From assembly GCF_000759835.1 (NCBI RefSeq), contig NZ_BBNB01000002.1:310001-374000 (forward strand): a stretch of 64,000 bases of DNA. Reading direction: 5' to 3'. Under the pieces are notes generated by a model, which saw only the letters and a list, made by a program, of their open reading frames with translations, searched no databases and was not told where the DNA came from. Source of the DNA: Citrobacter sedlakii NBRC 105722 (GTDB taxonomy: Bacteria; Pseudomonadota; Gammaproteobacteria; Enterobacterales; Enterobacteriaceae). Shown in pieces: positions 1-64,000 of the stretch (position 1 is the stretch's first letter; every line of letters begins with the position of its first letter). The position numbers and the translations under genes were made by a program.

Positions 1-625
1 AATGAACGCCAACCCATTCACCAACGGACACCGCTATCTGATCCAGCAGGCGGCGGCGCAGTGCGACTGGCTGCATCTGTTTCTGGTGAAAGAAGACACC
101 TCGCGCTTTCCTTATGAAGACCGGTTCGATCTGGTGATCAAAGGCTCGGCGGATATCCCGCGTCTCACTGTGCATCGCGGTTCCGAATACATTATTTCCC
201 GCGCCACATTCCCGTGTTACTTCATTAAAGAACAGAGCGTCATTAATCACTGCTATACGGAAATTGACCTGAAAATTTTCCGTCAGCATCTGGCGCCTGC
301 CCTGGGAATCACCCATCGTTTCGTCGGAACGGAACCGTTCTGTACCGTCACCGCCCAGTATAACCACGACATGCGTTTCTGGCTGGAGACGCCCACCCTT
401 CCCGCCCCACCGATTGAACTGGTGGAAATAGAGCGCCTGTGTTACCAGGAGACGCCCATCTCGGCCTCGCTGGTCCGCAAGCTGCTGGTTAAAAAAGATC
501 TCACGGCTATCGCGCCGCTGGTGCCGCCTGCCACGTTGCACTATCTGCAACAAATGGCTGAACGTCCCGCAAACGGTGCGACAGTCCGCCAAAAGACCCC
601 CGCATTAGTAACAGGTGAAAAATGA
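1..625 (+). CDS. citC: [citrate (pro-3S)-lyase] ligase, C-terminal part
   Basis: Adenylates acetate and acetylates the thiol of the citrate lyase prosthetic group, switching the lyase on in the cytoplasm. Only the last 207 residues are visible; the frame is open to the left edge, and since the family is about 350 residues roughly 145 are outside. The visible part opens in the nucleotidyltransferase domain: the TNGH motif (residues 7-10 of this fragment) and the downstream [10 protein letters not shown] segment are the ATP-binding signatures of the cytidylyltransferase-like fold. The stop TGA (623-625) overlaps the citD start in ATGA, so translation is coupled. First visible gene of citCDEFXGT. 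Confidence 0.95.
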
Positions 626-918
626 AAATAAACCAGGCTGCCGTCGCAGGCACACTTGAGTCGGGTGATGTGATGATCCGCATCGCCCCTCTCGATACGC
701 AGGAGATTGACCTGCAAATCAATAGCAGCGTTGAGAAACAGTTTGGCGAGGCCATTCGCGCCACCATTCTGGCGGTTCTTGCGCAATATGACGTACGCGG
801 CGTGCAAGTGAATGTCGATGATAAAGGCGCGCTGGACTGTATTTTACGCGCACGACTGGAAGCGTTACTGGCTCGCGCCAGCGGCATCCCGGCCCTGCCA
901 TGGGAGGATCGCCAATGA
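622..918 (+). CDS. citD: citrate lyase acyl carrier protein (gamma subunit)
   Basis: A 98-residue acyl carrier protein of the citrate lyase complex. It carries 2'-(5''-phosphoribosyl)-3'-dephospho-CoA, onto which acetyl and citryl groups are loaded. The attachment serine is visible as Ser14 in [10 protein letters not shown]. Length equals the E. coli protein. It is coupled at both ends: the start overlaps the citC stop and its TGA (916-918) overlaps the citE ATG (915-917). CitX and CitG, encoded downstream, attach and make its prosthetic group. Confidence 0.96.
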
Positions 919-1823
919 TTTCCGCGTCTTTACAACAACGTAAAACCCGCACGCGCCGCAGCATGCTGTTTGTTCCGGGCGCCAACGCCGCCATGGTCAG
1001 CAACGCCTTTATTTACCCCGCCGATGCGCTGATGTTCGACCTGGAAGATTCCGTTGCGCTGCGTGAGAAAGACACGGCTCGTCGCATGGTTTACCACGCG
1101 CTGCAGCATCCTCTGTATCGCGATGTAGAGACCATCGTGCGTGTCAACGCGCTGGACTCCGAGTTTGGCGTCAACGATCTGGAGGCTGTCGTTCGCGGCG
1201 GCGCTGACGTGGTTCGTTTGCCGAAAACCGACACGGCGCAGGACGTTATTGATATTGAAAACGAAATCCTGCGCATTGAAAAAGCCTGCGGCCGCGAACC
1301 AGGCAGCACCGGCCTGCTGGCGGCCATTGAGTCACCGCTGGGCATTACCCGCGCGGTAGAGATCGCCCACGCCTCTGAACGCCTAATCGGTATCGCCCTG
1401 GGCGCGGAAGACTATGTGCGCAACCTGCGCACCGAGCGCTCGCCGGAAGGCACCGAACTGCTGTTCGCCCGCTGCGCTATTTTGCAGGCCGCACGTTCCG
1501 CCGGTATCCAGGCGTTCGACACCGTGTATTCCGATGCCAACAACGAAGCGGGTTTTCTGCATGAAGCCGCGCACATCAAACAGTTGGGCTTTGACGGCAA
1601 ATCGCTGATCAACCCACGCCAGATTGAACTGCTGCATAACCTGTACGCCCCGACGCAAAAAGAGGTCAACCATGCGCGTCTGGTCGTGGAAGCCGCTGAA
1701 GCCGCCGCCCGCGAGGGACTTGGGGTGGTCTCTCTGAACGGCAAGATGGTCGACAGCCCGGTGATCGAGCGCGCGCGTCTGGTGCTCTCCCGCGCAGAAC
1801 TTTCCGGCATCCGCGAAGAATAA
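915..1823 (+). CDS. citE: citrate lyase beta subunit (citryl-ACP lyase)
   Basis: Cleaves citryl-ACP to oxaloacetate and acetyl-ACP in citrate fermentation; HpcH/HpaI aldolase superfamily with a TIM-barrel fold. Start chosen at ATG 915 ([10 protein letters not shown]), giving 302 residues as in E. coli, with GGAGG at 903-907 in front; an in-frame upstream GTG/ATG-like start at 900 would add five residues and lacks support. Conserved acidic metal-binding segments are present (MFDLEDSV near residue 42, AAIESPLGI near 140, LGAEDY near 163). Nearly identical in character to E. coli CitE. Confidence 0.96.
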
Positions 1824-1833
1824 GGCAAAAATA

Positions 1834-3366
1834 ATGACCCAGAAAAACGAACAGTCTCAACGACAGGAACGGGTAACGGCCTGGAGCCGCCGCGCTGAAA
1901 GCAACCTGTCCAGCTATAAAAACGCGTCCAAACAGAACCTGCAGGCGCAGAAACCGCGCAACCAAAAGCTGTGCGCAAACCTGGAAGAAGCCATCCGCCG
2001 TTCCGGTTTACAGGACGGGATGACCATCTCCTTCCACCATGCGTTTCGCGGCGGCGATCTGACCATTAACCTGGTGATGGACACTATCGCCAGCATGGGC
2101 TTTAAAAACCTGACCCTGGCCTCCAGCTCCCTGAGCGACTGCCACGCGCCGCTGGTTGACCATATTCGTAAAGGCGTGGTCAGCCGCATCTATACTTCCG
2201 GCCTGCGCGGGCCGCTGGCGGAAGAGATCTCGCGTGGCCTGCTGGCCGAGCCTGTGCAGATCCACTCCCACGGCGGGCGCGTCAATCTGGTGCAAAGCGG
2301 CGAGCTGAATATTGACGTCGCTTTTCTCGGCGTGCCGTCCTGCGACCCGTTTGGTAATGCCAACGGCTATACCGGGAAAGCCTGCTGTGGTTCGCTCGGC
2401 TATGCCCGGGTCGACGCCGAAAGCGCCAATCAGGTGGTGCTGTTGACGGAACAACTGCTGCCGTATCCGCATAATCCGGCCAGCATCGCCCAGGATCAGG
2501 TCGATCTTATCGTTCAGATCGATCAGGTCGGCGATGCCGATAAAATCGGCGCAGACGCCACCCGTATGACCACCAACCCCCGCGAGCTGCTTATTGCCCG
2601 CAGCGCGGCGGACGTGATTGTTAACTCCGGCTACTTCAAAGAAGGTTTCTCGCTGCAAACCGGCACCGGCGGCGCGTCGCTGGCGGTCACCCGCTTCCTT
2701 GAAGACAAAATGCGCAGCCGCAACATTTGTGCGGACTTTGCGTTGGGCGGCATCACCGCCACCATCGTCGACCTGCATGAAAAGGGGCTGATTCGCAAAC
2801 TGTTAGACGTTCAGAGCTTCGATCGCAACGCCGCTCAGTCGCTGGCGCGCAACCCGAACCACATCGAAATCAGCGCGAACCAGTACGCAAACTGGGGTTC
2901 CAAAGGCGCCTCCGTTGACCGCCTGGACGTGGTGGTGCTGAGCGCGCTGGAAGTGGACACCCAGTTTAACGTCAACGTGCTGACCGGCTCCGACGGCGTG
3001 ATTCGCGGCGCGTCCGGCGGTCACTGCGACACCGCGGTCGCTGCTGCGCTGTCCATCATCGTCGCGCCGCTGGTACGCGGTCGCATTCCCACGCTGGTCG
3101 ATAACGTGCTGACCTGCGTCACCCCGGGCTCCAGCGTCGACATTCTGGTGACCGACCACGGCATTGCCGTTAACCCGGCACGACCGGAACTGGCGGAACG
3201 CCTGAAAGAAGCCGGTATGAAAGTGGTGCCGATCGCGTGGCTGCGCGAGCGCGCGCAACAGCTCACTGGCGAACCGCGTCCCATCGCGTTCACTGACCGC
3301 GTGATCGCCGTGGTGCGTTATCGCGACGGTTCCGTGATTGACGTTGTTCATCAGGTGAAGGAATAA
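1834..3366 (+). CDS. citF: citrate lyase alpha subunit (citrate:acetyl-ACP transferase)
   Basis: 510 residues, the usual length. It exchanges the acetyl group on CitD for citrate, forming citryl-ACP and free acetate, a CoA-transferase type reaction. Glycine-rich stretches (TGTGGASLAVTRFL around residue 280, GASGGHCDTA around 392) fit the class I CoA-transferase fold. It follows citE after 10 bases, with a modest ribosome site (AAGG at 1824-1827), and precedes citX by three bases, so it is central in the operon. Confidence 0.96.
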   Translation: MTQKNEQSQRQERVTAWSRRAESNLSSYKNASKQNLQAQKPRNQKLCANLEEAIRRSGLQDGMTISFHHAFRGGDLTINLVMDTIASMGFKNLTLASSSLSDCHAPLVDHIRKGVVSRIYTSGLRGPLAEEISRGLLAEPVQIHSHGGRVNLVQSGELNIDVAFLGVPSCDPFGNANGYTGKACCGSLGYARVDAESANQVVLLTEQLLPYPHNPASIAQDQVDLIVQIDQVGDADKIGADATRMTTNPRELLIARSAADVIVNSGYFKEGFSLQTGTGGASLAVTRFLEDKMRSRNICADFALGGITATIVDLHEKGLIRKLLDVQSFDRNAAQSLARNPNHIEISANQYANWGSKGASVDRLDVVVLSALEVDTQFNVNVLTGSDGVIRGASGGHCDTAVAAALSIIVAPLVRGRIPTLVDNVLTCVTPGSSVDILVTDHGIAVNPARPELAERLKEAGMKVVPIAWLRERAQQLTGEPRPIAFTDRVIAVVRYRDGSVIDVVHQVKE

Positions 3367-3369
3367 GCC

Positions 3370-3921
3370 ATGCACCTGCTTCCTGAACAGGCCACCCGCC
3401 ACGCGGTTTCTATTCCCGAGCTGCTCGCCAGCCGGGATGAGAGACAGGCAAGGCAACACGCCTGGCTTAAGCGCCATCCCATTCCACTGGTCTCCTTTAC
3501 CGTGGTGGCGCCCGGCCCGATCAAAGACAGCGCACTCACCCGTCGCCTCTTTAATCACGGCGTGACTGCCCTGTACGCGCTGGCGGAGACAGCGGGCTGG
3601 TTAATCAGGGAGCAGGCTGCACTGGCCTCTGCAAGCGGGCCGGAAGGCATGATCTCCATAGAAGCGCCGGCCCGTGACATCAAGCTCGCGACGATAGAGC
3701 TTGAACATAACCATCCTCTGGGACGCCTGTGGGACATCGACGTCCTGACGCCCGGAGGCGAAATTCTCTCCCGTCGCCATTTTGCGCTGCCTGCCCGCCG
3801 CTGCCTGCTGTGCGGGCAAAGCGCCGCAGCGTGCGCGCGCGGGAAAACCCATACGCTCTCCGATCTTCTTAACCACATGGAGGCGCTATTACATGCTGCC
3901 GATTCCCGATACGCACGGTGA
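3370..3921 (+). CDS. citX: apo-citrate lyase phosphoribosyl-dephospho-CoA transferase
   Basis: 183 residues. It transfers the prosthetic group precursor, made by CitG, to Ser14 of CitD with release of pyrophosphate. It keeps the conserved ASGPEG and [17 protein letters not shown] segments and a cysteine-containing CLLCG segment near the C terminus. In E. coli citX is likewise a gene separate from citG. The 3' end overlaps citG by 29 bp in another frame, so both are expected on one coupled message. Confidence 0.95.
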
Positions 3922-4801
3922 AACCACCGCCCTGCCGCGCACGCTGTTTGACGCTTACGCGCATCTCGCCTGGCGCGCCATGCTGACGGAAGTGAATCTG
4001 TCGCCGAAGCCAGGACTGGTCGATCGCCTGAACTGCGGCGCGCATAAAGATATGGCGCTCGCCGATTTTCATCGTAGCGCGCAGGCCATTCAGGGCTGGC
4101 TGCCGCGTTTTATCGAATACGGCGCCTGCTGCGCACAGCTACCGGCAGACTCGGTGTTAAGCGGGCTGCGTCCATTAGGTATGGCCTGCGAAGCGGATAT
4201 GTTCCGCGCCACCGCAGGGGTCAACACCCACAAGGGCAGCATTTTTTCGCTGGGTTTGCTGTGCGCCGCCATTGGCCGCTTACATCAGCTGCAGCGCCCC
4301 ATTACGCCTGAAACGATCTGCGCCGCCGCCGCGAGCTTTTGCCGGGGCCTGACGACACGCGAACTGCGCAATAACAATCACCAAAAAACCGCAGGCCAGC
4401 GTCTTTATTTCCAGTTGGGCTTAACCGGCGCGCGCGGCGAAGCCGAGGCGGGATACCCCTTAGTGATCCGCCACGCACTGCCGCATTACCGCACCCTGCT
4501 CGCCACGGGACGCGACCCGGAACTGGCGCTGCTCGACACGCTGCTTGTGCTGATCGCGCGCAATGGCGATACCAACGTCGCCTCGCGCGGCGGGGCGGCA
4601 GGTTTGCGTTGGATCCAGCAGCAGGCCACAGCCTTACTGCAAAGCGGCGGCATTCGTAGCGCCGACGATCTCGACCGGCTTCACCAGTTCGATCAGGCGT
4701 GTATTGAACGCAATCTCAGCCCCGGCGGTAGCGCCGATCTGCTGATCGTGACGTGGTTTTTAGCTCAACTTTCTCAGGTTAACCATTTAAACACTTATTA
4801 A
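3893..4801 (+). CDS. citG: 2-(5''-triphosphoribosyl)-3'-dephospho-CoA synthase
   Basis: Makes the citrate lyase prosthetic group precursor from ATP and dephospho-CoA, releasing adenine. Start ATG 3893 ([10 protein letters not shown]) gives 302 residues, close to the E. coli enzyme, with GGAGG at 3879-3883; the open frame reaches back to 3782 but that part is citX read out of frame. Family hallmarks: [10 protein letters not shown] near residue 40, TAGVNTHKG near 110, and [10 protein letters not shown] near 225. The N-terminal 20 residues are the only poorly conserved part. Confidence 0.94.
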
Positions 4802-4825
4802 AATTTCCTTTTCGGAGAAGCACTT

Positions 4826-6289
4826 ATGTCTTTATCTAAAGATAATATATGGAAATTATTGGCGCCTCTAATCGTCATGGGCGTCATGTTTCTTATCCCT
4901 GTTCCGGACGGTATGCCCCCTCAGGCATGGCACTACTTCGCCGTCTTCGTGGCGATGATTGTCGGGATGATCCTGGAGCCTATTCCGGCTACCGCGATCA
5001 GCTTTATTGCCGTCACCATCTGCGTCATTGGCAGCCATTACCTGCTGTTTGATGCCACAGAACTGGCCGATCCTTCCTTTAACGCCGGCAAACAGGCGCT
5101 GAAATGGGGGCTGGCGGGCTTCTCCAGTACCACCGTCTGGCTGGTGTTCGGCGCGTTTATCTTCGCGCTGGGCTACGAAGTGACCGGCCTCGGTCGCCGA
5201 ATCGCGCTGTTCCTGGTGAAGTTCATGGGTAAACGCACCCTGACTCTGGGCTATGCAATTGTCATCATCGACATCCTGCTGGCGCCGTTTACGCCGTCCA
5301 ATACCGCCCGTACCGGCGGCACCGTGTTCCCGGTGATCAAAAACCTGCCACCGCTGTTTAAATCGTTCCCGAACGATCCGTCAGCGCGTCGTATTGGCGG
5401 CTATTTGATGTGGATGATGGTGATCAGTACCAGCCTGAGCTCCTCTATGTTTGTCACCGGCGCGGCGCCAAACGTGCTGGGTCTGGAGTTCGTGAGTAAA
5501 ATCGCGGGCGTGCAGATCAGCTGGTTGCAGTGGTTCCTCGGCTTCCTGCCAGTCGGCATCATTTTACTGATCGTTGCGCCATGGCTCTCTTACGTTCTGT
5601 ACAAGCCGGAAGTGACGCACAGTGCGGAAGTTGCTGCCTGGGCGGGCGATGAACTGAAAACCATGGGCCGTCTGACCCGCAAAGAGTGGACGCTGATCGG
5701 CCTGGTTCTGCTGAGCTTAGGCCTGTGGGTGTTTGGCGGTGAACTGATTGACGCCACCGCGGTCGGTCTGCTGGCGGTATCGCTGATGCTGGCGCTGCAC
5801 GTAGTGCCGTGGAAAGATATCACCAAATATAATAGCGCGTGGAACACCCTGGTTAACCTCGCCACCCTGGTGGTGATGGCAAACGGCCTGACCCGCTCTG
5901 GCTTCATCGACTGGTTTGCTAACACCATGAGCGCGCATCTGGAAGGCTTCTCGCCTAATGCGACAGTCATTGTGCTGGTACTGGTGTTCTATTTTGCTCA
6001 CTACCTGTTTGCCAGCCTGTCGGCGCACACTGCCACCATGCTGCCCGTGATCCTGGCGATTGGTAAAGGCATTCCGGGCGTTCCTATGGAGCAGTTGTGT
6101 CTTCTGCTGGTGCTGTCCATCGGTATCATGGGCTGCCTGACCCCGTATGCTACGGGCCCTGGCGTCATCATCTACGGCTGTGGCTACGTGAAATCTAAAG
6201 ATTACTGGCGTCTTGGCGCAATCTTCGGGGTGATTTACATCGCGATGCTGCTGCTGGTTGGCTGGCCGATACTGGCTATGTGGAACTGA
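4826..6289 (+). CDS. citT: citrate:succinate antiporter
   Basis: 487 residues, an inner-membrane DASS-family transporter with about a dozen hydrophobic segments. It brings citrate in against the succinate that citrate fermentation produces, so it supplies the lyase encoded upstream. The conserved SNTARTGGT segment (near residue 157) and the matching C-terminal YATGPGVIIYG segment are the substrate-binding repeats of this family. Start has TTCGGAGAAGC ahead (GGAG at 4814-4817). Last gene of the operon, followed by a terminator. Confidence 0.96.
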   Translation: MSLSKDNIWKLLAPLIVMGVMFLIPVPDGMPPQAWHYFAVFVAMIVGMILEPIPATAISFIAVTICVIGSHYLLFDATELADPSFNAGKQALKWGLAGFSSTTVWLVFGAFIFALGYEVTGLGRRIALFLVKFMGKRTLTLGYAIVIIDILLAPFTPSNTARTGGTVFPVIKNLPPLFKSFPNDPSARRIGGYLMWMMVISTSLSSSMFVTGAAPNVLGLEFVSKIAGVQISWLQWFLGFLPVGIILLIVAPWLSYVLYKPEVTHSAEVAAWAGDELKTMGRLTRKEWTLIGLVLLSLGLWVFGGELIDATAVGLLAVSLMLALHVVPWKDITKYNSAWNTLVNLATLVVMANGLTRSGFIDWFANTMSAHLEGFSPNATVIVLVLVFYFAHYLFASLSAHTATMLPVILAIGKGIPGVPMEQLCLLLVLSIGIMGCLTPYATGPGVIIYGCGYVKSKDYWRLGAIFGVIYIAMLLLVGWPILAMWN

Positions 6290-6322
6290 TTTTTCCACGC
6301 GAGAAAACGGAATAACCCCACC

Positions 6323-6356
6323 GCCCGCCCGGTAATCATACCCGGCGGGCTTTTTT
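6323..6356 (+). terminator. intrinsic terminator after citT
   Basis: Stem 6323-6334 pairs with 6339-6350 (12 bp, one mismatch, very GC-rich), tetraloop ATCA, followed by six T residues (6351-6356). Closes the cit operon 33 bp after the citT stop. Confidence 0.9.
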
Positions 6357-6404
6357 ATGGTTAAATAGAGACTATTCAGTTTTTATATAAGTCCCACGCT
6401 CACC

Positions 6405-7211
6405 ATGAAACCAATCTGGCAAAAATCTGTTCTTCTGGCTGCAACCCTGCTTCCTTTTTCATCGGCGTTCGCCGAACCGCTTCAGGCAAAACAGTATGGC
6501 GATTTTGATCGCTACGTGCTGGCGCTCTCCTGGCAAACCGGATTTTGCCAGAGCCAGCATGAGCGCAACCGCCATGAACCTGACGAGTGCCGCCTGCAAA
6601 AAGAGACCGCCAATAAGGCTGATTTCCTGACGGTACACGGTTTATGGCCAGGGTTGCCGAAGTCCGTGGCCTCGCGCGGGGTGGATGAACGGCGCTGGAT
6701 GCGGTTTGGCTGCGCCACGCGTCCAATCCCTAACCTGCCGGAAGCGCGCGCCAGCCGCAAATGCGCGGCGCCGGAAACCGGCCTGTCGCTGGAAAGCGCC
6801 GCCAAACTGAGCGAAGTGATGCCGGGCGCCGGTGGACGCTCCTGCCTTGAGCGCTACGAGTACGCCAAACACGGCGCCTGCTTCGGCTTTGATCCGGATG
6901 CTTACTTCGGCACAATGGTGCGTCTGAATAAAGAGATCAAAAGCAGCGAGCTGGGAACCTTCCTCGCCGACCATTATGGTCAACGTGTCAGCCGCAGCGC
7001 GTTCGACGCGGCGTTTGCCAGACGCTGGGGTAAAGAAAATAGCAAAGCAGTGAAGCTAAGCTGTCAGGGTAATCCTGCGTATTTAACCGAAATCCAGTTT
7101 TCACTGAAAGCCAGTGCCATCAACGCGCCGCTGACGGCAGACTCTTTCGCCCCGCAACCGCATCCGGGAAACTGCGGCAAAGACTTTATTCTCGACAAGG
7201 TGGGGTATTAG
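6405..7211 (+). CDS. rna: ribonuclease I, periplasmic (T2 family)
   Basis: Broad-specificity endoribonuclease that degrades RNA in the periplasm through 2',3'-cyclic phosphate intermediates. 268 residues, same as E. coli. Signal peptide of 23 residues ending AFA. Both T2 catalytic motifs are intact: FLTVHGLWPG (His78) and YAKHGACF (Lys155, His156). Eight or more cysteines fit the disulfide-rich periplasmic fold. Own transcription unit, set off from citT by a terminator. Confidence 0.96.
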   Translation: MKPIWQKSVLLAATLLPFSSAFAEPLQAKQYGDFDRYVLALSWQTGFCQSQHERNRHEPDECRLQKETANKADFLTVHGLWPGLPKSVASRGVDERRWMRFGCATRPIPNLPEARASRKCAAPETGLSLESAAKLSEVMPGAGGRSCLERYEYAKHGACFGFDPDAYFGTMVRLNKEIKSSELGTFLADHYGQRVSRSAFDAAFARRWGKENSKAVKLSCQGNPAYLTEIQFSLKASAINAPLTADSFAPQPHPGNCGKDFILDKVGY

Positions 7212-7255
7212 CCGAGAATTCCGTGAAGCCGTAAGCAACCAGGTAATTGCCTGAA

Positions 7256-7271
7256 TGTGAGCTAAATCACT
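7256..7271. promoter_or_regulatory. candidate CRP-cAMP site upstream of rnk
   Basis: TGTGA (7256-7260), six bases, TCACT (7267-7271): nine of ten core positions match the CRP consensus TGTGA-N6-TCACA. It lies between rna and rnk, about 125 bp before the rnk start. Assignment to rnk is inference. Confidence 0.5.
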
Positions 7272-7300
7272 TCAAAGTGCACGGAAGTCTCAGTATCATC

Positions 7301-7344
7301 AGGAGAGTTAAACCCTCGCCGCCAGACGGTGAGGGTTTTCTTTT
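7301..7344 (+). ncRNA. rnk 5' leader hairpin (possible rnk leader RNA)
   Basis: Perfect or G-U paired 11-bp stem, 7311-7321 with 7327-7337, pentaloop CCAGA, followed by TTTTCTTTT. It looks like an intrinsic terminator, yet it sits downstream of the likely promoter region and 50 bp before the rnk start, so it may be an attenuator in the rnk leader. Structured leaders upstream of rnk are described in gammaproteobacteria (Rfam rnk leader and rnk pseudoknot); identity with those is not verified here. Confidence 0.5.
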
Positions 7345-7393
7345 GGGAATCTATACCTGCGGCAAAACGCAGTACTGACGACATGGAGTAAAA

Positions 7394-7804
7394 ATGTCCA
7401 GACCAACTATCATCATTAACGACCTTGACGCAGAACGCATCGATCGCCTGCTGGAGCAGCCCGCGTATGCTGACTTACCCATTGCTGACGCGTTAAATGC
7501 CGAGCTGGATCGTGCCCAGATGTGTTCGCCAGAAACTATGCCGCCTGACGTCGTCACCATGAACAGTCGGGTGAAATTCCGCGATCTGAGCAATGGCGAA
7601 ATTCGCGTGCGCACGCTGGTTTATCCTGCGGCAATGACCGACAGTAATACCCAGCTTTCGGTGATGGCGCCGGTGGGCGCGGCGCTGCTTGGCCTGCGCG
7701 TCGGCGACAGCATTCACTGGAAACTGCCGGGCGGCGCCTCCACGCACCTTGAAGTGCTCGAACTGGAATACCAGCCAGAAGCCGCAGGCGACTATTTGCG
7801 TTAA
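7394..7804 (+). CDS. rnk: nucleoside diphosphate kinase regulator (GreA/GreB-like)
   Basis: 136 residues, as in E. coli. Rnk binds RNA polymerase near the secondary channel; it has a short N-terminal coiled coil and a C-terminal FKBP-like domain related to the GreA C-terminal domain. The C-terminal part shows the GreA-type signature ([25 protein letters not shown]). The N terminus ([16 protein letters not shown]) is almost identical to E. coli. Transcribed alone; a structured leader precedes it. Confidence 0.95.
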
Positions 7805-7839
7805 TCCCTCATCTGCATAAGCGATTTTCCGCTTTACCC

Positions 7840-7864
7840 AGAGGATGCCCTGCATCCTCTTTCC
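7840..7864 (+). terminator. weak terminator-like hairpin after rnk
   Basis: Perfect 8-bp stem AGAGGATG (7840-7847) / CATCCTCT (7853-7860), loop CCCTG, followed by only a short T run. Lies 36 bp after the rnk stop. Confidence 0.5.
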
Positions 7865-8034
7865 GAAAATCATCCCTTCTTCCTGGTTCATCCTTTCACC
7901 GCCCGATCCATACTTAGAGCCGGTTTCAGTCGGCGTCTTTATCGCCGCCAGTTTGCGCACTGCCCGGTTCCAAAGGGCAAATGAAATAGCCTGACAGGAC
8001 AGGCTATTAATCGGTTTCACCGGCAGGTACAGTC

Positions 8035-8124
8035 ATGAACGAGACTTTTGCGATACTGCTGGGGTTTTTCGTGATGGCGGCAATCGTCATCGCAGCAGTC
8101 CTGTATCTGGAAAAGCGCTGGTAA
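8035..8124 (+). CDS. 29-residue single-span membrane peptide
   Basis: ATG at 8035 opens a 29-codon frame encoding MNETFAILLGFF followed by a continuous hydrophobic stretch (residues 4-24) and a basic tail, LEKRW. This is the profile of enterobacterial small inner-membrane proteins: short periplasmic or cytosolic N terminus, one helix, positive tail. A purine-rich GGCAGG at 8022-8027 is suitably placed. It faces ybdR, with the two stops three bases apart. Upstream is a perfect 7-bp hairpin (7987-7993 with 8000-8006). Function unknown; I do not recognise a named homologue. Confidence 0.55.
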   Translation: MNETFAILLGFFVMAAIVIAAVLYLEKRW

Positions 8125-8127
8125 GGG

Positions 8128-9366
8128 TCAGATAACGCCGCCTGGCATCGCATTCACCAGCCCTTTCACCGTTTTCTGCGCCGACTCTGCACTTTGCGCG
8201 CCCGGCACCAGGATGACTTTTCGGCACTCTTCCTGACGTTTTTCGAAGATCTCATACCCGCGAGCTGCGTCTTCAAACGGCATATAGTGAGTGACGATTT
8301 CTTCCGGCTTAAGCAGTCCTTTTTCCACTAAGGGCAGCAGCTCGCCCAGCCAGGCATGGACGTGAGTTTGCCCCATTTTAAAGCTCAGCCCTTTATCAAA
8401 CGCATCGCCAAACAAGAAGCCGTGGATGAATCCGGCGTAAACGCCCGGCACGCTGACAATCCCGCCACGCCTTACCGCAGCAATACACTGGCGCAATGCT
8501 TTTCCGCTGCTGCCCTCGAGCTTCAGGTTGGTCAGCAGCGTTTCCGTGGTGCTGCCTTTGGCTTCAAACCCCACGGCGTCAATCACCGCATCCACGCCGC
8601 GATGCCCCGCGGTTTGCTCAATAATCAGCTCCGCCGCATCGTTATGATCGTCAAAATTAATCGGGATCGCGCCGTAACGCGCTTCGGCGAAACGCAGTCG
8701 GTAGGGATGATGATCGACGATAAAAATTTGCTCAGCGCCCAGCAGCCGCGCACAGGCGATGGTCAGTAGCCCGACGGGGCCAGCGCCAAAGACCGCCACG
8801 CTCGAGCCTTTCTGGATTTGCGCATTCTTCGCCGCCTGCCAGGCGGTAGGCAGGATATCCGACAGAAACAGCGCTTTGTCGTCAGACAGCAAAGGCGGAA
8901 CCTTAAACGGCCCGACGTTGCCTTTCGGTACGCGAACATACTCCGCCTGTCCGCCCGGCACGCCGCCGTAAAGGTGGCTGTAGCCAAACAGCGCGGCCGG
9001 CGGCGGGATCTGTTTTTTATTCAGCGCCGCGCCCTTGCCGGCGTTGGTGTTTTCACAGGCGGCATATTGCTGCAAACGGCAAAAAAAACAGTCGCCGCAG
9101 GCGATCACAAAAGGGATCACGACCCGTTCGCCCTTCTTCAGGGTCTTTACGTCGCGACCGGTCTCAACCACTTCTCCCATGAACTCATGGCCAAAAATAT
9201 CGCCATGCTTAACCTGAGGTATCTTCCCGCGATACAGGTGGAGATCGGAACCGCAGATGGCGGTCGCGGTAATTCGCAGGATGATATCGTCAGGTTGCTC
9301 AATAATGGGATCGGGAACATTTTCAACCTGAACATGATGCGGACCGTGGTACGTCAGTGCTTTCAT
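8128..9366 (-). CDS. ybdR: zinc-dependent alcohol dehydrogenase-like protein
   Basis: 412 residues, MDR/formaldehyde-dehydrogenase-like family, length and sequence like E. coli YbdR. The catalytic zinc ligand context is present ([10 protein letters not shown] near residue 38, [10 protein letters not shown] near 59), the structural zinc cysteines lie in the [15 protein letters not shown] segment (near 90-105), and the Rossmann motif is GAGPVGLL (near 195). Substrate is not established. Divergent from uspG; SD-like AGG precedes the start at 9366. Confidence 0.93.
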
Positions 9367-9590
9367 ATAACCTCCGGTACAGGGTTTTAAAATCGGCGCA
9401 TCTCTAAAGGGTAGCCATCAGCGGGGAAAAGCCGTCACGCAGCGCGCCTTTGGGATTATTCCTGGCTGCACGCGCGGGGCATTTTCGCTAAAGAAACAGG
9501 ACGAAGTGAAAAAGTGCCAGACAAAGAGCAGAAAGAAATATTATTATATGCTTGAATGATTTGAGTATTCATTAACAGGGAGAAACGGGT

Positions 9591-10019
9591 ATGTATAAGA
9601 CGATCATTATGCCGGTTGATGTTTTTGAAATGGAGCTAAGCGACAAGGCGATCCGCCACGCTGAGTTTCTGGCGCAGCAGGATGGCGTGATTCATTTGTT
9701 ACATGTATTGCCAGGCTCTGCCAGCTTGAGCCTGCATCGTTTTGCCGCCGACGTTCGTCGCTTCGAAGAACATCTGCAGCATGAAGCCGAGACCCGACTG
9801 CAGACCATGGTTGGGCACTTCAGCATTGATCCGTCACGTATTAAACAGCACGTCCGCTTCGGCAGCGTCCGCGACGTGGTCAATGAGCTGGGTGAAGAAC
9901 TGGATGCGGATGTGGTGGTGATTGGTTCACGTAACCCGTCTATCACCACGCACCTGCTGGGATCTAACGCTTCCAGCGTCGTGCGCCATGCAACGCTGCC
10001 GGTGCTGGTCGTACGTTAA
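9591..10019 (+). CDS. uspG: universal stress protein G
   Basis: 142 residues. Cytoplasmic UspA-superfamily protein of the ATP-binding branch: the C-terminal nucleotide motif [23 protein letters not shown] is intact. E. coli UspG is adenylylated and induced in stationary phase and by stress. Start has a good AGGGAG at 9578-9583. It converges with ahpF, separated by a bidirectional terminator. Confidence 0.95.
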
Positions 10020-10040
10020 ACTCACCGCTTCATAAACGAT

Positions 10041-10070
10041 AAAGCCCTGCCTTTCGGCAGGGCTTTCTTA
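10041..10070. terminator. bidirectional terminator uspG / ahpF
   Basis: Perfect 11-bp stem 10041-10051 with 10056-10066, tetraloop TTTC, with T runs on the plus side (TTTCTTATT) and A-rich bases on the other, so it can serve both convergent genes. Confidence 0.88.
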
Positions 10071-10095
10071 TTGCAGGTATCGTCTTACTTTCTTT

Positions 10096-11661
10096 TTATG
10101 CCGTTTTCGTGCGGATCAGGTAGTCAAAGGAACTCAGTGACGCTTTTGCCCCTTCGCCGGTCGCGATGATGATCTGCTTGTACGGCACCGTGGTGCAGTC
10201 GCCGGCAGCGAACACGCCTTTCACGTTTGTTTCGCATTTCGCATCGATGATGATTTCACCCATACGGTTACGCTCGATGGCGCCTTCCAGCCAGTTGGTG
10301 TTCGGCAGCAGACCAATCTGTACGAAAATCCCCGCCAGCTCAACGCTGTGAACATCACCGCTGACGCGGTCGCGGTATTCCAGACCAACCACTTTCGAAC
10401 CGTCGCCTTTTACTTCCGTGGTCTGCGCGTTCAGAATAATGTCGACATTTTTCAGGCTGCGGACTTTATCCTGCAACACCTGGTCTGCCTTCATTTCAGG
10501 CGCAAACTCAAGCAACGTAACATGTTCAACGATGCCCGCGAGGTCAATCGCCGCTTCAACGCCGGAGTTACCGCCGCCAATCACCGCGACGCGCTTGCCT
10601 TTAAACAGCGGGCCGTCACAATGCGGGCAGTAAGTGACGCCTTTAGTGCGATACTGATCTTCACCCGGCACATTCATGTTGCGCCATTTCGCACCCGTCG
10701 CAATGATGATACTGCGCGCTTTCAGCACCGCGCCGGACGCCGTTTCGATCTGGTGTAATCCGCCTTCAACGGCTGCCGGAACCAGTTTGCTGGCGCTCTG
10801 GCTGTCGATCACATCAACATCGTAATCGCTGACGTGCGCCTTCAGCGCGCCCGCCAGTTTCTGGCCTTCGGTTTTCGGTACGGAGATGTAGTTTTCAATG
10901 TCTACCGTGTCGAGCACCTGACCACCGAAACGTTCGCCCATCAGGCCGGTACGAATACCTTTACGCGCGGAATAAACCGCTGCTGCCGCGCCCGCCGGGC
11001 CGGAGCCGACAATCAACACATCATAAGCGTCGCGCTTGTTCAGTTCTTCGGCTGCGCGTTTTTCTGCGCCGGTATCCACTTTAGCGACGATTTCCGCCAG
11101 CGTCATACGCCCCTGACCGAACTCTTTACCATTAACAAAGACCGCCGGTACGCCCATCACGTTGCGATCGGTGATCTCGTTCTGGAAGGTGCCGCCGTCA
11201 ATCGCCGTGTGCTTAATACGCGGGTTCAGCACCGCCATCAGGTTCAGCGCCTGCACCACGTCCGGGCAGTTATGGCAGGAAAGCGAATAATAGGTTTCGA
11301 ATTCAAACTCGCCGTCGATATCGCGGATCTGCTCCAGCAGAGACTGCGTTTCCTTCGACGGATGGCCGCCAGTCCACAGCAGCGCCAGTACCAGAGAAGT
11401 AAATTCGTGGCCCAGCGGAGAACCTGCGAAACGAGGTCCCTGGTCAGAACCTGGGTTGGTAATCAGGAAAGACGGCTTACGCACCGGCAGACTGTTCTCT
11501 TCTTTGAACGTCACCTTCGGCGACAGTTCGGCGATTTCAGCCAGTAGTTCCCTGATTTCTGCCGATTTAGCGCTGTCATCCAGCGTGGCAATCAGCTCAA
11601 CAGGTTTAGTGAGTTTCTCAAGGTAAGCCTTGAGCTGGGTTTTCATATTTGTGTCGAGCAT
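10096..11661 (-). CDS. ahpF: alkyl hydroperoxide reductase, flavoprotein subunit F
   Basis: NADH-dependent disulfide reductase that regenerates AhpC. Start ATG 11661 ([10 protein letters not shown]) gives 521 residues as in E. coli, preceded by GGGAAG; an ATG one codon upstream and a longer frame to 11694 are less likely. Domains: N-terminal tandem thioredoxin-like domain with the CHNC redox pair (Cys129, Cys132), then a thioredoxin-reductase-like FAD/NAD part with [10 protein letters not shown] (near 219), the CPHC pair (near 345-348) and [10 protein letters not shown]. Downstream of ahpC on the same strand. Confidence 0.96.
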
Positions 11662-11747
11662 CATTCTTCCCTCTCTGAAAACATCATCATGCAAGCTGCC
11701 TTAAACGGGCCGCCTGAATGCAACTTGCGTCATGGTGCTGGAATGAA

Positions 11748-11767
11748 ATGGGCGCAGGCGCGCCCAT
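11748..11767. terminator. hairpin in the ahpC-ahpF spacer
   Basis: Perfect 7-bp stem ATGGGCG (11748-11754) / CGCCCAT (11761-11767) with a 6-base loop, no strong T run. It may weaken read-through from ahpC into ahpF. Confidence 0.4.
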
Positions 11768-11809
11768 GACTGAAACAATTTCCAAAGTATTTCGCGTCAC
11801 AGCAAGGCG

Positions 11810-11892
11810 GCTAGCCTGAGAATCCCCGGAGCTTACGGAAGTCAGTGACCGGGGTGAACAGGCGACGCCAACGCAGCTATGGCGTGAAAGAC
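11810..11892. repeat. dispersed enterobacterial intergenic palindromic repeat
   Basis: Core CCCCGG (11824-11829) ... CCGGGG (11849-11854) enclosing GAGCTTAC and GTCAGTGA, followed by GACGCCAACGCAGCTATGGC. This matches from memory the family common in E. coli intergenic DNA, of the form GAATCCCC-GAGCTTAC-(A/T)AGTAAGTGAC-GGGGTGA followed by GCCAACGCA. It fills part of the ahpC-ahpF spacer directly after the ahpC stop. The family name (possibly BOX C) is not certain. Confidence 0.6.
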
Positions 11893-11901
11893 GACGGAAA
11901 T

Positions 11902-12465
11902 TTAGATTTTACCCACCAGGTCCAGGGATGGAGCCAGCGTCGCTTCGCCTTCTTTCCATTTCGCCGGGCACACTTCGCCTGGGTGAGCAGCAACGTACTG
12001 GGCAGCTTTGATTTTGCGCAGCAGGTCAGATGCGTCACGGCCGATACCTTCAGCGGTAACTTCGATCGCCTGGATGATACCCTGCGGGTCAACAACAAAC
12101 GTCGCGCGGTCTGCCAGACCTTCGTCTTCACGCATGTTGTCGAAGTTACGGGTCAGGGCGCCAGTCGGGTCACCGATCATCGCATATTTGATTTTCGCGA
12201 TGGTTTCAGAGCTGCTGTGCCATGCTTTGTGGGTGAAGTGGGTGTCAGTAGACACAGAGTAAACGTCTACGCCCAGCTTCTGCAGTTCTTCATAATGGTC
12301 TGCAACGTCACCCAGTTCAGTCGGGCATACGAAAGTAAAGTCAGCCGGGTAGAAGAAGAACACGCTCCAGCGGCCTTCGGTATCTTTTTCGGTAACTTCG
12401 ATGAATTCACCGTTTTTGAACGCCTGGTTTTTAAAAGGTTTAATTTTAGTGTTAATCAAGGACAT
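11902..12465 (-). CDS. ahpC: alkyl hydroperoxide reductase C (peroxiredoxin)
   Basis: 187 residues, typical 2-Cys peroxiredoxin of the AhpC/Prx1 class and the main scavenger of low-level hydrogen peroxide in the cytoplasm. Peroxidatic Cys47 lies in [13 protein letters not shown] and resolving Cys166 in GEVCPAKW; both are present. AhpF, encoded next, reduces it. Start follows ACGGAGGAAGTACAG on the minus strand (GGAGG). The long upstream region shared with dsbG holds an OxyR-type site and several hairpins. Confidence 0.97.
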
Positions 12466-12600
12466 CTGTACTTCCTCCGTGTTTTCGTTGAGTTGTAAGG
12501 TAACGAAAAATGACTGACAGGGCTAATGCGTTTCCTTTATCAAATCAATAAGCGTTAGCTAACAACCTTCTCTCACCAACGTGGTGAACCTGAACAATCC

Positions 12601-12682
12601 AACGTAAAAAGGGCCGCCTTCGCAGGCGGCCCCGTTACCTGAACTACCCGTAGGTAACTTCAGCGCCAGTGAAACTGGCTAA
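12601..12682 (-). ncRNA. three-stem element ending in an intrinsic terminator (candidate sRNA or ahpC leader)
   Basis: Read on the minus strand: hairpin 1 is 12674-12679 with 12665-12670 (6 bp, loop TTC), hairpin 2 is 12652-12658 with 12634-12640 (7 bp), and hairpin 3 is 12625-12632 with 12611-12618 (8 bp, all GC), followed immediately by TTTTT (12610-12606). The third hairpin plus T run is a good terminator on the ahpC strand, 136 bp before the ahpC start. That would end any transcript begun in the dsbG half of the spacer. It could be a short RNA or an attenuator. Confidence 0.4.
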
Positions 12683-12768
12683 GTGTTGCGCTCTACATTA
12701 CCTTAACAAAGGCTGTAACAGCGAAAAGGATTACAACACCCTGCCGGGAAAAGGGCAATCATTCCCTC

Positions 12769-12805
12769 CGAGATGTTGCCTATGGCTGTGATAGGTTTGC
12801 CCATC
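12769..12805. promoter_or_regulatory. OxyR-type binding site between ahpC and dsbG
   Basis: The OxyR tetramer pattern is ATAG-N7-CTAT-N7-ATAG-N7-CTAT. Here the two inner elements are exact, CTAT (12780-12783) and ATAG (12791-12794), with exactly seven bases between. The outer ones are degenerate (CGAG at 12769-12772, CATC at 12802-12805) at the right spacing. It lies 36-72 bp before the dsbG start. dsbG and ahpC are both OxyR targets in E. coli. Confidence 0.6.
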
Positions 12806-12840
12806 ATGCTCGTAACGCATTGGATTTATAAGGAATAAAA

Positions 12841-13587
12841 ATGTTTAAACGCACACTTCTGCTCACCCTGCTGCCCTTTCTCGCTCATGGCGAAGAGCTT
12901 CCGGCGCCGGTTAAAGCCATCGAAAAACAAGGCATTACTATCATCAAGTCTTTCGACGCGCCGGGTGGGATGAAAGGGTATCTGGGAAAATACCAGGACA
13001 TGGGGGTGACTATCTACCTGACGCCGGACGGAAAACAGGCGATTTCGGGTTATATGTACAATGAAAAAGGCGACAATCTGAGCAATCAACTGATCGAGAA
13101 AGAGATTTATGCCCCGGCTGGCCGGGAAATCTGGCAGCGGATAGAAAAAGCCACGTGGCTGCTGGATGGCAAAAAAGATGCGCCGGTGGTGCTGTACGTC
13201 TTTGCCGATCCCTTCTGCCCGTACTGTAAACAGTTCTGGCAGCAGGCCCGCCCGTGGGTGGAATCCGGAAAAGTGCAGCTACGTACTTTGCTTGTCGGGG
13301 TCATTAAGCCGGAAAGCCCGGCGACCGCCGCCGCCATTCTGGCGGCAAAAGATCCGGCTAAAGTCTGGCATGACTATGAAGCCTCGGGTGGCAAAATGCC
13401 ACTTAACGTGCCGGCCTCCGTCCCGCCTGAACAAATGAAGATCCTGAATATGCATCAAAAAATTATGGACGATCTGGGCGCAAACGTGACGCCTGCTATC
13501 TATTATATGAATAAGGACAATGTGCTGCAGCAGGTCGTCGGTTTACCTGATAACGCGCAACTGGAAACCATGATGAAAAGTCATTAA
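12841..13587 (+). CDS. dsbG: thiol:disulfide interchange protein, periplasmic
   Basis: 248 residues. Periplasmic DsbC/DsbG-family protein that keeps single cysteines reduced (protects sulfenylated thiols) with DsbD as electron source. Signal peptide of about 17 residues ends in AHG. An N-terminal dimerisation domain is followed by a thioredoxin domain with the CPYC active site (Cys126, Cys129) and the cis-proline loop in NVTPAIYYM. Divergent from ahpC, linking cytoplasmic peroxide defence with periplasmic thiol repair. Confidence 0.95.
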
Positions 13588-13791
13588 CATTTTGTGGGGT
13601 GATTAAAATTAAATTGACCATAATCGCCCTCAATACTTCTTAATTTCTTCTCCAAAAAAAAATGGAATGTGTTACTTTAGCCATACTAAATGTCACTTTA
13701 AGTTTGCATTGAAAAATTTTATTCAGTGACAACACCTAAAACATTCATGCAACAGATAATTTCATCTTAGAAATGGAAACAGGAAAAAAAC

Positions 13792-14694
13792 ATGGCTAAC
13801 CTTTACGATCTCAAAAAATTCGATCTTAACCTGTTGGTTATTTTTGAATGTATTTATCAGCATCTCAGCATCAGTAAGGCGGCTGAAACGCTTTACATCA
13901 CACCCTCAGCGGTGAGCCAGTCTCTACAGCGGTTACGGACGCAGTTAAACGATCCGTTATTTATCCGTTCTGGTAAAGGCATTACCCCAACAACGATGGG
14001 GATTAACTTACATCACCACCTGGAAAATAATCTGAACAGTCTTGAGCAGACGATAAATATCATGCATGAGACAGAAATCAGGAAAAAGTTCATTATTTAC
14101 GGACCTCAAATCATTATTGCTGATAATGTGATAAGTTTAATTAATAAAGTTCGTCAAAATACCAACATAGAAATCGAACACCATGACATTCTCACTGGCA
14201 AAGAATCGGCTGAGGATTTGTTAGCTTACCGCAAAGCCGATTTGGTCATTTCTTTATATCCAGTGAATAACCGCTCTATTCTTTGTAAGCCGTTTAATCC
14301 CGTTGAATGTATTCTGGTATGCAGCAAAGACCATCCCCGTATTAACGAAAACTCTGCCCTGGAAGATATTCTGGAAGAGCAATTCACGATGCTTATGCAT
14401 GATGATCCAGGTTTTAAAGAATATCAGACCCATCCAGAAAATATTATTAAAGGTCGAAGTATTGGTTTCCGCAGCCAGTCACTTATTGCTATTGCAAATG
14501 TCATTGCGGCTACAGATATTATTGGATTTATACCCAAGGTCATCTATGACTTCTATCAACCACTTTTACATTTCAAGCGCATCAGTTATCCCTTTACGCT
14601 CCCTACTATTCAACTTTATTATTTATACAATCGCGCCTCGTTGAATAATAAAACGTTTGCCGAGATAATTTCTCGTATTGATAATGATGCTTAA
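13792..14694 (+). CDS. ybdO: LysR-family transcriptional regulator YbdO
   Basis: 300 residues, as E. coli YbdO. The winged helix-turn-helix at residues 9-66 is typical (FDLNLLVIFECIYQHLSISKAA then TPSAVSQSLQRLR). The effector domain is more divergent from E. coli than are the flanking proteins. The gene and its 200-bp leader are clearly AT-rich, with poly-A runs (13650-13660), unlike the GC-rich neighbours. That suggests H-NS silencing or older horizontal origin. Its target genes are not visible here; the adjacent ybdNM pair is a candidate. Confidence 0.92.
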   Translation: MANLYDLKKFDLNLLVIFECIYQHLSISKAAETLYITPSAVSQSLQRLRTQLNDPLFIRSGKGITPTTMGINLHHHLENNLNSLEQTINIMHETEIRKKFIIYGPQIIIADNVISLINKVRQNTNIEIEHHDILTGKESAEDLLAYRKADLVISLYPVNNRSILCKPFNPVECILVCSKDHPRINENSALEDILEEQFTMLMHDDPGFKEYQTHPENIIKGRSIGFRSQSLIAIANVIAATDIIGFIPKVIYDFYQPLLHFKRISYPFTLPTIQLYYLYNRASLNNKTFAEIISRIDNDA

Positions 14695-14845
14695 TATTTT
14701 GAGTGCTAAGCATTTGTTATATAAATACTTAGCGCCAACACATTCATAATAAATATGAATTTTGCACAATCCCTCAAACGGCCTATCGTATATAATTACT
14801 TATTGTATTATATTAATGGTATTACCGTTCAGGGATAGGCTTTAT

Positions 14846-16069
14846 ATGTCTGTTTATAAGATTCCTTTAGATCAAAACGTTCTTGAAGCCGCAGAAGAAC
14901 GAATATCATGGACCCTTGAGAATCTTCCACGCGTCTGTGTCTCATTTTCAGGCGGGAAAGACTCCGGGCTCATGCTGCATTTAACTGCACAGCTTGCACG
15001 CAAGTTAAACAAAAAAATTAGCATACTGTTTATTGACTGGGAGGCGCAGTTTTCCTGCACCATCGACTATATTGACGCACTGCGCCAGACATATTCCGAC
15101 GTCATTGAGCATTTCTATTGGGTGGCGTTGCCCCTGACAACGCAAAATTCACTCTCACAATTCCAGCCAGAATGGCAATGCTGGGAACCCAATACCCGCT
15201 GGGTGCGCCAGCCGCCGCCGGATGCGATTACCGACCCGGGCTATTTTTCCTTCTATCAGTCCGGGATGACGTTTGAACAATTCGTACGCGAATTCGCCGA
15301 CTGGTTTTCTAATAAACGCCCGGCCGCCATGATGGTCGGTATTCGTGCAGACGAGTCTTATAACCGTTTTGTCGCCATCGCCAGCCTGAGTAAGCAACGT
15401 TTTGCCGATGATAAACCCTGGACCACCGCCGCGCCGGGCGGACACACCTGGTATATCTACCCGATATATGACTGGAAAACCGCGGATATCTGGACCTGGT
15501 TCGCACAAACAAAACTGCCCTGCAATCCGCTTTATAACCTGATGTATCAGGCTGGCGTTCCGGCTCGCTATATGCGCATTTGCGAACCGTTTGGCCCTGA
15601 ACAACGCCAGGGACTGTGGCTGTATCATGTTATTGAACCTGAAAGATGGGCGCTTATGTGTGAACGTGTCAGCGGCGTCAGAAGCGGCGGAATATACGCC
15701 GGACAAAACAATCATTTTTACGGGCATCGGAAGATCCTCAAGCCCGACCATTTAAGCTGGCAGCAGTACGCTATGCTGCTCTTGCAAAGCATGCCGGAGA
15801 AAACGGCAGAGCATTACCGAAACAAAATCGCCGTCTATTTGCAGTGGTATAAGAAAAAAGGTGACGGGGAGATCCCGGAAACCCAGGCGGGTGATATTGG
15901 CGCGAAAGACATTCCGTCCTGGCGGCGCATCTGTAAGGTTTTACTGAATAATGATTACTGGTGTCGGGCGCTCTCTTTCAGTCCGACGAAGCCAAAGAGT
16001 TACCAACGTTACAGCGATCGCATGAAAGCAAAACGTAAAGAGTGGGGAATTTTATGCAACAACGACTAA
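14846..16069 (+). CDS. ybdN: PAPS-reductase/sulfotransferase-like protein YbdN
   Basis: 407 residues. Start ATG 14846 (MSVYKIPLDQ) follows AGGGATAGG; the frame extends upstream to 14762 but without a ribosome site. Belongs to the adenine-nucleotide alpha-hydrolase-like fold: the PP-loop SFSGGKDSG is at residues 34-42. Cysteines in the C-terminal half (for example near RYMRICEPFGPEQRQG) are conserved. It lacks the reductase cysteine motif of true PAPS reductase, so its reaction is unknown. It overlaps ybdM. The pair resembles IbrA/IbrB, which act as transcriptional activators in some E. coli, and DndC-type proteins. Confidence 0.88.
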   Translation: MSVYKIPLDQNVLEAAEERISWTLENLPRVCVSFSGGKDSGLMLHLTAQLARKLNKKISILFIDWEAQFSCTIDYIDALRQTYSDVIEHFYWVALPLTTQNSLSQFQPEWQCWEPNTRWVRQPPPDAITDPGYFSFYQSGMTFEQFVREFADWFSNKRPAAMMVGIRADESYNRFVAIASLSKQRFADDKPWTTAAPGGHTWYIYPIYDWKTADIWTWFAQTKLPCNPLYNLMYQAGVPARYMRICEPFGPEQRQGLWLYHVIEPERWALMCERVSGVRSGGIYAGQNNHFYGHRKILKPDHLSWQQYAMLLLQSMPEKTAEHYRNKIAVYLQWYKKKGDGEIPETQAGDIGAKDIPSWRRICKVLLNNDYWCRALSFSPTKPKSYQRYSDRMKAKRKEWGILCNND

Positions 16070-16671
16070 CACAGGAACTCACGCACTTTCTTTCTGCGTT
16101 GTCCGAAGAAGAGCGCATTAAAGCCATCAACGAATTCAGAATGGCCATTCATCGCGTCAGCCCGTTTCGCGACCAACCGGTAGACTGCGTTTTATGGATC
16201 AAAAACGAGCATATCGCGCCCAATGATTACAACCCCAATACCGTCGCGCCACCGGAAAAGAAACTGCTGCTGAAATCCATTGAAGAGGATGGTTTCACCC
16301 AACCCATTGTGGTGTCTCAGGCCAGTGAAGAAGAGTATGAAATTGTCGATGGCTTTCACCGTCACGAGCTGGGCAAAGGCCGGGCGGCGCTAAAAACGCG
16401 GCTGAAAGGGTATTTACCCATTACCTGCCTGGAAGGCGAACGCCACGATCGGATGGCGGCCACCATTCGCCATAACCGGGCAAGGGGACGGCATCAGATC
16501 CACGCGATGTCAGAAATTGTCCGCGAACTGGCGTTACTGGGCTGGGATGACGCTAAAATAGGCAAAGAGCTGGGCATGGACGACGATGAAGTGCTGCGCC
16601 TGAAACAGATCAACGGTCTGCAGGAACTGTTCGCCAATCGTCGATTCTCGAAGGCCTGGACGGTGAAATAA
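16054..16671 (+). CDS. ybdM: ParB/sulfiredoxin-like nuclease-domain protein YbdM
   Basis: 205 residues from ATG 16054 (MQQRLTQELT), 16 bp inside the ybdN 3' end; a GTG four codons earlier (16042) is an alternative start. The ParB N-terminal-like domain is recognisable by NDYNPNTVAPPEKKLLLKSIEEDGFTQP (split here by position, about residues 57-85), by the DGFHRHE motif near 107-113, and by TIRHNRARGRH near 142. A helix-turn-helix-like tail follows. The partner is ybdN. In the IbrB relatives this domain is needed for gene activation; molecular function is unknown. Confidence 0.87.
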   Translation: MQQRLTQELTHFLSALSEEERIKAINEFRMAIHRVSPFRDQPVDCVLWIKNEHIAPNDYNPNTVAPPEKKLLLKSIEEDGFTQPIVVSQASEEEYEIVDGFHRHELGKGRAALKTRLKGYLPITCLEGERHDRMAATIRHNRARGRHQIHAMSEIVRELALLGWDDAKIGKELGMDDDEVLRLKQINGLQELFANRRFSKAWTVK

Positions 16672-16680
16672 GCAGAACGA

Positions 16681-16749
16681 CTGATGCTCAGCATCCTACA
16701 AGGCGCAGGAAGTCACTGCCCCAGCCACAGAAATCAGGATGAGCATCAG
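16681..16749. repeat. 10-bp inverted repeat between ybdM and ybdD
   Basis: CTGATGCTCA (16681-16690) is perfectly complementary to TGAGCATCAG (16740-16749), 49 bases apart. It brackets the convergent ends of ybdM and ybdD and includes the ybdD stop. Possibly a shared transcript end; no T run. Confidence 0.4.
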
Positions 16750-16943
16750 CAGCAGCGCGCGCCGCCCTTCCCGCCGTATCGCGCATCCTGACGCTCGCGG
16801 AAAAACTCTTCATAGGTCATCGGCGTCTGCTCAGGATGCGTCACCCGCATATGCTCAACATAGTTGTCATAATCCGGTACGCCAATCATCAGCTTCGCCG
16901 CCTGGCCCAGATATTTACCGGCTTTCGAAAGCGTATCAAACAT
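16746..16943 (-). CDS. ybdD: small conserved protein, CstA partner (YbdD/YjiX family)
   Basis: 65 residues from ATG 16943 ([10 protein letters not shown]); another ATG lies one codon upstream. DUF466 family, always encoded beside CstA-type transporters (YjiX beside BtsT/YjiY). The tail [11 protein letters not shown] ends in a Cys-Cys pair. It lies 55 bp downstream of cstA on the same strand, separated by a hairpin. The role is unproven; association with the transporter is inferred from constant neighbourhood. Confidence 0.93.
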
Positions 16944-16962
16944 CATTCCCCCTTAACAGAAA

Positions 16963-16989
16963 CACCCTCCCCCGGTGCGGGAGAGGGTG
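16963..16989. repeat. hairpin in the cstA-ybdD spacer
   Basis: CACCCTC (16963-16969) pairs with GAGGGTG (16983-16989) and the inner CCCG/CGGG extends it. No T run, so more likely mRNA stabilising or processing than a terminator. Confidence 0.5.
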
Positions 16990-16998
16990 ATGCATAAC

Positions 16999-19104
16999 TC
17001 AGTGCGCGCCTTTCGCCTGCGCGACGATCTCATCCACGTTTTCCGGCATCGGCTCGTACGGCGTTTCTTTCGCCGTCGGCGTGTCCACCTTCAGCGCCGC
17101 CAGCGCGGTCTTGATGGAGAACAGCGCCAGCACCACAACCACCACCATAAAGAAGATCGTCAACCCGGCATCCAGACGGTTATTAAATACCAACTGCGCC
17201 AGCTGCGATTCGGTGTACTGCGCCGGAATATTGCCGCTGTCGATCATCGCCTGGAACTTATTGGCGATCGCCAGGAAGCCCACTTTCGCATCCGGACTGA
17301 AGGCTTTCTGCCAGCCGGCGGTCAGAGTACAAATCAGCAGCCACGCGGTAGGCACCAGCGCCACCCATGCATAACGCTGGCGCTTCATCTTGAACAACAC
17401 CACCGCACAAAGCATCAGCGCCATGCCCGCCAGCATCTGGTTGGCGATACCAAATAGCGGCCACAGGGTGTTAATGCCACCGAGCGGGTCGACGACCCCC
17501 TGATGCAGGAAGTAACCCCAGGCCAGCACGCACAGCGCCGTCGCCAGCAGGTTAGCGGGCAGCGAATCGGTACGTTTCAGCCCCGGCGAGATCACGCCCA
17601 GCAGATCCTGCAACATAAAGCGTGCAGCGCGCGTCCCGGCGTCCACCGCGGTGAGAATAAACAGCGCTTCAAACAGAATCGCGAAGTGATACCAGAAGGC
17701 GACATCCATCATCCCGCCCAGCGCACCGTGGAGAATGTACGCCATCCCCACCGCCAGCGTCGGGGCGCCGCCCGCACGGGAAATGATCGACTGCTCGCCG
17801 ACCTCGTTCGCGATCTGGTTCAGCGTATCCGGCGTAATCACAAAGCCCCAACTACTGACCACCTGCGCGGCAGACGCTACCACGTCCGTAGTTCCGGCTG
17901 GAGCCAGAACCGCCATCGGGCTGTTCATTGCGAAGTAGACGCCCGGATCGATGATGCAGGCGGAAACCAGCGCCATGATGGCCACAAAGGATTCCATCAG
18001 CATCCCACCATAGCCGATAAAGCAGGCCTGTCCTTCATTCGCCAACATCTTCGGCGTGGTGCCCGAGGAGATCAGCGCATGGAACCCGGATACCGCGCCG
18101 CAGGCAATGGTAATAAACAGGAACGGGAACAGGTTACCGGTCCAGACTGGCCCCGTACCGTCGACAAATTTGGTCAGCGCAGGCATGGTCAGGGTTGGGC
18201 GCATGATCAAAATCCCTACCGCCAGGCCAACAATGGTGCCGATCTTCAGGAAGGTGGAGAGATAATCACGCGGCGCCAGCAGCAGCCACACCGGCAGCAC
18301 CGCCGCCACGAAGCCGTACCCCACCAGCATCCAGGTCAACTGTACGCCGCTAAAGTCAAAGTATGGCGCCCAGGTTGGGCTTTCCGCGACCCAGCCGCCG
18401 GAGATAATGGCAAACACCAGGAATACCAGACCGATCACCGACACTTCGCCAATGCGTCCCGGACGGAGATAGCGCAGATAAATCCCCATGAAGATAGCCA
18501 GCGGAATGGTGAACGCCACGGTATACGTCCCCCACGGGCTGTGAGTCAGCGCTTTCACCACAATCATCGCCAGCACCGCGAGGATGATCACCATGATCAT
18601 AAAACAGGCCACCAGCGCAATGACCCCGGCGGTCGGCCCCATCTCCTCTTTCACCAGTTCGCCGAGCGAACGCCCGTCGCGACGGGTCGAGACAAACAGC
18701 ACCATAAAGTCCTGCACCGCCCCGGCGAGCACCACCCCGGCCAGCAGCCAGATCATTCCCGGTAGATAACCCATCTGCGCCGCCAGCACCGGCCCCACCA
18801 GCGGCCCTGCCCCGGCAATCGCCGCAAAATGGTGACCGAACAGCACTTTTTTGTCGGTCGGCACATAGTCCAGCCCGTCGTTATGACGCACGGCGGGCGT
18901 CATGCGCGTCGGGTCAACCGCCAGCACATTTTTGGCAATGTACAGGCCGTAAAAACGGTAGGCAATGAGATAGACGCAGACCGACGCCACCACGATCCAT
19001 AGCGCGTTGATCTGTTCCCCACGGTTTAATGCAATGTAGCCCAGAGCGAACGCCCCCATAACCGAGAGCACTGTCCAGACGAGGTATTTCCCTGATTTAT
19101 TCAT
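16999..19104 (-). CDS. cstA: carbon starvation protein A, peptide/pyruvate transporter
   Basis: 701 residues, as in E. coli, with about 16-18 hydrophobic segments. Inner-membrane transporter induced at carbon starvation, implicated in peptide uptake and, more recently, pyruvate uptake. Conserved segments: HHFAAIAGAGPLVGPVLAAQMGY near residue 92 and SGTTPKMLANEG near 345. The leader has no classic ribosome site beyond GGA motifs before the start, which fits the known CsrA repression of E. coli cstA. Confidence 0.96.
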   Translation of the reverse strand: MNKSGKYLVWTVLSVMGAFALGYIALNRGEQINALWIVVASVCVYLIAYRFYGLYIAKNVLAVDPTRMTPAVRHNDGLDYVPTDKKVLFGHHFAAIAGAGPLVGPVLAAQMGYLPGMIWLLAGVVLAGAVQDFMVLFVSTRRDGRSLGELVKEEMGPTAGVIALVACFMIMVIILAVLAMIVVKALTHSPWGTYTVAFTIPLAIFMGIYLRYLRPGRIGEVSVIGLVFLVFAIISGGWVAESPTWAPYFDFSGVQLTWMLVGYGFVAAVLPVWLLLAPRDYLSTFLKIGTIVGLAVGILIMRPTLTMPALTKFVDGTGPVWTGNLFPFLFITIACGAVSGFHALISSGTTPKMLANEGQACFIGYGGMLMESFVAIMALVSACIIDPGVYFAMNSPMAVLAPAGTTDVVASAAQVVSSWGFVITPDTLNQIANEVGEQSIISRAGGAPTLAVGMAYILHGALGGMMDVAFWYHFAILFEALFILTAVDAGTRAARFMLQDLLGVISPGLKRTDSLPANLLATALCVLAWGYFLHQGVVDPLGGINTLWPLFGIANQMLAGMALMLCAVVLFKMKRQRYAWVALVPTAWLLICTLTAGWQKAFSPDAKVGFLAIANKFQAMIDSGNIPAQYTESQLAQLVFNNRLDAGLTIFFMVVVVVLALFSIKTALAALKVDTPTAKETPYEPMPENVDEIVAQAKGAH

Positions 19105-19405
19105 GGTTGTTATCCGTTTGCATGTTCCAGAGAAGTGAGATGTTACATTTTGTTTCTATAACATCTTTTTCAGTTTTAACAACCTGACAACCTAATAAAC
19201 CTGAACCATCACCTGATATTTACATTGCATTGTTAAGCGGATCACTATCCGCAGGAAAACCGCACAAAATGTGAAACTTTTTTTACAGCTCACAATTTTT
19301 GTTTCCTCACCGTTGTAGCCGCCAATGAAATGATTTGAATCATCTTTTTAATTGCTTACATCGTCAGAATAAGTGAGCTAAACGCATATCTACAAGGAGA
19401 AGGAA
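19105..19405. promoter_or_regulatory. cstA / yjiH-like divergent control region
   Basis: Next to the cstA start (19104) the minus strand has two GGA motifs (19125-19127 and 19113-19115); the nearer overlaps the ribosome site, as expected for CsrA binding. A 7-bp stem 19139-19145 / 19159-19165 lies in the leader. Further right, TGTGA (19270-19274) and TCACA (19290-19294) form an inverted pair 15 bases apart: two CRP half sites with wrong spacing for one standard dimer. The plus-strand gene has AAGGAGAAGGAA at its start. Confidence 0.5.
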
Positions 19406-20125
19406 ATGAGTAGTACAGAGGTAAAGGAACAAAGAACAGGACCCGGCGCGTATTTCGCCCTGGCGTTTGCCGCCGTCTTTTTTTCCGGGTTATTGGGTGG
19501 AAAAGAGTGGTATGGGGTCTTTGACTTCACCACGCTCAACGGCGCGTTCGGACGCGTCGTGAGCGGCGTGAGTCAGCAAGGCGACGCGATCACCACCACC
19601 ACCAGCGCCTTTCGCGGCGTGGGGGGGAACGGCGCGATGGACGGCTTTTTATTCGCATTGGGCCTCATTCCGGCGGTGATGTTCGCCCTCGGCATGATCA
19701 ACGTACTGGAGCATTATGGCGCGTTGCGCGCCGCGCGCCGCCTGTTAACGCCCTTGCTGCGCCCGCTGCTGGGGATCCCTGGCAACACCGGACTGGCGAT
19801 GATCGGCAGCCTGCAAAGCACTGACGTAGGAGCTTCACTGACCCGCAATTTGTCCGATGAAGGTCAGATTACGGAAAAAGAGAAAGATATCTTCGCGATG
19901 TTCCAGTTTTCCGCCGGCGCAATGATCACCAACTTCTTCTCCTCCGGCGCGATCCTGTTCACGCTGATGGCGATGGACGGTACGCCCGCGGTCCCAACGT
20001 CTATCGGCGTTTGCATCATGGTGATGTTCGTGATGAAAATTTTCGGCGCCAACCTGATGCGCCTGATCCTGACGTTCAGCGGGAAAAAAGCCCCTGCCGT
20101 CACCGCGGAAAAAGGAGAAGCCTGA
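19406..20125 (+). CDS. YjiH-like inner-membrane protein, nucleoside-recognition (Gate) domain
   Basis: 239 residues with about five to six hydrophobic segments. The middle part (NTGLAMIGSLQSTDVGASLTRNLSDEGQITEKEKDI around residues 131-165) is typical of the nucleoside-recognition/Gate domain seen in E. coli YjiH and in SpmA. It ends in TGATG shared with the next gene, a YjiG-like protein. In E. coli the yjiH-yjiG pair stands beside iadA (isoaspartyl dipeptidase); here the pair stands beside an M20 peptidase. Substrate unknown. No E. coli gene at this locus. Confidence 0.8.
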   Translation: MSSTEVKEQRTGPGAYFALAFAAVFFSGLLGGKEWYGVFDFTTLNGAFGRVVSGVSQQGDAITTTTSAFRGVGGNGAMDGFLFALGLIPAVMFALGMINVLEHYGALRAARRLLTPLLRPLLGIPGNTGLAMIGSLQSTDVGASLTRNLSDEGQITEKEKDIFAMFQFSAGAMITNFFSSGAILFTLMAMDGTPAVPTSIGVCIMVMFVMKIFGANLMRLILTFSGKKAPAVTAEKGEA

Positions 20126-20589
20126 TGAGCGCCCAAAATGCTAAACCGGTTATTACCGATGTCTTCGTTGAAGGCGCGCGTAAAGGCTGGAACATCGCCA
20201 CCAGCAGCACATTGCCCAATGTCGTGATGGCCTTCATTATCATCAAGGCGCTGGAGATCACCGGCGCGCTGAAAGGCATGGGCATGGTCTTCGCCCCGCT
20301 GATGGGGCTGTTTGGTTTACCCGGCGAAGCCGCCGCTGTGCTGATCGGCGGCTGGATGTCGATGGGCGGCGGCATTGGCGTCGCTATCGGTTTGTTCGAT
20401 AAGGGGATCATCAGCGGCGAACATCTGGCGATCCTCGCTCCGGCTATCTATCTGATGGGCTCGCAGGTGCAATATCTGGGCCGTATCCTCGGGGTGATTG
20501 GCACCCAGGCCAAACGCATTCCGCTGATGATCGTCATTTCGATCGTCAACGCCTTTATCGCGATGCTGCTGATGCGCATCATTCTCTGA
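20125..20589 (+). CDS. YjiG-like inner-membrane protein, SpmB-type
   Basis: 154 residues from ATG 20125, overlapping the previous stop by one base (TGATG), with AAAGGAGAAG upstream. Closely resembles E. coli YjiG: the N terminus VEGARKGWNIATSSTLPNVV, LFGLPGEAAAVLIGGWMSMGGG and the LAPAIYLMGSQVQYLGR segment are family hallmarks. Four hydrophobic helices. Works presumably as a complex with the YjiH-like partner; such two-part Gate proteins resemble SpmA/SpmB of sporulating bacteria. Transport or other activity is unproven. Confidence 0.82.
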   Translation: MSAQNAKPVITDVFVEGARKGWNIATSSTLPNVVMAFIIIKALEITGALKGMGMVFAPLMGLFGLPGEAAAVLIGGWMSMGGGIGVAIGLFDKGIISGEHLAILAPAIYLMGSQVQYLGRILGVIGTQAKRIPLMIVISIVNAFIAMLLMRIIL

Positions 20590-20603
20590 ATTAAGGACGA
20601 TGT

Positions 20604-21716
20604 ATGGATCTTGAAACGTATTTTGCCGAACTGGAAACCCTGGTCAACGTGGACTGCGGCACCGCCACCCTTGAAGGTGTCGCGCAGGTTGCCGGCATCA
20701 TCCGCCAGCTCTGGCTGCAGGAGGGCTGGCACGTCGAGTCCGTCGATCTGGGCGACAAGGTCGGTCCCGGCCTGTTTGTCACCAATAAACCGGGCGCCGA
20801 AAAATTCGACGTGCTGATGGTCGGGCATATGGACACCGTTTTCCCGGCTGGCACCGTGGCCGAACGCCCGATGAGCCGCGATGAAAACCGACTGTATGGT
20901 CCTGGCGTCTCTGACATGAAAAGCGGCCTGCTGAACATCCTCTGGGCAATGCGCACGCTGGCGCCGGAACATCGCGAACGCCTGAGCATCGCGGTCGCCA
21001 TGAATCCCGATGAAGAAACCGGCAGCGTCTATTCTCACGAATGGATTGGCGAACTGGCGAAAAAATCACGCTGCGTGCTGGTCTGCGAAGCAGCGCGCGC
21101 CGACGGCTCGCTGGTGAAGGCGCGTAAGGGAATGGCAGGTTATCACCTGACCTTCACCGGCGTTGCCGCCCATGCAGGTAACGAACCGGAAAAAGGACGC
21201 TCGGCGATTACCGCTCTGGCGAACAGTATTGTCGCGATCAATGCCCTCGCCGACAGCCGCGCCGGAACGACGCTTAACGTAGGGGTCATTCGCGGCGGCA
21301 GCGCTGCTAACGTGGTGCCGGACAGCGCCTTTGCCGAACTCGACGTACGCTTCTGGCAAAACGACGAAGATGCCCGCGTCCATCAGGCGTTGCAGGAGAT
21401 GTGCGAGCGCGGCTTCCTTGACGGAGTCACCACCACGCTCGTTCAGGTCAATCACAAACCGGCGATGGCGGCAAGTGAAGCGACGGGCGAGCTGATGGCC
21501 CTCGTGGAGCAGGCGGGTAAAGAAGAAGGTATTGCGATTACCTGGCAGGCCGTCGGTGGAGGCAGCGACGCCAACCATACCGCCGCGTTAGGCATTCCGA
21601 CGCTGGACGGTCTTGGTCCGGTCGGGGCGGGTTTCCACAGCCCGGCAGAATGGCTGGATATCGCCTCGATCGCGCCGCGGATCCGCTTATTACGCCGCAT
21701 CGTGTCGCAGTTGTAA
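20604..21716 (+). CDS. M20-family metallopeptidase (carboxypeptidase G2-like)
   Basis: 370 residues, cytoplasmic, no signal peptide. All di-zinc ligands are visible: His75 and Asp77 in GHMDTVF, Asp104 in GPGVSDMKSG, Glu137/Glu138 in NPDEETGS, Glu162 in CEAARADGS and His345 near the end in GAGFHSP. The lid domain lies between about 180 and 290. The closest functional class is glutamate carboxypeptidase/CPG2, which cleaves C-terminal Glu from peptides or folates; the real substrate is unknown. Third gene of the cassette, starting 14 bp after the YjiG-like gene with AAGGACG as ribosome site. Confidence 0.87.
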   Translation: MDLETYFAELETLVNVDCGTATLEGVAQVAGIIRQLWLQEGWHVESVDLGDKVGPGLFVTNKPGAEKFDVLMVGHMDTVFPAGTVAERPMSRDENRLYGPGVSDMKSGLLNILWAMRTLAPEHRERLSIAVAMNPDEETGSVYSHEWIGELAKKSRCVLVCEAARADGSLVKARKGMAGYHLTFTGVAAHAGNEPEKGRSAITALANSIVAINALADSRAGTTLNVGVIRGGSAANVVPDSAFAELDVRFWQNDEDARVHQALQEMCERGFLDGVTTTLVQVNHKPAMAASEATGELMALVEQAGKEEGIAITWQAVGGGSDANHTAALGIPTLDGLGPVGAGFHSPAEWLDIASIAPRIRLLRRIVSQL

Positions 21717-21722
21717 GCGTCA

Positions 21723-21750
21723 ACCCCTCTCTGCACAGGGAGGGGTATTT
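21723..21750. terminator. terminator between the M20 gene and entH
   Basis: 9-bp stem 21723-21731 with 21738-21746 (one mismatch), loop TGCACA, followed by ATTTA on the plus strand. Convergent gene ends on both sides. Confidence 0.6.
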
Positions 21751-21753
21751 ACC

Positions 21754-22924
<1,171 letters not shown>

Positions 22925-22925
<1 letters not shown>

Positions 22926-23782
22926 TACTTCACCTCGCGTGAAAGCAGTGTCCACCAGGCGTCAATCGTCGGATTTTTCGCCAGCATCACGAAGTCGATA
23001 TCGCCATGTACTTTGCGCCAGCGCGCCGCCAGCGCCATCATCCGCACCGAATCCAGACCGTAATCAATGAGGTTCTCATCATCCATCGGCGTATCGGACT
23101 CATCCAGCAGCGGCAGGATCAGGGCGCGCAGCGCATCTTTGCTGGCTGGGACTGGCGCGGGCAGCAGATCCTGCGTCATCACCACCCGGCCGGAACGCCC
23201 TGCGACGTACTTCAGCGACATCAGGTGCTCTTCGCGGCTAAAGTCCGCCAGCGCGTCCGCCACCATAAACGGCTTGATGTCACGCATAAAGGCGTCGGTG
23301 GCGGTGGTCATGCAGCCGATATGCGCGTACACGCCGGTGATAATCAACTGATTACGCCCCGTCTCTTTCAACATTTGTTCAAGCGGCGAACGGTGAAACG
23401 CGCTGTATCGCCATTTCACCAGCACCGTGTCAGCCTCATCCGGCGTCAACAGATCCACCACCTTTTGCTGCTCCGGTGAACGGGTCAGGCCCGGCCCCCA
23501 CATATCATTGAGCAACGCGCGGTCTTCATCGCTCTGCTCTTTCGGCTGGGCGGTGTAATAGACCGGAATGTGATGTGCTTTACAGTATTCCCGCAGGGCG
23601 GCGATATTGGCGATAACCTGCGCCATCATCGGGCAGTTTTCCCCCCAGAAGCTGACAAAGTAATCCTGCATATCGTGAATCAACAGCGCCGCGCGCTCGG
23701 GTTCAAAGGCCCAGTTCACCTTGTTGGTCGGAATATCCTGCGCGCCCGGCAGCGCGTATGCCTGTAATTTTGGGATTGCCAT
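22925..23782 (-). CDS. entB: isochorismatase / aryl carrier protein
   Basis: 285 residues with two domains. The N-terminal isochorismatase (about 1-205) hydrolyses isochorismate to 2,3-dihydro-DHB. The C-terminal aryl carrier domain (about 210-285) carries DHB on phosphopantetheine at Ser245 in YGLDSVRMM, added by EntD. EntE loads it and EntF uses it. Order and spacing match E. coli. Confidence 0.97.
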
Positions 23783-23795
23783 TGCGTGTTCTCCT

Positions 23796-25403
23796 TCAGG
23801 CCGTGCGCGTAGCCAGCCACTGACGTAATTGTTTTTTATCGACTTTACCGACCGGCGTCAGAGGCAGCGCCTCGACGGTCTCTACACGGTCCGGCAGCTT
23901 AAATTCCGCGACGCCCTGCTCGCGCAGGAATCGACGCACCTGGACGGCGCGCAGGGGTTCTTTCACCACCAGATACGCACAGCTTTTCTCGCCCATTAGC
24001 TCATCTTCCATGCTGACCAGCGCCGCATGGATCACCGCCGGATGGCGCAGCAACAGGTTTTCGATCTCTTCTGCGGCGATCTTCTCGCCGCCGCGGTTGA
24101 TCTGATCTTTTTCACGTCCCTGAACGGTGATGTATCCGTCTTTATCGATGGAAATCAGGTCGCCCGAACAGTAAAACCCGTTGGCGTCAAATGCGCTGGC
24201 GTTGTGCTCAGGGCTTTTAAAGTAACCGCGGAAGGTATACGGACCGCGGGTCATCAGCCGTCCGGTCTCGCCCTGCGGCAGCGGATTACCGTCGGCGTCC
24301 GCTACCCACACTTCGTCATCCGGACACATCGGACGTCCCTGGGTGTTGATGATTCGCTCCGGGCTGTCGTCAAGGCGGGTGTAATTCACCAGCCCTTCCG
24401 CCATGCCAAACACCTGCTGGAGCTGACAACCGATCTCCGCCGGAATACGGGCCGCCAGCGACGCGGACAGACGCGCGCCGCCCACCTGCAACAGTTGCAG
24501 CGAGGCCAACTGCGCGTTGCTGCCCCATTCGTTAATTGCCTGAAGCCACAGGCTGACCGCAGGCGGCACCAGCGCCGTGGCGTTAATCTGGTGTTTTTCG
24601 ATCAGCGGAAAGCACAGCGTGGCGCTCGGATCATCCGCCAGCACCACGGTTCCCCCGGCGAGAAACACGCCCAGCGACCCCGGCGAACTCATCGCATAAT
24701 TGTGCGCCGCCGGAATCGCGCATAAAAAACGCGTCTGCGCGGTGAAGCGGCAGATTTCGTTGCTGCGACGCACGCTGTAGTAGTAGTCATTATGGGTTCG
24801 CGGGATCAGCTTCGGCGTCCCGGTGGTGCCACCGGAAAGCTGAAAATAAGCCACCTCGTCGGCAGGGGACGGCGTGGCGGTAAACGCCTCCGCCGGGGTG
24901 TCAATCGCTGCCTGCAGGCAATGTTCGCCGTGGTCATTAAGCAGATGCACCACGCGAATAGTGTTGTGCTCCGCCACAAAGGTATTCAGGAAATCATCGC
25001 CCGCAAACAGCGCGTGTTGGCGGTCAGCAATCAACAGCGCGGGTTCTATCTGCTTCGCGTAAGCGTTCAGTTCGGTACGCTGATGGCTGAACAGGGCGAG
25101 GACCGGCGCCACGCCCAGCTCCAGCAGGGCAAAGAAAGTGATATACAGTTCGGCCACGTTGCCCAGTTGCACCAGCGCGGTTTCGCCCGGCTTGATGCCC
25201 TGACGGCGTAAACTGCTGGCGAGATTCGCCGCCGCCTGATTCAACTGGCGATAGCTCAAATGGCGCTCGCCGTCGATCACCGCCGTACTGTCGTTTTGCG
25301 CATGGCGGGTCAGAATGTCCGTCAGCGGCAGATCCTGCCAGTACCCTTTTTCACGGTAACGCCGGGCAAACTCGTCAGGCCACCGGGTGAAAGGAATGCT
25401 CAT
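23796..25403 (-). CDS. entE: 2,3-dihydroxybenzoate-AMP ligase
   Basis: 535 residues from ATG 25403 ([10 protein letters not shown]). The AAGGAG upstream is properly spaced for this ATG, while the ATG one codon earlier would be too close. An ANL-family adenylating enzyme: it activates DHB with ATP and transfers it to the EntB carrier. The P-loop [11 protein letters not shown] (near 189) and the hinge region [10 protein letters not shown] followed by [14 protein letters not shown] (near 415-440) are intact. Confidence 0.97.
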
Positions 25404-25412
25404 CATCGCTCC

Positions 25413-26588
25413 TTAATGCAATCCAAAAACGTTCAACATGGTGGAGAGCTTGACGCCAGTTTCACGCCATTCCCCCACCGGCGAAGAGGCCGGGACAATT
25501 CCTGCGCCCGCAAACAGGCGGACCTGGTTTTTATGCAGCTTCGCACAGCGGATCGTCACCACCCACTCACCGTTTCCGTCGGCGTCGCACCAGCCGACAA
25601 TGCCGCCAAACAGGTCACGGTCGAACGGTTCCAGTTCAGCGATAAGCTTAATCGCCGCCTGATGCGGGAAGCCGCTCAGCGCCGGCGTGGGATGCAGCAG
25701 GCACGCCAACGTCAGGGCGTTTTCTCCGGCGTTCGCCTTACCTTCAAACGGCGTGCCGAGGTGCCACAGCGTCGGGGTGGTAATCAACTGCGGCGAAGAC
25801 GGCAGATGCAGTTCACTGCTGCGATCGCGCAGAACGGTTTTCATCGCCTGGGTCACCAGATCGTGTTCATGGCGATCCTTCTCGGATGCCAGCAGACGGT
25901 TACCCGCCTCCCTGTCCAGCACGTCATCCGGCTGGCGACGGGCGGAACCGGCTAACGGCAGCGAACTGAAGCGCTCGCCCTCTTTGCGCAGCAGCAGCTC
26001 AGGACTGGCGCCGAGCAGCACCCCGCCGTCCTCCAGCGGGACATGGAAGTTGTAACTAACTGGGTTTTGCGCCACCAGACGTTCAAGCAGCGCGCCGCTG
26101 TCGATCTCCGCGTCGGCGGTGATATCAATCAGGCGCGACAGCACAACCTTATCAACCTCCGGCGTGGCGGTAAGCGCAGCGGCTCGCGCCACCATACTTT
26201 CAAAGGTGTCCTGCTCCGGGATCGCCCTGCGTTCGGTCACATTCAGCGACTGATGACCGGTAAAATAACGCGAGGCCTGCTGTTTTTCCTGTCGCGAGAA
26301 GGTTTCCCAGGCCTCCGGGATAAACAACGCAGAAGGCTGGCGGGTATCAAACGGAATAGCGCCGACCATTATCGGATTAGCGATGCCCTGCGCTTTGGCA
26401 TCGGCGAACAGATTATGTAATTTTTGTTGGAAAGGACTGTCTGGCGAATCGCCGTTGACGGCAGGTTCATTGAAACGGGCGAAGCATCCTGACGTCGTAA
26501 AACTGCGGTACGGCGACATAAAGAAAAAGCGATCGGGCGCAAGTGTTGCCATGGTCTGCTGTACTTCCTCGGCCAGTGACGTATCCAT
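25413..26588 (-). CDS. entC: isochorismate synthase EntC
   Basis: 391 residues from ATG 26588 ([10 protein letters not shown]), behind a strong GGAGG. MenF/EntC-family chorismate-using enzyme that commits chorismate to enterobactin. The C-terminal chorismate-binding half is complete ([13 protein letters not shown] near 220, and the magnesium-binding [12 protein letters not shown] region near 325-340). The frame continues 14 codons upstream through the Fur box region, which is not coding. First gene of entCEBAH. Confidence 0.97.
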
Positions 26589-26615
26589 ATCATCCTCCAA
26601 AATGATAAAGGTTTT

Positions 26616-26634
26616 AATAATGATTATCATTTAT
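26616..26634. promoter_or_regulatory. Fur box, entC/fepB
   Basis: AATAATGATTATCATTTAT matches the 19-bp Fur consensus at 14 positions, including the palindromic core ATGAT-T-ATCAT centred at 26625. It lies 28-46 bp before the entC start. A weaker A/T-rich Fur-like stretch at 26726-26746 stands before fepB. Confidence 0.85.
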
Positions 26635-26771
26635 ATTTTCGGGCGCTAACCTAAAAGCAAACAGGCAGTATGTCAACTCCTGGGGTAGCACAATGTGCGA
26701 CTAAGGCTTGCATCCCTTATCCTTAATAATGAAAATGAGAAGCATTAATCACTCAGTACAGGAACCGATTA

Positions 26772-27719
26772 GTGAGACTGTCTTCTCTCCCCACCCTGCT
26801 TATTACGCTTGCCGTTTTCGGATTCTCCTCAGCCCAGGCCGCTGACTGGCCGCGCCAGGTCACGGACAGCCGCGGAAGCCACACGCTGGAGCGCAAACCC
26901 GAACGCATCGTTTCCACCAGCGTCACGCTCACCGGTTCGCTGTTGGCGATAGACGCCCCGGTCATTGCCAGTGGCGCCACCACCCCGAACAACCGTGTGG
27001 CGGACAGTCAGGGCTTTCTGCGCCAGTGGAGCGACGTGGCGAAAGTACGCAAACTGACGCGACTGTACATTGGCGAGCCGAGCGCAGAAGCCGTCGCGGC
27101 GCAGATGCCTGACCTGATTTTGATCAGCGCCACCGGCGGCGACTCGGCGCTGGCGCTGTACGATCAGCTGTCAACCATCGCCCCGACGCTTATCATCAAC
27201 TACGACGATAAAAGCTGGCAGACGCTGCTGACCCAGCTAGGCGCGATCACCGGCCAGGAAAAACAGGCCGCCGCGCGCATCGCCGAGTTCGATAAGAAGC
27301 TGGCGAGCGTGAAACAGCAGTTAACCCTGCCGCCGCAGCCGGTGAGCGCGCTGGTTTACACCGCCGCCGCCCACACCGCCAACCTGTGGACTCCGGACTC
27401 GGCACAGGGCAAGATGCTGGAACAGCTTGGCTTTACGCTGGCGACACTGCCTGCCGGGTTACAGGCCAGCCAGAGCCAGGGCAAACGTCACGACATCATC
27501 CAGCTTGGCGGAGAAAATCTCGCCGCCGGGCTGAATGGCCAGGCGCTGTTCCTGTTTGCCGGTGACGAAAAGGACGAGAAAGCGATTTATGCCAACCCGC
27601 TGCTGGCGCACCTGCCTGCGGTTCAGAACAAACGCGTTTATGCGATGGGCACCGAATCCTTCCGTCTGGACTATTACAGCGCAATGCGGGTTTTAGACCG
27701 CCTCGCCGACCTGTTTTAA
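26772..27719 (+). CDS. fepB: ferric enterobactin-binding periplasmic protein
   Basis: 315 residues from GTG 26772 with AGGA ahead (26760-26763). Class III (helical backbone) binding protein that hands ferric enterobactin to FepDG. The 23-residue signal peptide ends AQA before ADWPRQ. The sequence follows E. coli FepB closely through to [12 protein letters not shown]. Divergent from entC; converges with entS. Confidence 0.96.
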
Positions 27720-27728
27720 CATGTTATT

Positions 27729-27758
27729 GTGCCTGACGGCGCGTCGCGACTCAGGCAC
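27729..27758. terminator. shared transcript-end hairpin fepB / entS
   Basis: Perfect 8-bp stem GTGCCTGA (27729-27736) / TCAGGCAC (27751-27758). It overlaps the entS stop codon and lacks long T runs. Confidence 0.5.
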
Positions 27759-28986
27759 TGGCTGGCTGCTGGCGAAACCGCCGCAGCTCGCTTAACAACA
27801 GCATCAACAGTACGCCAATCATCACCAGACCAAACCCGCTGACGCTGGCCGACGCCACGGGCGTCATCACAGCGCCCAGTCCGCCTAATAAGGCCGCGCC
27901 AATGGCGTCCCCGGTCACGTTCTGCGCGGTCCACAAACCGTTAATCCGTCCTAACATCTGTTCCGGCGTCTGGGTTTGCAGCAGGGTGTACTGCAACAGC
28001 GAACTTATTGCGCTCAGCCAGCCAAACAGCGCCAGGCAGACAACGCCCAGCGCCCAGATGGGCATCAGGGCGAACAGACCGATCGCCAGAAACGATCCCA
28101 CGGTAGAAAGCAGCATAATCCACCCCGGCCGCACGCTGTGCGCCAGCTGTCCGCTGGTCAACGCGCCAACCGCCGCGCCGAGCGGAATGGCGGCGTACAA
28201 TAAGCCAATCTGTGCCGCTGACATCTGCCAGCCGATCGCCAACGCCGGATACAGCACGCGCACGGCGCTGGCCATTGTCAGCAATCCGCCGAGCAGCGCG
28301 ATCCCCCCGATTAGCGGGCTGGCAAGCAAAAAGCGAAATGCCGCGAGCAGCGACGTCAACGGATGCTCACGCGGCTGCGGCGGAGGCGGCAGAGCGGGTA
28401 AACTCAGCAATGGCAACAAAGTTATAAATGTTCCGGCCGCCGCCAGCCCGTAGTTCCACGCCACGCCGCCAGAGGCAAGAAGCAGTCCGCCGAGCATCGG
28501 CGAAATCACCGAGCCCAGACGTACGGTCAGCATAGTGATCGCCCCGGCCTGCATCAGGTTTTCGCGCCCGACCAGCGCAGGCGTTGCCGCCAGCAATGCG
28601 GTCACGCCGAGCGAGGCAAAGAAACCGTCCCACAAACCGAGCAGATAAATCGCCATCAGTGACGGCTCCGGCAGCATCGCATTCAGGCACAGTCCGATAA
28701 AGCCAATGCCGCAGGTGCCGCGCGCCAGCAGGATCACTTTTTTCCGCTCGTAGCGGTCCGCCAGCACGCCGCCAACCATCAGCCCGATAAACATCGCGCT
28801 GCCGGTCAACGTCACCGAAAGACCGACCTGCCAGGTGGAATGAGTCATCATCTGGATCTGAACAGGTACCGCCACGCCGAGCAACCCCAGCGAGACGATC
28901 GAGATAAAACGGGCGAGGAAGACCGCGCGAAAAGCAGGATGCGTCCTCAACAGACTGAGGTTGAGGAGCCAGGATTGTCGATTCAT
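27751..28986 (-). CDS. entS: enterobactin exporter (MFS)
   Basis: Twelve-helix major facilitator that moves enterobactin from the cytoplasm to the periplasm. Start ATG 28986 ([10 protein letters not shown]) gives 411 residues; the open frame extends 16 codons further without support. The loop 2-3 MFS motif [14 protein letters not shown] (near residue 67) is intact. The C-terminal tail is a few residues shorter than in E. coli. Divergent from fepD over a Fur box. Confidence 0.96.
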
Positions 28987-29062
28987 TACAAAACCTTGAT
29001 GGGTACTTTTATTATCAATTCCGTGGCTGCACATGGTAACATATTCAAATAAGATCGATAAC

Positions 29063-29081
29063 GATAATTACTATCATTATC
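29063..29081. promoter_or_regulatory. Fur box, entS/fepD
   Basis: GATAATTACTATCATTATC matches 16 of 19 Fur consensus positions. It sits 13 bp before fepD and 77 bp before entS, so it can control both divergent genes. Confidence 0.9.
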
Positions 29082-29093
29082 AGGGAAGTGGAT

Positions 29094-30098
29094 ATGTCAT
29101 GCTCTGTTTCCGTGACGCGCGCCATTGCCGTGCCCGGATTGTTGTTATTACTGATTGTCGCCACGGCATTAAGTCTCATCATCGGGGCCAAGCCCCTCCC
29201 CGCAGTCGTGGTGCTGGATGCGCTTCGCGGCAGTTGCCACAGCGCCGACTGCACGATCGTGCTTGACGCCCGTCTGCCGCGCACGCTGGCGGGTCTGCTG
29301 GCGGGGGGCGCGCTCGGCCTTGCCGGGGCGCTCATGCAAACGCTCACCCGTAACCCACTGGCCGATCCCGGCCTGCTTGGCGTCAATTCCGGCGCCAGTT
29401 TCGCCATCGTGCTGGGGGCGGCGCTGTTTGGCTTTTCCACACCGCAGGAGCAACTGGTAATGGCTTTTGCGGGCGCGCTGGTGGCGTCGCTGATCGTGGC
29501 GTTTACCGGTAGCCAGGGCGGCGGACAGCTCAGTCCGGTGCGCCTGACGCTCGCCGGCGTCGCGCTGGCGGCGGTGCTGGAAGGCCTCACCAGCGGGATC
29601 GCGCTGCTTAACCCGGACGTCTACGATCAACTGCGCTTCTGGCAGGCCGGTTCGCTGGATATCCGCAGCCTGCAAACGCTCAAGGTGGTCATTGTACCGG
29701 TACTGATCGCGGGAGCGACGGCGCTGATGCTGAGCCGGGCGCTCAACAGTCTGAGTCTTGGCAGTGATACCGCTACAGCGCTGGGCAGCAAAGTCGCGCG
29801 CACACAGCTTATCGGCCTGCTGGCCATCACCGTGCTCTGCGGCAGCGCCACGGCGATCGTCGGGCCTGTCGCCTTTATCGGCCTGATGATGCCGCACATG
29901 GCGCGCTGGCTGGTGGGCGCCGACCACCGCTGGTCATTGCCTGTCACGCTGATCGCCACCCCTGCCCTGTTGCTGTTTGCGGATATCATCGGACGGCTGA
30001 TTGTCCCCGGCGAACTGCGGGTCTCGGTCGTCAGCGCCTTTATCGGCGCGCCGGTGCTGATTTTTCTGGTTCGTCGACGCCCGCGAGGTGCCGCATGA
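29094..30098 (+). CDS. fepD: ferric enterobactin ABC permease FepD
   Basis: 334 residues from ATG 29094 (MSCSVSVTRA), FecCD-family permease with about nine to ten helices. It forms a heterodimeric channel with FepG. Conserved segments: LPRTLAGLLAGGALGLAGALMQ near residue 64 and PVAFIGLMMPHMARWLVG near 262 (coupling helix for FepC). It overlaps fepG in ATGA. Confidence 0.96.
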   Translation: MSCSVSVTRAIAVPGLLLLLIVATALSLIIGAKPLPAVVVLDALRGSCHSADCTIVLDARLPRTLAGLLAGGALGLAGALMQTLTRNPLADPGLLGVNSGASFAIVLGAALFGFSTPQEQLVMAFAGALVASLIVAFTGSQGGGQLSPVRLTLAGVALAAVLEGLTSGIALLNPDVYDQLRFWQAGSLDIRSLQTLKVVIVPVLIAGATALMLSRALNSLSLGSDTATALGSKVARTQLIGLLAITVLCGSATAIVGPVAFIGLMMPHMARWLVGADHRWSLPVTLIATPALLLFADIIGRLIVPGELRVSVVSAFIGAPVLIFLVRRRPRGAA

Positions 30099-31087
30099 GG
30101 CATATCTCCCGTCGTCTGTTTATCAGTTGCCTGCTACTGTTGCTTGCCTGCCTGCTAGTCGGTATGTGGAGTCTGCGCAGCGGCGCCGTAACGCTCGAAA
30201 CCTCGCAGATTATCGCCGCCCTGCTCGGCGATGCGCCGCGCAGTATCACGATGGTCGTCACCGAATGGCGATTGCCGCGGGTATTGATGGCGTTGCTGAT
30301 CGGCGCAGCGCTCGGGGTCAGCGGGGCGATTTTTCAGTCGCTGATGCGAAACCCCTTAGGTAGCCCCGACGTGATGGGCTTTAACACCGGCGCCTGGAGC
30401 GGCGTGCTGGTGGCAATGGTGCTGTTTGGCCAGCATCTGACCGCCATCGCGCTGGCGGCAATGGCGGGCGGTATTCTTACCTCGCTGCTGGTCTGGCTGC
30501 TCGCCTGGCGCAACGGCATCGAGACCTTCCGCCTGATCATCATCGGTATCGGCGTACGCGCGATGCTGGTGGCGTTCAACACCTGGCTGCTGTTGAAAGC
30601 CTCGCTGGAGACGGCGCTGACCGCCGGACTGTGGAACGCCGGGTCGCTGAACGGTCTGACGTGGGCAAAAACCTGGCCGTCCGCGCCGCTGATTATTCTC
30701 ATGCTGATCTGCGCCGCCCTACTGGTACGCCGAATGCGCCTGCTGGAAATGGGCGATGACAGCGCCTGCGCGCTGGGCGTCAGTGTCGAGCGTTCCCGCC
30801 TGATGATGATGCTGGTGGCCGTGGTATTAACCGCCGCCGCCACCGCGCTGGCCGGACCGATTTCGTTTGTTGCGCTCGTCGCGCCGCACATCGCCCGCCG
30901 ACTTAGCGGTACCGCCCGCTGGGGATTAACCCAGTCCGCGCTCTGCGGGGCGCTGCTGCTGCTGGCGGCGGATCTCGGCGCACAGCAACTGTTTATGCCG
31001 TACCAGCTTCCGGTGGGCGTTGTCACCGTGAGCCTCGGCGGTATTTACCTTATCGCCTTGTTAATTCAGGAGTCCCGCAAAAAATGA
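30095..31087 (+). CDS. fepG: ferric enterobactin ABC permease FepG
   Basis: 330 residues, same length as E. coli; second FecCD-family permease. LPRVLMALLIGAALGVSGAIFQ near residue 61 and GPISFVALVAPHIARRL near 255 are the family hallmarks. Start and stop both overlap neighbours by four bases (ATGA with fepD and with fepC), so the three subunits are translationally coupled. Confidence 0.96.
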   Translation: MRHISRRLFISCLLLLLACLLVGMWSLRSGAVTLETSQIIAALLGDAPRSITMVVTEWRLPRVLMALLIGAALGVSGAIFQSLMRNPLGSPDVMGFNTGAWSGVLVAMVLFGQHLTAIALAAMAGGILTSLLVWLLAWRNGIETFRLIIIGIGVRAMLVAFNTWLLLKASLETALTAGLWNAGSLNGLTWAKTWPSAPLIILMLICAALLVRRMRLLEMGDDSACALGVSVERSRLMMMLVAVVLTAAATALAGPISFVALVAPHIARRLSGTARWGLTQSALCGALLLLAADLGAQQLFMPYQLPVGVVTVSLGGIYLIALLIQESRKK

Positions 31088-31887
31088 CCGAATCAGTAGC
31101 CCGTTTGCGTGGCGACCAGTTAACGCTGGGTTATGGAAAATTCACCGTTGCCGACAATCTTAGCGTCGCCATTCCGGACGGGCATTTCACCGCGATTATC
31201 GGGCCAAACGGCTGCGGCAAATCGACGTTGCTGCGTACCCTGAGCCGCCTGATGACGCCCGTACACGGACACGTCTGGCTGGATGGCGAGCACATCCAGC
31301 GTTATGCCAGTAAAGAGGTCGCGCGGCGCATCGGCCTGCTGGCGCAAAACGCCACCACCCCCGGTGATATTACCGTTCAGGAACTGGTGGCGCGGGGTCG
31401 CTACCCGCACCAGCCGCTGTTTACCCGCTGGCGCAAAGAGGATGAGGAAGCCGTTTCGCAGGCGATGCGCGCCACCGGTATTATCCATCTGGCCAACCAG
31501 AGCGTGGACACGCTTTCCGGCGGGCAGCGCCAGCGCGCATGGATTGCGATGGTGTTGGCGCAGGAAACGTCGATTATGCTGCTGGACGAACCCACCACCT
31601 GGCTGGATATCAGCCATCAAATCGATCTGCTGGAGTTGTTGAGCGAACTGAATCGCGAGAAAGGCTATACCCTTGCGGCGGTGTTGCACGATTTGAACCA
31701 GGCCTGCCGTTACGCTACGCATTTGATTGCCCTGCGGGACGGAAAAATTGTCGCCGAGGGCGCCCCCAGCGCGATTGTCAACGCCGGGTTGATTGAGGAA
31801 ATCTACGGGTTGCGCTGCACCATCATTGACGATCCGGTCGCGGGTACGCCGCTGGTCGTGCCGCTTGGACGTTCAAACAGAGGTTAA
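31084..31887 (+). CDS. fepC: ferric enterobactin ABC ATPase FepC
   Basis: 267 residues. Walker A GPNGCGKST (40-48), Q-loop LLAQNATTPGD, signature LSGGQRQR (near 140) and Walker B IMLLDEP (near 160) are all intact. It powers import of ferric enterobactin from FepB through FepDG. The C-terminal tail is a few residues shorter than in E. coli. Last gene of fepDGC. Confidence 0.97.
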   Translation: MTESVARLRGDQLTLGYGKFTVADNLSVAIPDGHFTAIIGPNGCGKSTLLRTLSRLMTPVHGHVWLDGEHIQRYASKEVARRIGLLAQNATTPGDITVQELVARGRYPHQPLFTRWRKEDEEAVSQAMRATGIIHLANQSVDTLSGGQRQRAWIAMVLAQETSIMLLDEPTTWLDISHQIDLLELLSELNREKGYTLAAVLHDLNQACRYATHLIALRDGKIVAEGAPSAIVNAGLIEEIYGLRCTIIDDPVAGTPLVVPLGRSNRG

Positions 31888-31901
31888 CGACGAAATGGCT
31901 T

Positions 31902-31933
31902 AGCCGGACAAGGTGCATATGCCCTGTCCGGCT
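31902..31933. repeat. REP-like palindrome between fepC and entF
   Basis: AGCCGGACA (31902-31910) / TGTCCGGCT (31925-31933), perfect 9-bp stem with a 14-base loop, between convergent genes. Resembles REP/BIME-type units; a T-rich stretch (GGGTTTATTTATT) follows on the plus strand, so it may also terminate fepC. Confidence 0.6.
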
Positions 31934-31944
31934 GGCGGGTTTAT

Positions 31945-34900
31945 TTATTCATCCGCCTCAATGCCGTTCAGCTTCCCGGCGATAACCGGACCAATCTTCT
32001 CAAACGCCGCAGGAGAAATGATCTCCACATGCGCGCAGTCCTGACCATACACCTCCAGTTCAGCGATCCACGGCGCCCAACTGCCTGTCGGACTCATCCC
32101 TGCGGGCAGCGTTTTTTCCGCCACAAACAGGGTCGCTCGCCCGTCAAACGGGACGCTGTGCGCGGTGCTCAGTAACCGCACAGCATCAGCATAGTTGCCT
32201 TCGATGGTGCTGAACAATTCACGGGAAGCCTTCCCCTGCTGGGCGGCCAGAAACGCTTCCCGCTCGCGATCGATTTCCGCCAGCACTTCCGGATCCAGCC
32301 CGTTGGCCTCTTTTTCCGACCAGTTTTGCGTTTCCGGCGGCCAGGTATCGAGCAGGCCCAGGAAAGCGACCGCTTCACCACGCGCGCGCAGGCGCGACGC
32401 AATGCCCTGCGCTAACGTGCCGCCGAGCGAATAGCCGAGTAAGTAATACGGGCCGTGCGGCTGTTGCGCCAACAGTGTCGCCAGATGGCGTTCACAGACC
32501 GCGTCCAGATCGGCACAGGTCTGCATCGGCCCCTGTGGACGGGGAGACTGAATGCCGGTAATCGACCACTGCGAACCGAGATAGCGTGACAGAACGCTAA
32601 ACTGCCAGGCAAATCCCGACGCCGGATGGAAACAGAACAGCGTTGGTCCACTGCCTTTACGCAGCGGCAGCAGCGTTTCAAAACCCAGACGCTGGCTCTG
32701 TACGTCGTCTTCGGCCTCCAGTAACGCGGCCAGTTGGCCAACCGTCGACGCCACCATCACCTGCCCCGGCGTCACCTGACGCGCGAAAATACGGCTGAGC
32801 TGCGCCGCCAGCTTCATCGCCAGCAGCGAATGACCGCCGAGAGCAAAGAAGTCGGCATCAATGTCGTTAACTTCACAGCCCAGCAGTTGGCTGAACGCCC
32901 GCGCCACCTGCGTCTCAACCCCCGCCAGCGGCGCACGGCCTTTGGCGCGCGGGGCCAGTTCCGGCATCGGCAACGCTTTTCTGTCGAGCTTGCCGTTGGC
33001 GCTGAGCGGCAACTGCGCCAGTTGTAGCAGCACCACTGGCACCATGTGCGGCGGCAATGTCTCGCGCAGTTGCGCCTGTAGCGCCGCAATATCCAGCGGC
33101 AGGCCGGACTGTGAAACCAGATACCCCACCAGTTGACGGGCGTCGCCGCCGGTCGCCGCCGCCTGATTAAAGACGCAGGCATGAACCACCGCCTGCTCAA
33201 CATCAGGCAGCGCCTGCATCACGCGGTCGATCTCACCCAGTTCAATGCGCTGTCCACGGATCTTGAGCTGATCGTCACTGCGCCCAAGGTACTCCACCGC
33301 GCCGTTATCCAGCCAGCGCGCAACGTCGCCAGTACGATACATGCGCTCGCCGGGGGCAAACGGATCGGCGATAAACCGGCTCGCGGTGAGATCCGGTCGC
33401 CCAAGATATCCCTGTGCCAGTTGAATACCGGTCAGGTAGAGATCGCCCGCCACGCCAGGCGGAACCGGATGCATCATCGCATCCAGAATGCGCAGCCCTG
33501 TGTTCCAGACCGGGAAGCCAATCGGTACGCTACTGCTGGTGACCGCTGCCAGTTCGTCACCCCAGGCGGGATACCAGCTGACATCTACCGCCGCTTCCGT
33601 CGGCCCGTACAGGTTATGCAGCGGCGCATGGGTCAGTTGCTCCCACTCCCGGCACAGCTCGGCGGGCAGCGCTTCGCCGCTACAGAAGACGTGTTGCAAC
33701 GTGGCGCAGCTTTCGCGGGCGCTTTCCGGCGTTAGCGACGCCACAAACGCCGCCAGCATCGACGGCACAAAGTGGGTAGTCGTCACCCCATAATGGGCAA
33801 AGAAGCGCTGCATGGCGAGCGGATCGCGGTGTGCCTCCGGCTCGGCCATCACCAGCTTCGCGCCGGCGATAAACGGCCAGAAGAATTCCCAGACCGAGAC
33901 GTCAAAACTGCACGGCGTTTTTTGCGCCACCACGTCGCTCGCCGTCAGCCCATAATGGTTTTGCATCCACAGCAGACGATTGACGATGGCGGTTTGCCCC
34001 ACCATCACGCCTTTCGGCCTGCCCGTCGACCCGGAGGTGAAAATGATATAGGCGGTATGGTGCGGCTGAGATAAACCGAGCGGCTGGCCGTCCCCGCCTG
34101 CCAGCGGTTCGCTGTAGCAAAGGCTTTCCAGCCCCGGCAGGTCGTTAAAGCGAGCACGCTGTTCTTCACTGGTGATTAGCAGTTTAGGTCGGGCATCTTC
34201 GAGCATCATCCGCAGACGATCGTCCGGATAGCCGGTATCCAGCGGCAGCCAGGCCGCACCGGCTTCGACAATGCCATGCAGAGCGAGAGTCAGGAAAACA
34301 GAGCGCGGTAACGCCACCGCGACGCTGTCACCCGGTTTCACGCCGCGCTCGCGCAGCAGCGTCGCCAGCGCCACCACTTGCTCGCGCATTTCACGGTAGC
34401 TGAACTGATAACGCGCATCCGCCAGCGCCGGGGCATTCGGCGTTCTTTTCGCCTGCTCCGCCACCAGCGCGCTGAGGGTCGTCCGAGGGATCGCGACCTC
34501 CGTGGCGTTGACGCTCTCCAGATGCCGCCACTCTGACGGCAGCAGCATGTCGGCATCGCCGCAGCGTAGCGCAGGATTTTCTGCAAACTGTTCAATCATC
34601 GCCGTCAGACGCGCGGCGTGCTTCGTCAGGGTCGCTTCATCATAACGCTGGCTGTTAGCCAGCAGCTCGATGCTCAGGCCGCCGTCATCATCGGGGAACA
34701 ACGCCAGTTCAAGATCGTTGACCGGACCGGTCGCCAGCGTATGGGTCTGTGCCTGAATGCCCGGAATATCCAGTTGATAATCAAAAACTTTAACATTGAG
34801 TACCGGACCAAACAGCGGCTCTTCTCCGGCGGCGCGCCCGCTGTCGCGAACGATCTGCTCTGCGTCGTAGCGCTGATGACGGCGCATTTTTTTCAATTGC

Positions 34901-35844
34901 GCCGAGAGTCGTTTCGCCAGATCCGCCAGACTTTCTGCGGCATCAATGCGTACCCCAAGCGGTAACACGTTAAGCACCGGTCCGGTCGCCGTCAGGGCTG
35001 CCGAACCCATCCGACGCATAAAGATAAAGCCCGCGGCGTACTCCATCCGGCTGCACAGCCTGCCGAGCCACAGCGCCACCAGCGCCAGCGCCAGATCGGT
35101 GCGCTGCACGTCAGGGAACTGCGCCGACAGCTGGCGAAACGCCCCTTCCGGCGCGTTCAGCTTCATGCGGACGATCTCTGCCGTTGTCGCGCGTCCCGGC
35201 AACGGCGCGGAAGACAGCGACGCGGGCGGCGGCAATTCCCGGCGCTGCTGAGTCCAGAACGCGCCGTCGCGCTGCCAGGCGTCGCTCTGGCGATACTGCT
35301 GATATTCCTCTACAACCTCAGCAAACGGCGTAAACGGCGAGGCGGGCGTGGGTTCATCACGCTGCCACGCGCGGTATATCGCCGCGATCTGACGGGTAAT
35401 GGCCGGGAAACTAAAGCCATCGACCAGCAAATGATGATAGCGCTGATACCAGTACCAGCGGTTATCCGCTACCCGAATTAACTGATGAAACGCCAGCGGT
35501 TTACCGCTGTCCACGCGCAGATTTTGTTGCAGATCCGCCTGCATCAGCGCCAGCGCAGCGTCATGAGGATGGACGGCATCACGCAGATCGGTTATCTGCG
35601 GCCCGGCAAAGCGCAGAGAATCATCCACCCACTGCCAGACGTCGCCGTTATCTTCCGTAAAGCGCATCCGCAGCGTGTCGGCCTGTTCCATTCCGGCAAC
35701 CACCGCGCGCGCCAGCAACGGCGCGTCCAGATGGCCAGTAAGCTCCACATAGTGGGCGACGCTCCAGGCCGACGGCAGCGTTGACAGTTTTTCTGCCATC
35801 CAGATGCCGGGCTGAGCGGCGACCAGCGGTAAACGTTGGCTCAT
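31945..35844 (-). CDS. entF: enterobactin synthetase component F (NRPS)
   Basis: 1299 residues from ATG 35844 (MSQRLPLVAA) with a perfect AGGAGG; the open frame runs 42 codons further into ybdZ and is not used. Domains in order: condensation (about 1-430, YHHLLVDGFS), serine-specific adenylation (about 450-960, IIFTSGSTGRPKG), peptidyl carrier (about 970-1045, ALGGHSLLAMK) and thioesterase (about 1060-1299, GYSLGGTLAQG). It joins DHB from EntB to serine and cyclises three units to enterobactin. It starts within the ybdZ stop (ATGA), so the MbtH partner is co-translated. Confidence 0.97.
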   Translation of the reverse strand: MSQRLPLVAAQPGIWMAEKLSTLPSAWSVAHYVELTGHLDAPLLARAVVAGMEQADTLRMRFTEDNGDVWQWVDDSLRFAGPQITDLRDAVHPHDAALALMQADLQQNLRVDSGKPLAFHQLIRVADNRWYWYQRYHHLLVDGFSFPAITRQIAAIYRAWQRDEPTPASPFTPFAEVVEEYQQYRQSDAWQRDGAFWTQQRRELPPPASLSSAPLPGRATTAEIVRMKLNAPEGAFRQLSAQFPDVQRTDLALALVALWLGRLCSRMEYAAGFIFMRRMGSAALTATGPVLNVLPLGVRIDAAESLADLAKRLSAQLKKMRRHQRYDAEQIVRDSGRAAGEEPLFGPVLNVKVFDYQLDIPGIQAQTHTLATGPVNDLELALFPDDDGGLSIELLANSQRYDEATLTKHAARLTAMIEQFAENPALRCGDADMLLPSEWRHLESVNATEVAIPRTTLSALVAEQAKRTPNAPALADARYQFSYREMREQVVALATLLRERGVKPGDSVAVALPRSVFLTLALHGIVEAGAAWLPLDTGYPDDRLRMMLEDARPKLLITSEEQRARFNDLPGLESLCYSEPLAGGDGQPLGLSQPHHTAYIIFTSGSTGRPKGVMVGQTAIVNRLLWMQNHYGLTASDVVAQKTPCSFDVSVWEFFWPFIAGAKLVMAEPEAHRDPLAMQRFFAHYGVTTTHFVPSMLAAFVASLTPESARESCATLQHVFCSGEALPAELCREWEQLTHAPLHNLYGPTEAAVDVSWYPAWGDELAAVTSSSVPIGFPVWNTGLRILDAMMHPVPPGVAGDLYLTGIQLAQGYLGRPDLTASRFIADPFAPGERMYRTGDVARWLDNGAVEYLGRSDDQLKIRGQRIELGEIDRVMQALPDVEQAVVHACVFNQAAATGGDARQLVGYLVSQSGLPLDIAALQAQLRETLPPHMVPVVLLQLAQLPLSANGKLDRKALPMPELAPRAKGRAPLAGVETQVARAFSQLLGCEVNDIDADFFALGGHSLLAMKLAAQLSRIFARQVTPGQVMVASTVGQLAALLEAEDDVQSQRLGFETLLPLRKGSGPTLFCFHPASGFAWQFSVLSRYLGSQWSITGIQSPRPQGPMQTCADLDAVCERHLATLLAQQPHGPYYLLGYSLGGTLAQGIASRLRARGEAVAFLGLLDTWPPETQNWSEKEANGLDPEVLAEIDREREAFLAAQQGKASRELFSTIEGNYADAVRLLSTAHSVPFDGRATLFVAEKTLPAGMSPTGSWAPWIAELEVYGQDCAHVEIISPAAFEKIGPVIAGKLNGIEADE

Positions 35845-36059
35845 AGCGCCTCCTGCGAAACGGCATAATGGTGAGGAAGCAAAGTACGCCAGTGTGTTTC
35901 CAGCCACTGCTGACACGCCGCCTGGGACTGAGGCCCGGCTACCACCTGCCAGCCAGCGGGCAGCGCGCACTGCTGCGGCCAGAGGCTAAACTGATGCTGA
36001 CCATTTTGCAGAATGTAAAACAGTCCCTGCGGGTTATCGAAGGGATTCGTGAATTCCAT
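35841..36059 (-). CDS. ybdZ: MbtH-like protein, EntF adenylation partner
   Basis: 72 residues from ATG 36059 (MEFTNPFDNP), preceded by AGGAG; a TTG two codons upstream is possible but badly spaced. MbtH family: the NPFDN start, SLWP near residue 26 and CQQWLETHWRTL near 48-59 carry the invariant tryptophans. It binds the EntF adenylation domain and raises its activity. Confidence 0.96.
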   Translation of the reverse strand: MEFTNPFDNPQGLFYILQNGQHQFSLWPQQCALPAGWQVVAGPQSQAACQQWLETHWRTLLPHHYAVSQEAL

Positions 36060-36089
36060 ACTCAACTCCTGTCGTGGAAAATCGCCTGC

Positions 36090-37292
36090 TTAACGCAGCG
36101 GCTGCCAGAGGTCGATAAGCCCCTGCATCAGCCCGCCGCGCCAGCAAAGCGCATCATGTCCGCCGTCAACCTGACGCCAGAAAACCGACTGCTGTGTTGT
36201 CTTTAGTTGTGCATAAAGCGCCTGGTTCGCCCGGAAAATCACCGGCTCCCGGACCCCGGCCTCCAGCACAATGCGCAAACCGTTGGCCTGAAGAAGCCCG
36301 GCTTTGAGTTGTTCTGTGATAAACCCGTCCTGATGGCCGCCGCGATGGGGCCACCAGTACGAACCGGACTGACTGAGGACGCAGCCGAAGCGCCCGGGCC
36401 AGTTCAGTCCGGCGTAGAGCGATGACAAGCCGCCGAAGCTCTGTCCGGCCACCAGCGTGCGATCGGCGCGGTCGCTGAACGGCGCAACGGCGTAAACCTG
36501 CGGCAATAATTCTTCCTGCACGGCCAGCCAGAAGTCGGGATTACAGGGAAGCTCGCAGCTGCGGTGAGCGGTATCGATCGCATCAATCAGCACGTACACC
36601 GCCTGCGGAAGCAGCCCTTGCTGCGTGAGTGACGTTAGCGCAGGCCAGACCGGCAGACTTTGCGCCCAGAACTGGCCGTCGAGCAACACAGCCAACGGAC
36701 GCGTTTGCGGCCGATCGTCGCCGGTAGTAAAAACCCACACCCGTCGCGTATTGCCGAGGCGTTTGCTGCGCCATTGCACCACAGCTGGCAGAGAACGGGG
36801 CGGCTGCGGGCGATCCCAGCCGGGCTGCGCTGGCGCCTGGGGCATTTCCAGCGCCGACACGCCATGTCCTCGCCCGCCCTGCCAACTTACCGGGTTGAGC
36901 GGGTCGGCAATCGCCTGCGGCAACAACTGCCGCCAGCCTTCGCGCAACATGGTCCGATCGGGCGTTTCACCGGCCGCCAGACCGGCAAACACATCGTCAC
37001 GCGCGGTAGGAATAAAGCAGTAACTGCCGCGCCAGTGAGCGCCAAGAACTGTTCGCCATTGCCAGACATCCGTTCCGGCAATGCGCTGCATCGACTGAGG
37101 CAACTGGTTCTGATGATGGTCGGTCACGCCGGTGATATAGACCCACACGCGCTGAATGGGGGAGTAGGTTTCGTCGCCCTGCGGATCGCGCCACCAGAAG
37201 GTGACCTGGTAATTGCCGTTGGCATCGCGTGTCCATTCAGGACCGTTTTTTGACTGCCACCAGGCCTCGCTCCCAACCGTTAACGCCGTCAC
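36090..37292 (-). CDS. fes: enterochelin esterase, cytoplasmic
   Basis: 400 residues from GTG 37292. It hydrolyses ferric enterobactin inside the cell to release iron. An N-terminal Fes domain (about 1-150) is followed by an alpha/beta hydrolase of the esterase D type with Ser285 in AGQSFGGL and His in DGGHDALCW near 381. No signal peptide. Co-directional with ybdZ-entF; divergent from fepA over Fur sites. Confidence 0.96.
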   Translation of the reverse strand: MTALTVGSEAWWQSKNGPEWTRDANGNYQVTFWWRDPQGDETYSPIQRVWVYITGVTDHHQNQLPQSMQRIAGTDVWQWRTVLGAHWRGSYCFIPTARDDVFAGLAAGETPDRTMLREGWRQLLPQAIADPLNPVSWQGGRGHGVSALEMPQAPAQPGWDRPQPPRSLPAVVQWRSKRLGNTRRVWVFTTGDDRPQTRPLAVLLDGQFWAQSLPVWPALTSLTQQGLLPQAVYVLIDAIDTAHRSCELPCNPDFWLAVQEELLPQVYAVAPFSDRADRTLVAGQSFGGLSSLYAGLNWPGRFGCVLSQSGSYWWPHRGGHQDGFITEQLKAGLLQANGLRIVLEAGVREPVIFRANQALYAQLKTTQQSVFWRQVDGGHDALCWRGGLMQGLIDLWQPLR

Positions 37293-37345
37293 CGTCTTAA
37301 CCCCATGTTTATTGTGAAATTTTTCATTGATTGATGAAATATATT

Positions 37346-37378
37346 GATAATATTATTGATAACTATTTGCATTTGCAA
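37346..37378. promoter_or_regulatory. overlapping Fur sites, fes/fepA
   Basis: GATAATATTATTGATAACT (37346-37364, 12 of 19 to consensus) runs into GATAACTATTTGCATTTGC (37358 on). The same sequence block stands in the fes/fepA spacer of E. coli as I remember it, where Fur binds. It can cover both divergent promoters. Confidence 0.8.
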
Positions 37379-37535
37379 TAGCGTATTGTCGCGCTGTGGG
37401 AAGCGCGAACACGTTTTAACCAACCGCACTGCGTGCTTTTCTGGAATGGAGGGTTTTCGCAGACGCGGGCGATATCGGGCCAGATGCGTCTTTCCGGCAA
37501 CTGGTACACGTGGCTAAAGAAAAGCAGGATAAACA

Positions 37536-39809
37536 ATGAACAAGAAGATTCATTCACTGGCCTTATTGGTCAATTTAGGGATTTACGGGGTCGCGCTGCC
37601 CGCCATGGCAGAAGAGACAACCGACAGCACAACCGCCTCTCATGAAGACACCATCGTCGTGACCGCCGCCCAGCAAAACCTGCAGGCCCCCGGCGTGTCG
37701 ACCATTACCGCCGATGAAATTCGCAAAAACCCGCCCGCTCGCGACGTCGCCGAAATTATCCGTACGATGCCGGGCGTTAACCTGACCGGTAACTCGACCA
37801 GCGGTCAGCGCGGCAACAACCGCCAGATCGACATTCGCGGTATGGGGCCGGAAAACACCCTGATTCTGATCGACGGTAAGCCCGTCACCAGCCGTAACTC
37901 AGTGCGACTTGGCTGGCGCGGCGAACGTGACACCCGTGGCGATACGGCCTGGGTACCGCCGGAAATGATTGAACGCATTGAAGTGCTGCGCGGTCCTGCC
38001 GCAGCGCGCTACGGCAATGGCGCCGCCGGGGGCGTGGTGAATATTATCACCAAGAAAAGCAGCAGCGAGTGGCACGGCTCGTGGAACACCTATTTCAACG
38101 CGCCGGAGCACAAAGACGAAGGCGCGACCAAGCGCACCAACTTCAGCCTGAACGGCCCGCTCGGCGGGGATTTCAGCTTCCGTCTGTACGGTAACCTCGA
38201 TAAGACCCAGGCTGACGCGCGCAACATTAACCAGGGCCATCAATCAGAGCGTACCGGCACCTATGCAGACACCCTGCCCGCCGGGCGCGAAGGGGTCATC
38301 AACAAAGATATTAACGGCGTGGTGCGCTGGGACTTCGCGCCGATGCAGTCCCTCGAACTGGAAGCGGGCTACAGTCGTCAGGGCAACCTGTACGCCGGGG
38401 ATACGCAAAATACCAACACGAACCAGTTGGTGAAAGATAATTACGGCAAAGAGACTAACCGTCTGTACCGTCAAAACTACTCGCTGACCTGGAACGGCGG
38501 CTGGGACAACGGCGTCACCACCAGCAACTGGGTGCAGTATGAACATACCCGTAACTCCCGGACACCGGAAGGTCTGGCGGGCGGTACCGAAGGGATCTTC
38601 GATCCGAAGGCCGCACAGAAATATGTTGATGCCGACCTGAACGACGTGACCCTGCACAGTGAAGTCAGTATTCCACTGGATCTGTTGGTAAACCAGAACC
38701 TGACGCTGGGCACCGAGTGGACCCAACAGCGCATGAAGGACATGCTTTCCAACTCGCAAACCTTTATGGGCGGCGATATTCCGGGCTATAGCAGTACCGA
38801 TCGCAGCCCGTATTCAAAAGCGGAAATCTTCTCGCTGTTCGCTGAGAACAACATGGAGTTGTCCGACACCACCATGCTGACGCCGGGGCTGCGTTTCGAT
38901 CATCACAGCATCGTCGGCAACAACTGGAGTCCGTCCCTGAACCTGTCACAGGGCCTCGGCGACGATTTTACCCTGAAAATGGGGATCGCCCGCGCCTATA
39001 AAGCACCGAGCCTGTACCAGACCAACCCGAACTACATTCTGTACAGCAAAGGCCAGGGCTGTTACGCCACGGGCGCGGCGTCCGGCATCGGCTGTTACAT
39101 GATGGGTAACGATGACCTGAAAGCTGAAACCAGCATTAACAAAGAGATCGGCCTTGAGTTCAAACGCGACGGCTGGCTGGCGGGCATTACCTGGTTCCGC
39201 AATGATTACCGCAATAAGATTGAGGCGGGTACCGCGCCGATGAACCGCACGTCCATCACCAGCAAAGGGAAAACCACTTACACCGATATTTACCAGTGGG
39301 AGAACGTACCCAAAGCCGTGGTTGAAGGTCTGGAAGGAACGTTAAACGTGCCGGTCAGTGAAACGGTGAACTGGACTAACAACATCACGTACATGCTGCA
39401 GAGTAAGAACAAAGAGACCGGCGAGCGCCTGTCGATTATTCCAGAGTACACGCTGAACTCAACGCTGAGCTGGCAGGTGCATCAGGACGTCTCGCTGCAG
39501 TCCACCTTCACCTGGTACGGCAAACAAGAGCCGAAGAAATACGACTACCAGGGTAAACCGGTGACGGGTTCAGACAAACAGTCCGTCAGCCCGTACAGCA
39601 TCGTTGGCCTGAGCGCCACCTGGGACGTGACCAAGAACGTCAGCCTGACCGGCGGTGTGGATAACGTCTTCGACAAGCGTTTGTGGCGTGAGGGGAATGC
39701 CCAGACTACCGGCAGCACGACTGACGTCTCGTATATGCGTGGCGCAGGCGCGTACACGTATAACGAACCGGGTCGTACGTGGTATATGAGCGTAAACACC
39801 CACTTCTGA
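37536..39809 (+). CDS. fepA: ferric enterobactin TonB-dependent receptor
   Basis: 757 residues, outer-membrane 22-strand barrel with a plug. The signal peptide of 25 residues ends AMA. The TonB box lies in DTIVVTAAQ (residues 38-46), the plug about 40-175 with LIDGKPVTSRNS, and the barrel to the C-terminal Phe (MSVNTHF). A cysteine pair in the GCYATGAASGIGCYM loop matches the FepA extracellular disulfide. A start with AGGA upstream and a leader of about 150 bp agree with E. coli. Confidence 0.97.
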   Translation: MNKKIHSLALLVNLGIYGVALPAMAEETTDSTTASHEDTIVVTAAQQNLQAPGVSTITADEIRKNPPARDVAEIIRTMPGVNLTGNSTSGQRGNNRQIDIRGMGPENTLILIDGKPVTSRNSVRLGWRGERDTRGDTAWVPPEMIERIEVLRGPAAARYGNGAAGGVVNIITKKSSSEWHGSWNTYFNAPEHKDEGATKRTNFSLNGPLGGDFSFRLYGNLDKTQADARNINQGHQSERTGTYADTLPAGREGVINKDINGVVRWDFAPMQSLELEAGYSRQGNLYAGDTQNTNTNQLVKDNYGKETNRLYRQNYSLTWNGGWDNGVTTSNWVQYEHTRNSRTPEGLAGGTEGIFDPKAAQKYVDADLNDVTLHSEVSIPLDLLVNQNLTLGTEWTQQRMKDMLSNSQTFMGGDIPGYSSTDRSPYSKAEIFSLFAENNMELSDTTMLTPGLRFDHHSIVGNNWSPSLNLSQGLGDDFTLKMGIARAYKAPSLYQTNPNYILYSKGQGCYATGAASGIGCYMMGNDDLKAETSINKEIGLEFKRDGWLAGITWFRNDYRNKIEAGTAPMNRTSITSKGKTTYTDIYQWENVPKAVVEGLEGTLNVPVSETVNWTNNITYMLQSKNKETGERLSIIPEYTLNSTLSWQVHQDVSLQSTFTWYGKQEPKKYDYQGKPVTGSDKQSVSPYSIVGLSATWDVTKNVSLTGGVDNVFDKRLWREGNAQTTGSTTDVSYMRGAGAYTYNEPGRTWYMSVNTHF

Positions 39810-39816
39810 TATCAGC

Positions 39817-39844
39817 ACACCCTTCCGCGCGGGCGGAAGGGTGT
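39817..39844 (+). terminator. strong terminator after fepA, directly upstream of entD
   Basis: Perfect 12-bp stem 39817-39828 with 39833-39844, tetraloop GCGG, then TATTAT. It ends only 12 bases before the entD ATG. Confidence 0.8.
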
Positions 39845-39856
39845 TATTATCACCCC

Positions 39857-40480
39857 ATGCAAATCACCCATTCTCGTCTCCCCTTCGCCGACCTTACGCT
39901 GCACGTCGTCACTTTCGATCCCGCCAGCTTTCAGGAAAGCGACCTGCTGTGGCTCCCTCACTACACGCGTCTGATGAACGCCGGACGCAAGCGTAAAAGC
40001 GAGCATCTGGCAGGCCGGATTGCCGCCGTACATGCGTTAAGGGAGTATGGCGTCAAAAGCGTACCGGGCATCGGCGATCGGCGTCAGCCGCTATGGCCGG
40101 AAGGGCTGTTCGGCAGCATCAGCCACTGCGGCAATACCGCGCTGGCGGTAGTCGCCAGAGAGCCGGTGGGGGTTGATACAGAAGCCTTGCTTTCGCCGCA
40201 GACGGCGGAAGAACTGGTAAGAAGTCTCGTTTCGGAGACTGAGCAGGAACGTCTGAAAGCGTGTCGCCTGCCCTTTGAACAGGCGCTGACGCTGGCCTTT
40301 TCCGCCAAAGAGAGCGCCTTTAAAGCCACGCCAGCGTCAGAGCAGCATCACGCCGGGTTTCACCACTATGAGATTGTCGACGTGCAGGCAAACCTGCTGC
40401 GTCTGCGCCACCGCGCGCTGCGTTGGCGCGTGCAGTGGCATCTCACCCAACAGCATCTGATCACGCTGGCCCGCGGTTAA
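39857..40480 (+). CDS. entD: enterobactin synthase phosphopantetheinyl transferase
   Basis: 207 residues from ATG 39857 (MQITHSRLPF). It installs 4'-phosphopantetheine on EntB Ser245 and on the EntF carrier domain. Sfp-class motifs: GSISHCGNTALAVVA near residue 86, GVDTE near 105 (magnesium ligands) and FSAKESAFKA near 150. More diverged from E. coli than other ent proteins, as usual for EntD. No proper ribosome site precedes it; the fepA terminator fills that place. Its stop overlaps the facing transketolase gene. Confidence 0.94.
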   Translation: MQITHSRLPFADLTLHVVTFDPASFQESDLLWLPHYTRLMNAGRKRKSEHLAGRIAAVHALREYGVKSVPGIGDRRQPLWPEGLFGSISHCGNTALAVVAREPVGVDTEALLSPQTAEELVRSLVSETEQERLKACRLPFEQALTLAFSAKESAFKATPASEQHHAGFHHYEIVDVQANLLRLRHRALRWRVQWHLTQQHLITLARG

Positions 40481-41418
40481 CCGTTGAGCAACTCGCGCGC
40501 CTGATTCGCCACAGACTGCGCGTCAAAGCCGTGGTGTTGTCGCATCCAGCGCCGATCCGCCGCCGCAGCGTATTCACCGTCCGGAATACCCAACCGCTTC
40601 AGTACCGCGCCGCTGCCCGCTTCTGCCAGCGCCTCCGCCACCAGACTGCCCAGCCCGCCGTTAACGTTATGTTCTTCAACGGTTATTACCGCCTTGCACC
40701 CTTTCAGCGCAGCCAACAGGGCCTGTGTATCACAAGGGCGGATTGACGGCACGCCAATTACCGTCGCATGGATACCGGCGTCGGCTAACAGCGAGGCGGC
40801 ATCCACCACTTCATGCACCGTCGACCCTGTCGCCACCAGCGCCAGATCGTCACCTTCGCGTAACGTCACAACCGCGCCAGGCGCAAAGCGATAGTCCTCA
40901 CCATACAGCTCCGGCAGCGCTTTGCCGTCCATACGGATATATACAGGACCGACATAACCGAGGGCGTAGTCGATGATCTGACGGCATTCGCGCGGAGACG
41001 AAGGGGCGAATATCTGGATATTGCCAAACCCCCGCATAACAGCGAGATCGTCGATCGAATGGTGGGTACTGGCCAACGGCCCATAGCTGGCCCCGGCGTT
41101 CAGGCCAAACAGCTTCACGTTCGTGTTGTTGTAACAAACATCGACTTTGATTTGCTCGTTAGCCCGGGAAATCAGGAACGGTGCGGCGTTACACGTGACG
41201 GCGACTTTCCCGCCCAGCGCCAGCCCTGCCGCCGTACCGACCATGCTTTGCTCGGCGATCCCCACGTTAACCAGCCTGCCGGGAAACTGTTTGATAAACG
41301 GGGCAATCTTCGCCGTCGAGGTGGAGTCCGCCACCACCGGCACCAGGTCGACGCCCTTTTCCACGGCATCAATAAACGCCTGAACCATCACGTTCGCGAG
41401 GTGTTCTGCATTACTCAT
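40477..41418 (-). CDS. transketolase-like subunit B (C-terminal half)
   Basis: 313 residues carrying the pyrimidine-binding (VNVGIAEQSMVGTAAGLALGG near residue 47) and C-terminal domains of a transketolase split into two genes. The VGIAEQ glutamate that activates thiamine diphosphate is present. Such split enzymes transfer two-carbon units between sugar phosphates in specialised pathways (for example apulose-4-phosphate transketolase AptAB or sulfosugar SqwGH). It overlaps subunit A by eight bases. Its stop shares the TTAA at 40477-40480 with the entD stop. Confidence 0.87.
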   Translation of the reverse strand: MSNAEHLANVMVQAFIDAVEKGVDLVPVVADSTSTAKIAPFIKQFPGRLVNVGIAEQSMVGTAAGLALGGKVAVTCNAAPFLISRANEQIKVDVCYNNTNVKLFGLNAGASYGPLASTHHSIDDLAVMRGFGNIQIFAPSSPRECRQIIDYALGYVGPVYIRMDGKALPELYGEDYRFAPGAVVTLREGDDLALVATGSTVHEVVDAASLLADAGIHATVIGVPSIRPCDTQALLAALKGCKAVITVEEHNVNGGLGSLVAEALAEAGSGAVLKRLGIPDGEYAAAADRRWMRQHHGFDAQSVANQARELLNG

Positions 41419-42241
41419 CTTTCAGTTCCTCCAGTGCCAGTGCGATTTCTTCGCCTTTCGGTACGCGGTGGTGCCATTCCGGACGTCCCTGAATAAAGGA
41501 GATCCCTGCGCCTTTGGTGGTGTTGGCGATAATGACATTGGGTTTACCCGCCTGTTTCAGCCCTTCCAGCGCGGCAACCACCGACGCCATCTCATTGCCT
41601 TCACACTCCGTTACCGCCATACCAAACGCCCGCCATTTATCGGCCAGCGGGTCCGTATTCAGGATTTCGCGGGTCGGCCCGGCAAGCTGAAGATTGTTTT
41701 TATCGTTAATGATGATCAGGTTATCCAGCCCGTAATGCGCTGCCGCCAGCGCGGCTTCCCAGTTACTGCCTTCTGCCAGCTCGCCGTCGCCGGTAATCAA
41801 AAAAATGCGGCGGGCGCTGTTGCTTTTTTTGGCTGCCAGCGCCAGTCCCACCGCAACAGGCAAACCGTGGCCCAGCGCGCCCGTGTTCAACTCAATGCCG
41901 GGGGTTTTCTGGCGAACCGGGTGTCCGGGAAGATGGGAGTTGGCATGCTGGTAGGTTTCCAGCCAGTCGACGGGGAAAAATCCCGCTTCTGCCAGCACGC
42001 AGTAATAGCACCCCACCGCGTGCCCTTTAGACTGGATGTAGATGTCGCGCTGGTCATCGTCCAGGCGATCCGGCGCAACGTTGAGAATACGGAAGTAGAG
42101 CGCGGTCAGCAGTTCAACCTGAGACAAGTCGGCACCAGTATGGCCGCCTGCGGGACTGTTGGCGTTGAGTCTGACAATGTGGCGGCGCACGGCTCGCGCC
42201 TTGCGCTCAAGCGTCTGGATATCGTAATTGTAGGGATTCAT
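41411..42241 (-). CDS. transketolase-like subunit A (N-terminal half, ThDP pyrophosphate domain)
   Basis: 276 residues. The thiamine diphosphate/magnesium motif is intact: GDGELAEGSNWEAA near residue 151 through IINDKNN near 180, about 30 residues apart. HTGADLSQVELLTALYF and TGALGHGLPVAVG are typical of transketolase N-terminal halves. Start has AGAGGT upstream. First gene of the leftward operon of the putative polyol regulon, with a palindromic site 30-41 bp upstream. Confidence 0.88.
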   Translation of the reverse strand: MNPYNYDIQTLERKARAVRRHIVRLNANSPAGGHTGADLSQVELLTALYFRILNVAPDRLDDDQRDIYIQSKGHAVGCYYCVLAEAGFFPVDWLETYQHANSHLPGHPVRQKTPGIELNTGALGHGLPVAVGLALAAKKSNSARRIFLITGDGELAEGSNWEAALAAAHYGLDNLIIINDKNNLQLAGPTREILNTDPLADKWRAFGMAVTECEGNEMASVVAALEGLKQAGKPNVIIANTTKGAGISFIQGRPEWHHRVPKGEEIALALEELKDE

Positions 42242-42270
42242 TTAATACCTCTGAATTTATTTTCAACATG

Positions 42271-42282
42271 GAATATTTATTC
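42271..42282. promoter_or_regulatory. candidate SorC-regulator operator O1
   Basis: GAATATTTATTC, one base from the perfect palindrome found twice elsewhere in the cluster (42422-42433 and 43795-43806). It lies 30 bp upstream of the transketolase A start. Confidence 0.5.
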
Positions 42283-42421
42283 CACCAGGAACTAAAAAAA
42301 CCAGACATCCCCAGGCGTTGCATGACATGGCTTGTGCCGCTGCAGGATACTCAGGAACATTCTGTCTCCTTACCGCAACTGGATTAACGAATGACATATT
42401 CAATTGACTTAATGCGTCACT

Positions 42422-42433
42422 GAATATATATTC
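42422..42433. promoter_or_regulatory. candidate SorC-regulator operator O2
   Basis: Perfect palindrome GAATATATATTC (14 bp with flanking T/A). TATTCAATT occurs on both sides (42397-42405 and 42448-42456), giving extra half sites. Located between the divergent transketolase and regulator genes. Confidence 0.6.
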
Positions 42434-42471
42434 ATACTTGATTCTTTATTCAATTATGCGACCTTTTTCTC

Positions 42472-42539
42472 AGCTTTGTCCAATGCTGTTTTTGAGGATT
42501 GGTTAAACTTAGAGCTTTGTCACACTTACCAGCTTTGTC
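42472..42539. repeat. three direct repeats AGCTTTGTC before the SorC-type regulator
   Basis: Identical 9-mers at 42472-42480, 42513-42521 and 42531-42539 (centre spacing 41 and 18 bp) in 85-150 bp upstream of the regulator start. Could be an iterated protein-binding site; the factor is unknown. Confidence 0.5.
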
Positions 42540-42623
42540 TTTTCGCGTATGATAATACCCTCTAAGATAATGGCGGTACGGAACGTATGTGTCTGGCTAT
42601 GATGAATTTTTTTGGGGAATACT

Positions 42624-43574
42624 ATGGCAAAGCAGGATGAACAACGGCTATTGGTTAAAATCGCAACCCTTTACTATCTCGAGGGTCGCAAACAGTCCGA
42701 TATTGCTCAGCTTCTCTCGCTTTCTCAGTCGTTTATCTCCCGCGCAATCACCCGCTGTCAAAAAGAGGGCGTGGTGAAAATCAGCGTCGTTCAACCGTCC
42801 AATATTTTTCTTAATCTTGAGAAAGGCATCGAAGAACGCTACGGGTTGAAACAAGCCATCGTGGTGGATACGGAAGAAGATGCCAGCGATCACGCCCTTA
42901 AACGCGCCATAGGCTCCGCCGCGGCCCACTATCTTGAAACCCGTCTGCGGCCTAAAGATCTGGTTGGCGTCTCGTCGTGGAGTTCAACCATCCGCGCAAT
43001 GGTCGACGAAGTCCATACACAAAATCTGAAGGCGGGCGGCGTCATTCAACTTCTCGGCGGCGTCGGACCAAACGGCAACGTGCAGGCTACCATCCTCACC
43101 CAAACGCTGGCGCAGCACCTGAACTGCGATGCCTGGCTTCTGCCCTCGCAAAGTATCGAAGGTTCAGTGGAAGAGAAAAACCGGCTTATCGCCAGCAAAG
43201 ACGTCGCCGATGTGATCTCACGCTTCGATAACGTTGATATCGCCATTGTCGGCATCGGCATTCTCGAACCGTCGCAGCTCCTCAAAACCTCCGGGAACTA
43301 TTATCACGAAGATATGCTCCAGGTGCTGGCCGATCGCGGTGCCGTTGGGGATATCTGCCTGCACTACTATGACAAAAACGGTCAACCTGTTTTACAGGAC
43401 GACGAAGATCCGGTGATCGGCATGGCGCTCGACAAAGTGAAAAAATGCCCAAACGTCGTGGCGCTGGCTGGCGGTACCGACAAAGTCGCGGCCATTAAGG
43501 GGGCGCTGAACGGCGGCTATATTGACGTTTTGATCACCGACTATCCCACCGCTCGCCAGTTGGTCACCGCCTGA
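42624..43574 (+). CDS. SorC/DeoR-family sugar-binding transcriptional regulator
   Basis: 316 residues from ATG 42624 (MAKQDEQRLL); a TTG four codons upstream is weaker. N-terminal helix-turn-helix (about 5-50: RKQSDIAQLLSLSQSFISRAI) and a C-terminal sugar-phosphate-binding domain of the SorC/EryD type (GVSSWSSTIRAMV near 115, VALAGGTDKVAAIKGAL near 290). Relatives act on erythritol, sorbose, deoxyribonucleoside or other polyol operons and respond to phosphorylated intermediates. It sits between the two divergent halves of the cluster. The repeated GAATATWTATTC palindromes are its likely operators. Confidence 0.87.
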   Translation: MAKQDEQRLLVKIATLYYLEGRKQSDIAQLLSLSQSFISRAITRCQKEGVVKISVVQPSNIFLNLEKGIEERYGLKQAIVVDTEEDASDHALKRAIGSAAAHYLETRLRPKDLVGVSSWSSTIRAMVDEVHTQNLKAGGVIQLLGGVGPNGNVQATILTQTLAQHLNCDAWLLPSQSIEGSVEEKNRLIASKDVADVISRFDNVDIAIVGIGILEPSQLLKTSGNYYHEDMLQVLADRGAVGDICLHYYDKNGQPVLQDDEDPVIGMALDKVKKCPNVVALAGGTDKVAAIKGALNGGYIDVLITDYPTARQLVTA

Positions 43575-43591
43575 ATTCCGCCTCACTGTAC

Positions 43592-43625
43592 TGCCTTTGC
43601 GTTGCGTTTCTTGTGCGCAAAGGCA
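43592..43625 (+). terminator. hairpin after the SorC-type regulator
   Basis: Perfect 10-bp stem TGCCTTTGCG (43592-43601) / CGCAAAGGCA (43616-43625) with a 14-base loop, 18 bp after the stop. The downstream bases are A-rich rather than T-rich, so it may be a weak terminator. Confidence 0.5.
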
Positions 43626-43794
43626 TTAAAAATCTTTAAATTTCAATAAACTGAAAGGATTCACCTCCACGTAATTTTCACCGGTCTTTGCTATTCTGCC
43701 CACTCTCTAAGTGTGATTCTCAGCACAATTGATGATTTTTTCGGTAGCTCAGCCCAACGATTGTGGCTAAGGTATTAAATAAATAATCAATATC

Positions 43795-43806
43795 GAATAT
43801 ATATTC
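43795..43806. promoter_or_regulatory. candidate SorC-regulator operator O3
   Basis: GAATATATATTC, identical to O2 at 42422-42433. It lies 110 bp before the kinase start, in the AT-rich promoter region of the rightward operon. Confidence 0.6.
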
Positions 43807-43916
43807 ACAAACAAAAATACGCGACGTCACAGCCAGCCTGATGAAGTAAAACGCGACAACGAGGGATGCCATTCTGCCTTCTACGCCGGGACGCAATGTG
43901 ACTCAGGAGACAATCT

Positions 43917-45437
43917 ATGTGTACAGCGAAGAAAGGGTTCATTATCGCGCTGGATGAAGGCACCACCAACGCGAAAGCGGTCGCGCTAGACGACAGGGGC
44001 AACGTGGTCGCGAAATACTCTCAGCCGTTGGCGATTCAAACGCCGCGGGAAGGCTGGGTGGAACAATCCGGCGAGGTATTGATTGAGGCATCCCTGGACG
44101 TGATCGCCAGGGCCATTCAGCATGTCGGCGCAGACAACGTCGTTGCGCTGGCGATCAGTAATCAGCGTGAAACCGCCATCGGCTGGTATCGCGACAGCGG
44201 TAAGCCGCTGAATGCCGCGATCACCTGGCAGTGTACGCGCAGCGCGGCCTGGTGTGAGGCGCTGCGCCAGGATAACCAGGAGCCGTTGATTAAAGCCACA
44301 ACCGGCTTGCCCATCGCCCCGCTGTTCTCGGCCTCTAAAATGCGCTGGCTTCTGGAATCGATACCTGACGGTGCGCGACTGGCGGAACAGGGAAAAATTT
44401 GCCTGGGCACCATCGACAGTTGGTTGCTGTGGAACTTAACCGGCGGCGAGGCCTTCTCCTGCGACTACTCCAACGCCGCCCGCACCCAACTGCTTAACCT
44501 GCAAACCGGGCAATGGGATGAGGCGATGCTGGCGCTGTTCGCGATCCCCCGCGTCGCGCTGCCGGAAATCAAACCCTCCAGCGGCCTGTTTGGTCATACC
44601 CGTGGGCTGGCCGGGATCCCGGATGGTATTCCGGTGATGTCGATGGTTGGCGATTCTCACGCCGCCCTGTTTGGTCATGCGCTTGGCGAACTGGGGTGTG
44701 TTAAAGCTACCTACGGCACGGGTTCCTCAGTCATGGCGCCAGTGAAGTCGGCGCAGTGCGCTATCCACGCGCTGGCGACCACCATCGCCTGGCATGATGG
44801 CGAACGCATTATTTACGGTCTGGAAGGCAACATTCCGCATACCGGCGACGCGGTTGCCTGGATGGCGGACAGCACCGGACTGAGCGAACTGCCTGACGAC
44901 GAGCTGGCGCATGAACTTAACACCCTTCCCGCTTCCGTTGAATCGACCCTCGGCGTTTACTTTGTCCCGGCGCTGACCGGGCTAGGCGCGCCCTGGTGGG
45001 ATGACAGCGCGCGGGGCGTGATCTGCGGACTCAGCCGCGGGGTAAAGCGGGCGCATCTGATCCGCGCCGCCCTCGAGTCTATTACCTATCAGATTGCAGA
45101 CGTGGTCGTTGCCATGCAACAGCACGACGATTTCAGCTTAACGGCGCTCATGGTTGACGGCGGTCCAACAAAAAATGACTGGTTGATGCAATACCAGGCG
45201 GATCTGTTGGGCTGTCCGGTGATGCGCAGCGATGTGCCGGAACTTTCCGCCATCGGCGCAGCGTTGCTGGCGCGCAAAGCGCTTCACCCCGGCTCGCTGA
45301 GCGATCTTAAAGACCTCTTAACCGAGCACAGTACTTTTCAGCCCGACATGGCGCGCCACCGTCGACTGCAACAACGATGGCAGGCATGGCGCCATGCGGT
45401 GAACAGAACATTATGGAAACCGGCCTCGTCGGTCTGA
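43917..45437 (+). CDS. FGGY-family carbohydrate kinase (glycerol kinase-like)
   Basis: 506 residues, cytoplasmic. N-terminal DEGTTNAKAVALDDRGNVVA (near 13) is the first phosphate-binding loop; ISNQRETAIGW (near 80) and GTGSSVMAP (near 267) match the glycerol kinase/erythritol kinase branch; MVDGGPTKNDWLMQYQADLLGCPV (from near 417) is the FGGY C-terminal signature region. It probably phosphorylates a ketose or polyol before transketolase cleavage. Substrate unknown; plain glycerol is unlikely given the partners. First gene of the rightward operon. Confidence 0.88.
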   Translation: MCTAKKGFIIALDEGTTNAKAVALDDRGNVVAKYSQPLAIQTPREGWVEQSGEVLIEASLDVIARAIQHVGADNVVALAISNQRETAIGWYRDSGKPLNAAITWQCTRSAAWCEALRQDNQEPLIKATTGLPIAPLFSASKMRWLLESIPDGARLAEQGKICLGTIDSWLLWNLTGGEAFSCDYSNAARTQLLNLQTGQWDEAMLALFAIPRVALPEIKPSSGLFGHTRGLAGIPDGIPVMSMVGDSHAALFGHALGELGCVKATYGTGSSVMAPVKSAQCAIHALATTIAWHDGERIIYGLEGNIPHTGDAVAWMADSTGLSELPDDELAHELNTLPASVESTLGVYFVPALTGLGAPWWDDSARGVICGLSRGVKRAHLIRAALESITYQIADVVVAMQQHDDFSLTALMVDGGPTKNDWLMQYQADLLGCPVMRSDVPELSAIGAALLARKALHPGSLSDLKDLLTEHSTFQPDMARHRRLQQRWQAWRHAVNRTLWKPASSV

Positions 45438-45564
45438 CGCCTTACCAGGGAATAACGGCTGACTGAATACATTCACTCAACAAAGGAGGACTCCGGCCCA
45501 TAACAAATCTGGCTTTACGTTGTTTCACCGTACCCGACAATAACAACACAGAGAGAACATTGTC

Positions 45565-46500
45565 ATGAAATTACGTTTAACGCTGTTAACCGCTGCTACC
45601 CTGACCGCGTTGTCCTTTGCCGCGCATGCCGTCGAAAAAGGGACAATTATGATTATGGTCAACTCGCTGGATAATCCGTATTACGCCTCTGAAGCGAAAG
45701 GCGCCAGCGAAAAAGCGCAAGAATTAGGTTACAAGACCACAATTCTTTCGCACAGCGAAGATGTGAAAAAACAAAATGAGCTCATCGATACCGCCATCGG
45801 TAAAAAAGTTCAGGGCATTATCCTTGATAACGCTGACTCAACGGCCAGCGTTGCGGCAATTGAAAAAGCGAAAAAAGCGGGAATACCGATTGTCTTAATC
45901 AACCGTGAAATTCCGGTAGATGATGTGGCGCTGGTGCAGATTACCCATAATAACTTCCAGGCCGGTTCGGAAGTCGCCAACGTATTTGTGGAAAAAATGG
46001 GTGAAAAAGGCAAATACGCTGAGCTGACCTGTAACCTCGCGGATAATAACTGCGTCACCCGTTCCAAATCATTCCACCAGGTCATCGACCAGTTCCCGGA
46101 TATGGTCAGCGTCGCGAAACAGGATGCTAAAGGCACGCTGATTGACGGCAAACGCATCATGGACAGCATTCTGCAAGCGCACCCTGACGTGAAAGGCGTA
46201 ATCTGCGGAAACGGCCCCGTCGCGCTTGGCGCTATCGCCGCCCTGAAAGCCGCTAACCGCAGCGACGTCATTGTCGTCGGCATTGACGGCAGCAACGACG
46301 AACGCGACGCGGTGAAAGCGGGTTCGCTGCAGGCTACCGTGATGCTTCAGGCTCAGGCCATCGCGGCGCAGGGGGTGACCGATCTGGATAACTACCTGCA
46401 AAACGGCGTGAAGCCCGATAAACAGCGCGTGATGTTCCGCGGCATTCTCATCACTAAAGATAACGCAGATAAAGTCCAGGATTTCAACATCAAGTCCTGA
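45565..46500 (+). CDS. sugar ABC transporter, periplasmic binding protein (RbsB-like)
   Basis: 311 residues. The signal peptide of 22 residues ends in AHA. Peripla_BP_4 type I fold like ribose-binding protein: NSLDNPYYASEAKGASEKAQELGY near residue 31, IILDNADSTA near 90 and VVGIDGSNDERDAVKAG near 233. Subtype with a disulfide-capable CNLADNNC segment near 152-159. The spacer before it (45438-45564) contains TGAATACATTCA (45464-45475), a shortened relative of the operator palindrome. Confidence 0.9.
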   Translation: MKLRLTLLTAATLTALSFAAHAVEKGTIMIMVNSLDNPYYASEAKGASEKAQELGYKTTILSHSEDVKKQNELIDTAIGKKVQGIILDNADSTASVAAIEKAKKAGIPIVLINREIPVDDVALVQITHNNFQAGSEVANVFVEKMGEKGKYAELTCNLADNNCVTRSKSFHQVIDQFPDMVSVAKQDAKGTLIDGKRIMDSILQAHPDVKGVICGNGPVALGAIAALKAANRSDVIVVGIDGSNDERDAVKAGSLQATVMLQAQAIAAQGVTDLDNYLQNGVKPDKQRVMFRGILITKDNADKVQDFNIKS

Positions 46501-46511
46501 TCCCGGGGAGT

Positions 46512-46531
46512 TGCGCCTCTCACGAGGCGCA
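46512..46531 (+). repeat. intercistronic hairpin after the binding-protein gene
   Basis: Perfect 8-bp stem TGCGCCTC (46512-46519) / GAGGCGCA (46524-46531), loop TCAC, without T run. Such hairpins behind binding-protein genes often protect the abundant upstream mRNA and reduce downstream expression. Confidence 0.6.
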
Positions 46532-46543
46532 GAGGAGAACATT

Positions 46544-47164
46544 ATGTCTAAAAAAGCCTGGCTGGCGCTGGCCGTATTGACCATGGGAGGGTGCCGCATC
46601 GTCTCGCAACAGGAACTGGCGGACCTTAAATCTCCCCCCAACCCCCATATGGCCAACATTGACCAAACGTGGCAAAACCAGATTGTCCCGCAGATTGTCG
46701 GGCAGGCGCGTCCCGTCGCCGAACTGATGGCGGCGCTGGGCGCGGAAAAAGACATTGACAGCGCCTGTCAAAAGCTGGGCTTTCGTTCTCAGGATGAGAA
46801 TCCCTGCCTCTTTTACGTCAAGGTAGCAGGAAAGATCAGCCAACTCGACACGGCGTCACGCAGCGGCAAGATGACGGTCGCGGATAAGAGCGGCAGCGAT
46901 GTGGTCGTCCAGATCGGTCCGACGCTGCGCGGCACGCAGTTGCGCGATGCGTATAAAGGGGCCAGCTACGGTGATTTCAACGACCAGGTGTTGTTCGGCG
47001 AATATGGCCGGGCAATTAACGAGCAGGCCGTCAACATGATCCAGGCGGCGCCGCTGAAAACCGGCGAATCCGTCGAGGTGTATGGCGTATTTTCCAGTTG
47101 GGATATTCCCCAAACACTGCCTGCGATTACGCCCGCCAAAATCGACCTGGCAGGAGGGGAATAA
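46544..47164 (+). CDS. DUF2291 family lipoprotein-like protein
   Basis: 206 residues from ATG 46544 (MSKKAWLALA) with AGAGGAG upstream. N-terminal hydrophobic stretch ends LTMGGC, so Cys17 may be lipidated, although methionine at -3 is not ideal. The rest fits DUF2291: VGQARPVAELMAALG, a YVKVAGKISQLDT core, and a PTLRGTQLRDAY segment. The family occurs inside ribose-type ABC transporter operons in many bacteria; its role is unknown, perhaps an envelope accessory of uptake. It sits between the binding protein and the ATPase. Confidence 0.82.
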   Translation: MSKKAWLALAVLTMGGCRIVSQQELADLKSPPNPHMANIDQTWQNQIVPQIVGQARPVAELMAALGAEKDIDSACQKLGFRSQDENPCLFYVKVAGKISQLDTASRSGKMTVADKSGSDVVVQIGPTLRGTQLRDAYKGASYGDFNDQVLFGEYGRAINEQAVNMIQAAPLKTGESVEVYGVFSSWDIPQTLPAITPAKIDLAGGE

Positions 47165-47165
47165 T

Positions 47166-48710
47166 ATGCAGCCGCATAATCGCGTCGCGCCCGACTGCGC
47201 TGAGTCTGAAGTGATTATTGAAACCCGTGCGCTGTCGCGCGTTTATCCCGGGGTGGTGGCGTTAGATAATGTGAATTATCGGGTCTACCGGAATAAGGTC
47301 AATGTACTGATTGGCGAAAATGGCGCGGGTAAATCGACCATGATGAAAATGCTCGCCGGGGTGGAAACGCCCTCCTCCGGGCAACTGTTTCTTGATGGTC
47401 AACCTGTCTCGCTAAATTCGACACATCAGGCGGAGAAACTGGGGATCAGCATTATTTTTCAGGAGCTGAATTTATTTCCCAATATGAACGTCATGGATAA
47501 TATTTTCATGGCTAACGAATTTTTCCAGAAAGGACGAATCAACGAAAAATATCAGTATGCGTTGGCGAAATCTTTACTGGAAAGACTGGAGCTGGACGTT
47601 GACCCTTATACGCCGCTAGGGGAACTCGGCATCGGCCACCAGCAACTGGTGGAAATCGCCCGCGCGCTGTCTAAAGACACGCGAGTGCTGATCATGGATG
47701 AACCCACCTCCGCCCTCAGCCAGTCTGAAGTGAAAGTGCTGTTCAACGTGATCGAACAGCTGAAGCGGCGCGGCGTGACCATTATTTATATCTCCCACCG
47801 TCTGGAAGAACTGATGGAAATTGGCGACAACATCACCATTTTCCGCGACGGTCGGTTTATCAGCGAACGCCCCGTTCGTGACGCCAGCATTCCGTGGATC
47901 ATCGAACAGATGGTGGGCGACAAGAAAAAACATTTCGATTACCAGGCCGCGCCACACGGCGACACCGTGCTTGCCGTACAAGGCCTGACCGCGCTTCACC
48001 CCAGCGGTGGCTACAAACTCAATGACGTTTCGTTTCGCTTACGCAAAGGCGAAGTGATCGGCATTTACGGTCTGCTGGGCGCCGGGCGCACTGAGTTGTT
48101 TAAGGGGCTGGTAGGCCTGATGCCCTGCCAGAGTGGAAAGATAGACCTCAACGGCGAACGCATTGATAACGCCCACTTCCAGTCGCGACTGAAAAAAGGG
48201 CTGGCGCTGGTGCCAGAGGACAGACAGGGTGAAGGCGTGGTGCAGATGATGTCGATCCAGTCCAACATGACCTTGTCAGACTTCAGCCTGAAGGGGTTTC
48301 GTCGGGCCTGGCAATGGTTGAACCCGCATAAAGAGCAGGCCAGCGTGAAGGAGATGATCCAGCAACTGGCAATTAAGGTCAGCGATCCCGAACTGCCCAT
48401 TACTTCCCTGAGCGGAGGCAACCAGCAGAAAGTGGTACTGGGCAAGGCGCTGATGACGCAGCCTCAGGTGGTGTTTCTTGATGAACCGACCCGCGGCATC
48501 GACGTGGGCGCGAAAACCGACGTCTATCACCTTATCGGCAAAATGGCGCAGCAAGGGTTGGCAGTGATGTTTTCGTCATCTGAACTCGACGAAGTGATGG
48601 CGCTGGCGGATCGCATTCTGGTTATGGCCGATGGCCGCATTACCGCCGATGTCCCCCGCGATGCCGTCACGCGCGAGGCGTTAATCGCCGCGTCTACCCC
48701 ACAAGATTAA
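47166..48710 (+). CDS. sugar ABC transporter, dual ATPase (RbsA/MglA-like)
   Basis: 514 residues from ATG 47166 (MQPHNRVAPD), GGAGGGG ahead; a longer frame to 47082 overlaps the previous gene. Two fused ATPase domains. First: Walker A GENGAGKST near residue 52, Walker B VLIMDEPTSA. Second: degenerate Walker A GLLGAGRTE near 305, signature LSGGNQQKV near 415 and VVFLDEPTRGIDVG. This asymmetry is normal for the ribose/galactose class. Confidence 0.93.
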   Translation: MQPHNRVAPDCAESEVIIETRALSRVYPGVVALDNVNYRVYRNKVNVLIGENGAGKSTMMKMLAGVETPSSGQLFLDGQPVSLNSTHQAEKLGISIIFQELNLFPNMNVMDNIFMANEFFQKGRINEKYQYALAKSLLERLELDVDPYTPLGELGIGHQQLVEIARALSKDTRVLIMDEPTSALSQSEVKVLFNVIEQLKRRGVTIIYISHRLEELMEIGDNITIFRDGRFISERPVRDASIPWIIEQMVGDKKKHFDYQAAPHGDTVLAVQGLTALHPSGGYKLNDVSFRLRKGEVIGIYGLLGAGRTELFKGLVGLMPCQSGKIDLNGERIDNAHFQSRLKKGLALVPEDRQGEGVVQMMSIQSNMTLSDFSLKGFRRAWQWLNPHKEQASVKEMIQQLAIKVSDPELPITSLSGGNQQKVVLGKALMTQPQVVFLDEPTRGIDVGAKTDVYHLIGKMAQQGLAVMFSSSELDEVMALADRILVMADGRITADVPRDAVTREALIAASTPQD

Positions 48711-48727
48711 TCAGGCTGGAATCCATC

Positions 48728-49795
48728 ATGAACCAGAAATATATGATTTATATGTACCTGCTAAAGGCCAGAACATTCATCGCGCTGCTGCTGGTGATTG
48801 CGTTCTTTAGCGTGATGGTACCGAATTTCCTGACCACGTCTAACCTGCTGATTATGACGCAGCATGTGGCAATCACCGGGCTTCTGGCCATTGGCATGAC
48901 GCTGGTGATCCTGACGGGCGGCATCGACCTGTCCGTGGGCGCCGTTGCCGGGATCTGCGGCATGGTGGCGGGCGCGCTGTTGACCAACGGCCTGCCCATC
49001 TGGGGCGGTAATATCCTCTTTTTTAACGTGCCGGAGGTGATCCTCTGCGTCGCCCTGTTCGGCATCCTCGTCGGGTTCATCAACGGCGCGGTAATTACCC
49101 GCTTCGGCGTGGCGCCGTTTATCTGCACCCTCGGCATGATGTATGTCGCCAGGGGCTCCGCCCTGCTGTTTAACGACGGCAGCACCTACCCCAACCTCAA
49201 CGGGATGGAGGCGCTGGGCAACACCGGTTTCGCCACGCTGGGCTCCGGCACCCTGTTGGGCATTTATCTGCCTATCTGGCTGATGATTGGCTTCCTGCTG
49301 CTGGGTTATTGGATCACCACCAAAACGCCGCTTGGCCGCTATATCTACGCCATCGGCGGCAACGAGTCCGCCGCGCGCCTTGCCGGCGTGCCGATCGTTA
49401 AAACAAAAGTCTTTGTATACGCCTTCTCCGGACTGTGCGCGGCCTTTGTCGGACTGATTGTCGCCTCGCAGCTGCAAACCGCGCATCCGATGACCGGCAA
49501 TATGTTTGAAATGGACGCCATTGGCGCCACCGTACTGGGCGGAACCGCGCTGGCAGGTGGGCGCGGCAGGGTTTCCGGTTCCATTATCGGCGCTTTCGTC
49601 ATCGTCTTTCTCGCCGACGGGATGGTCATGATGGGCGTCAGTGACTTCTGGCAGATGGTCATTAAAGGGGTGGTTATCGTCACCGCCGTGGTGGTCGATC
49701 AGTTCCAGCAAAAGCTCCAGAACAAGGTCATTCTGATGCGCCGCCATGAAGAAAAGCTGGCGGCGGCGCCCTCGGCAAAAACCGCATCAAGCTAA
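48728..49795 (+). CDS. sugar ABC transporter permease (RbsC-like)
   Basis: 355 residues, eight to ten hydrophobic segments. BPD_transp_2 family: LVILTGGIDLSVGAVAGICGM near residue 58, IYAIGGNESAARLAGVPI near 200 (the EAA-like coupling loop) and GATVLGGTALAGGRGRVSGSI near 262. The C-terminal tail is longer than in RbsC and charged. It completes the importer with the binding protein and dual ATPase. Confidence 0.93.
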   Translation: MNQKYMIYMYLLKARTFIALLLVIAFFSVMVPNFLTTSNLLIMTQHVAITGLLAIGMTLVILTGGIDLSVGAVAGICGMVAGALLTNGLPIWGGNILFFNVPEVILCVALFGILVGFINGAVITRFGVAPFICTLGMMYVARGSALLFNDGSTYPNLNGMEALGNTGFATLGSGTLLGIYLPIWLMIGFLLLGYWITTKTPLGRYIYAIGGNESAARLAGVPIVKTKVFVYAFSGLCAAFVGLIVASQLQTAHPMTGNMFEMDAIGATVLGGTALAGGRGRVSGSIIGAFVIVFLADGMVMMGVSDFWQMVIKGVVIVTAVVVDQFQQKLQNKVILMRRHEEKLAAAPSAKTASS

Positions 49796-49808
49796 ACCGC
49801 ATCATTCC

Positions 49809-49829
49809 GCCGGGCGGAGGCTGCCCGGC
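49809..49829 (+). terminator. hairpin between permease and first SDR gene
   Basis: Perfect 7-bp stem GCCGGGC (49809-49815) / GCCCGGC (49823-49829), loop GGAGGCT, no T run. May lower expression of the dehydrogenase genes relative to the transporter. Confidence 0.4.
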
Positions 49830-49847
49830 TTAAACAGGAGAAAAAAT

Positions 49848-50645
49848 ATGCAACGCAATTTTCAGGGGAAAACCGTGGTTATCACCGGGGCATGTCGGGG
49901 AATTGGCGCCGGCATCGCCGAACGCTTCGCCCGCGACGGCGCAAATCTGGTGATGGTGTCCAACGCGGAGCGCGTCCACGACACCGCAGAGCAACTGCGC
50001 CAGCGCTATCAGGCGGATATCCTGTCACTGCAGGTCGATGTGACCGATGAGGCGCAGGTGCAGTCGCTGTACGAGCAGGCCGCCGCCCGCTTCGGGACTA
50101 TCGATGTATCCATCCAGAATGCCGGAGTCATCACCATCGACTATTTCGACCGGATGCCGAAGGCGGATTTCGAAAAAGTGTTGGCGGTAAACACTACCGG
50201 GGTATGGCTGTGCTGTCGTGAAGCGGCAAAATACATGGTTAAACAGAATCAGGGCTGCCTGATCAACACCTCGTCAGGTCAGGGGCGGCAGGGCTTTATC
50301 TATACCCCGCATTACGCCGCCAGCAAGATGGGTGTTATCGGTATCACCCAGAGCCTGGCGCACGAGCTGGCGCCGTGGAATATCACCGTCAACGCCTTCT
50401 GTCCGGGCATTATCGAAAGCGAAATGTGGGATTACAACGATCGCGTATGGGGCGAGATTCTCAGCAGCGAAGAAAAACGCTACGGCAAAGGGGAACTGAT
50501 GGCGGAATGGGTGAAAGGGATCCCGATGAAACGGGCCGGGAAACCCGAGGATGTCGCCGGGCTGGTGGCTTTCCTTGCCTCTGACGATGCGCGTTACCTT
50601 ACCGGGCAGACCATTAATATTGATGGCGGCCTGATCATGTCGTAA
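49848..50645 (+). CDS. short-chain dehydrogenase, sugar alcohol type
   Basis: 265 residues from ATG 49848 (MQRNFQGKTV), strong CAGGAG upstream; a longer frame to 49746 lies within the permease gene. NAD(P) motif TGACRGIGAG near 13, NAG motif SIQNAGVIT near 88, catalytic Ser in NTSSGQG and Tyr/Lys in HYAASK near 157. C-terminal DGGLIMS. Resembles sorbitol/galactitol-type SDRs (SDR family reading MWDYNDRVWGE after FCPGIIES). Probably oxidises the imported polyol to a ketose, or the reverse. Confidence 0.88.
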   Translation: MQRNFQGKTVVITGACRGIGAGIAERFARDGANLVMVSNAERVHDTAEQLRQRYQADILSLQVDVTDEAQVQSLYEQAAARFGTIDVSIQNAGVITIDYFDRMPKADFEKVLAVNTTGVWLCCREAAKYMVKQNQGCLINTSSGQGRQGFIYTPHYAASKMGVIGITQSLAHELAPWNITVNAFCPGIIESEMWDYNDRVWGEILSSEEKRYGKGELMAEWVKGIPMKRAGKPEDVAGLVAFLASDDARYLTGQTINIDGGLIMS

Positions 50646-50678
50646 TCCCCGCCGGGGACTATGTGGAGAGAAATCACT

Positions 50679-51464
50679 ATGATCGCAAAAGATTTTGCCC
50701 GGCAGTTATTTAACCTCGAAGGGCGCGTCGCCTTCGTTACCGGCGCGGGTAGCGGTATCGGCCAAATGATAGCCTGGGCCCTTGCCAGCGCGGGCGCGCG
50801 CGTGGTCGGTTTTGACCTGCGGGAAGACGGCGGGCTGAAAGAGACCGTACAGAATATCGAGGCCATCGGCGGGCAGGCCGCCCTCTACGCGGGCGATGTC
50901 CGGCAACTCAGCGACCTGCGCGCGGCCATCGCTTTCACCCACGAACGTTTTGGTCGCCTCGATATCGCGGTTAACGCCGCCGGGATCGCGAACGCTAACC
51001 CGGCGCTGGAAATGGAAAGCGAGCAGTGGCAGCGGGTGATTGATATCAACCTGACGGGCGTGTGGAACTCGTGCAAAGCCGAAGCGGAACTGATGCTGAA
51101 AAGCGGTGGCGGCGCCATTATTAATATCGCCTCTATGTCCGGGATCATCGTGAACCGGGGCCTTGATCAGGCGCATTACAACAGTTCGAAAGCCGGCGTG
51201 ATCCATCTTTCGAAAAGTCTGGCGATGGAGTGGATTGAGAAAGGGATTCGGGTCAACTCCATCAGCCCGGGTTATACCGCCACGCCAATGAATACCCGCC
51301 CGGAAATGGTGCATCAGACGCGGGAATTTGAAAGCCAGACGCCGATTCAACGTATGGCGAAGGTGGAAGAGATGGCCGGTCCGGCGCTGTTTCTCGCCAG
51401 CGATGCCGCGTCGTTTTGCACGGGGGTAGATCTGGTGGTGGATGGCGGGTTTATCTGCTGGTAA
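50679..51464 (+). CDS. short-chain dehydrogenase, second of the pair
   Basis: 261 residues from ATG 50679 (MIAKDFARQL), GGAG at 50665-50668; an ATG at 50661 would add six residues. TGAGSGIGQ near 23, NAAGIANANP near 100, catalytic Ser in NIASMSG and Tyr/Lys in HYNSSK near 165. D-threitol/xylitol/arabinitol-type SDR by general appearance. Its sequence differs clearly from the preceding SDR, so the two likely have different substrates or steps. Last gene of the rightward operon. Confidence 0.87.
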   Translation: MIAKDFARQLFNLEGRVAFVTGAGSGIGQMIAWALASAGARVVGFDLREDGGLKETVQNIEAIGGQAALYAGDVRQLSDLRAAIAFTHERFGRLDIAVNAAGIANANPALEMESEQWQRVIDINLTGVWNSCKAEAELMLKSGGGAIINIASMSGIIVNRGLDQAHYNSSKAGVIHLSKSLAMEWIEKGIRVNSISPGYTATPMNTRPEMVHQTREFESQTPIQRMAKVEEMAGPALFLASDAASFCTGVDLVVDGGFICW

Positions 51465-51470
51465 ACATTC

Positions 51471-51506
51471 GCCCGCAGCCAGTGAAGACTGCGGGCTTTC
51501 ATTTTT
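51471..51506 (+). terminator. terminator of the kinase-ABC-SDR operon
   Basis: Perfect 8-bp stem GCCCGCAG (51471-51478) / CTGCGGGC (51489-51496), 10-base loop, followed by TTTCATTTTT. Six bp after the last SDR stop. Confidence 0.88.
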
Positions 51507-51627
51507 CTGAATCTCAGCAATGGCCTGAAGCCGGAAAGCGTCAGGCGCCGCGGTTACCCGACTCTTCTCATCTCTTCTTACTGTGTATGTAAACAGTAGG
51601 CGTCCTTTTTTCAGATAACGTTTAGAT

Positions 51628-53661
51628 CTACATGCCGGGAAACAGTACGCCGTTGCCCGGCGCTTCGCGATCCAGATGAATAAAGTTCAGATGGCGTTCA
51701 TACTGGTCGAGAATATCGGTAATTACCTGCTCTTTGCTGTAGTCCATCAGGTCGTTACCCTGACTGCCTTCCAGCAGGAAAGTTTCCAGACGATAGTAGG
51801 TCGATTTACCACTGCGGGCACGGTAGGTGAAACCTGGCACTGCGTACTGCTGCGGCCAGATCTGGTAGATAAAATTCCGTTCGTCGCCCATGTATACCCG
51901 CAGATCCAGATGGCCGAGGTTTTCGCCCTCTTCCGGCGGCAGGCTTTTTAGCGCTACCCTGGCGCCGCGCAGTGTGAGCTCCTGGGCCACTTCTTCCATC
52001 GCCGGGAAGCATACCGTCTCCATCATCTGGCGGGTATAGCGCGTGCCCGGATAGTTCATCAGCCGCGATAAGCGTTTTTTCCAGCTCAGCCGATCCTGTA
52101 CGCCCATCGGACGCGGCGCGGTGTGTCGGCTGGCGCTTTCCCGGCGATAATCCTCGACCTTCAGCGATTTATACAGCCCGGCCATGACAAAGAATATGAC
52201 GAAGCTAAACGGTAGCCCCATGATGACCGTGGTGTTCTGCAGCGCGGAAATACCATTCGTCATCAACATGCCGAGCGTCAGCAGGCCGATGGCGATAGAC
52301 CAGAAAATGCGCAGCCAGTTTGGCGCATCGCTGTTAATGTCTTTTAGCTTTGAAGTAAAGTTACCCAACACCAGCGCGCCGGAATCTGCGGAGGTCACAT
52401 AGAACAGCAGGCCTGTGATTGTCGCCACCAAGGCGCTGAAGGTGAACGCCGGATACTGGGCCAGCAGGCTGTAAAATCCACGCTCCGGATGCGCCATCGC
52501 TTCGGATGCAAAGCCTGCATCGCCGTGAATAATTTCGTACAGCGCGCTGTTGCCAAACACCGACAGCCACAGCAGGGTAAAGGTGAACGGAATAATCAGC
52601 GTGCCGAAAACGAACTGACGAATCGTACGCCCGCGCGAAATACGCGCCAGGAACAGGCCGACAAACGGTGACCACGCCACCCACCACGCCCAGAAGAACA
52701 GCGTCCAGTTGTTCATCCACTCGACCGGGCGATCAAAAGCAAAGCTGTTCAACGTCATGCCCATAAAGCGATTCACGTAATCACCCACGTTAAGCACCAG
52801 CGCATTGAGCAGGAATGACGTATCGCCCATAAACAGCACAAACAGAATCAGCCCCAGCGCCAGCGCAACGTTCAGTTCGGACAGCACGCGAATGCCCTTA
52901 TCGACGCCCGAGGTGACAGAAATCGTGGCGATAATCACCGACAGCACTATCAGCGCCGCCTTTGCCGCCATTGAGTCCGGGATATCAAACAGCACGCTAA
53001 GCCCGTAGTTCAGTTGCACCACGCCAATCCCGAGGGTGGTGGCGATGCCGAAGATAGTGCCAATCACCGCCGCGATGTCCACGCTGTGTCCTATCGGTCC
53101 GTTGATTCGTTTACCAAAGATGGGATAGAGCGCCGAACGAATGGTCAACGGCAGGTTATAGCGATAGCTGAAGTAGCCCAGCGCCATGCCCATCAGCGCA
53201 TACATCGACCAGCCGGTCAGACCGTAGTGAAACAGGGTCCAGACCATCGACTGGCGAGCCGCTTCGACCGTCTGCCCCACCCCTTCCGGCGGCTGCATAT
53301 ACTGCGTGACCGGTTCCGCGACCGAGAAAAACATCAGGTCGATACCAATCCCGGCGGCAAATAACATCGCAGCCCAGCTTAACAGGCTGAATTCTGGTTT
53401 GGACTGCTCAGGTCCGAGCTTCACTGAGCCAAAGCGCGAACAGGCGATAAAAATGACGAAGACGATATACAGCGTGGCGGCCAACAGATAATACCAGCCG
53501 AAGGTTTTCGATACCCAGTTCAACGTCTTGCCGATCCAGGCGGCGGAGAAATCACTAAAGAAGATCGTGGTCAGGGAAAACAACAAAATCAGCCCGGCGG
53601 AAGTATAAAAAACAACCGGATTGATTTTGTCTTTTTCTCTGCACGAGGGAAGGTCTGACAT
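51628..53661 (-). CDS. betT: high-affinity choline transporter (BCCT)
   Basis: 677 residues, same as E. coli. Twelve-helix BCCT-family, proton-driven choline uptake for osmoprotection. The substrate-site segment FFWAWWVAWSPFVGLFLARISRGRT (residues from about 335) carries the conserved tryptophans. The long cytoplasmic C-terminal tail (about 170 residues), needed for osmotic regulation in BetT, is complete. Divergent from betIBA. Confidence 0.97.
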   Translation of the reverse strand: MSDLPSCREKDKINPVVFYTSAGLILLFSLTTIFFSDFSAAWIGKTLNWVSKTFGWYYLLAATLYIVFVIFIACSRFGSVKLGPEQSKPEFSLLSWAAMLFAAGIGIDLMFFSVAEPVTQYMQPPEGVGQTVEAARQSMVWTLFHYGLTGWSMYALMGMALGYFSYRYNLPLTIRSALYPIFGKRINGPIGHSVDIAAVIGTIFGIATTLGIGVVQLNYGLSVLFDIPDSMAAKAALIVLSVIIATISVTSGVDKGIRVLSELNVALALGLILFVLFMGDTSFLLNALVLNVGDYVNRFMGMTLNSFAFDRPVEWMNNWTLFFWAWWVAWSPFVGLFLARISRGRTIRQFVFGTLIIPFTFTLLWLSVFGNSALYEIIHGDAGFASEAMAHPERGFYSLLAQYPAFTFSALVATITGLLFYVTSADSGALVLGNFTSKLKDINSDAPNWLRIFWSIAIGLLTLGMLMTNGISALQNTTVIMGLPFSFVIFFVMAGLYKSLKVEDYRRESASRHTAPRPMGVQDRLSWKKRLSRLMNYPGTRYTRQMMETVCFPAMEEVAQELTLRGARVALKSLPPEEGENLGHLDLRVYMGDERNFIYQIWPQQYAVPGFTYRARSGKSTYYRLETFLLEGSQGNDLMDYSKEQVITDILDQYERHLNFIHLDREAPGNGVLFPGM

Positions 53662-53725
53662 CCAGTATCCTCACTTTTATTGCAACTATTTGAAATCAAA
53701 AACGTAACAATTAATACACATTTAT

Positions 53726-53739
53726 ATTGAACGTTCAAT
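53726..53739. promoter_or_regulatory. BetI operator between betT and betI
   Basis: Perfect 14-bp palindrome ATTGAACGTTCAAT in the 126-bp divergent spacer. E. coli BetI binds the corresponding palindrome in the betT-betI region and is released by choline. Confidence 0.8.
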
Positions 53740-53787
53740 CAAAAACCGTTCTAATAGATAAACAAAACTGATGAATGGAGTCCGAAA

Positions 53788-54381
53788 ATGCCCAAACTGG
53801 GGATGCAACCGATTCGGCAACGGCAGCTGATTAACGCCACGCTGGAAGCGATCAATGAGGTGGGAATGCACGATGCGACGATCGCGCAGATCGCCCGTCG
53901 CGCCGGGGTTTCGACCGGCATCATCAGCCATTACTTCAGGGATAAGAATGGATTGCTGGAGGCGACGATGCGCGACATCACCAGCCAGCTCCGCCATGCG
54001 GTTTTGCATCGGCTGCGTGCGCTCCAGGGCGCCCGTGCCGAACTGCGCCTGCGGGCCATCGTCGCGGGGAATTTTGACGACACGCAGATAAGCCACGCGG
54101 CGATGAAAGCGTGGCTGGCCTTCTGGGCCAGCAGTATGCATCAGCCGATGCTGTATCGCCTTCAGCAGGTTGCCAGTAAGCGCCTGCTGTCGAATATCGT
54201 CTACGAATTTAAGCGTGAACTGCCGCGCGAACAGGCGCAGCAGGCGGGTTACGGACTGGCGGCGCTGATTGACGGACTTTGGCTACGCGCCGCGCTGAGC
54301 GGCGAACCGTTTAATCTGAGTCTCGCCCAGGCGCTGACCACCCATTTCATCAGTCAGCATTTGCCGAAAGCCACTGACTAA
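53788..54381 (+). CDS. betI: TetR-family choline-sensing repressor
   Basis: 197 residues. N-terminal helix-turn-helix ([32 protein letters not shown], residues about 30-61) and ligand domain as in E. coli BetI. It represses betT and betIBA and releases DNA on choline. GGAG stands at 53777-53780. Ends 13 bp before betB. Confidence 0.96.
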
Positions 54382-54394
54382 ACGAGGAGAACGC

Positions 54395-55867
54395 ATGTCG
54401 CGAATGGCAGAACAACAGCTTTATATAGACGGTGGTTATACCGCCGCCGCCAGCGGTCACACCTTCGATACCATCAATCCTGCCAATGGCGATATTCTGG
54501 CGACGGTTCACGCCGCAGGGCGTGACGATGTTGATCGCGCCGTAAAAAGCGCCCAACGCGGACAAAAAATTTGGGCGGCGATGACCGCGATGGAACGTTC
54601 GCGCATTCTTCGCCGGGCGGTGGATATTCTGCGCGAACGCAATGACGAGCTGGCCAGACTGGAAACGCTGGATACCGGAAAGCCGTTCAGCGAAACCGCC
54701 AGCGTGGATATCGTGACCGGCGCGGACGTACTGGAGTATTACGCCGGGCTGATCCCGTCACTGGAAGGCAGCCAGATCCCGCTGCGCGAGTCCGCTTTCG
54801 TTTACACTCGCCGCGAGCCGTTGGGCGTGGTGGCAGGGATCGGCGCATGGAACTACCCGATTCAAATCGCGCTGTGGAAGTCTGCTCCGGCGCTGGCGGC
54901 GGGCAATGCGATGATCTTCAAACCCAGCGAAGTGACGCCGCTCACCGCGTTAAAGCTGGCGGAAATCTACAGCGAAGCGGGTCTGCCGGACGGCGTATTT
55001 AACGTGTTGCCGGGCGCGGGTGCGGAAACGGGCCAGTATCTGACCGAACATCCCGGCATTGCCAAAGTGTCGTTTACCGGCGGGGTTGCCAGCGGCAAAA
55101 AAGTGATGGCGCATTCCGCGGCCTCCTCACTGAAAGAGGTCACGATGGAGCTGGGCGGTAAATCGCCGCTGATTATTTTCGAGGACGCCAACGTTAATCT
55201 GGCCGCCGACATCGCCATGATGGCGAATTTCTACAGCGCCGGGCAGGTCTGTACCAACGGCACCCGCGTGTTTATCCCGACAAAGATGAAAAGCGCCTTT
55301 GAACAGACGATCCTCTCCCGCGTGGCGCGAATTCGCGCAGGCGATCTGTTTGATCCGGCGACTAACTTCGGGCCTCTGGTCAGCTTCGCGCATCGGGAAA
55401 ACGTTCTGCGCTATATCGAAAGCGGCAAGCGCGAAGGGGCAACGCTACTGTGCGGCGGCGGCGCACTGAAAGGCCGCGACGTTGAACATGGCGCGTGGGT
55501 TGCGCCAACGGTGTTCACCGACTGTCGCGACGAGATGACCATCGTACGGGAAGAAATTTTTGGCCCGGTCATGTCAATTCTCACCTATGAACGCGAAGAC
55601 GAGGTAATTCGCCGCGCCAACGCGACCGACTATGGTCTGGCGGCAGGCGTGGTCACGCAGGATCTCAACCGTGCGCATCGGGTTATCCACCAGCTCGAGG
55701 CCGGGATCTGCTGGATCAACACCTGGGGGGAATCCCCGGCGGAAATGCCGGTCGGCGGCTATAAGCACTCTGGCATTGGTCGTGAAAACGGCGTGATGAC
55801 GCTGCAAAACTACACCCAGGTAAAATCCATCCAGATCGAGATGGCCCCCTTCCAGTCCGTCTTTTAA
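54395..55867 (+). CDS. betB: betaine aldehyde dehydrogenase
   Basis: 490 residues, ALDH superfamily; oxidises betaine aldehyde to glycine betaine with NAD(P). Catalytic Glu in MELGGKSPL near 252, catalytic Cys in GQVCTNGTR near 286, NAD motif in [11 protein letters not shown] near 230. Ribosome site ACGAGGAG. Second gene of betIBA. Confidence 0.97.
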
Positions 55868-55880
55868 CCAGGAGGTCTCA

Positions 55881-57557
55881 TTGCATTTTGACTATATCAT
55901 TATTGGCGCCGGTTCTGCCGGCAACGTACTGGCAACACGACTGACAGAAGACAGCAATACCACCGTTCTGCTTTTAGAGGCGGGCGGCCCGGACTACCGT
56001 ACGGATTTTCGCACTCAGATGCCCGCGGCGCTGGCCTATCCCCTTCAGGGGAAACGCTATAACTGGGCGTATGAAACAGAGCCGGAACCGCACATGAATT
56101 ATCGCCGGATGGAGTGCGGACGCGGCAAAGGACTGGGCGGTTCCTCGTTGATTAACGGCATGTGCTATGTTCGCGGCAACGCGATGGATCTCGACAACTG
56201 GGCAAACGAACCCGGACTCGAACACTGGAGCTATCTCCACTGCCTGCCCTACTACCGTAAGGCGGAATCGCGCGATATCGGCGCAAACGCCTATCACGGC
56301 GGCGACGGCCCGGTCTGCGTGACCACCTCGAAACCCCATGTGAATCCGTTGTTCGACGCGATGATCGAGGCGGGTGTACAGGCCGGTTATCCGCGCACGG
56401 ACGATCTTAACGGTTACCAGCAGGAAGGCTTTGGCCCGATGGATCGCACCGTAACGCCGCAAGGACGTCGCGCCAGCACCGCGCGCGGCTATCTCGACCA
56501 GGCAAGAAAACGTCCTAACCTGACGATAATCACCCACGCGCTGACCGATCACATCATCTTTGATGGCAAAAAGGCGGTGGGCGTGGAGTGGCTGGAAGGC
56601 GACGGCACCATTCCGACCACCGCCACAGCGGAAAAAGAGGTGCTGTTATGCGCCGGGGCGATTGCTTCGCCGCAGATTCTGCAGCGTTCCGGCGTTGGCG
56701 ACGCGGCGTTGCTGAAAGCGTTTGCTATTCCGCTGGTTCATCACCTGCCCGGCGTCGGCGAAAATCTGCAGGATCATCTGGAGATGTACCTGCAATACGC
56801 CTGCAAAAAACCGATCTCACTGTACCCGGCTCTGCAATGGTGGAATCAACCGAAGATCGGCGCCGAATGGCTGTTTGGCGGCACCGGTATTGGCGCGAGC
56901 AACCATTTCGAAGCGGGCGGTTTTATCCGCAGCCGGGACGCGTTTACCTGGCCAAACATTCAGTATCACTTTCTGCCGGTCGCGATCAATTACAACGGCT
57001 CGAACGCGGTTAAAGAACATGGCTTCCAGTGCCACGTCGGCTCTATGCGCTCGCCAAGCCGCGGCCACGTCCATCTTAAATCACGCGATCCGCGCGAGCA
57101 CCCGGCAATTTTGTTTAATTACATGTCGACCGACCAGGACTGGCAGGAGTTTCGCGACGCCATTCGCATTACCCGTGAAATCATCAACCAGCCCGCGCTG
57201 GATCCCTTTCGCGGACGGGAAATAAGCCCTGGCAGCGACTGCCAGAGCGACGAACAACTGGACGCGTTTGTGCGCGAGCACGCCGAGACGGCGTTTCATC
57301 CCTGCGGCACCTGCAAAATGGGCTTTGATGAAATGGCGGTCGTGGACGGCGAAGGCCGGGTTCACGGCGTGGAAAACCTGCGCGTGGTGGACGCTTCAAT
57401 CATGCCGCAAATCATCACCGGCAACCTGAACGCGACCACAATCATGATTGGCGAAAAGCTTGCCGATGCTATTCGCGGTCGCGCCCCGCTGGCAAAAAGC
57501 ACAGCCAGCTATTACGTGGCGGGCGACACGCCGGTGCGCCAGGCGCCACGGCGGTAA
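55881..57557 (+). CDS. betA: choline dehydrogenase
   Basis: 558 residues from TTG 55881 ([10 protein letters not shown]), with AGGAGG ten bases upstream; the FAD-binding [10 protein letters not shown] follows at once so no other start fits. GMC oxidoreductase, membrane-associated, oxidising choline to betaine aldehyde (and further). GMC signatures: [15 protein letters not shown] near 78 and [15 protein letters not shown] near 256; catalytic His in [13 protein letters not shown] near 473. Last gene of the bet operon. Confidence 0.97.
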
Positions 57558-57570
57558 CGGTCTGTACGGT

Positions 57571-57592
57571 CTGATAACGCGGCGCGTATCAG
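57571..57592. repeat. imperfect palindrome after betA
   Basis: CTGATA (57571-57576) / TATCAG (57587-57592) extended inward by GC-rich bases with one bulge. REP-like, without T run; may mark the end of the bet transcript. Confidence 0.4.
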
Positions 57593-57654
57593 GCCGCTTC
57601 CGAATACCCATAACGCTTCTATACTGAAAAGACATTCCTTTAAAAGAGAACGTT

Positions 57655-58770
57655 ATGCCGTTACCCGATTTTCACGTCTCCGAACCCTACACCCTCGGCA
57701 TTGAGCTGGAAACGCAGGTGGTTAATCCACCGGGCTATGACCTGAGCCAGGATTCTTCGCGGCTGATTGCCGCCGTGAAAGACCGGGTCACCGCCGGTGA
57801 AGTCAAACATGACATCACCGAAAGCATGCTGGAACTGGCGACCGATGTGTGTCACAACATCGACCAGGCCGCCGCACAGTTTTCCGCCATGCAGCAGGTG
57901 ATTCTCCACGCCGCGGCGGAGCACCATATTGAGATTTGTGGCGGGGGCACCCATCCGTTTCAAAAATGGCAGCGGCAGGAAGTGTGCGATAACGAGCGCT
58001 ATCAGCGGACGCTGGAGAATTTTGGCTACCTCATTCAGCAGGCGACCGTGTTTGGTCAGCACGTACACGTCGGTTGCGCCAGCGGTGACGACGCGATCTA
58101 TCTGCTGCACGGGCTGTCACACTTCGTGCCGCACTTTATCGCGCTCTCTGCCGCTTCGCCTTATATGCAGGGTTCTGACACCCGTTTCGCCTCATCGCGG
58201 CTGAATATTTTCTCCGGTTTTCCGGACAACGGTCCGATGCCGTGGGTCAGTAACTGGCAGGAATTTGAGGGGCTATTCCGTCGGCTCAGTTACACCAGCA
58301 TGATCGAAAGTATTAAAGATTTGCACTGGGATATCCGACCGAGTCCGCATTTTGGCACCGTGGAAGTGCGGGTGATGGATACGCCGCTCACCCTGTCTCA
58401 TGCCGTCAACATCGCGGGACTGATTCAGGCGACCGCGCACTGGCTTTTGACCGAGCGACCATTTAAACACCAGGAACGCGATTACCTGCTGTATAAGTTC
58501 AACCGCTTTCAGGCCTGCCGTTACGGGCTGGACGGCATTCTGACCGACGTACATACCGGCGATCATCATAAACTGTCAGAGGACACCCTGCGTCTGCTGG
58601 AGAAAGTCGCCCCCTCGGCGGATAAAGTGGGCGCAGGCAGCGCGATCGAGGCCCTGACCCGTCAGGTGAGAAACGGCGGCAGCGAAGCGCAAAAGATGCG
58701 GGAATTTGTCGCCGATGGCGGGTCGTTGATTGGTCTGGTGAAAAAACATTGCGAGATCTGGGCGGGGTAA
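57655..58770 (+). CDS. ybdK: carboxylate-amine ligase (weak glutamate-cysteine ligase, type 2)
   Basis: 371 residues. ATP-dependent ligase of the GCS2 family; E. coli YbdK has only weak gamma-glutamylcysteine synthetase activity and its physiological substrate is unsettled. Conserved segments [19 protein letters not shown] near the N terminus, [13 protein letters not shown] near 100 and [12 protein letters not shown] near 235 bind ATP-magnesium and substrate. In E. coli it is next to the entD side of the cluster; here 17 kb intervene. Confidence 0.95.
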
Positions 58771-58786
58771 CAGGACGGCGTTTGCG

Positions 58787-58819
58787 TTGTCCGGCGTAAT
58801 CCCGGACAATGGCTTTTTT
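58787..58819 (+). terminator. terminator after ybdK
   Basis: Perfect 8-bp stem TTGTCCGG (58787-58794) / CCGGACAA (58802-58809), followed by TGGC and TTTTTT (58814-58819). Lies 17 bp after the ybdK stop and 21 bp before ybdJ. Confidence 0.8.
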
Positions 58820-58839
58820 AACTCACATTTAACAATGCC

Positions 58840-59088
58840 ATGAAACACCCGCTTGAATCGCTGATGACTGCCGCCGGTATTTTGCTGATGGCTTTTCTGT
58901 CCTGCCTGTTGCTGCCCGCCCCGTCTCTGGGACTGACGCTGGCGCAAAAGCTGGTTGACGCCTTTCATCTGATGGATCTCAACCAGCTTTATACGCTGCT
59001 GTTCTGCCTGTGGTTTTTAGCGCTTGGCGCTGTCGAATATTTTGTGCTCCGCTACGTCTGGCGTCGCTGGTTTTCGCTGGCCGGTTAA
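58840..59088 (+). CDS. ybdJ: DUF1158 family small membrane protein
   Basis: 82 residues, like E. coli YbdJ. Two hydrophobic segments (about 10-30 and 48-68) with an arginine/tryptophan-rich tail (RYVWRRWFSLAG). No known function. Its last 72 bases are overlapped, on the other strand, by the 3' end of the exported esterase gene. The terminator of ybdK lies just upstream, so the promoter must be very close. Confidence 0.92.
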   Translation: MKHPLESLMTAAGILLMAFLSCLLLPAPSLGLTLAQKLVDAFHLMDLNQLYTLLFCLWFLALGAVEYFVLRYVWRRWFSLAG

Positions 59089-60642
59089 GCCCGTGAAGTC
59101 GCGCATGCCGTGCACCAGCGCTTCGCACCACGCGGTGTAGTCATGCCCGCTCGACCACGGATGAAAACTGACCGTGTAGCCCTTTTCTTTGAGTACCTTT
59201 TCAAACGCCAGCGTGTTGCGATAGATGCCGCCGTTCGGCCCTTCCTGTTCAAAACGCCCGGCTTGTAGCCAGAAGGTAATCGGGTAGCGCGGCGAGTTCT
59301 GATACTGCCGCGTCAGCCAGGCGGGCGTCTCCCCGTGCGGCGCCCACCAGTAGGAGCCGGAAAGACTCAGCACATTGCCAAACAGCCGTGGGTAGCGCAG
59401 CGCCACCCACGACGACGCCAGTCCCCCGTAGCTGGACCCGGCCAGCACCGTTTTCTGCCGCTGGAGGGATATGCCCCGCTGCGCCAGCCAGGGCGTCAGC
59501 TCGTGCGCCATGAAATCGGCAAAGTCCGGGTTTGGCGGCAGCTCTTTTCCACGACGCGGATGATCGAGCGAGTCCACAAATACCACATTGATCGGCGGAA
59601 GCTGATGGCGGGCAATCAGACCGTCAACTATCCGGTCGATATGGTAGTCATCAAGGTAGGTTTTACCGTCAAACAGGATCAACGTCCAACGCGCCGGCTG
59701 CGCCACTCGAGGACGGTAGAGAGCGATTTCCCGGCGATTGCCTAACCGTTCGCTTTTCAGCATCTGACGGGTTAGCGCGCCGTGCGTCAACGGCTGTGCA
59801 GCGGCCTGCGCCGAACAAAAACGCGGCGGGCCAAGATCGATTAACGACGACTGGTTCCAGCGATCTGCATGCTTATCGCCGATCCGCAACGGGTTATAAG
59901 GATCGGCCTGCGCGCTGACCAGAATCGCGCGTCGCTGATCGCGGGGCGAACCACTGACTTTTGGCACATCCGGCGCCAGTTTGTACTGCATAACCGTATC
60001 CGCAGGCACAACATAGCTGCGAAACCAGACGTCGGAATGGCCGAGTCGAAACAGCGGATCGTGCTCGCCTGCCGGCGAGCCAAACAGAAAAACGTTTTGC
60101 TTCGCGCCGCGCCAGAGAAAGGTGATCCGTTTATGGTTAGCGTCGACAGGTTCGACCAGCGGCGTACCGTAACGCTGCCGATCCTGCCAGAAATCCGCGG
60201 TTCCCGCCCCGGCGGCAATCGCTTTTTCCAGCCGCTGTAGCGTCGGGCTGACCGGGGAAATTCGCTGCGTGCGCGGCAGCGGCGTCGTCTCTTTCATCTG
60301 CCAGCTAAACTGCCAGCGCGCGCCTTCGTTACCATGCAGCACCAGCGAGGTAGTTTGCTGTACGGGTAACGAAAACAGCAAATGATGCTCGCCATCGTCG
60401 GGGCCGTCTTCCAGTAATGTGCGGATACGCCGGTTTTGACCGTCGAGCAGACGGGCATCGGTGACGCCGGACAGCGTTGCGGAAACATAGTTTTCGTTTA
60501 GCGGAGGAAGGACAAAACAGACTTCGCCGCTGGCATCAAATTTTCCCTGCTGCTCGCCGTGGAGCGAGGGAGTCGAACAGGACATCGCCTGAGCCGACAG
60601 GGTTCCCAGCCCCAGGAGCAAACCACTCCACGCCATTTTCAT
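59017..60642 (-). CDS. exported enterochelin esterase (Fes-like)
   Basis: 541 residues with a signal peptide of about 19 residues (SAQA end), hence periplasmic. A first domain of about 200 residues with a pre-peptidase-like beta region, then a Fes N-terminal-type domain (LWRGAKQNVFLFGSPAGEHDPLFRLG near 176) and an esterase-D-type hydrolase with Ser404 in GSSYGGL and His500 in SSGHDY. Probably hydrolyses ferric enterobactin or its linear/glucosylated forms in the periplasm. It differs from IroE by greater length. The last 23 codons lie antisense to ybdJ. A Fur-like site precedes it. Confidence 0.82.
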   Translation of the reverse strand: MKMAWSGLLLGLGTLSAQAMSCSTPSLHGEQQGKFDASGEVCFVLPPLNENYVSATLSGVTDARLLDGQNRRIRTLLEDGPDDGEHHLLFSLPVQQTTSLVLHGNEGARWQFSWQMKETTPLPRTQRISPVSPTLQRLEKAIAAGAGTADFWQDRQRYGTPLVEPVDANHKRITFLWRGAKQNVFLFGSPAGEHDPLFRLGHSDVWFRSYVVPADTVMQYKLAPDVPKVSGSPRDQRRAILVSAQADPYNPLRIGDKHADRWNQSSLIDLGPPRFCSAQAAAQPLTHGALTRQMLKSERLGNRREIALYRPRVAQPARWTLILFDGKTYLDDYHIDRIVDGLIARHQLPPINVVFVDSLDHPRRGKELPPNPDFADFMAHELTPWLAQRGISLQRQKTVLAGSSYGGLASSWVALRYPRLFGNVLSLSGSYWWAPHGETPAWLTRQYQNSPRYPITFWLQAGRFEQEGPNGGIYRNTLAFEKVLKEKGYTVSFHPWSSGHDYTAWCEALVHGMRDFTGLTGQRKPATPDVAEHKIFDSAKR

Positions 60643-60680
60643 TGGCTAACCGTTCCTGAAGAAATGTGTCAGCCACGCTA

Positions 60681-60712
60681 ATGTAAATGGGAATGATTTG
60701 CAATAAGATTTG
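60681..60712. promoter_or_regulatory. possible Fur site before the exported esterase
   Basis: On the minus strand, TTATTGCAAATCATTCCCAT (60704-60685) holds repeated NAT units (GCAAAT, CATTCC) typical of low-consensus Fur sites. It lies 40-70 bp before the start, where a promoter is expected. Weak match. Confidence 0.4.
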
Positions 60713-60751
60713 TAAGCGGAATGTTATTCTGCCTGTCGCGGCCTGATAACA

Positions 60752-61099
60752 CTATGCCGGGTGTGTCCGGCTGTGGTTCTCTTTGCGGTAGGCGCCCGGC
60801 GGCTGATTAAACGTGCGGGTAAAGATGCGGGTAAACGTCTGCTGCGAATCAAAACCGTAGCGCAAACAGATATCGTATACTTTTTCGTCGGATTCGCGCA
60901 AATCCCGCGCCGCCAGCAGCAGCTTGCGCTCGCGGATGTAGCGTCCGAGACTCTCCCCTTTGTACTGCATAAAAAGACGCTGCAGATGCCACTTGGAATA
61001 CCCCGCGTGGCGGGCGATATCGTCAATACGCAACGGTTGATTCAAATTTTCATCAATCCATTCGACAATGGTGTCGATTACCTGAGCAGAAATGGTCAT
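60752..61099 (-). CDS. ramA: AraC-family multidrug-resistance activator RamA
   Basis: 115 residues, a stand-alone AraC DNA-binding domain with two helix-turn-helices (DDIARHAGYSKWHLQRLF near 26-43; VYDICLRYGFDSQQTFTRIF near 73-92). Nearly the same as Klebsiella/Salmonella RamA, in the MarA/SoxS/Rob group, which bind marboxes of acrAB, tolC, micF and nfsB. Start overlaps the romA stop (ATGA). E. coli K-12 lacks this gene. Confidence 0.94.
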   Translation of the reverse strand: MTISAQVIDTIVEWIDENLNQPLRIDDIARHAGYSKWHLQRLFMQYKGESLGRYIRERKLLLAARDLRESDEKVYDICLRYGFDSQQTFTRIFTRTFNQPPGAYRKENHSRTHPA

Positions 61100-62229
61100 T
61101 CAGCACTCCTCTCCTGCAAATTGCTCGTGTTCTCCCACCATGCCGTGAACTGTTGCGCCGGATCGTCGAGCTTTACCGGTTCGCCCAGCGTCGGAGTGAG
61201 CAGGCGGTAGGGTTTATGACGGCTGGCCAGCGCCAGCCGCTTATAAGGATCATCCCAGGTGTGTTTCGCCAGCACAAAACGTCCGGCATGCCCCGGTAAG
61301 ATGGCTCTGGCGCGCAGATCCTGTGCCGCCTGAGCGGTTTCCTCCGGCATCATGTGGATGTATTTCCAGTCCGGGTCGTACTGACCGTTTTCCATGATCG
61401 CCAGATCGATCGCGCCAAACTGTTCGCCAATCGCCCGAAAGTGCGGGCCGTAGCCAGAGTCGCCGCTGTAGTAAATTTTCTGTTCCGGCGTTTCAAACAG
61501 AAAACTGGCCCACAGCGTCTGGTTACGCTTGATGCCGCGTCCGGAAAAATGGCGGGCGGGCAGTACGTGAATATAGAGCCCGTCATCCACCCGCACAGAC
61601 TGGTGCCAGTCACGCTCTTCAATGATGTCGCCGTTCATACCCCAGTACCGCAAATGCGAACCGACGCCGAGCGGCGTAATCACCCGCTTCACTTTTGGCA
61701 TCAACGCCTTGATGGTGGCGTAATCCAGATGGTCATAATGATCGTGAGAAATGATCAGCAGATCGATCGCCGGCATTGCCTGGGCGGTCCAGGGGTAATC
61801 GCCGACAAACGCTTTGTTGAGAAAAGAAAACGGCGCCGCGTAACGGCTGAAGACCGGGTCGATCAGAATGCGTTTTCCGCCGAGCTGCAAATACCACGAC
61901 GAGTGGCCGAGCCAGATCAGCGTGTCCCTGTCCGCGGGCAGAGCTGCAATATCGGTCGCTACCAGCGGCAACGGCTGCGCCGGTCGCGCGTTCTCTCGCT
62001 TTGCGACCAGGAATTCCCACCAGGCCGCCAGCAGACTTTTATTTCCGGTATAGCCCGGCCCTGGCACCTGATTATGGAATTGCCCATCACGATAATTGAC
62101 GGACTGTTCAAACTGGCTGAGCTGAGCCCCTTGCGGCGCCTGACCGAAGCCAGCATTGAGGACAAACGGTAACGTTGCGGCACTGGCAATGATCATCATA
62201 ACAACCACACAAACTGTGAGACGCTTCAT
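61096..62229 (-). CDS. romA: metallo-beta-lactamase fold hydrolase RomA
   Basis: 377 residues from ATG 62229 (MKRLTVCVVV); the longer frame to 62352 crosses the RamR operator. N-terminal hydrophobic anchor (residues 5-25), then the UlaG/NAPE-PLD-like MBL domain: WLGHSSWYLQLGGKRILIDP near 105, the zinc motif SHDHYDHLD near 160 and GDSGYGPHF near 250. It is the first gene of the romA-ramA operon as in Klebsiella/Enterobacter. Molecular substrate unknown; overexpression of the locus gives reduced outer-membrane porin. Confidence 0.9.
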   Translation of the reverse strand: MKRLTVCVVVMMIIASAATLPFVLNAGFGQAPQGAQLSQFEQSVNYRDGQFHNQVPGPGYTGNKSLLAAWWEFLVAKRENARPAQPLPLVATDIAALPADRDTLIWLGHSSWYLQLGGKRILIDPVFSRYAAPFSFLNKAFVGDYPWTAQAMPAIDLLIISHDHYDHLDYATIKALMPKVKRVITPLGVGSHLRYWGMNGDIIEERDWHQSVRVDDGLYIHVLPARHFSGRGIKRNQTLWASFLFETPEQKIYYSGDSGYGPHFRAIGEQFGAIDLAIMENGQYDPDWKYIHMMPEETAQAAQDLRARAILPGHAGRFVLAKHTWDDPYKRLALASRHKPYRLLTPTLGEPVKLDDPAQQFTAWWENTSNLQERSAE

Positions 62230-62284
62230 ATCCTGACCTGAAAACGCGCTCCCGTCCGGTAGTCTGCGCGGCTGACTCTTGATT

Positions 62285-62304
62285 ATGAGTGAGTAAGCAC
62301 TCAT
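62285..62304. promoter_or_regulatory. RamR operator
   Basis: Perfect inverted repeat ATGAGTG (62285-62291), six bases, CACTCAT (62298-62304). This is the published RamR target pattern ATGAGTG-N6-CACTCAT. It lies 56 bp upstream of romA and 115 bp upstream of ramR, in the divergent spacer. Confidence 0.93.
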
Positions 62305-62418
62305 TATAGAAATCGGAAATTTCGCGTCAAGACGTTTTTCAATCTTTGACATTCCCCGTTGCGGCGCTGCAAAGGCCGTGTTTCAATTCGGGTTTTAGAC
62401 TGATAAGGGTAAAATGTA

Positions 62419-63000
62419 GTGGCTCGTCCGAAGAGTGAAGACAAAAAACTGGCATTACTGGAGGCAGCAACCACGGCAATCGCGCAGTCCGGGATCGCGG
62501 CTTCTACCGCCGTGATTGCCCGCAATGCAGGCGTGGCGGAAGGAACATTGTTTCGCTATTTCGCGACCAAAGACGAGTTAATTAACGAACTTTACCTCCA
62601 TCTTAAGCACAGCCTGTGTCAGTCAATGATCGCCAGGCTGGATCGCTCGCTGACCGACGCCAAAGCGATGACCTTTTATATCTGGAGCAGCTATATCCGC
62701 TGGGGGCTGGAACAGACGCACGGGCACCGCGCGATACGCCAACTGGCGGTCAGCGAGAAAATCACCAAAGAGACAGAACAAAAGGCCGACGCCATGTTTC
62801 CTGAGCTGCACGATCTTTGCCATCGTGCGGTCCTGCCGGTCTTTATGTCAGACGAATATCGCGCCTTCGGCGACGCGCTGTTTTTAACCCTGGCCGAAAC
62901 CACCATGGAGTTTGCCACTCGCGAACCGGCTCGCGCCAGTGAGTTTATCTCTCTCGGTTTTGAAGCGATGTGGCGCGCCCTCACCCGCGAGGAATTCTGA
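62419..63000 (+). CDS. ramR: TetR-family repressor of ramA
   Basis: 193 residues from GTG 62419 ([10 protein letters not shown]). N-terminal helix-turn-helix [27 protein letters not shown] near residues 29-55 as in Salmonella RamR; C-terminal multidrug/bile-binding domain. It represses romA-ramA through the ATGAGTG-N6-CACTCAT site; loss of RamR raises AcrAB-TolC efflux in Salmonella and Klebsiella. No truncation or frameshift is visible, so repression should be intact. Ends in TGATG with ybdF. Confidence 0.95.
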
Positions 63001-63368
63001 TGAATGATAAAACGCTGTATGATTGCGCGCGCCGTCTGGCGTTGGCTTTTCCGTTTACCGAACATTGCTGGCCGTTTGGCCCAGAATATGACGTCTTTAA
63101 AGTGGGCGGTAAGATCTTCATGATTGCCACCGACGTGAACAATCGCAGAGTGATTAATCTGAAGTCCGATCCGCAAAAATCGCTGTTAAATCAGCAGATA
63201 TACCCGAGCATCACGCCTGGTTACCACATGAACAAAAAGCACTGGATTTCCGTCACGCCCGGCGACGATATCAGCGAGTCGCTGCTGGAAGAACTGGTTA
63301 ACGATTCGTGGAATCTGGTAGTTGACGGTCTGACGAAGCGCGACCAAAAACGGATCCGCCCGCGCTGA
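63000..63368 (+). CDS. ybdF: MmcQ/YjbR family DNA-binding-like protein
   Basis: 122 residues from ATG 63000 ([10 protein letters not shown]), one base inside the ramR stop, GAGGA upstream. The double-wing CyaY-like fold family; hallmarks [17 protein letters not shown] near 26 and [20 protein letters not shown] near 60, then the C-terminal HWISV. Function unknown in E. coli. Possibly co-transcribed with ramR. Confidence 0.93.
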
Positions 63369-63467
63369 TTGGTCGTGACAGACGATAACTGTTTTCGCAT
63401 TTTCTCACTTATCATCTGCCGGAGAACCTTGTACCCTGCGGGGTAATAAAACAAACCGGGAGTAGTT

Positions 63468-64000
63468 ATGGATATCGTATCAGTTGCCTTAAAACGTCAT
63501 TCCACCAAGGCCTTCGACCCCAGCAAAAAATTGACCGCTGAACAGGCAGAAAAGATAAAAACGCTGCTGCAATACAGCCCGTCCAGCACCAACTCTCAGC
63601 CGTGGCACTTTATTATCGCCAGCACCGACGAAGGCAAGGCGCGCGTCGCGAAGTCTGCCGCCGGAAACTATGTGTTTAATGAACGCAAAATGCTCGACGC
63701 TTCACACGTGGTGGTGTTCTGCGCCAAAACGGCGATGGACGACGCCTGGCTGGAGCGCGTGGTCGATCAGGAGGAGGCGGATGGTCGCTTCCCGAACGCC
63801 GAAGCAAAAGCGGCTAACCACAAAGGCCGCACCTTCTTCGCCGATATGCACCGTAAAACCCTTCACGATGATGCGCACTGGATGGCAAAACAGGTTTACC
63901 TGAACGTGGGGAACTTCCTGCTCGGCGTCGCCGCGCTGGGGCTGGACGCCGTACCTATCGAAGGTTTTGACGCTGAGATCCTTGACGCCGAATTTGGCCT
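63468..64000 (+). CDS. nfsB: oxygen-insensitive NAD(P)H nitroreductase B, N-terminal part
   Basis: The first 177 codons are seen and the gene runs off the window; the E. coli enzyme has 217 residues. FMN-dependent nitroreductase reducing nitroaromatics and quinones by two electrons. FMN-binding segments [13 protein letters not shown] near 10, [17 protein letters not shown] near 35 and [22 protein letters not shown] near 148 match NfsB. A MarA/RamA-type regulon member in E. coli; the neighbouring ramA could activate it here. Short hairpin TACCC/GGGTA (63432-63445) precedes it. Confidence 0.96.

Follow-up and report, generated by a model that had tools for sequence, protein, structure and literature searches.

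The window analysed is a stretch of 64,000 nucleotides from the genome of Citrobacter sedlakii NBRC 105722. In it, yjiH (19406-20125, + strand), which encodes a Gate-domain inner-membrane protein of 239 aa, overlaps by 1 bp the gene for a second Gate-domain inner-membrane protein of 154 aa, yjiG (20125-20589, + strand). After a gap of 14 bp, yjiG is followed by a gene for a 370 aa M20 metallopeptidase resembling carboxypeptidase G2 (CPG2) (20604-21716, + strand). This tight three-gene unit on the + strand is divergent from cstA (16999-19104, - strand; 1573.7 bits for NF011590, 'pyruvate/proton symporter CstA', cut-off 1188) and ybdD (16746-16946, - strand), and convergent with entH (21754-22167, - strand; 308.7 bits for NF007607, cut-off 237), with which the enterobactin operon ends. 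This arrangement suggests that the unit was inserted between cstA and the enterobactin genes. The cstA-entH interval is the insertion site, with entH as its other border; cstA is a neighbour that lies outside the module, and ybdD is a neighbour that belongs with cstA. An earlier, sequence-only reading of the window had placed a yjiH/yjiG-like pair and an M20 peptidase beside cstA and ybdD, and had described ybdD as a yjiX paralogue. Its coordinates were exact, the family assignments held up in profile searches, and YbdD falls in PF04328, which is the family of YjiX.

The divergent cstA/yjiH intergenic region (19105-19405, 301 bp, no strand assigned) includes, on direct reading, the palindrome ATGATTTGAATCAT (19330-19343, likewise without strand) upstream of yjiH, which may be an operator. 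At the other end of the unit, a terminator-like hairpin of 10 pairs (21723-21746, + strand) starts 7 bp after the M20 stop codon. It comes from a pattern scan that often hits by chance (5 hits against 3.0 expected), and is likely to be the end of the operon. No strong CRP site upstream of yjiH could be assigned to yjiH. CRP-like scores in the upstream regions of M20-type loci were slightly above those of shuffled sequences (7.7 versus 6.8 of 10); as the M20-type loci are related and the site on the cstA side is shared, we make no claim of CRP control of yjiH.

YjiH and YjiG are currently annotated as uncharacterised or 'nucleoside recognition' proteins. Both match the Pfam Gate domain (PF07670; 37.7 bits for YjiH and 40.2 bits for YjiG, cut-off 29.6), and YjiG is a member of the YjiG family NF007811/PRK10519 (226.5 bits, curated cut-off 111). 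The YjiH and YjiG profiles were aligned by hhalign over 98 columns (probability 96, E-value 2e-9), and are thus two homologous halves, as expected of a two-subunit transporter. The predicted model of YjiG is an all-helical bundle (pLDDT 83), and that of YjiH is poor (pLDDT 64). Comparison of the YjiG model with the concentrative nucleoside transporter CNTnw gave a Z score of 5.6 and an rmsd of 5.2 for 143 aligned residues, which is within the background for helical proteins, and no significant fold match was found with the YjiG model using Foldseek (E-value 3.8). YjiH has a weak match to the YlbJ model (27.6 bits, cut-off 304.65).

The product of the third gene matches Peptidase_M20 (94.1 bits, Pfam) and M20_dimer and, having the catalytic and dimerisation domains and the metal ligands, is an M20 metallopeptidase. 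As it is not an isoaspartyl dipeptidase, the window unit is not a yjiHG-iadA operon. The closest solved structure is CPG2 (1cg2, E-value 2e-43), and H75, D104, E137, E138, E162 and H345 align with the metal-binding residues and the catalytic Glu of CPG2. Five of these residues are identical in 99/99 relatives, and H345 is identical in all 97 that cover that position. The positions aligned with CPG2 H229, N275 and R288 are also common to the two enzymes and kept in the M20 relatives. The window enzyme differs from CPG2 at the positions aligned with K208 (mostly Ser in this group) and R324 (Lys or Thr), and its score with PRK06133, the glutamate carboxypeptidase model of CPG2 type, is below the curated cut-off (276.6 bits, cut-off 349). 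As the active-site residues are conserved, it is probably an active enzyme whose substrate is an acylated amino acid or dipeptide, but glutamate release should not be assumed. It further differs from CPG2 in that its N-terminus, MDLETYFAELETLVNVDCG, contains no evident signal peptide, and it is presumably cytoplasmic for that reason. Direct reading also found no evident signal peptide at the start of the M20, IadA and M20D enzymes alike.

The gene order in E. coli K-12 is yjiH-yjiG-iadA, as the sequence-only reading had stated. The order, both membrane protein families and the last position of the hydrolase gene are common to this operon and the window unit, whereas the third enzyme is IadA in E. 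coli and an unrelated M20 peptidase in the window. A search of the whole C. sedlakii genome for Gate domains found a second split pair, on contig C19, with the order yjiH, yjiG, iadA (TIGR01975, 525.6 bits, cut-off 331.25). It stands between perM and bcp-gcvR-dapA, and the 11 kb read around it contain no gene of CstA type. The window YjiG and the YjiG of this IadA-type copy share 49 % identity. One organism keeps two versions of yjiHG, each with its own enzyme. Among 5,426 complete E. coli genomes, a yjiHG-iadA match was found in 5,341 and a complete M20 cassette in none.

The family was sampled by searching 198 genomes for YjiG. This yielded 57 further intact loci which, with the two from the genome of the window, make 59; weak matches and frame-broken or fragmentary copies were left out of this count. 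A metallohydrolase gene is next, on the same strand, in 59/59. The partners are a CPG2-like M20 peptidase (29 loci), IadA (16 loci) or an M20D amidohydrolase (TIGR01891, 14 loci). A LysR regulator gene diverges from many of the M20D-type loci, and at two of them a second M20 gene lies upstream. A few yjiHG-hydrolase copies are on plasmids. The linkage is two-way. All 30 M20 relatives with at least 61 % identity and all 17 IadA relatives with at least 63 % identity adjoin yjiG, which is a remnant in one case of each; 13 IadA relatives at 43-52 % identity are not beside yjiG, and neither is one M20 relative at 53 %. The 59 loci represent 43 distinct flanking-gene pairs (M20, 21; IadA, 9; M20D, 13), so the linkage is more than inherited synteny. 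In a separate collection of 80 named relatives, which overlaps the family sample, the enzyme gene is directly downstream in 74; in one an M20D gene is directly upstream, and in one the enzyme gene comes after a second yjiHG pair.

Some loci in this material are decayed. In one genome (G146, locus L202:2064-3126), a deletion has taken yjiG, so that the start of yjiH now abuts the end of the M20 gene, and an intact M20D-type copy is found elsewhere in the genome. At two other loci, an intact M20 gene (L200:2575-3925) and an intact iadA (L201:2900-4276) each lie beside a decayed yjiG, and yjiH is gone.

A wider check was made with the YjiH profile in 296 genomes of the order, reading only regions not seen before. 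Among the 33 split loci whose neighbourhood was complete, of which one lies within the same family, 27 have a hydrolase gene next (M20 in 17 and M20D in 10). Chance falls far short of explaining the linkage between Gate pair and peptidase. The sequence-only reading had named YjiHG homologues mostly lacking peptidases as the outcome that would tell against it; the opposite was found in the family and across the order (59/59 and 27/33), and the tie is far stronger than that reading could show. The six loci without a hydrolase gene are in genus g158, a Vibrio-like group (four), family f103 (one) and family f3 (one). In a separate earlier reading, a hydrolase gene was present in 3/7 g158 loci and in one f3 locus.

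Coverage of other phyla comprises two named loci. A Bacillota contig (L173:333-5490) carries an M81 (MlrC-like) gene, two tandem yjiHG pairs and then an M20D gene, and M81 is a possible fourth type of partner enzyme. Two different tandem yjiHG pairs, one M20-type-like and one M20D-type-like, were also seen in Sutterellaceae (L171:5218-9368 and L170:185-3336).

In a tree of 92 YjiG proteins, where the most distant members are on long branches and their placement is unsure, the partner labels need 7 changes, compared with a mean of 42 when the labels were shuffled. YjiG proteins with different types of partner enzyme occupy different parts of the tree. M20 and IadA are unrelated folds in Pfam, which means that the enzyme has been replaced while the yjiHG pair was retained. 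The IadA-type YjiG clade is sister to a Bacillota YjiG having an M20D partner, and this also implies non-homologous replacement of the enzyme.

The linkage with several unrelated peptidases suggests that YjiHG moves their substrates or products. The best explanation, which we consider reasonably probable, is that YjiH and YjiG are homologous half-subunits that would form one secondary transporter in the inner membrane. This transporter would import a small amide-linked substrate, such as an unusual dipeptide, an isopeptide or an N-acyl amino acid, and the product of the adjoining hydrolase gene would cleave it in the cytoplasm to usable amino acids. The transporter would be kept and the hydrolase exchanged, with a CPG2-like M20 in the window, IadA in E. 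coli and in the C19 copy, and M20D in many others. For E. coli, a published list gives yjiHG-iadA as a single transcription unit activated by Crl, which assists sigma-S (PMC6469107), and this fits a stationary-phase role.

Some observations count against the transporter model. The Vibrio yjiHG without a hydrolase gene form a single clade in the YjiG tree, and no close M20 was found elsewhere in the genome in the four hydrolase-less Vibrio searched. This looks like loss of the enzyme, and also means that yjiHG has some use without a hydrolase. In two genomes, it is the hydrolase that outlives the yjiHG pair. Fused YjiHG-like proteins (approximately 380-450 residues) are found beside other genes (menB-like, Memo-like) without peptidases, and mark the limit of the linkage rule. 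Among these, a fused protein of approximately 380 aa lies beside menB-like and acyl-CoA ligase-like genes, with no peptidase gene, at four loci (L225-L228, near 4480-6110), and fused Gate proteins adjoin the gene for a Memo-like protein at two (L187:4968-7219 and L189:2617-5471).

The main rival is transport in the opposite direction, with YjiHG exporting the amino acids or dipeptides freed by the hydrolase and so easing their build-up during the turnover of damaged proteins. The linkage evidence serves export as well as import. Moreover, the substrates of IadA are dipeptides that arise inside the cell from isoaspartyl-damaged proteins, and the phenotypes of iadA deletion arise without added dipeptide (PMC10857468). 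However, a salvage enzyme normally keeps its product for reuse, and neither YjiH nor YjiG matched any exporter-family profile in the Pfam and curated profile searches. We judge export to be unlikely.

YjiHG might instead be a membrane partner that moves no solute, either an ion channel or a scaffold holding the hydrolase at the membrane. Gate domains are also present in the iron transporter FeoB, no substrate of YjiHG is known, and the related fused Gate proteins adjoin Memo-like and other genes. However, the pair is shared by enzymes of unrelated folds (M20 and the amidohydrolase TIM barrel), and a shared class of substrate explains this more easily than shared docking would, making a channel or scaffold rather improbable.

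The sequence-only reading had proposed a recurring module of four parts, in which CstA, YbdD/YjiX, the Gate pair and the peptidase jointly scavenge peptides, and had described E. coli yjiHG as close to btsT. cstA does adjoin the unit in the window and in 24/80 loci of the named relatives, a collection weighted to the closest ones; where the flank extends far enough to show it, the site is always cstA-entH. Poorer growth of cstA mutants on peptides has also been reported (PMC7730263), leaving a possible indirect link between CstA and yjiHG. However, in the family sample cstA adjoins 7/29 M20-type loci, all at the single orthologous cstA-entH site, and 0/16 IadA-type and 0/14 M20D-type loci; it adjoins none of the loci in the order-wide check. 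In E. coli K-12, yjiH ends at 4,560,680 and btsT begins at 4,589,129, so 28.4 kb, with more than 20 genes, separate the two. Adjacency to cstA is therefore bound to one site and does not recur. CstA and BtsT are, furthermore, importers of pyruvate (PMC5847655, PMC7730263). The locus counts thus rule out CstA/BtsT linkage as a recurring feature of yjiHG and correct the idea of a CstA-linked module, which we now regard as very improbable. The position of cstA beside yjiHG-M20 is a local coincidence, confined to one site in some Enterobacteriaceae. The starvation theme of the sequence-only reading retains some support from the Crl regulation of E. coli yjiHG-iadA (PMC6469107). At two loci from Intestinirhabdus alba (L045 and L124), the cassette adjoins entH, but the site has neither cstA nor ybdD. 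A contig titled Chryseobacterium (L117) carries enterobacterial cstA-yjiHG-M20-ent genes, and is probably contamination or mislabelled.

That yjiHG and the hydrolase gene simply travel as one mobile cassette and have no function in common, as the many different genomic contexts and the few plasmid copies might indicate, is hardly credible when three enzyme types follow one pair, each with its own YjiG clade, and the association persists outside the family.

Operons of a transporter and a hydrolase are already known as a kind, as is the E. coli yjiHG-iadA gene order. The gene for AbgT, the p-aminobenzoyl-glutamate transporter, is beside the genes for the cytoplasmic M20 amidohydrolases AbgA and AbgB. 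This is alike in principle to yjiHG-M20, with a dedicated transporter gene beside M20 genes, but AbgT is from an unrelated transporter family, and the putative transporter of the window is a split Gate-domain pair. In spore formers, a pair of membrane proteins, SpmA and SpmB, is encoded downstream of the carboxypeptidase gene dacB (PMC13188902), and their biochemical activity is given as unknown (PMC3533761). Here too a membrane pair is next to a peptidase gene, and the likeness is one of gene arrangement; dacB precedes spmA-spmB, whereas the hydrolase gene follows yjiHG. DacB acts outside the cytoplasm. A search of the open-access literature found no paper that linked YjiHG generally to several unrelated hydrolases or that tested transport by YjiHG.

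More tentatively, split Gate pairs of the YjiH/YjiG type might be a general class of transporters for amide-linked metabolites, with unrelated cytoplasmic hydrolases (IadA, both kinds of M20 and perhaps M81) swapped in to match specificity, and this principle of placing a peptidase next to Gate proteins may shed light on SpmA-SpmB of spores; we hold this broader proposal to be possible, if somewhat doubtful. The partner enzymes provide a concrete substrate hypothesis that is cheap to examine, namely isoaspartyl dipeptides for E. coli YjiHG-IadA and, for pairs with an M20 or M20D enzyme, N-acyl or acidic dipeptides. The function of the uncharacterised YjiHG family, and possibly that of the Gate pairs of sporulation, thereby becomes directly testable.
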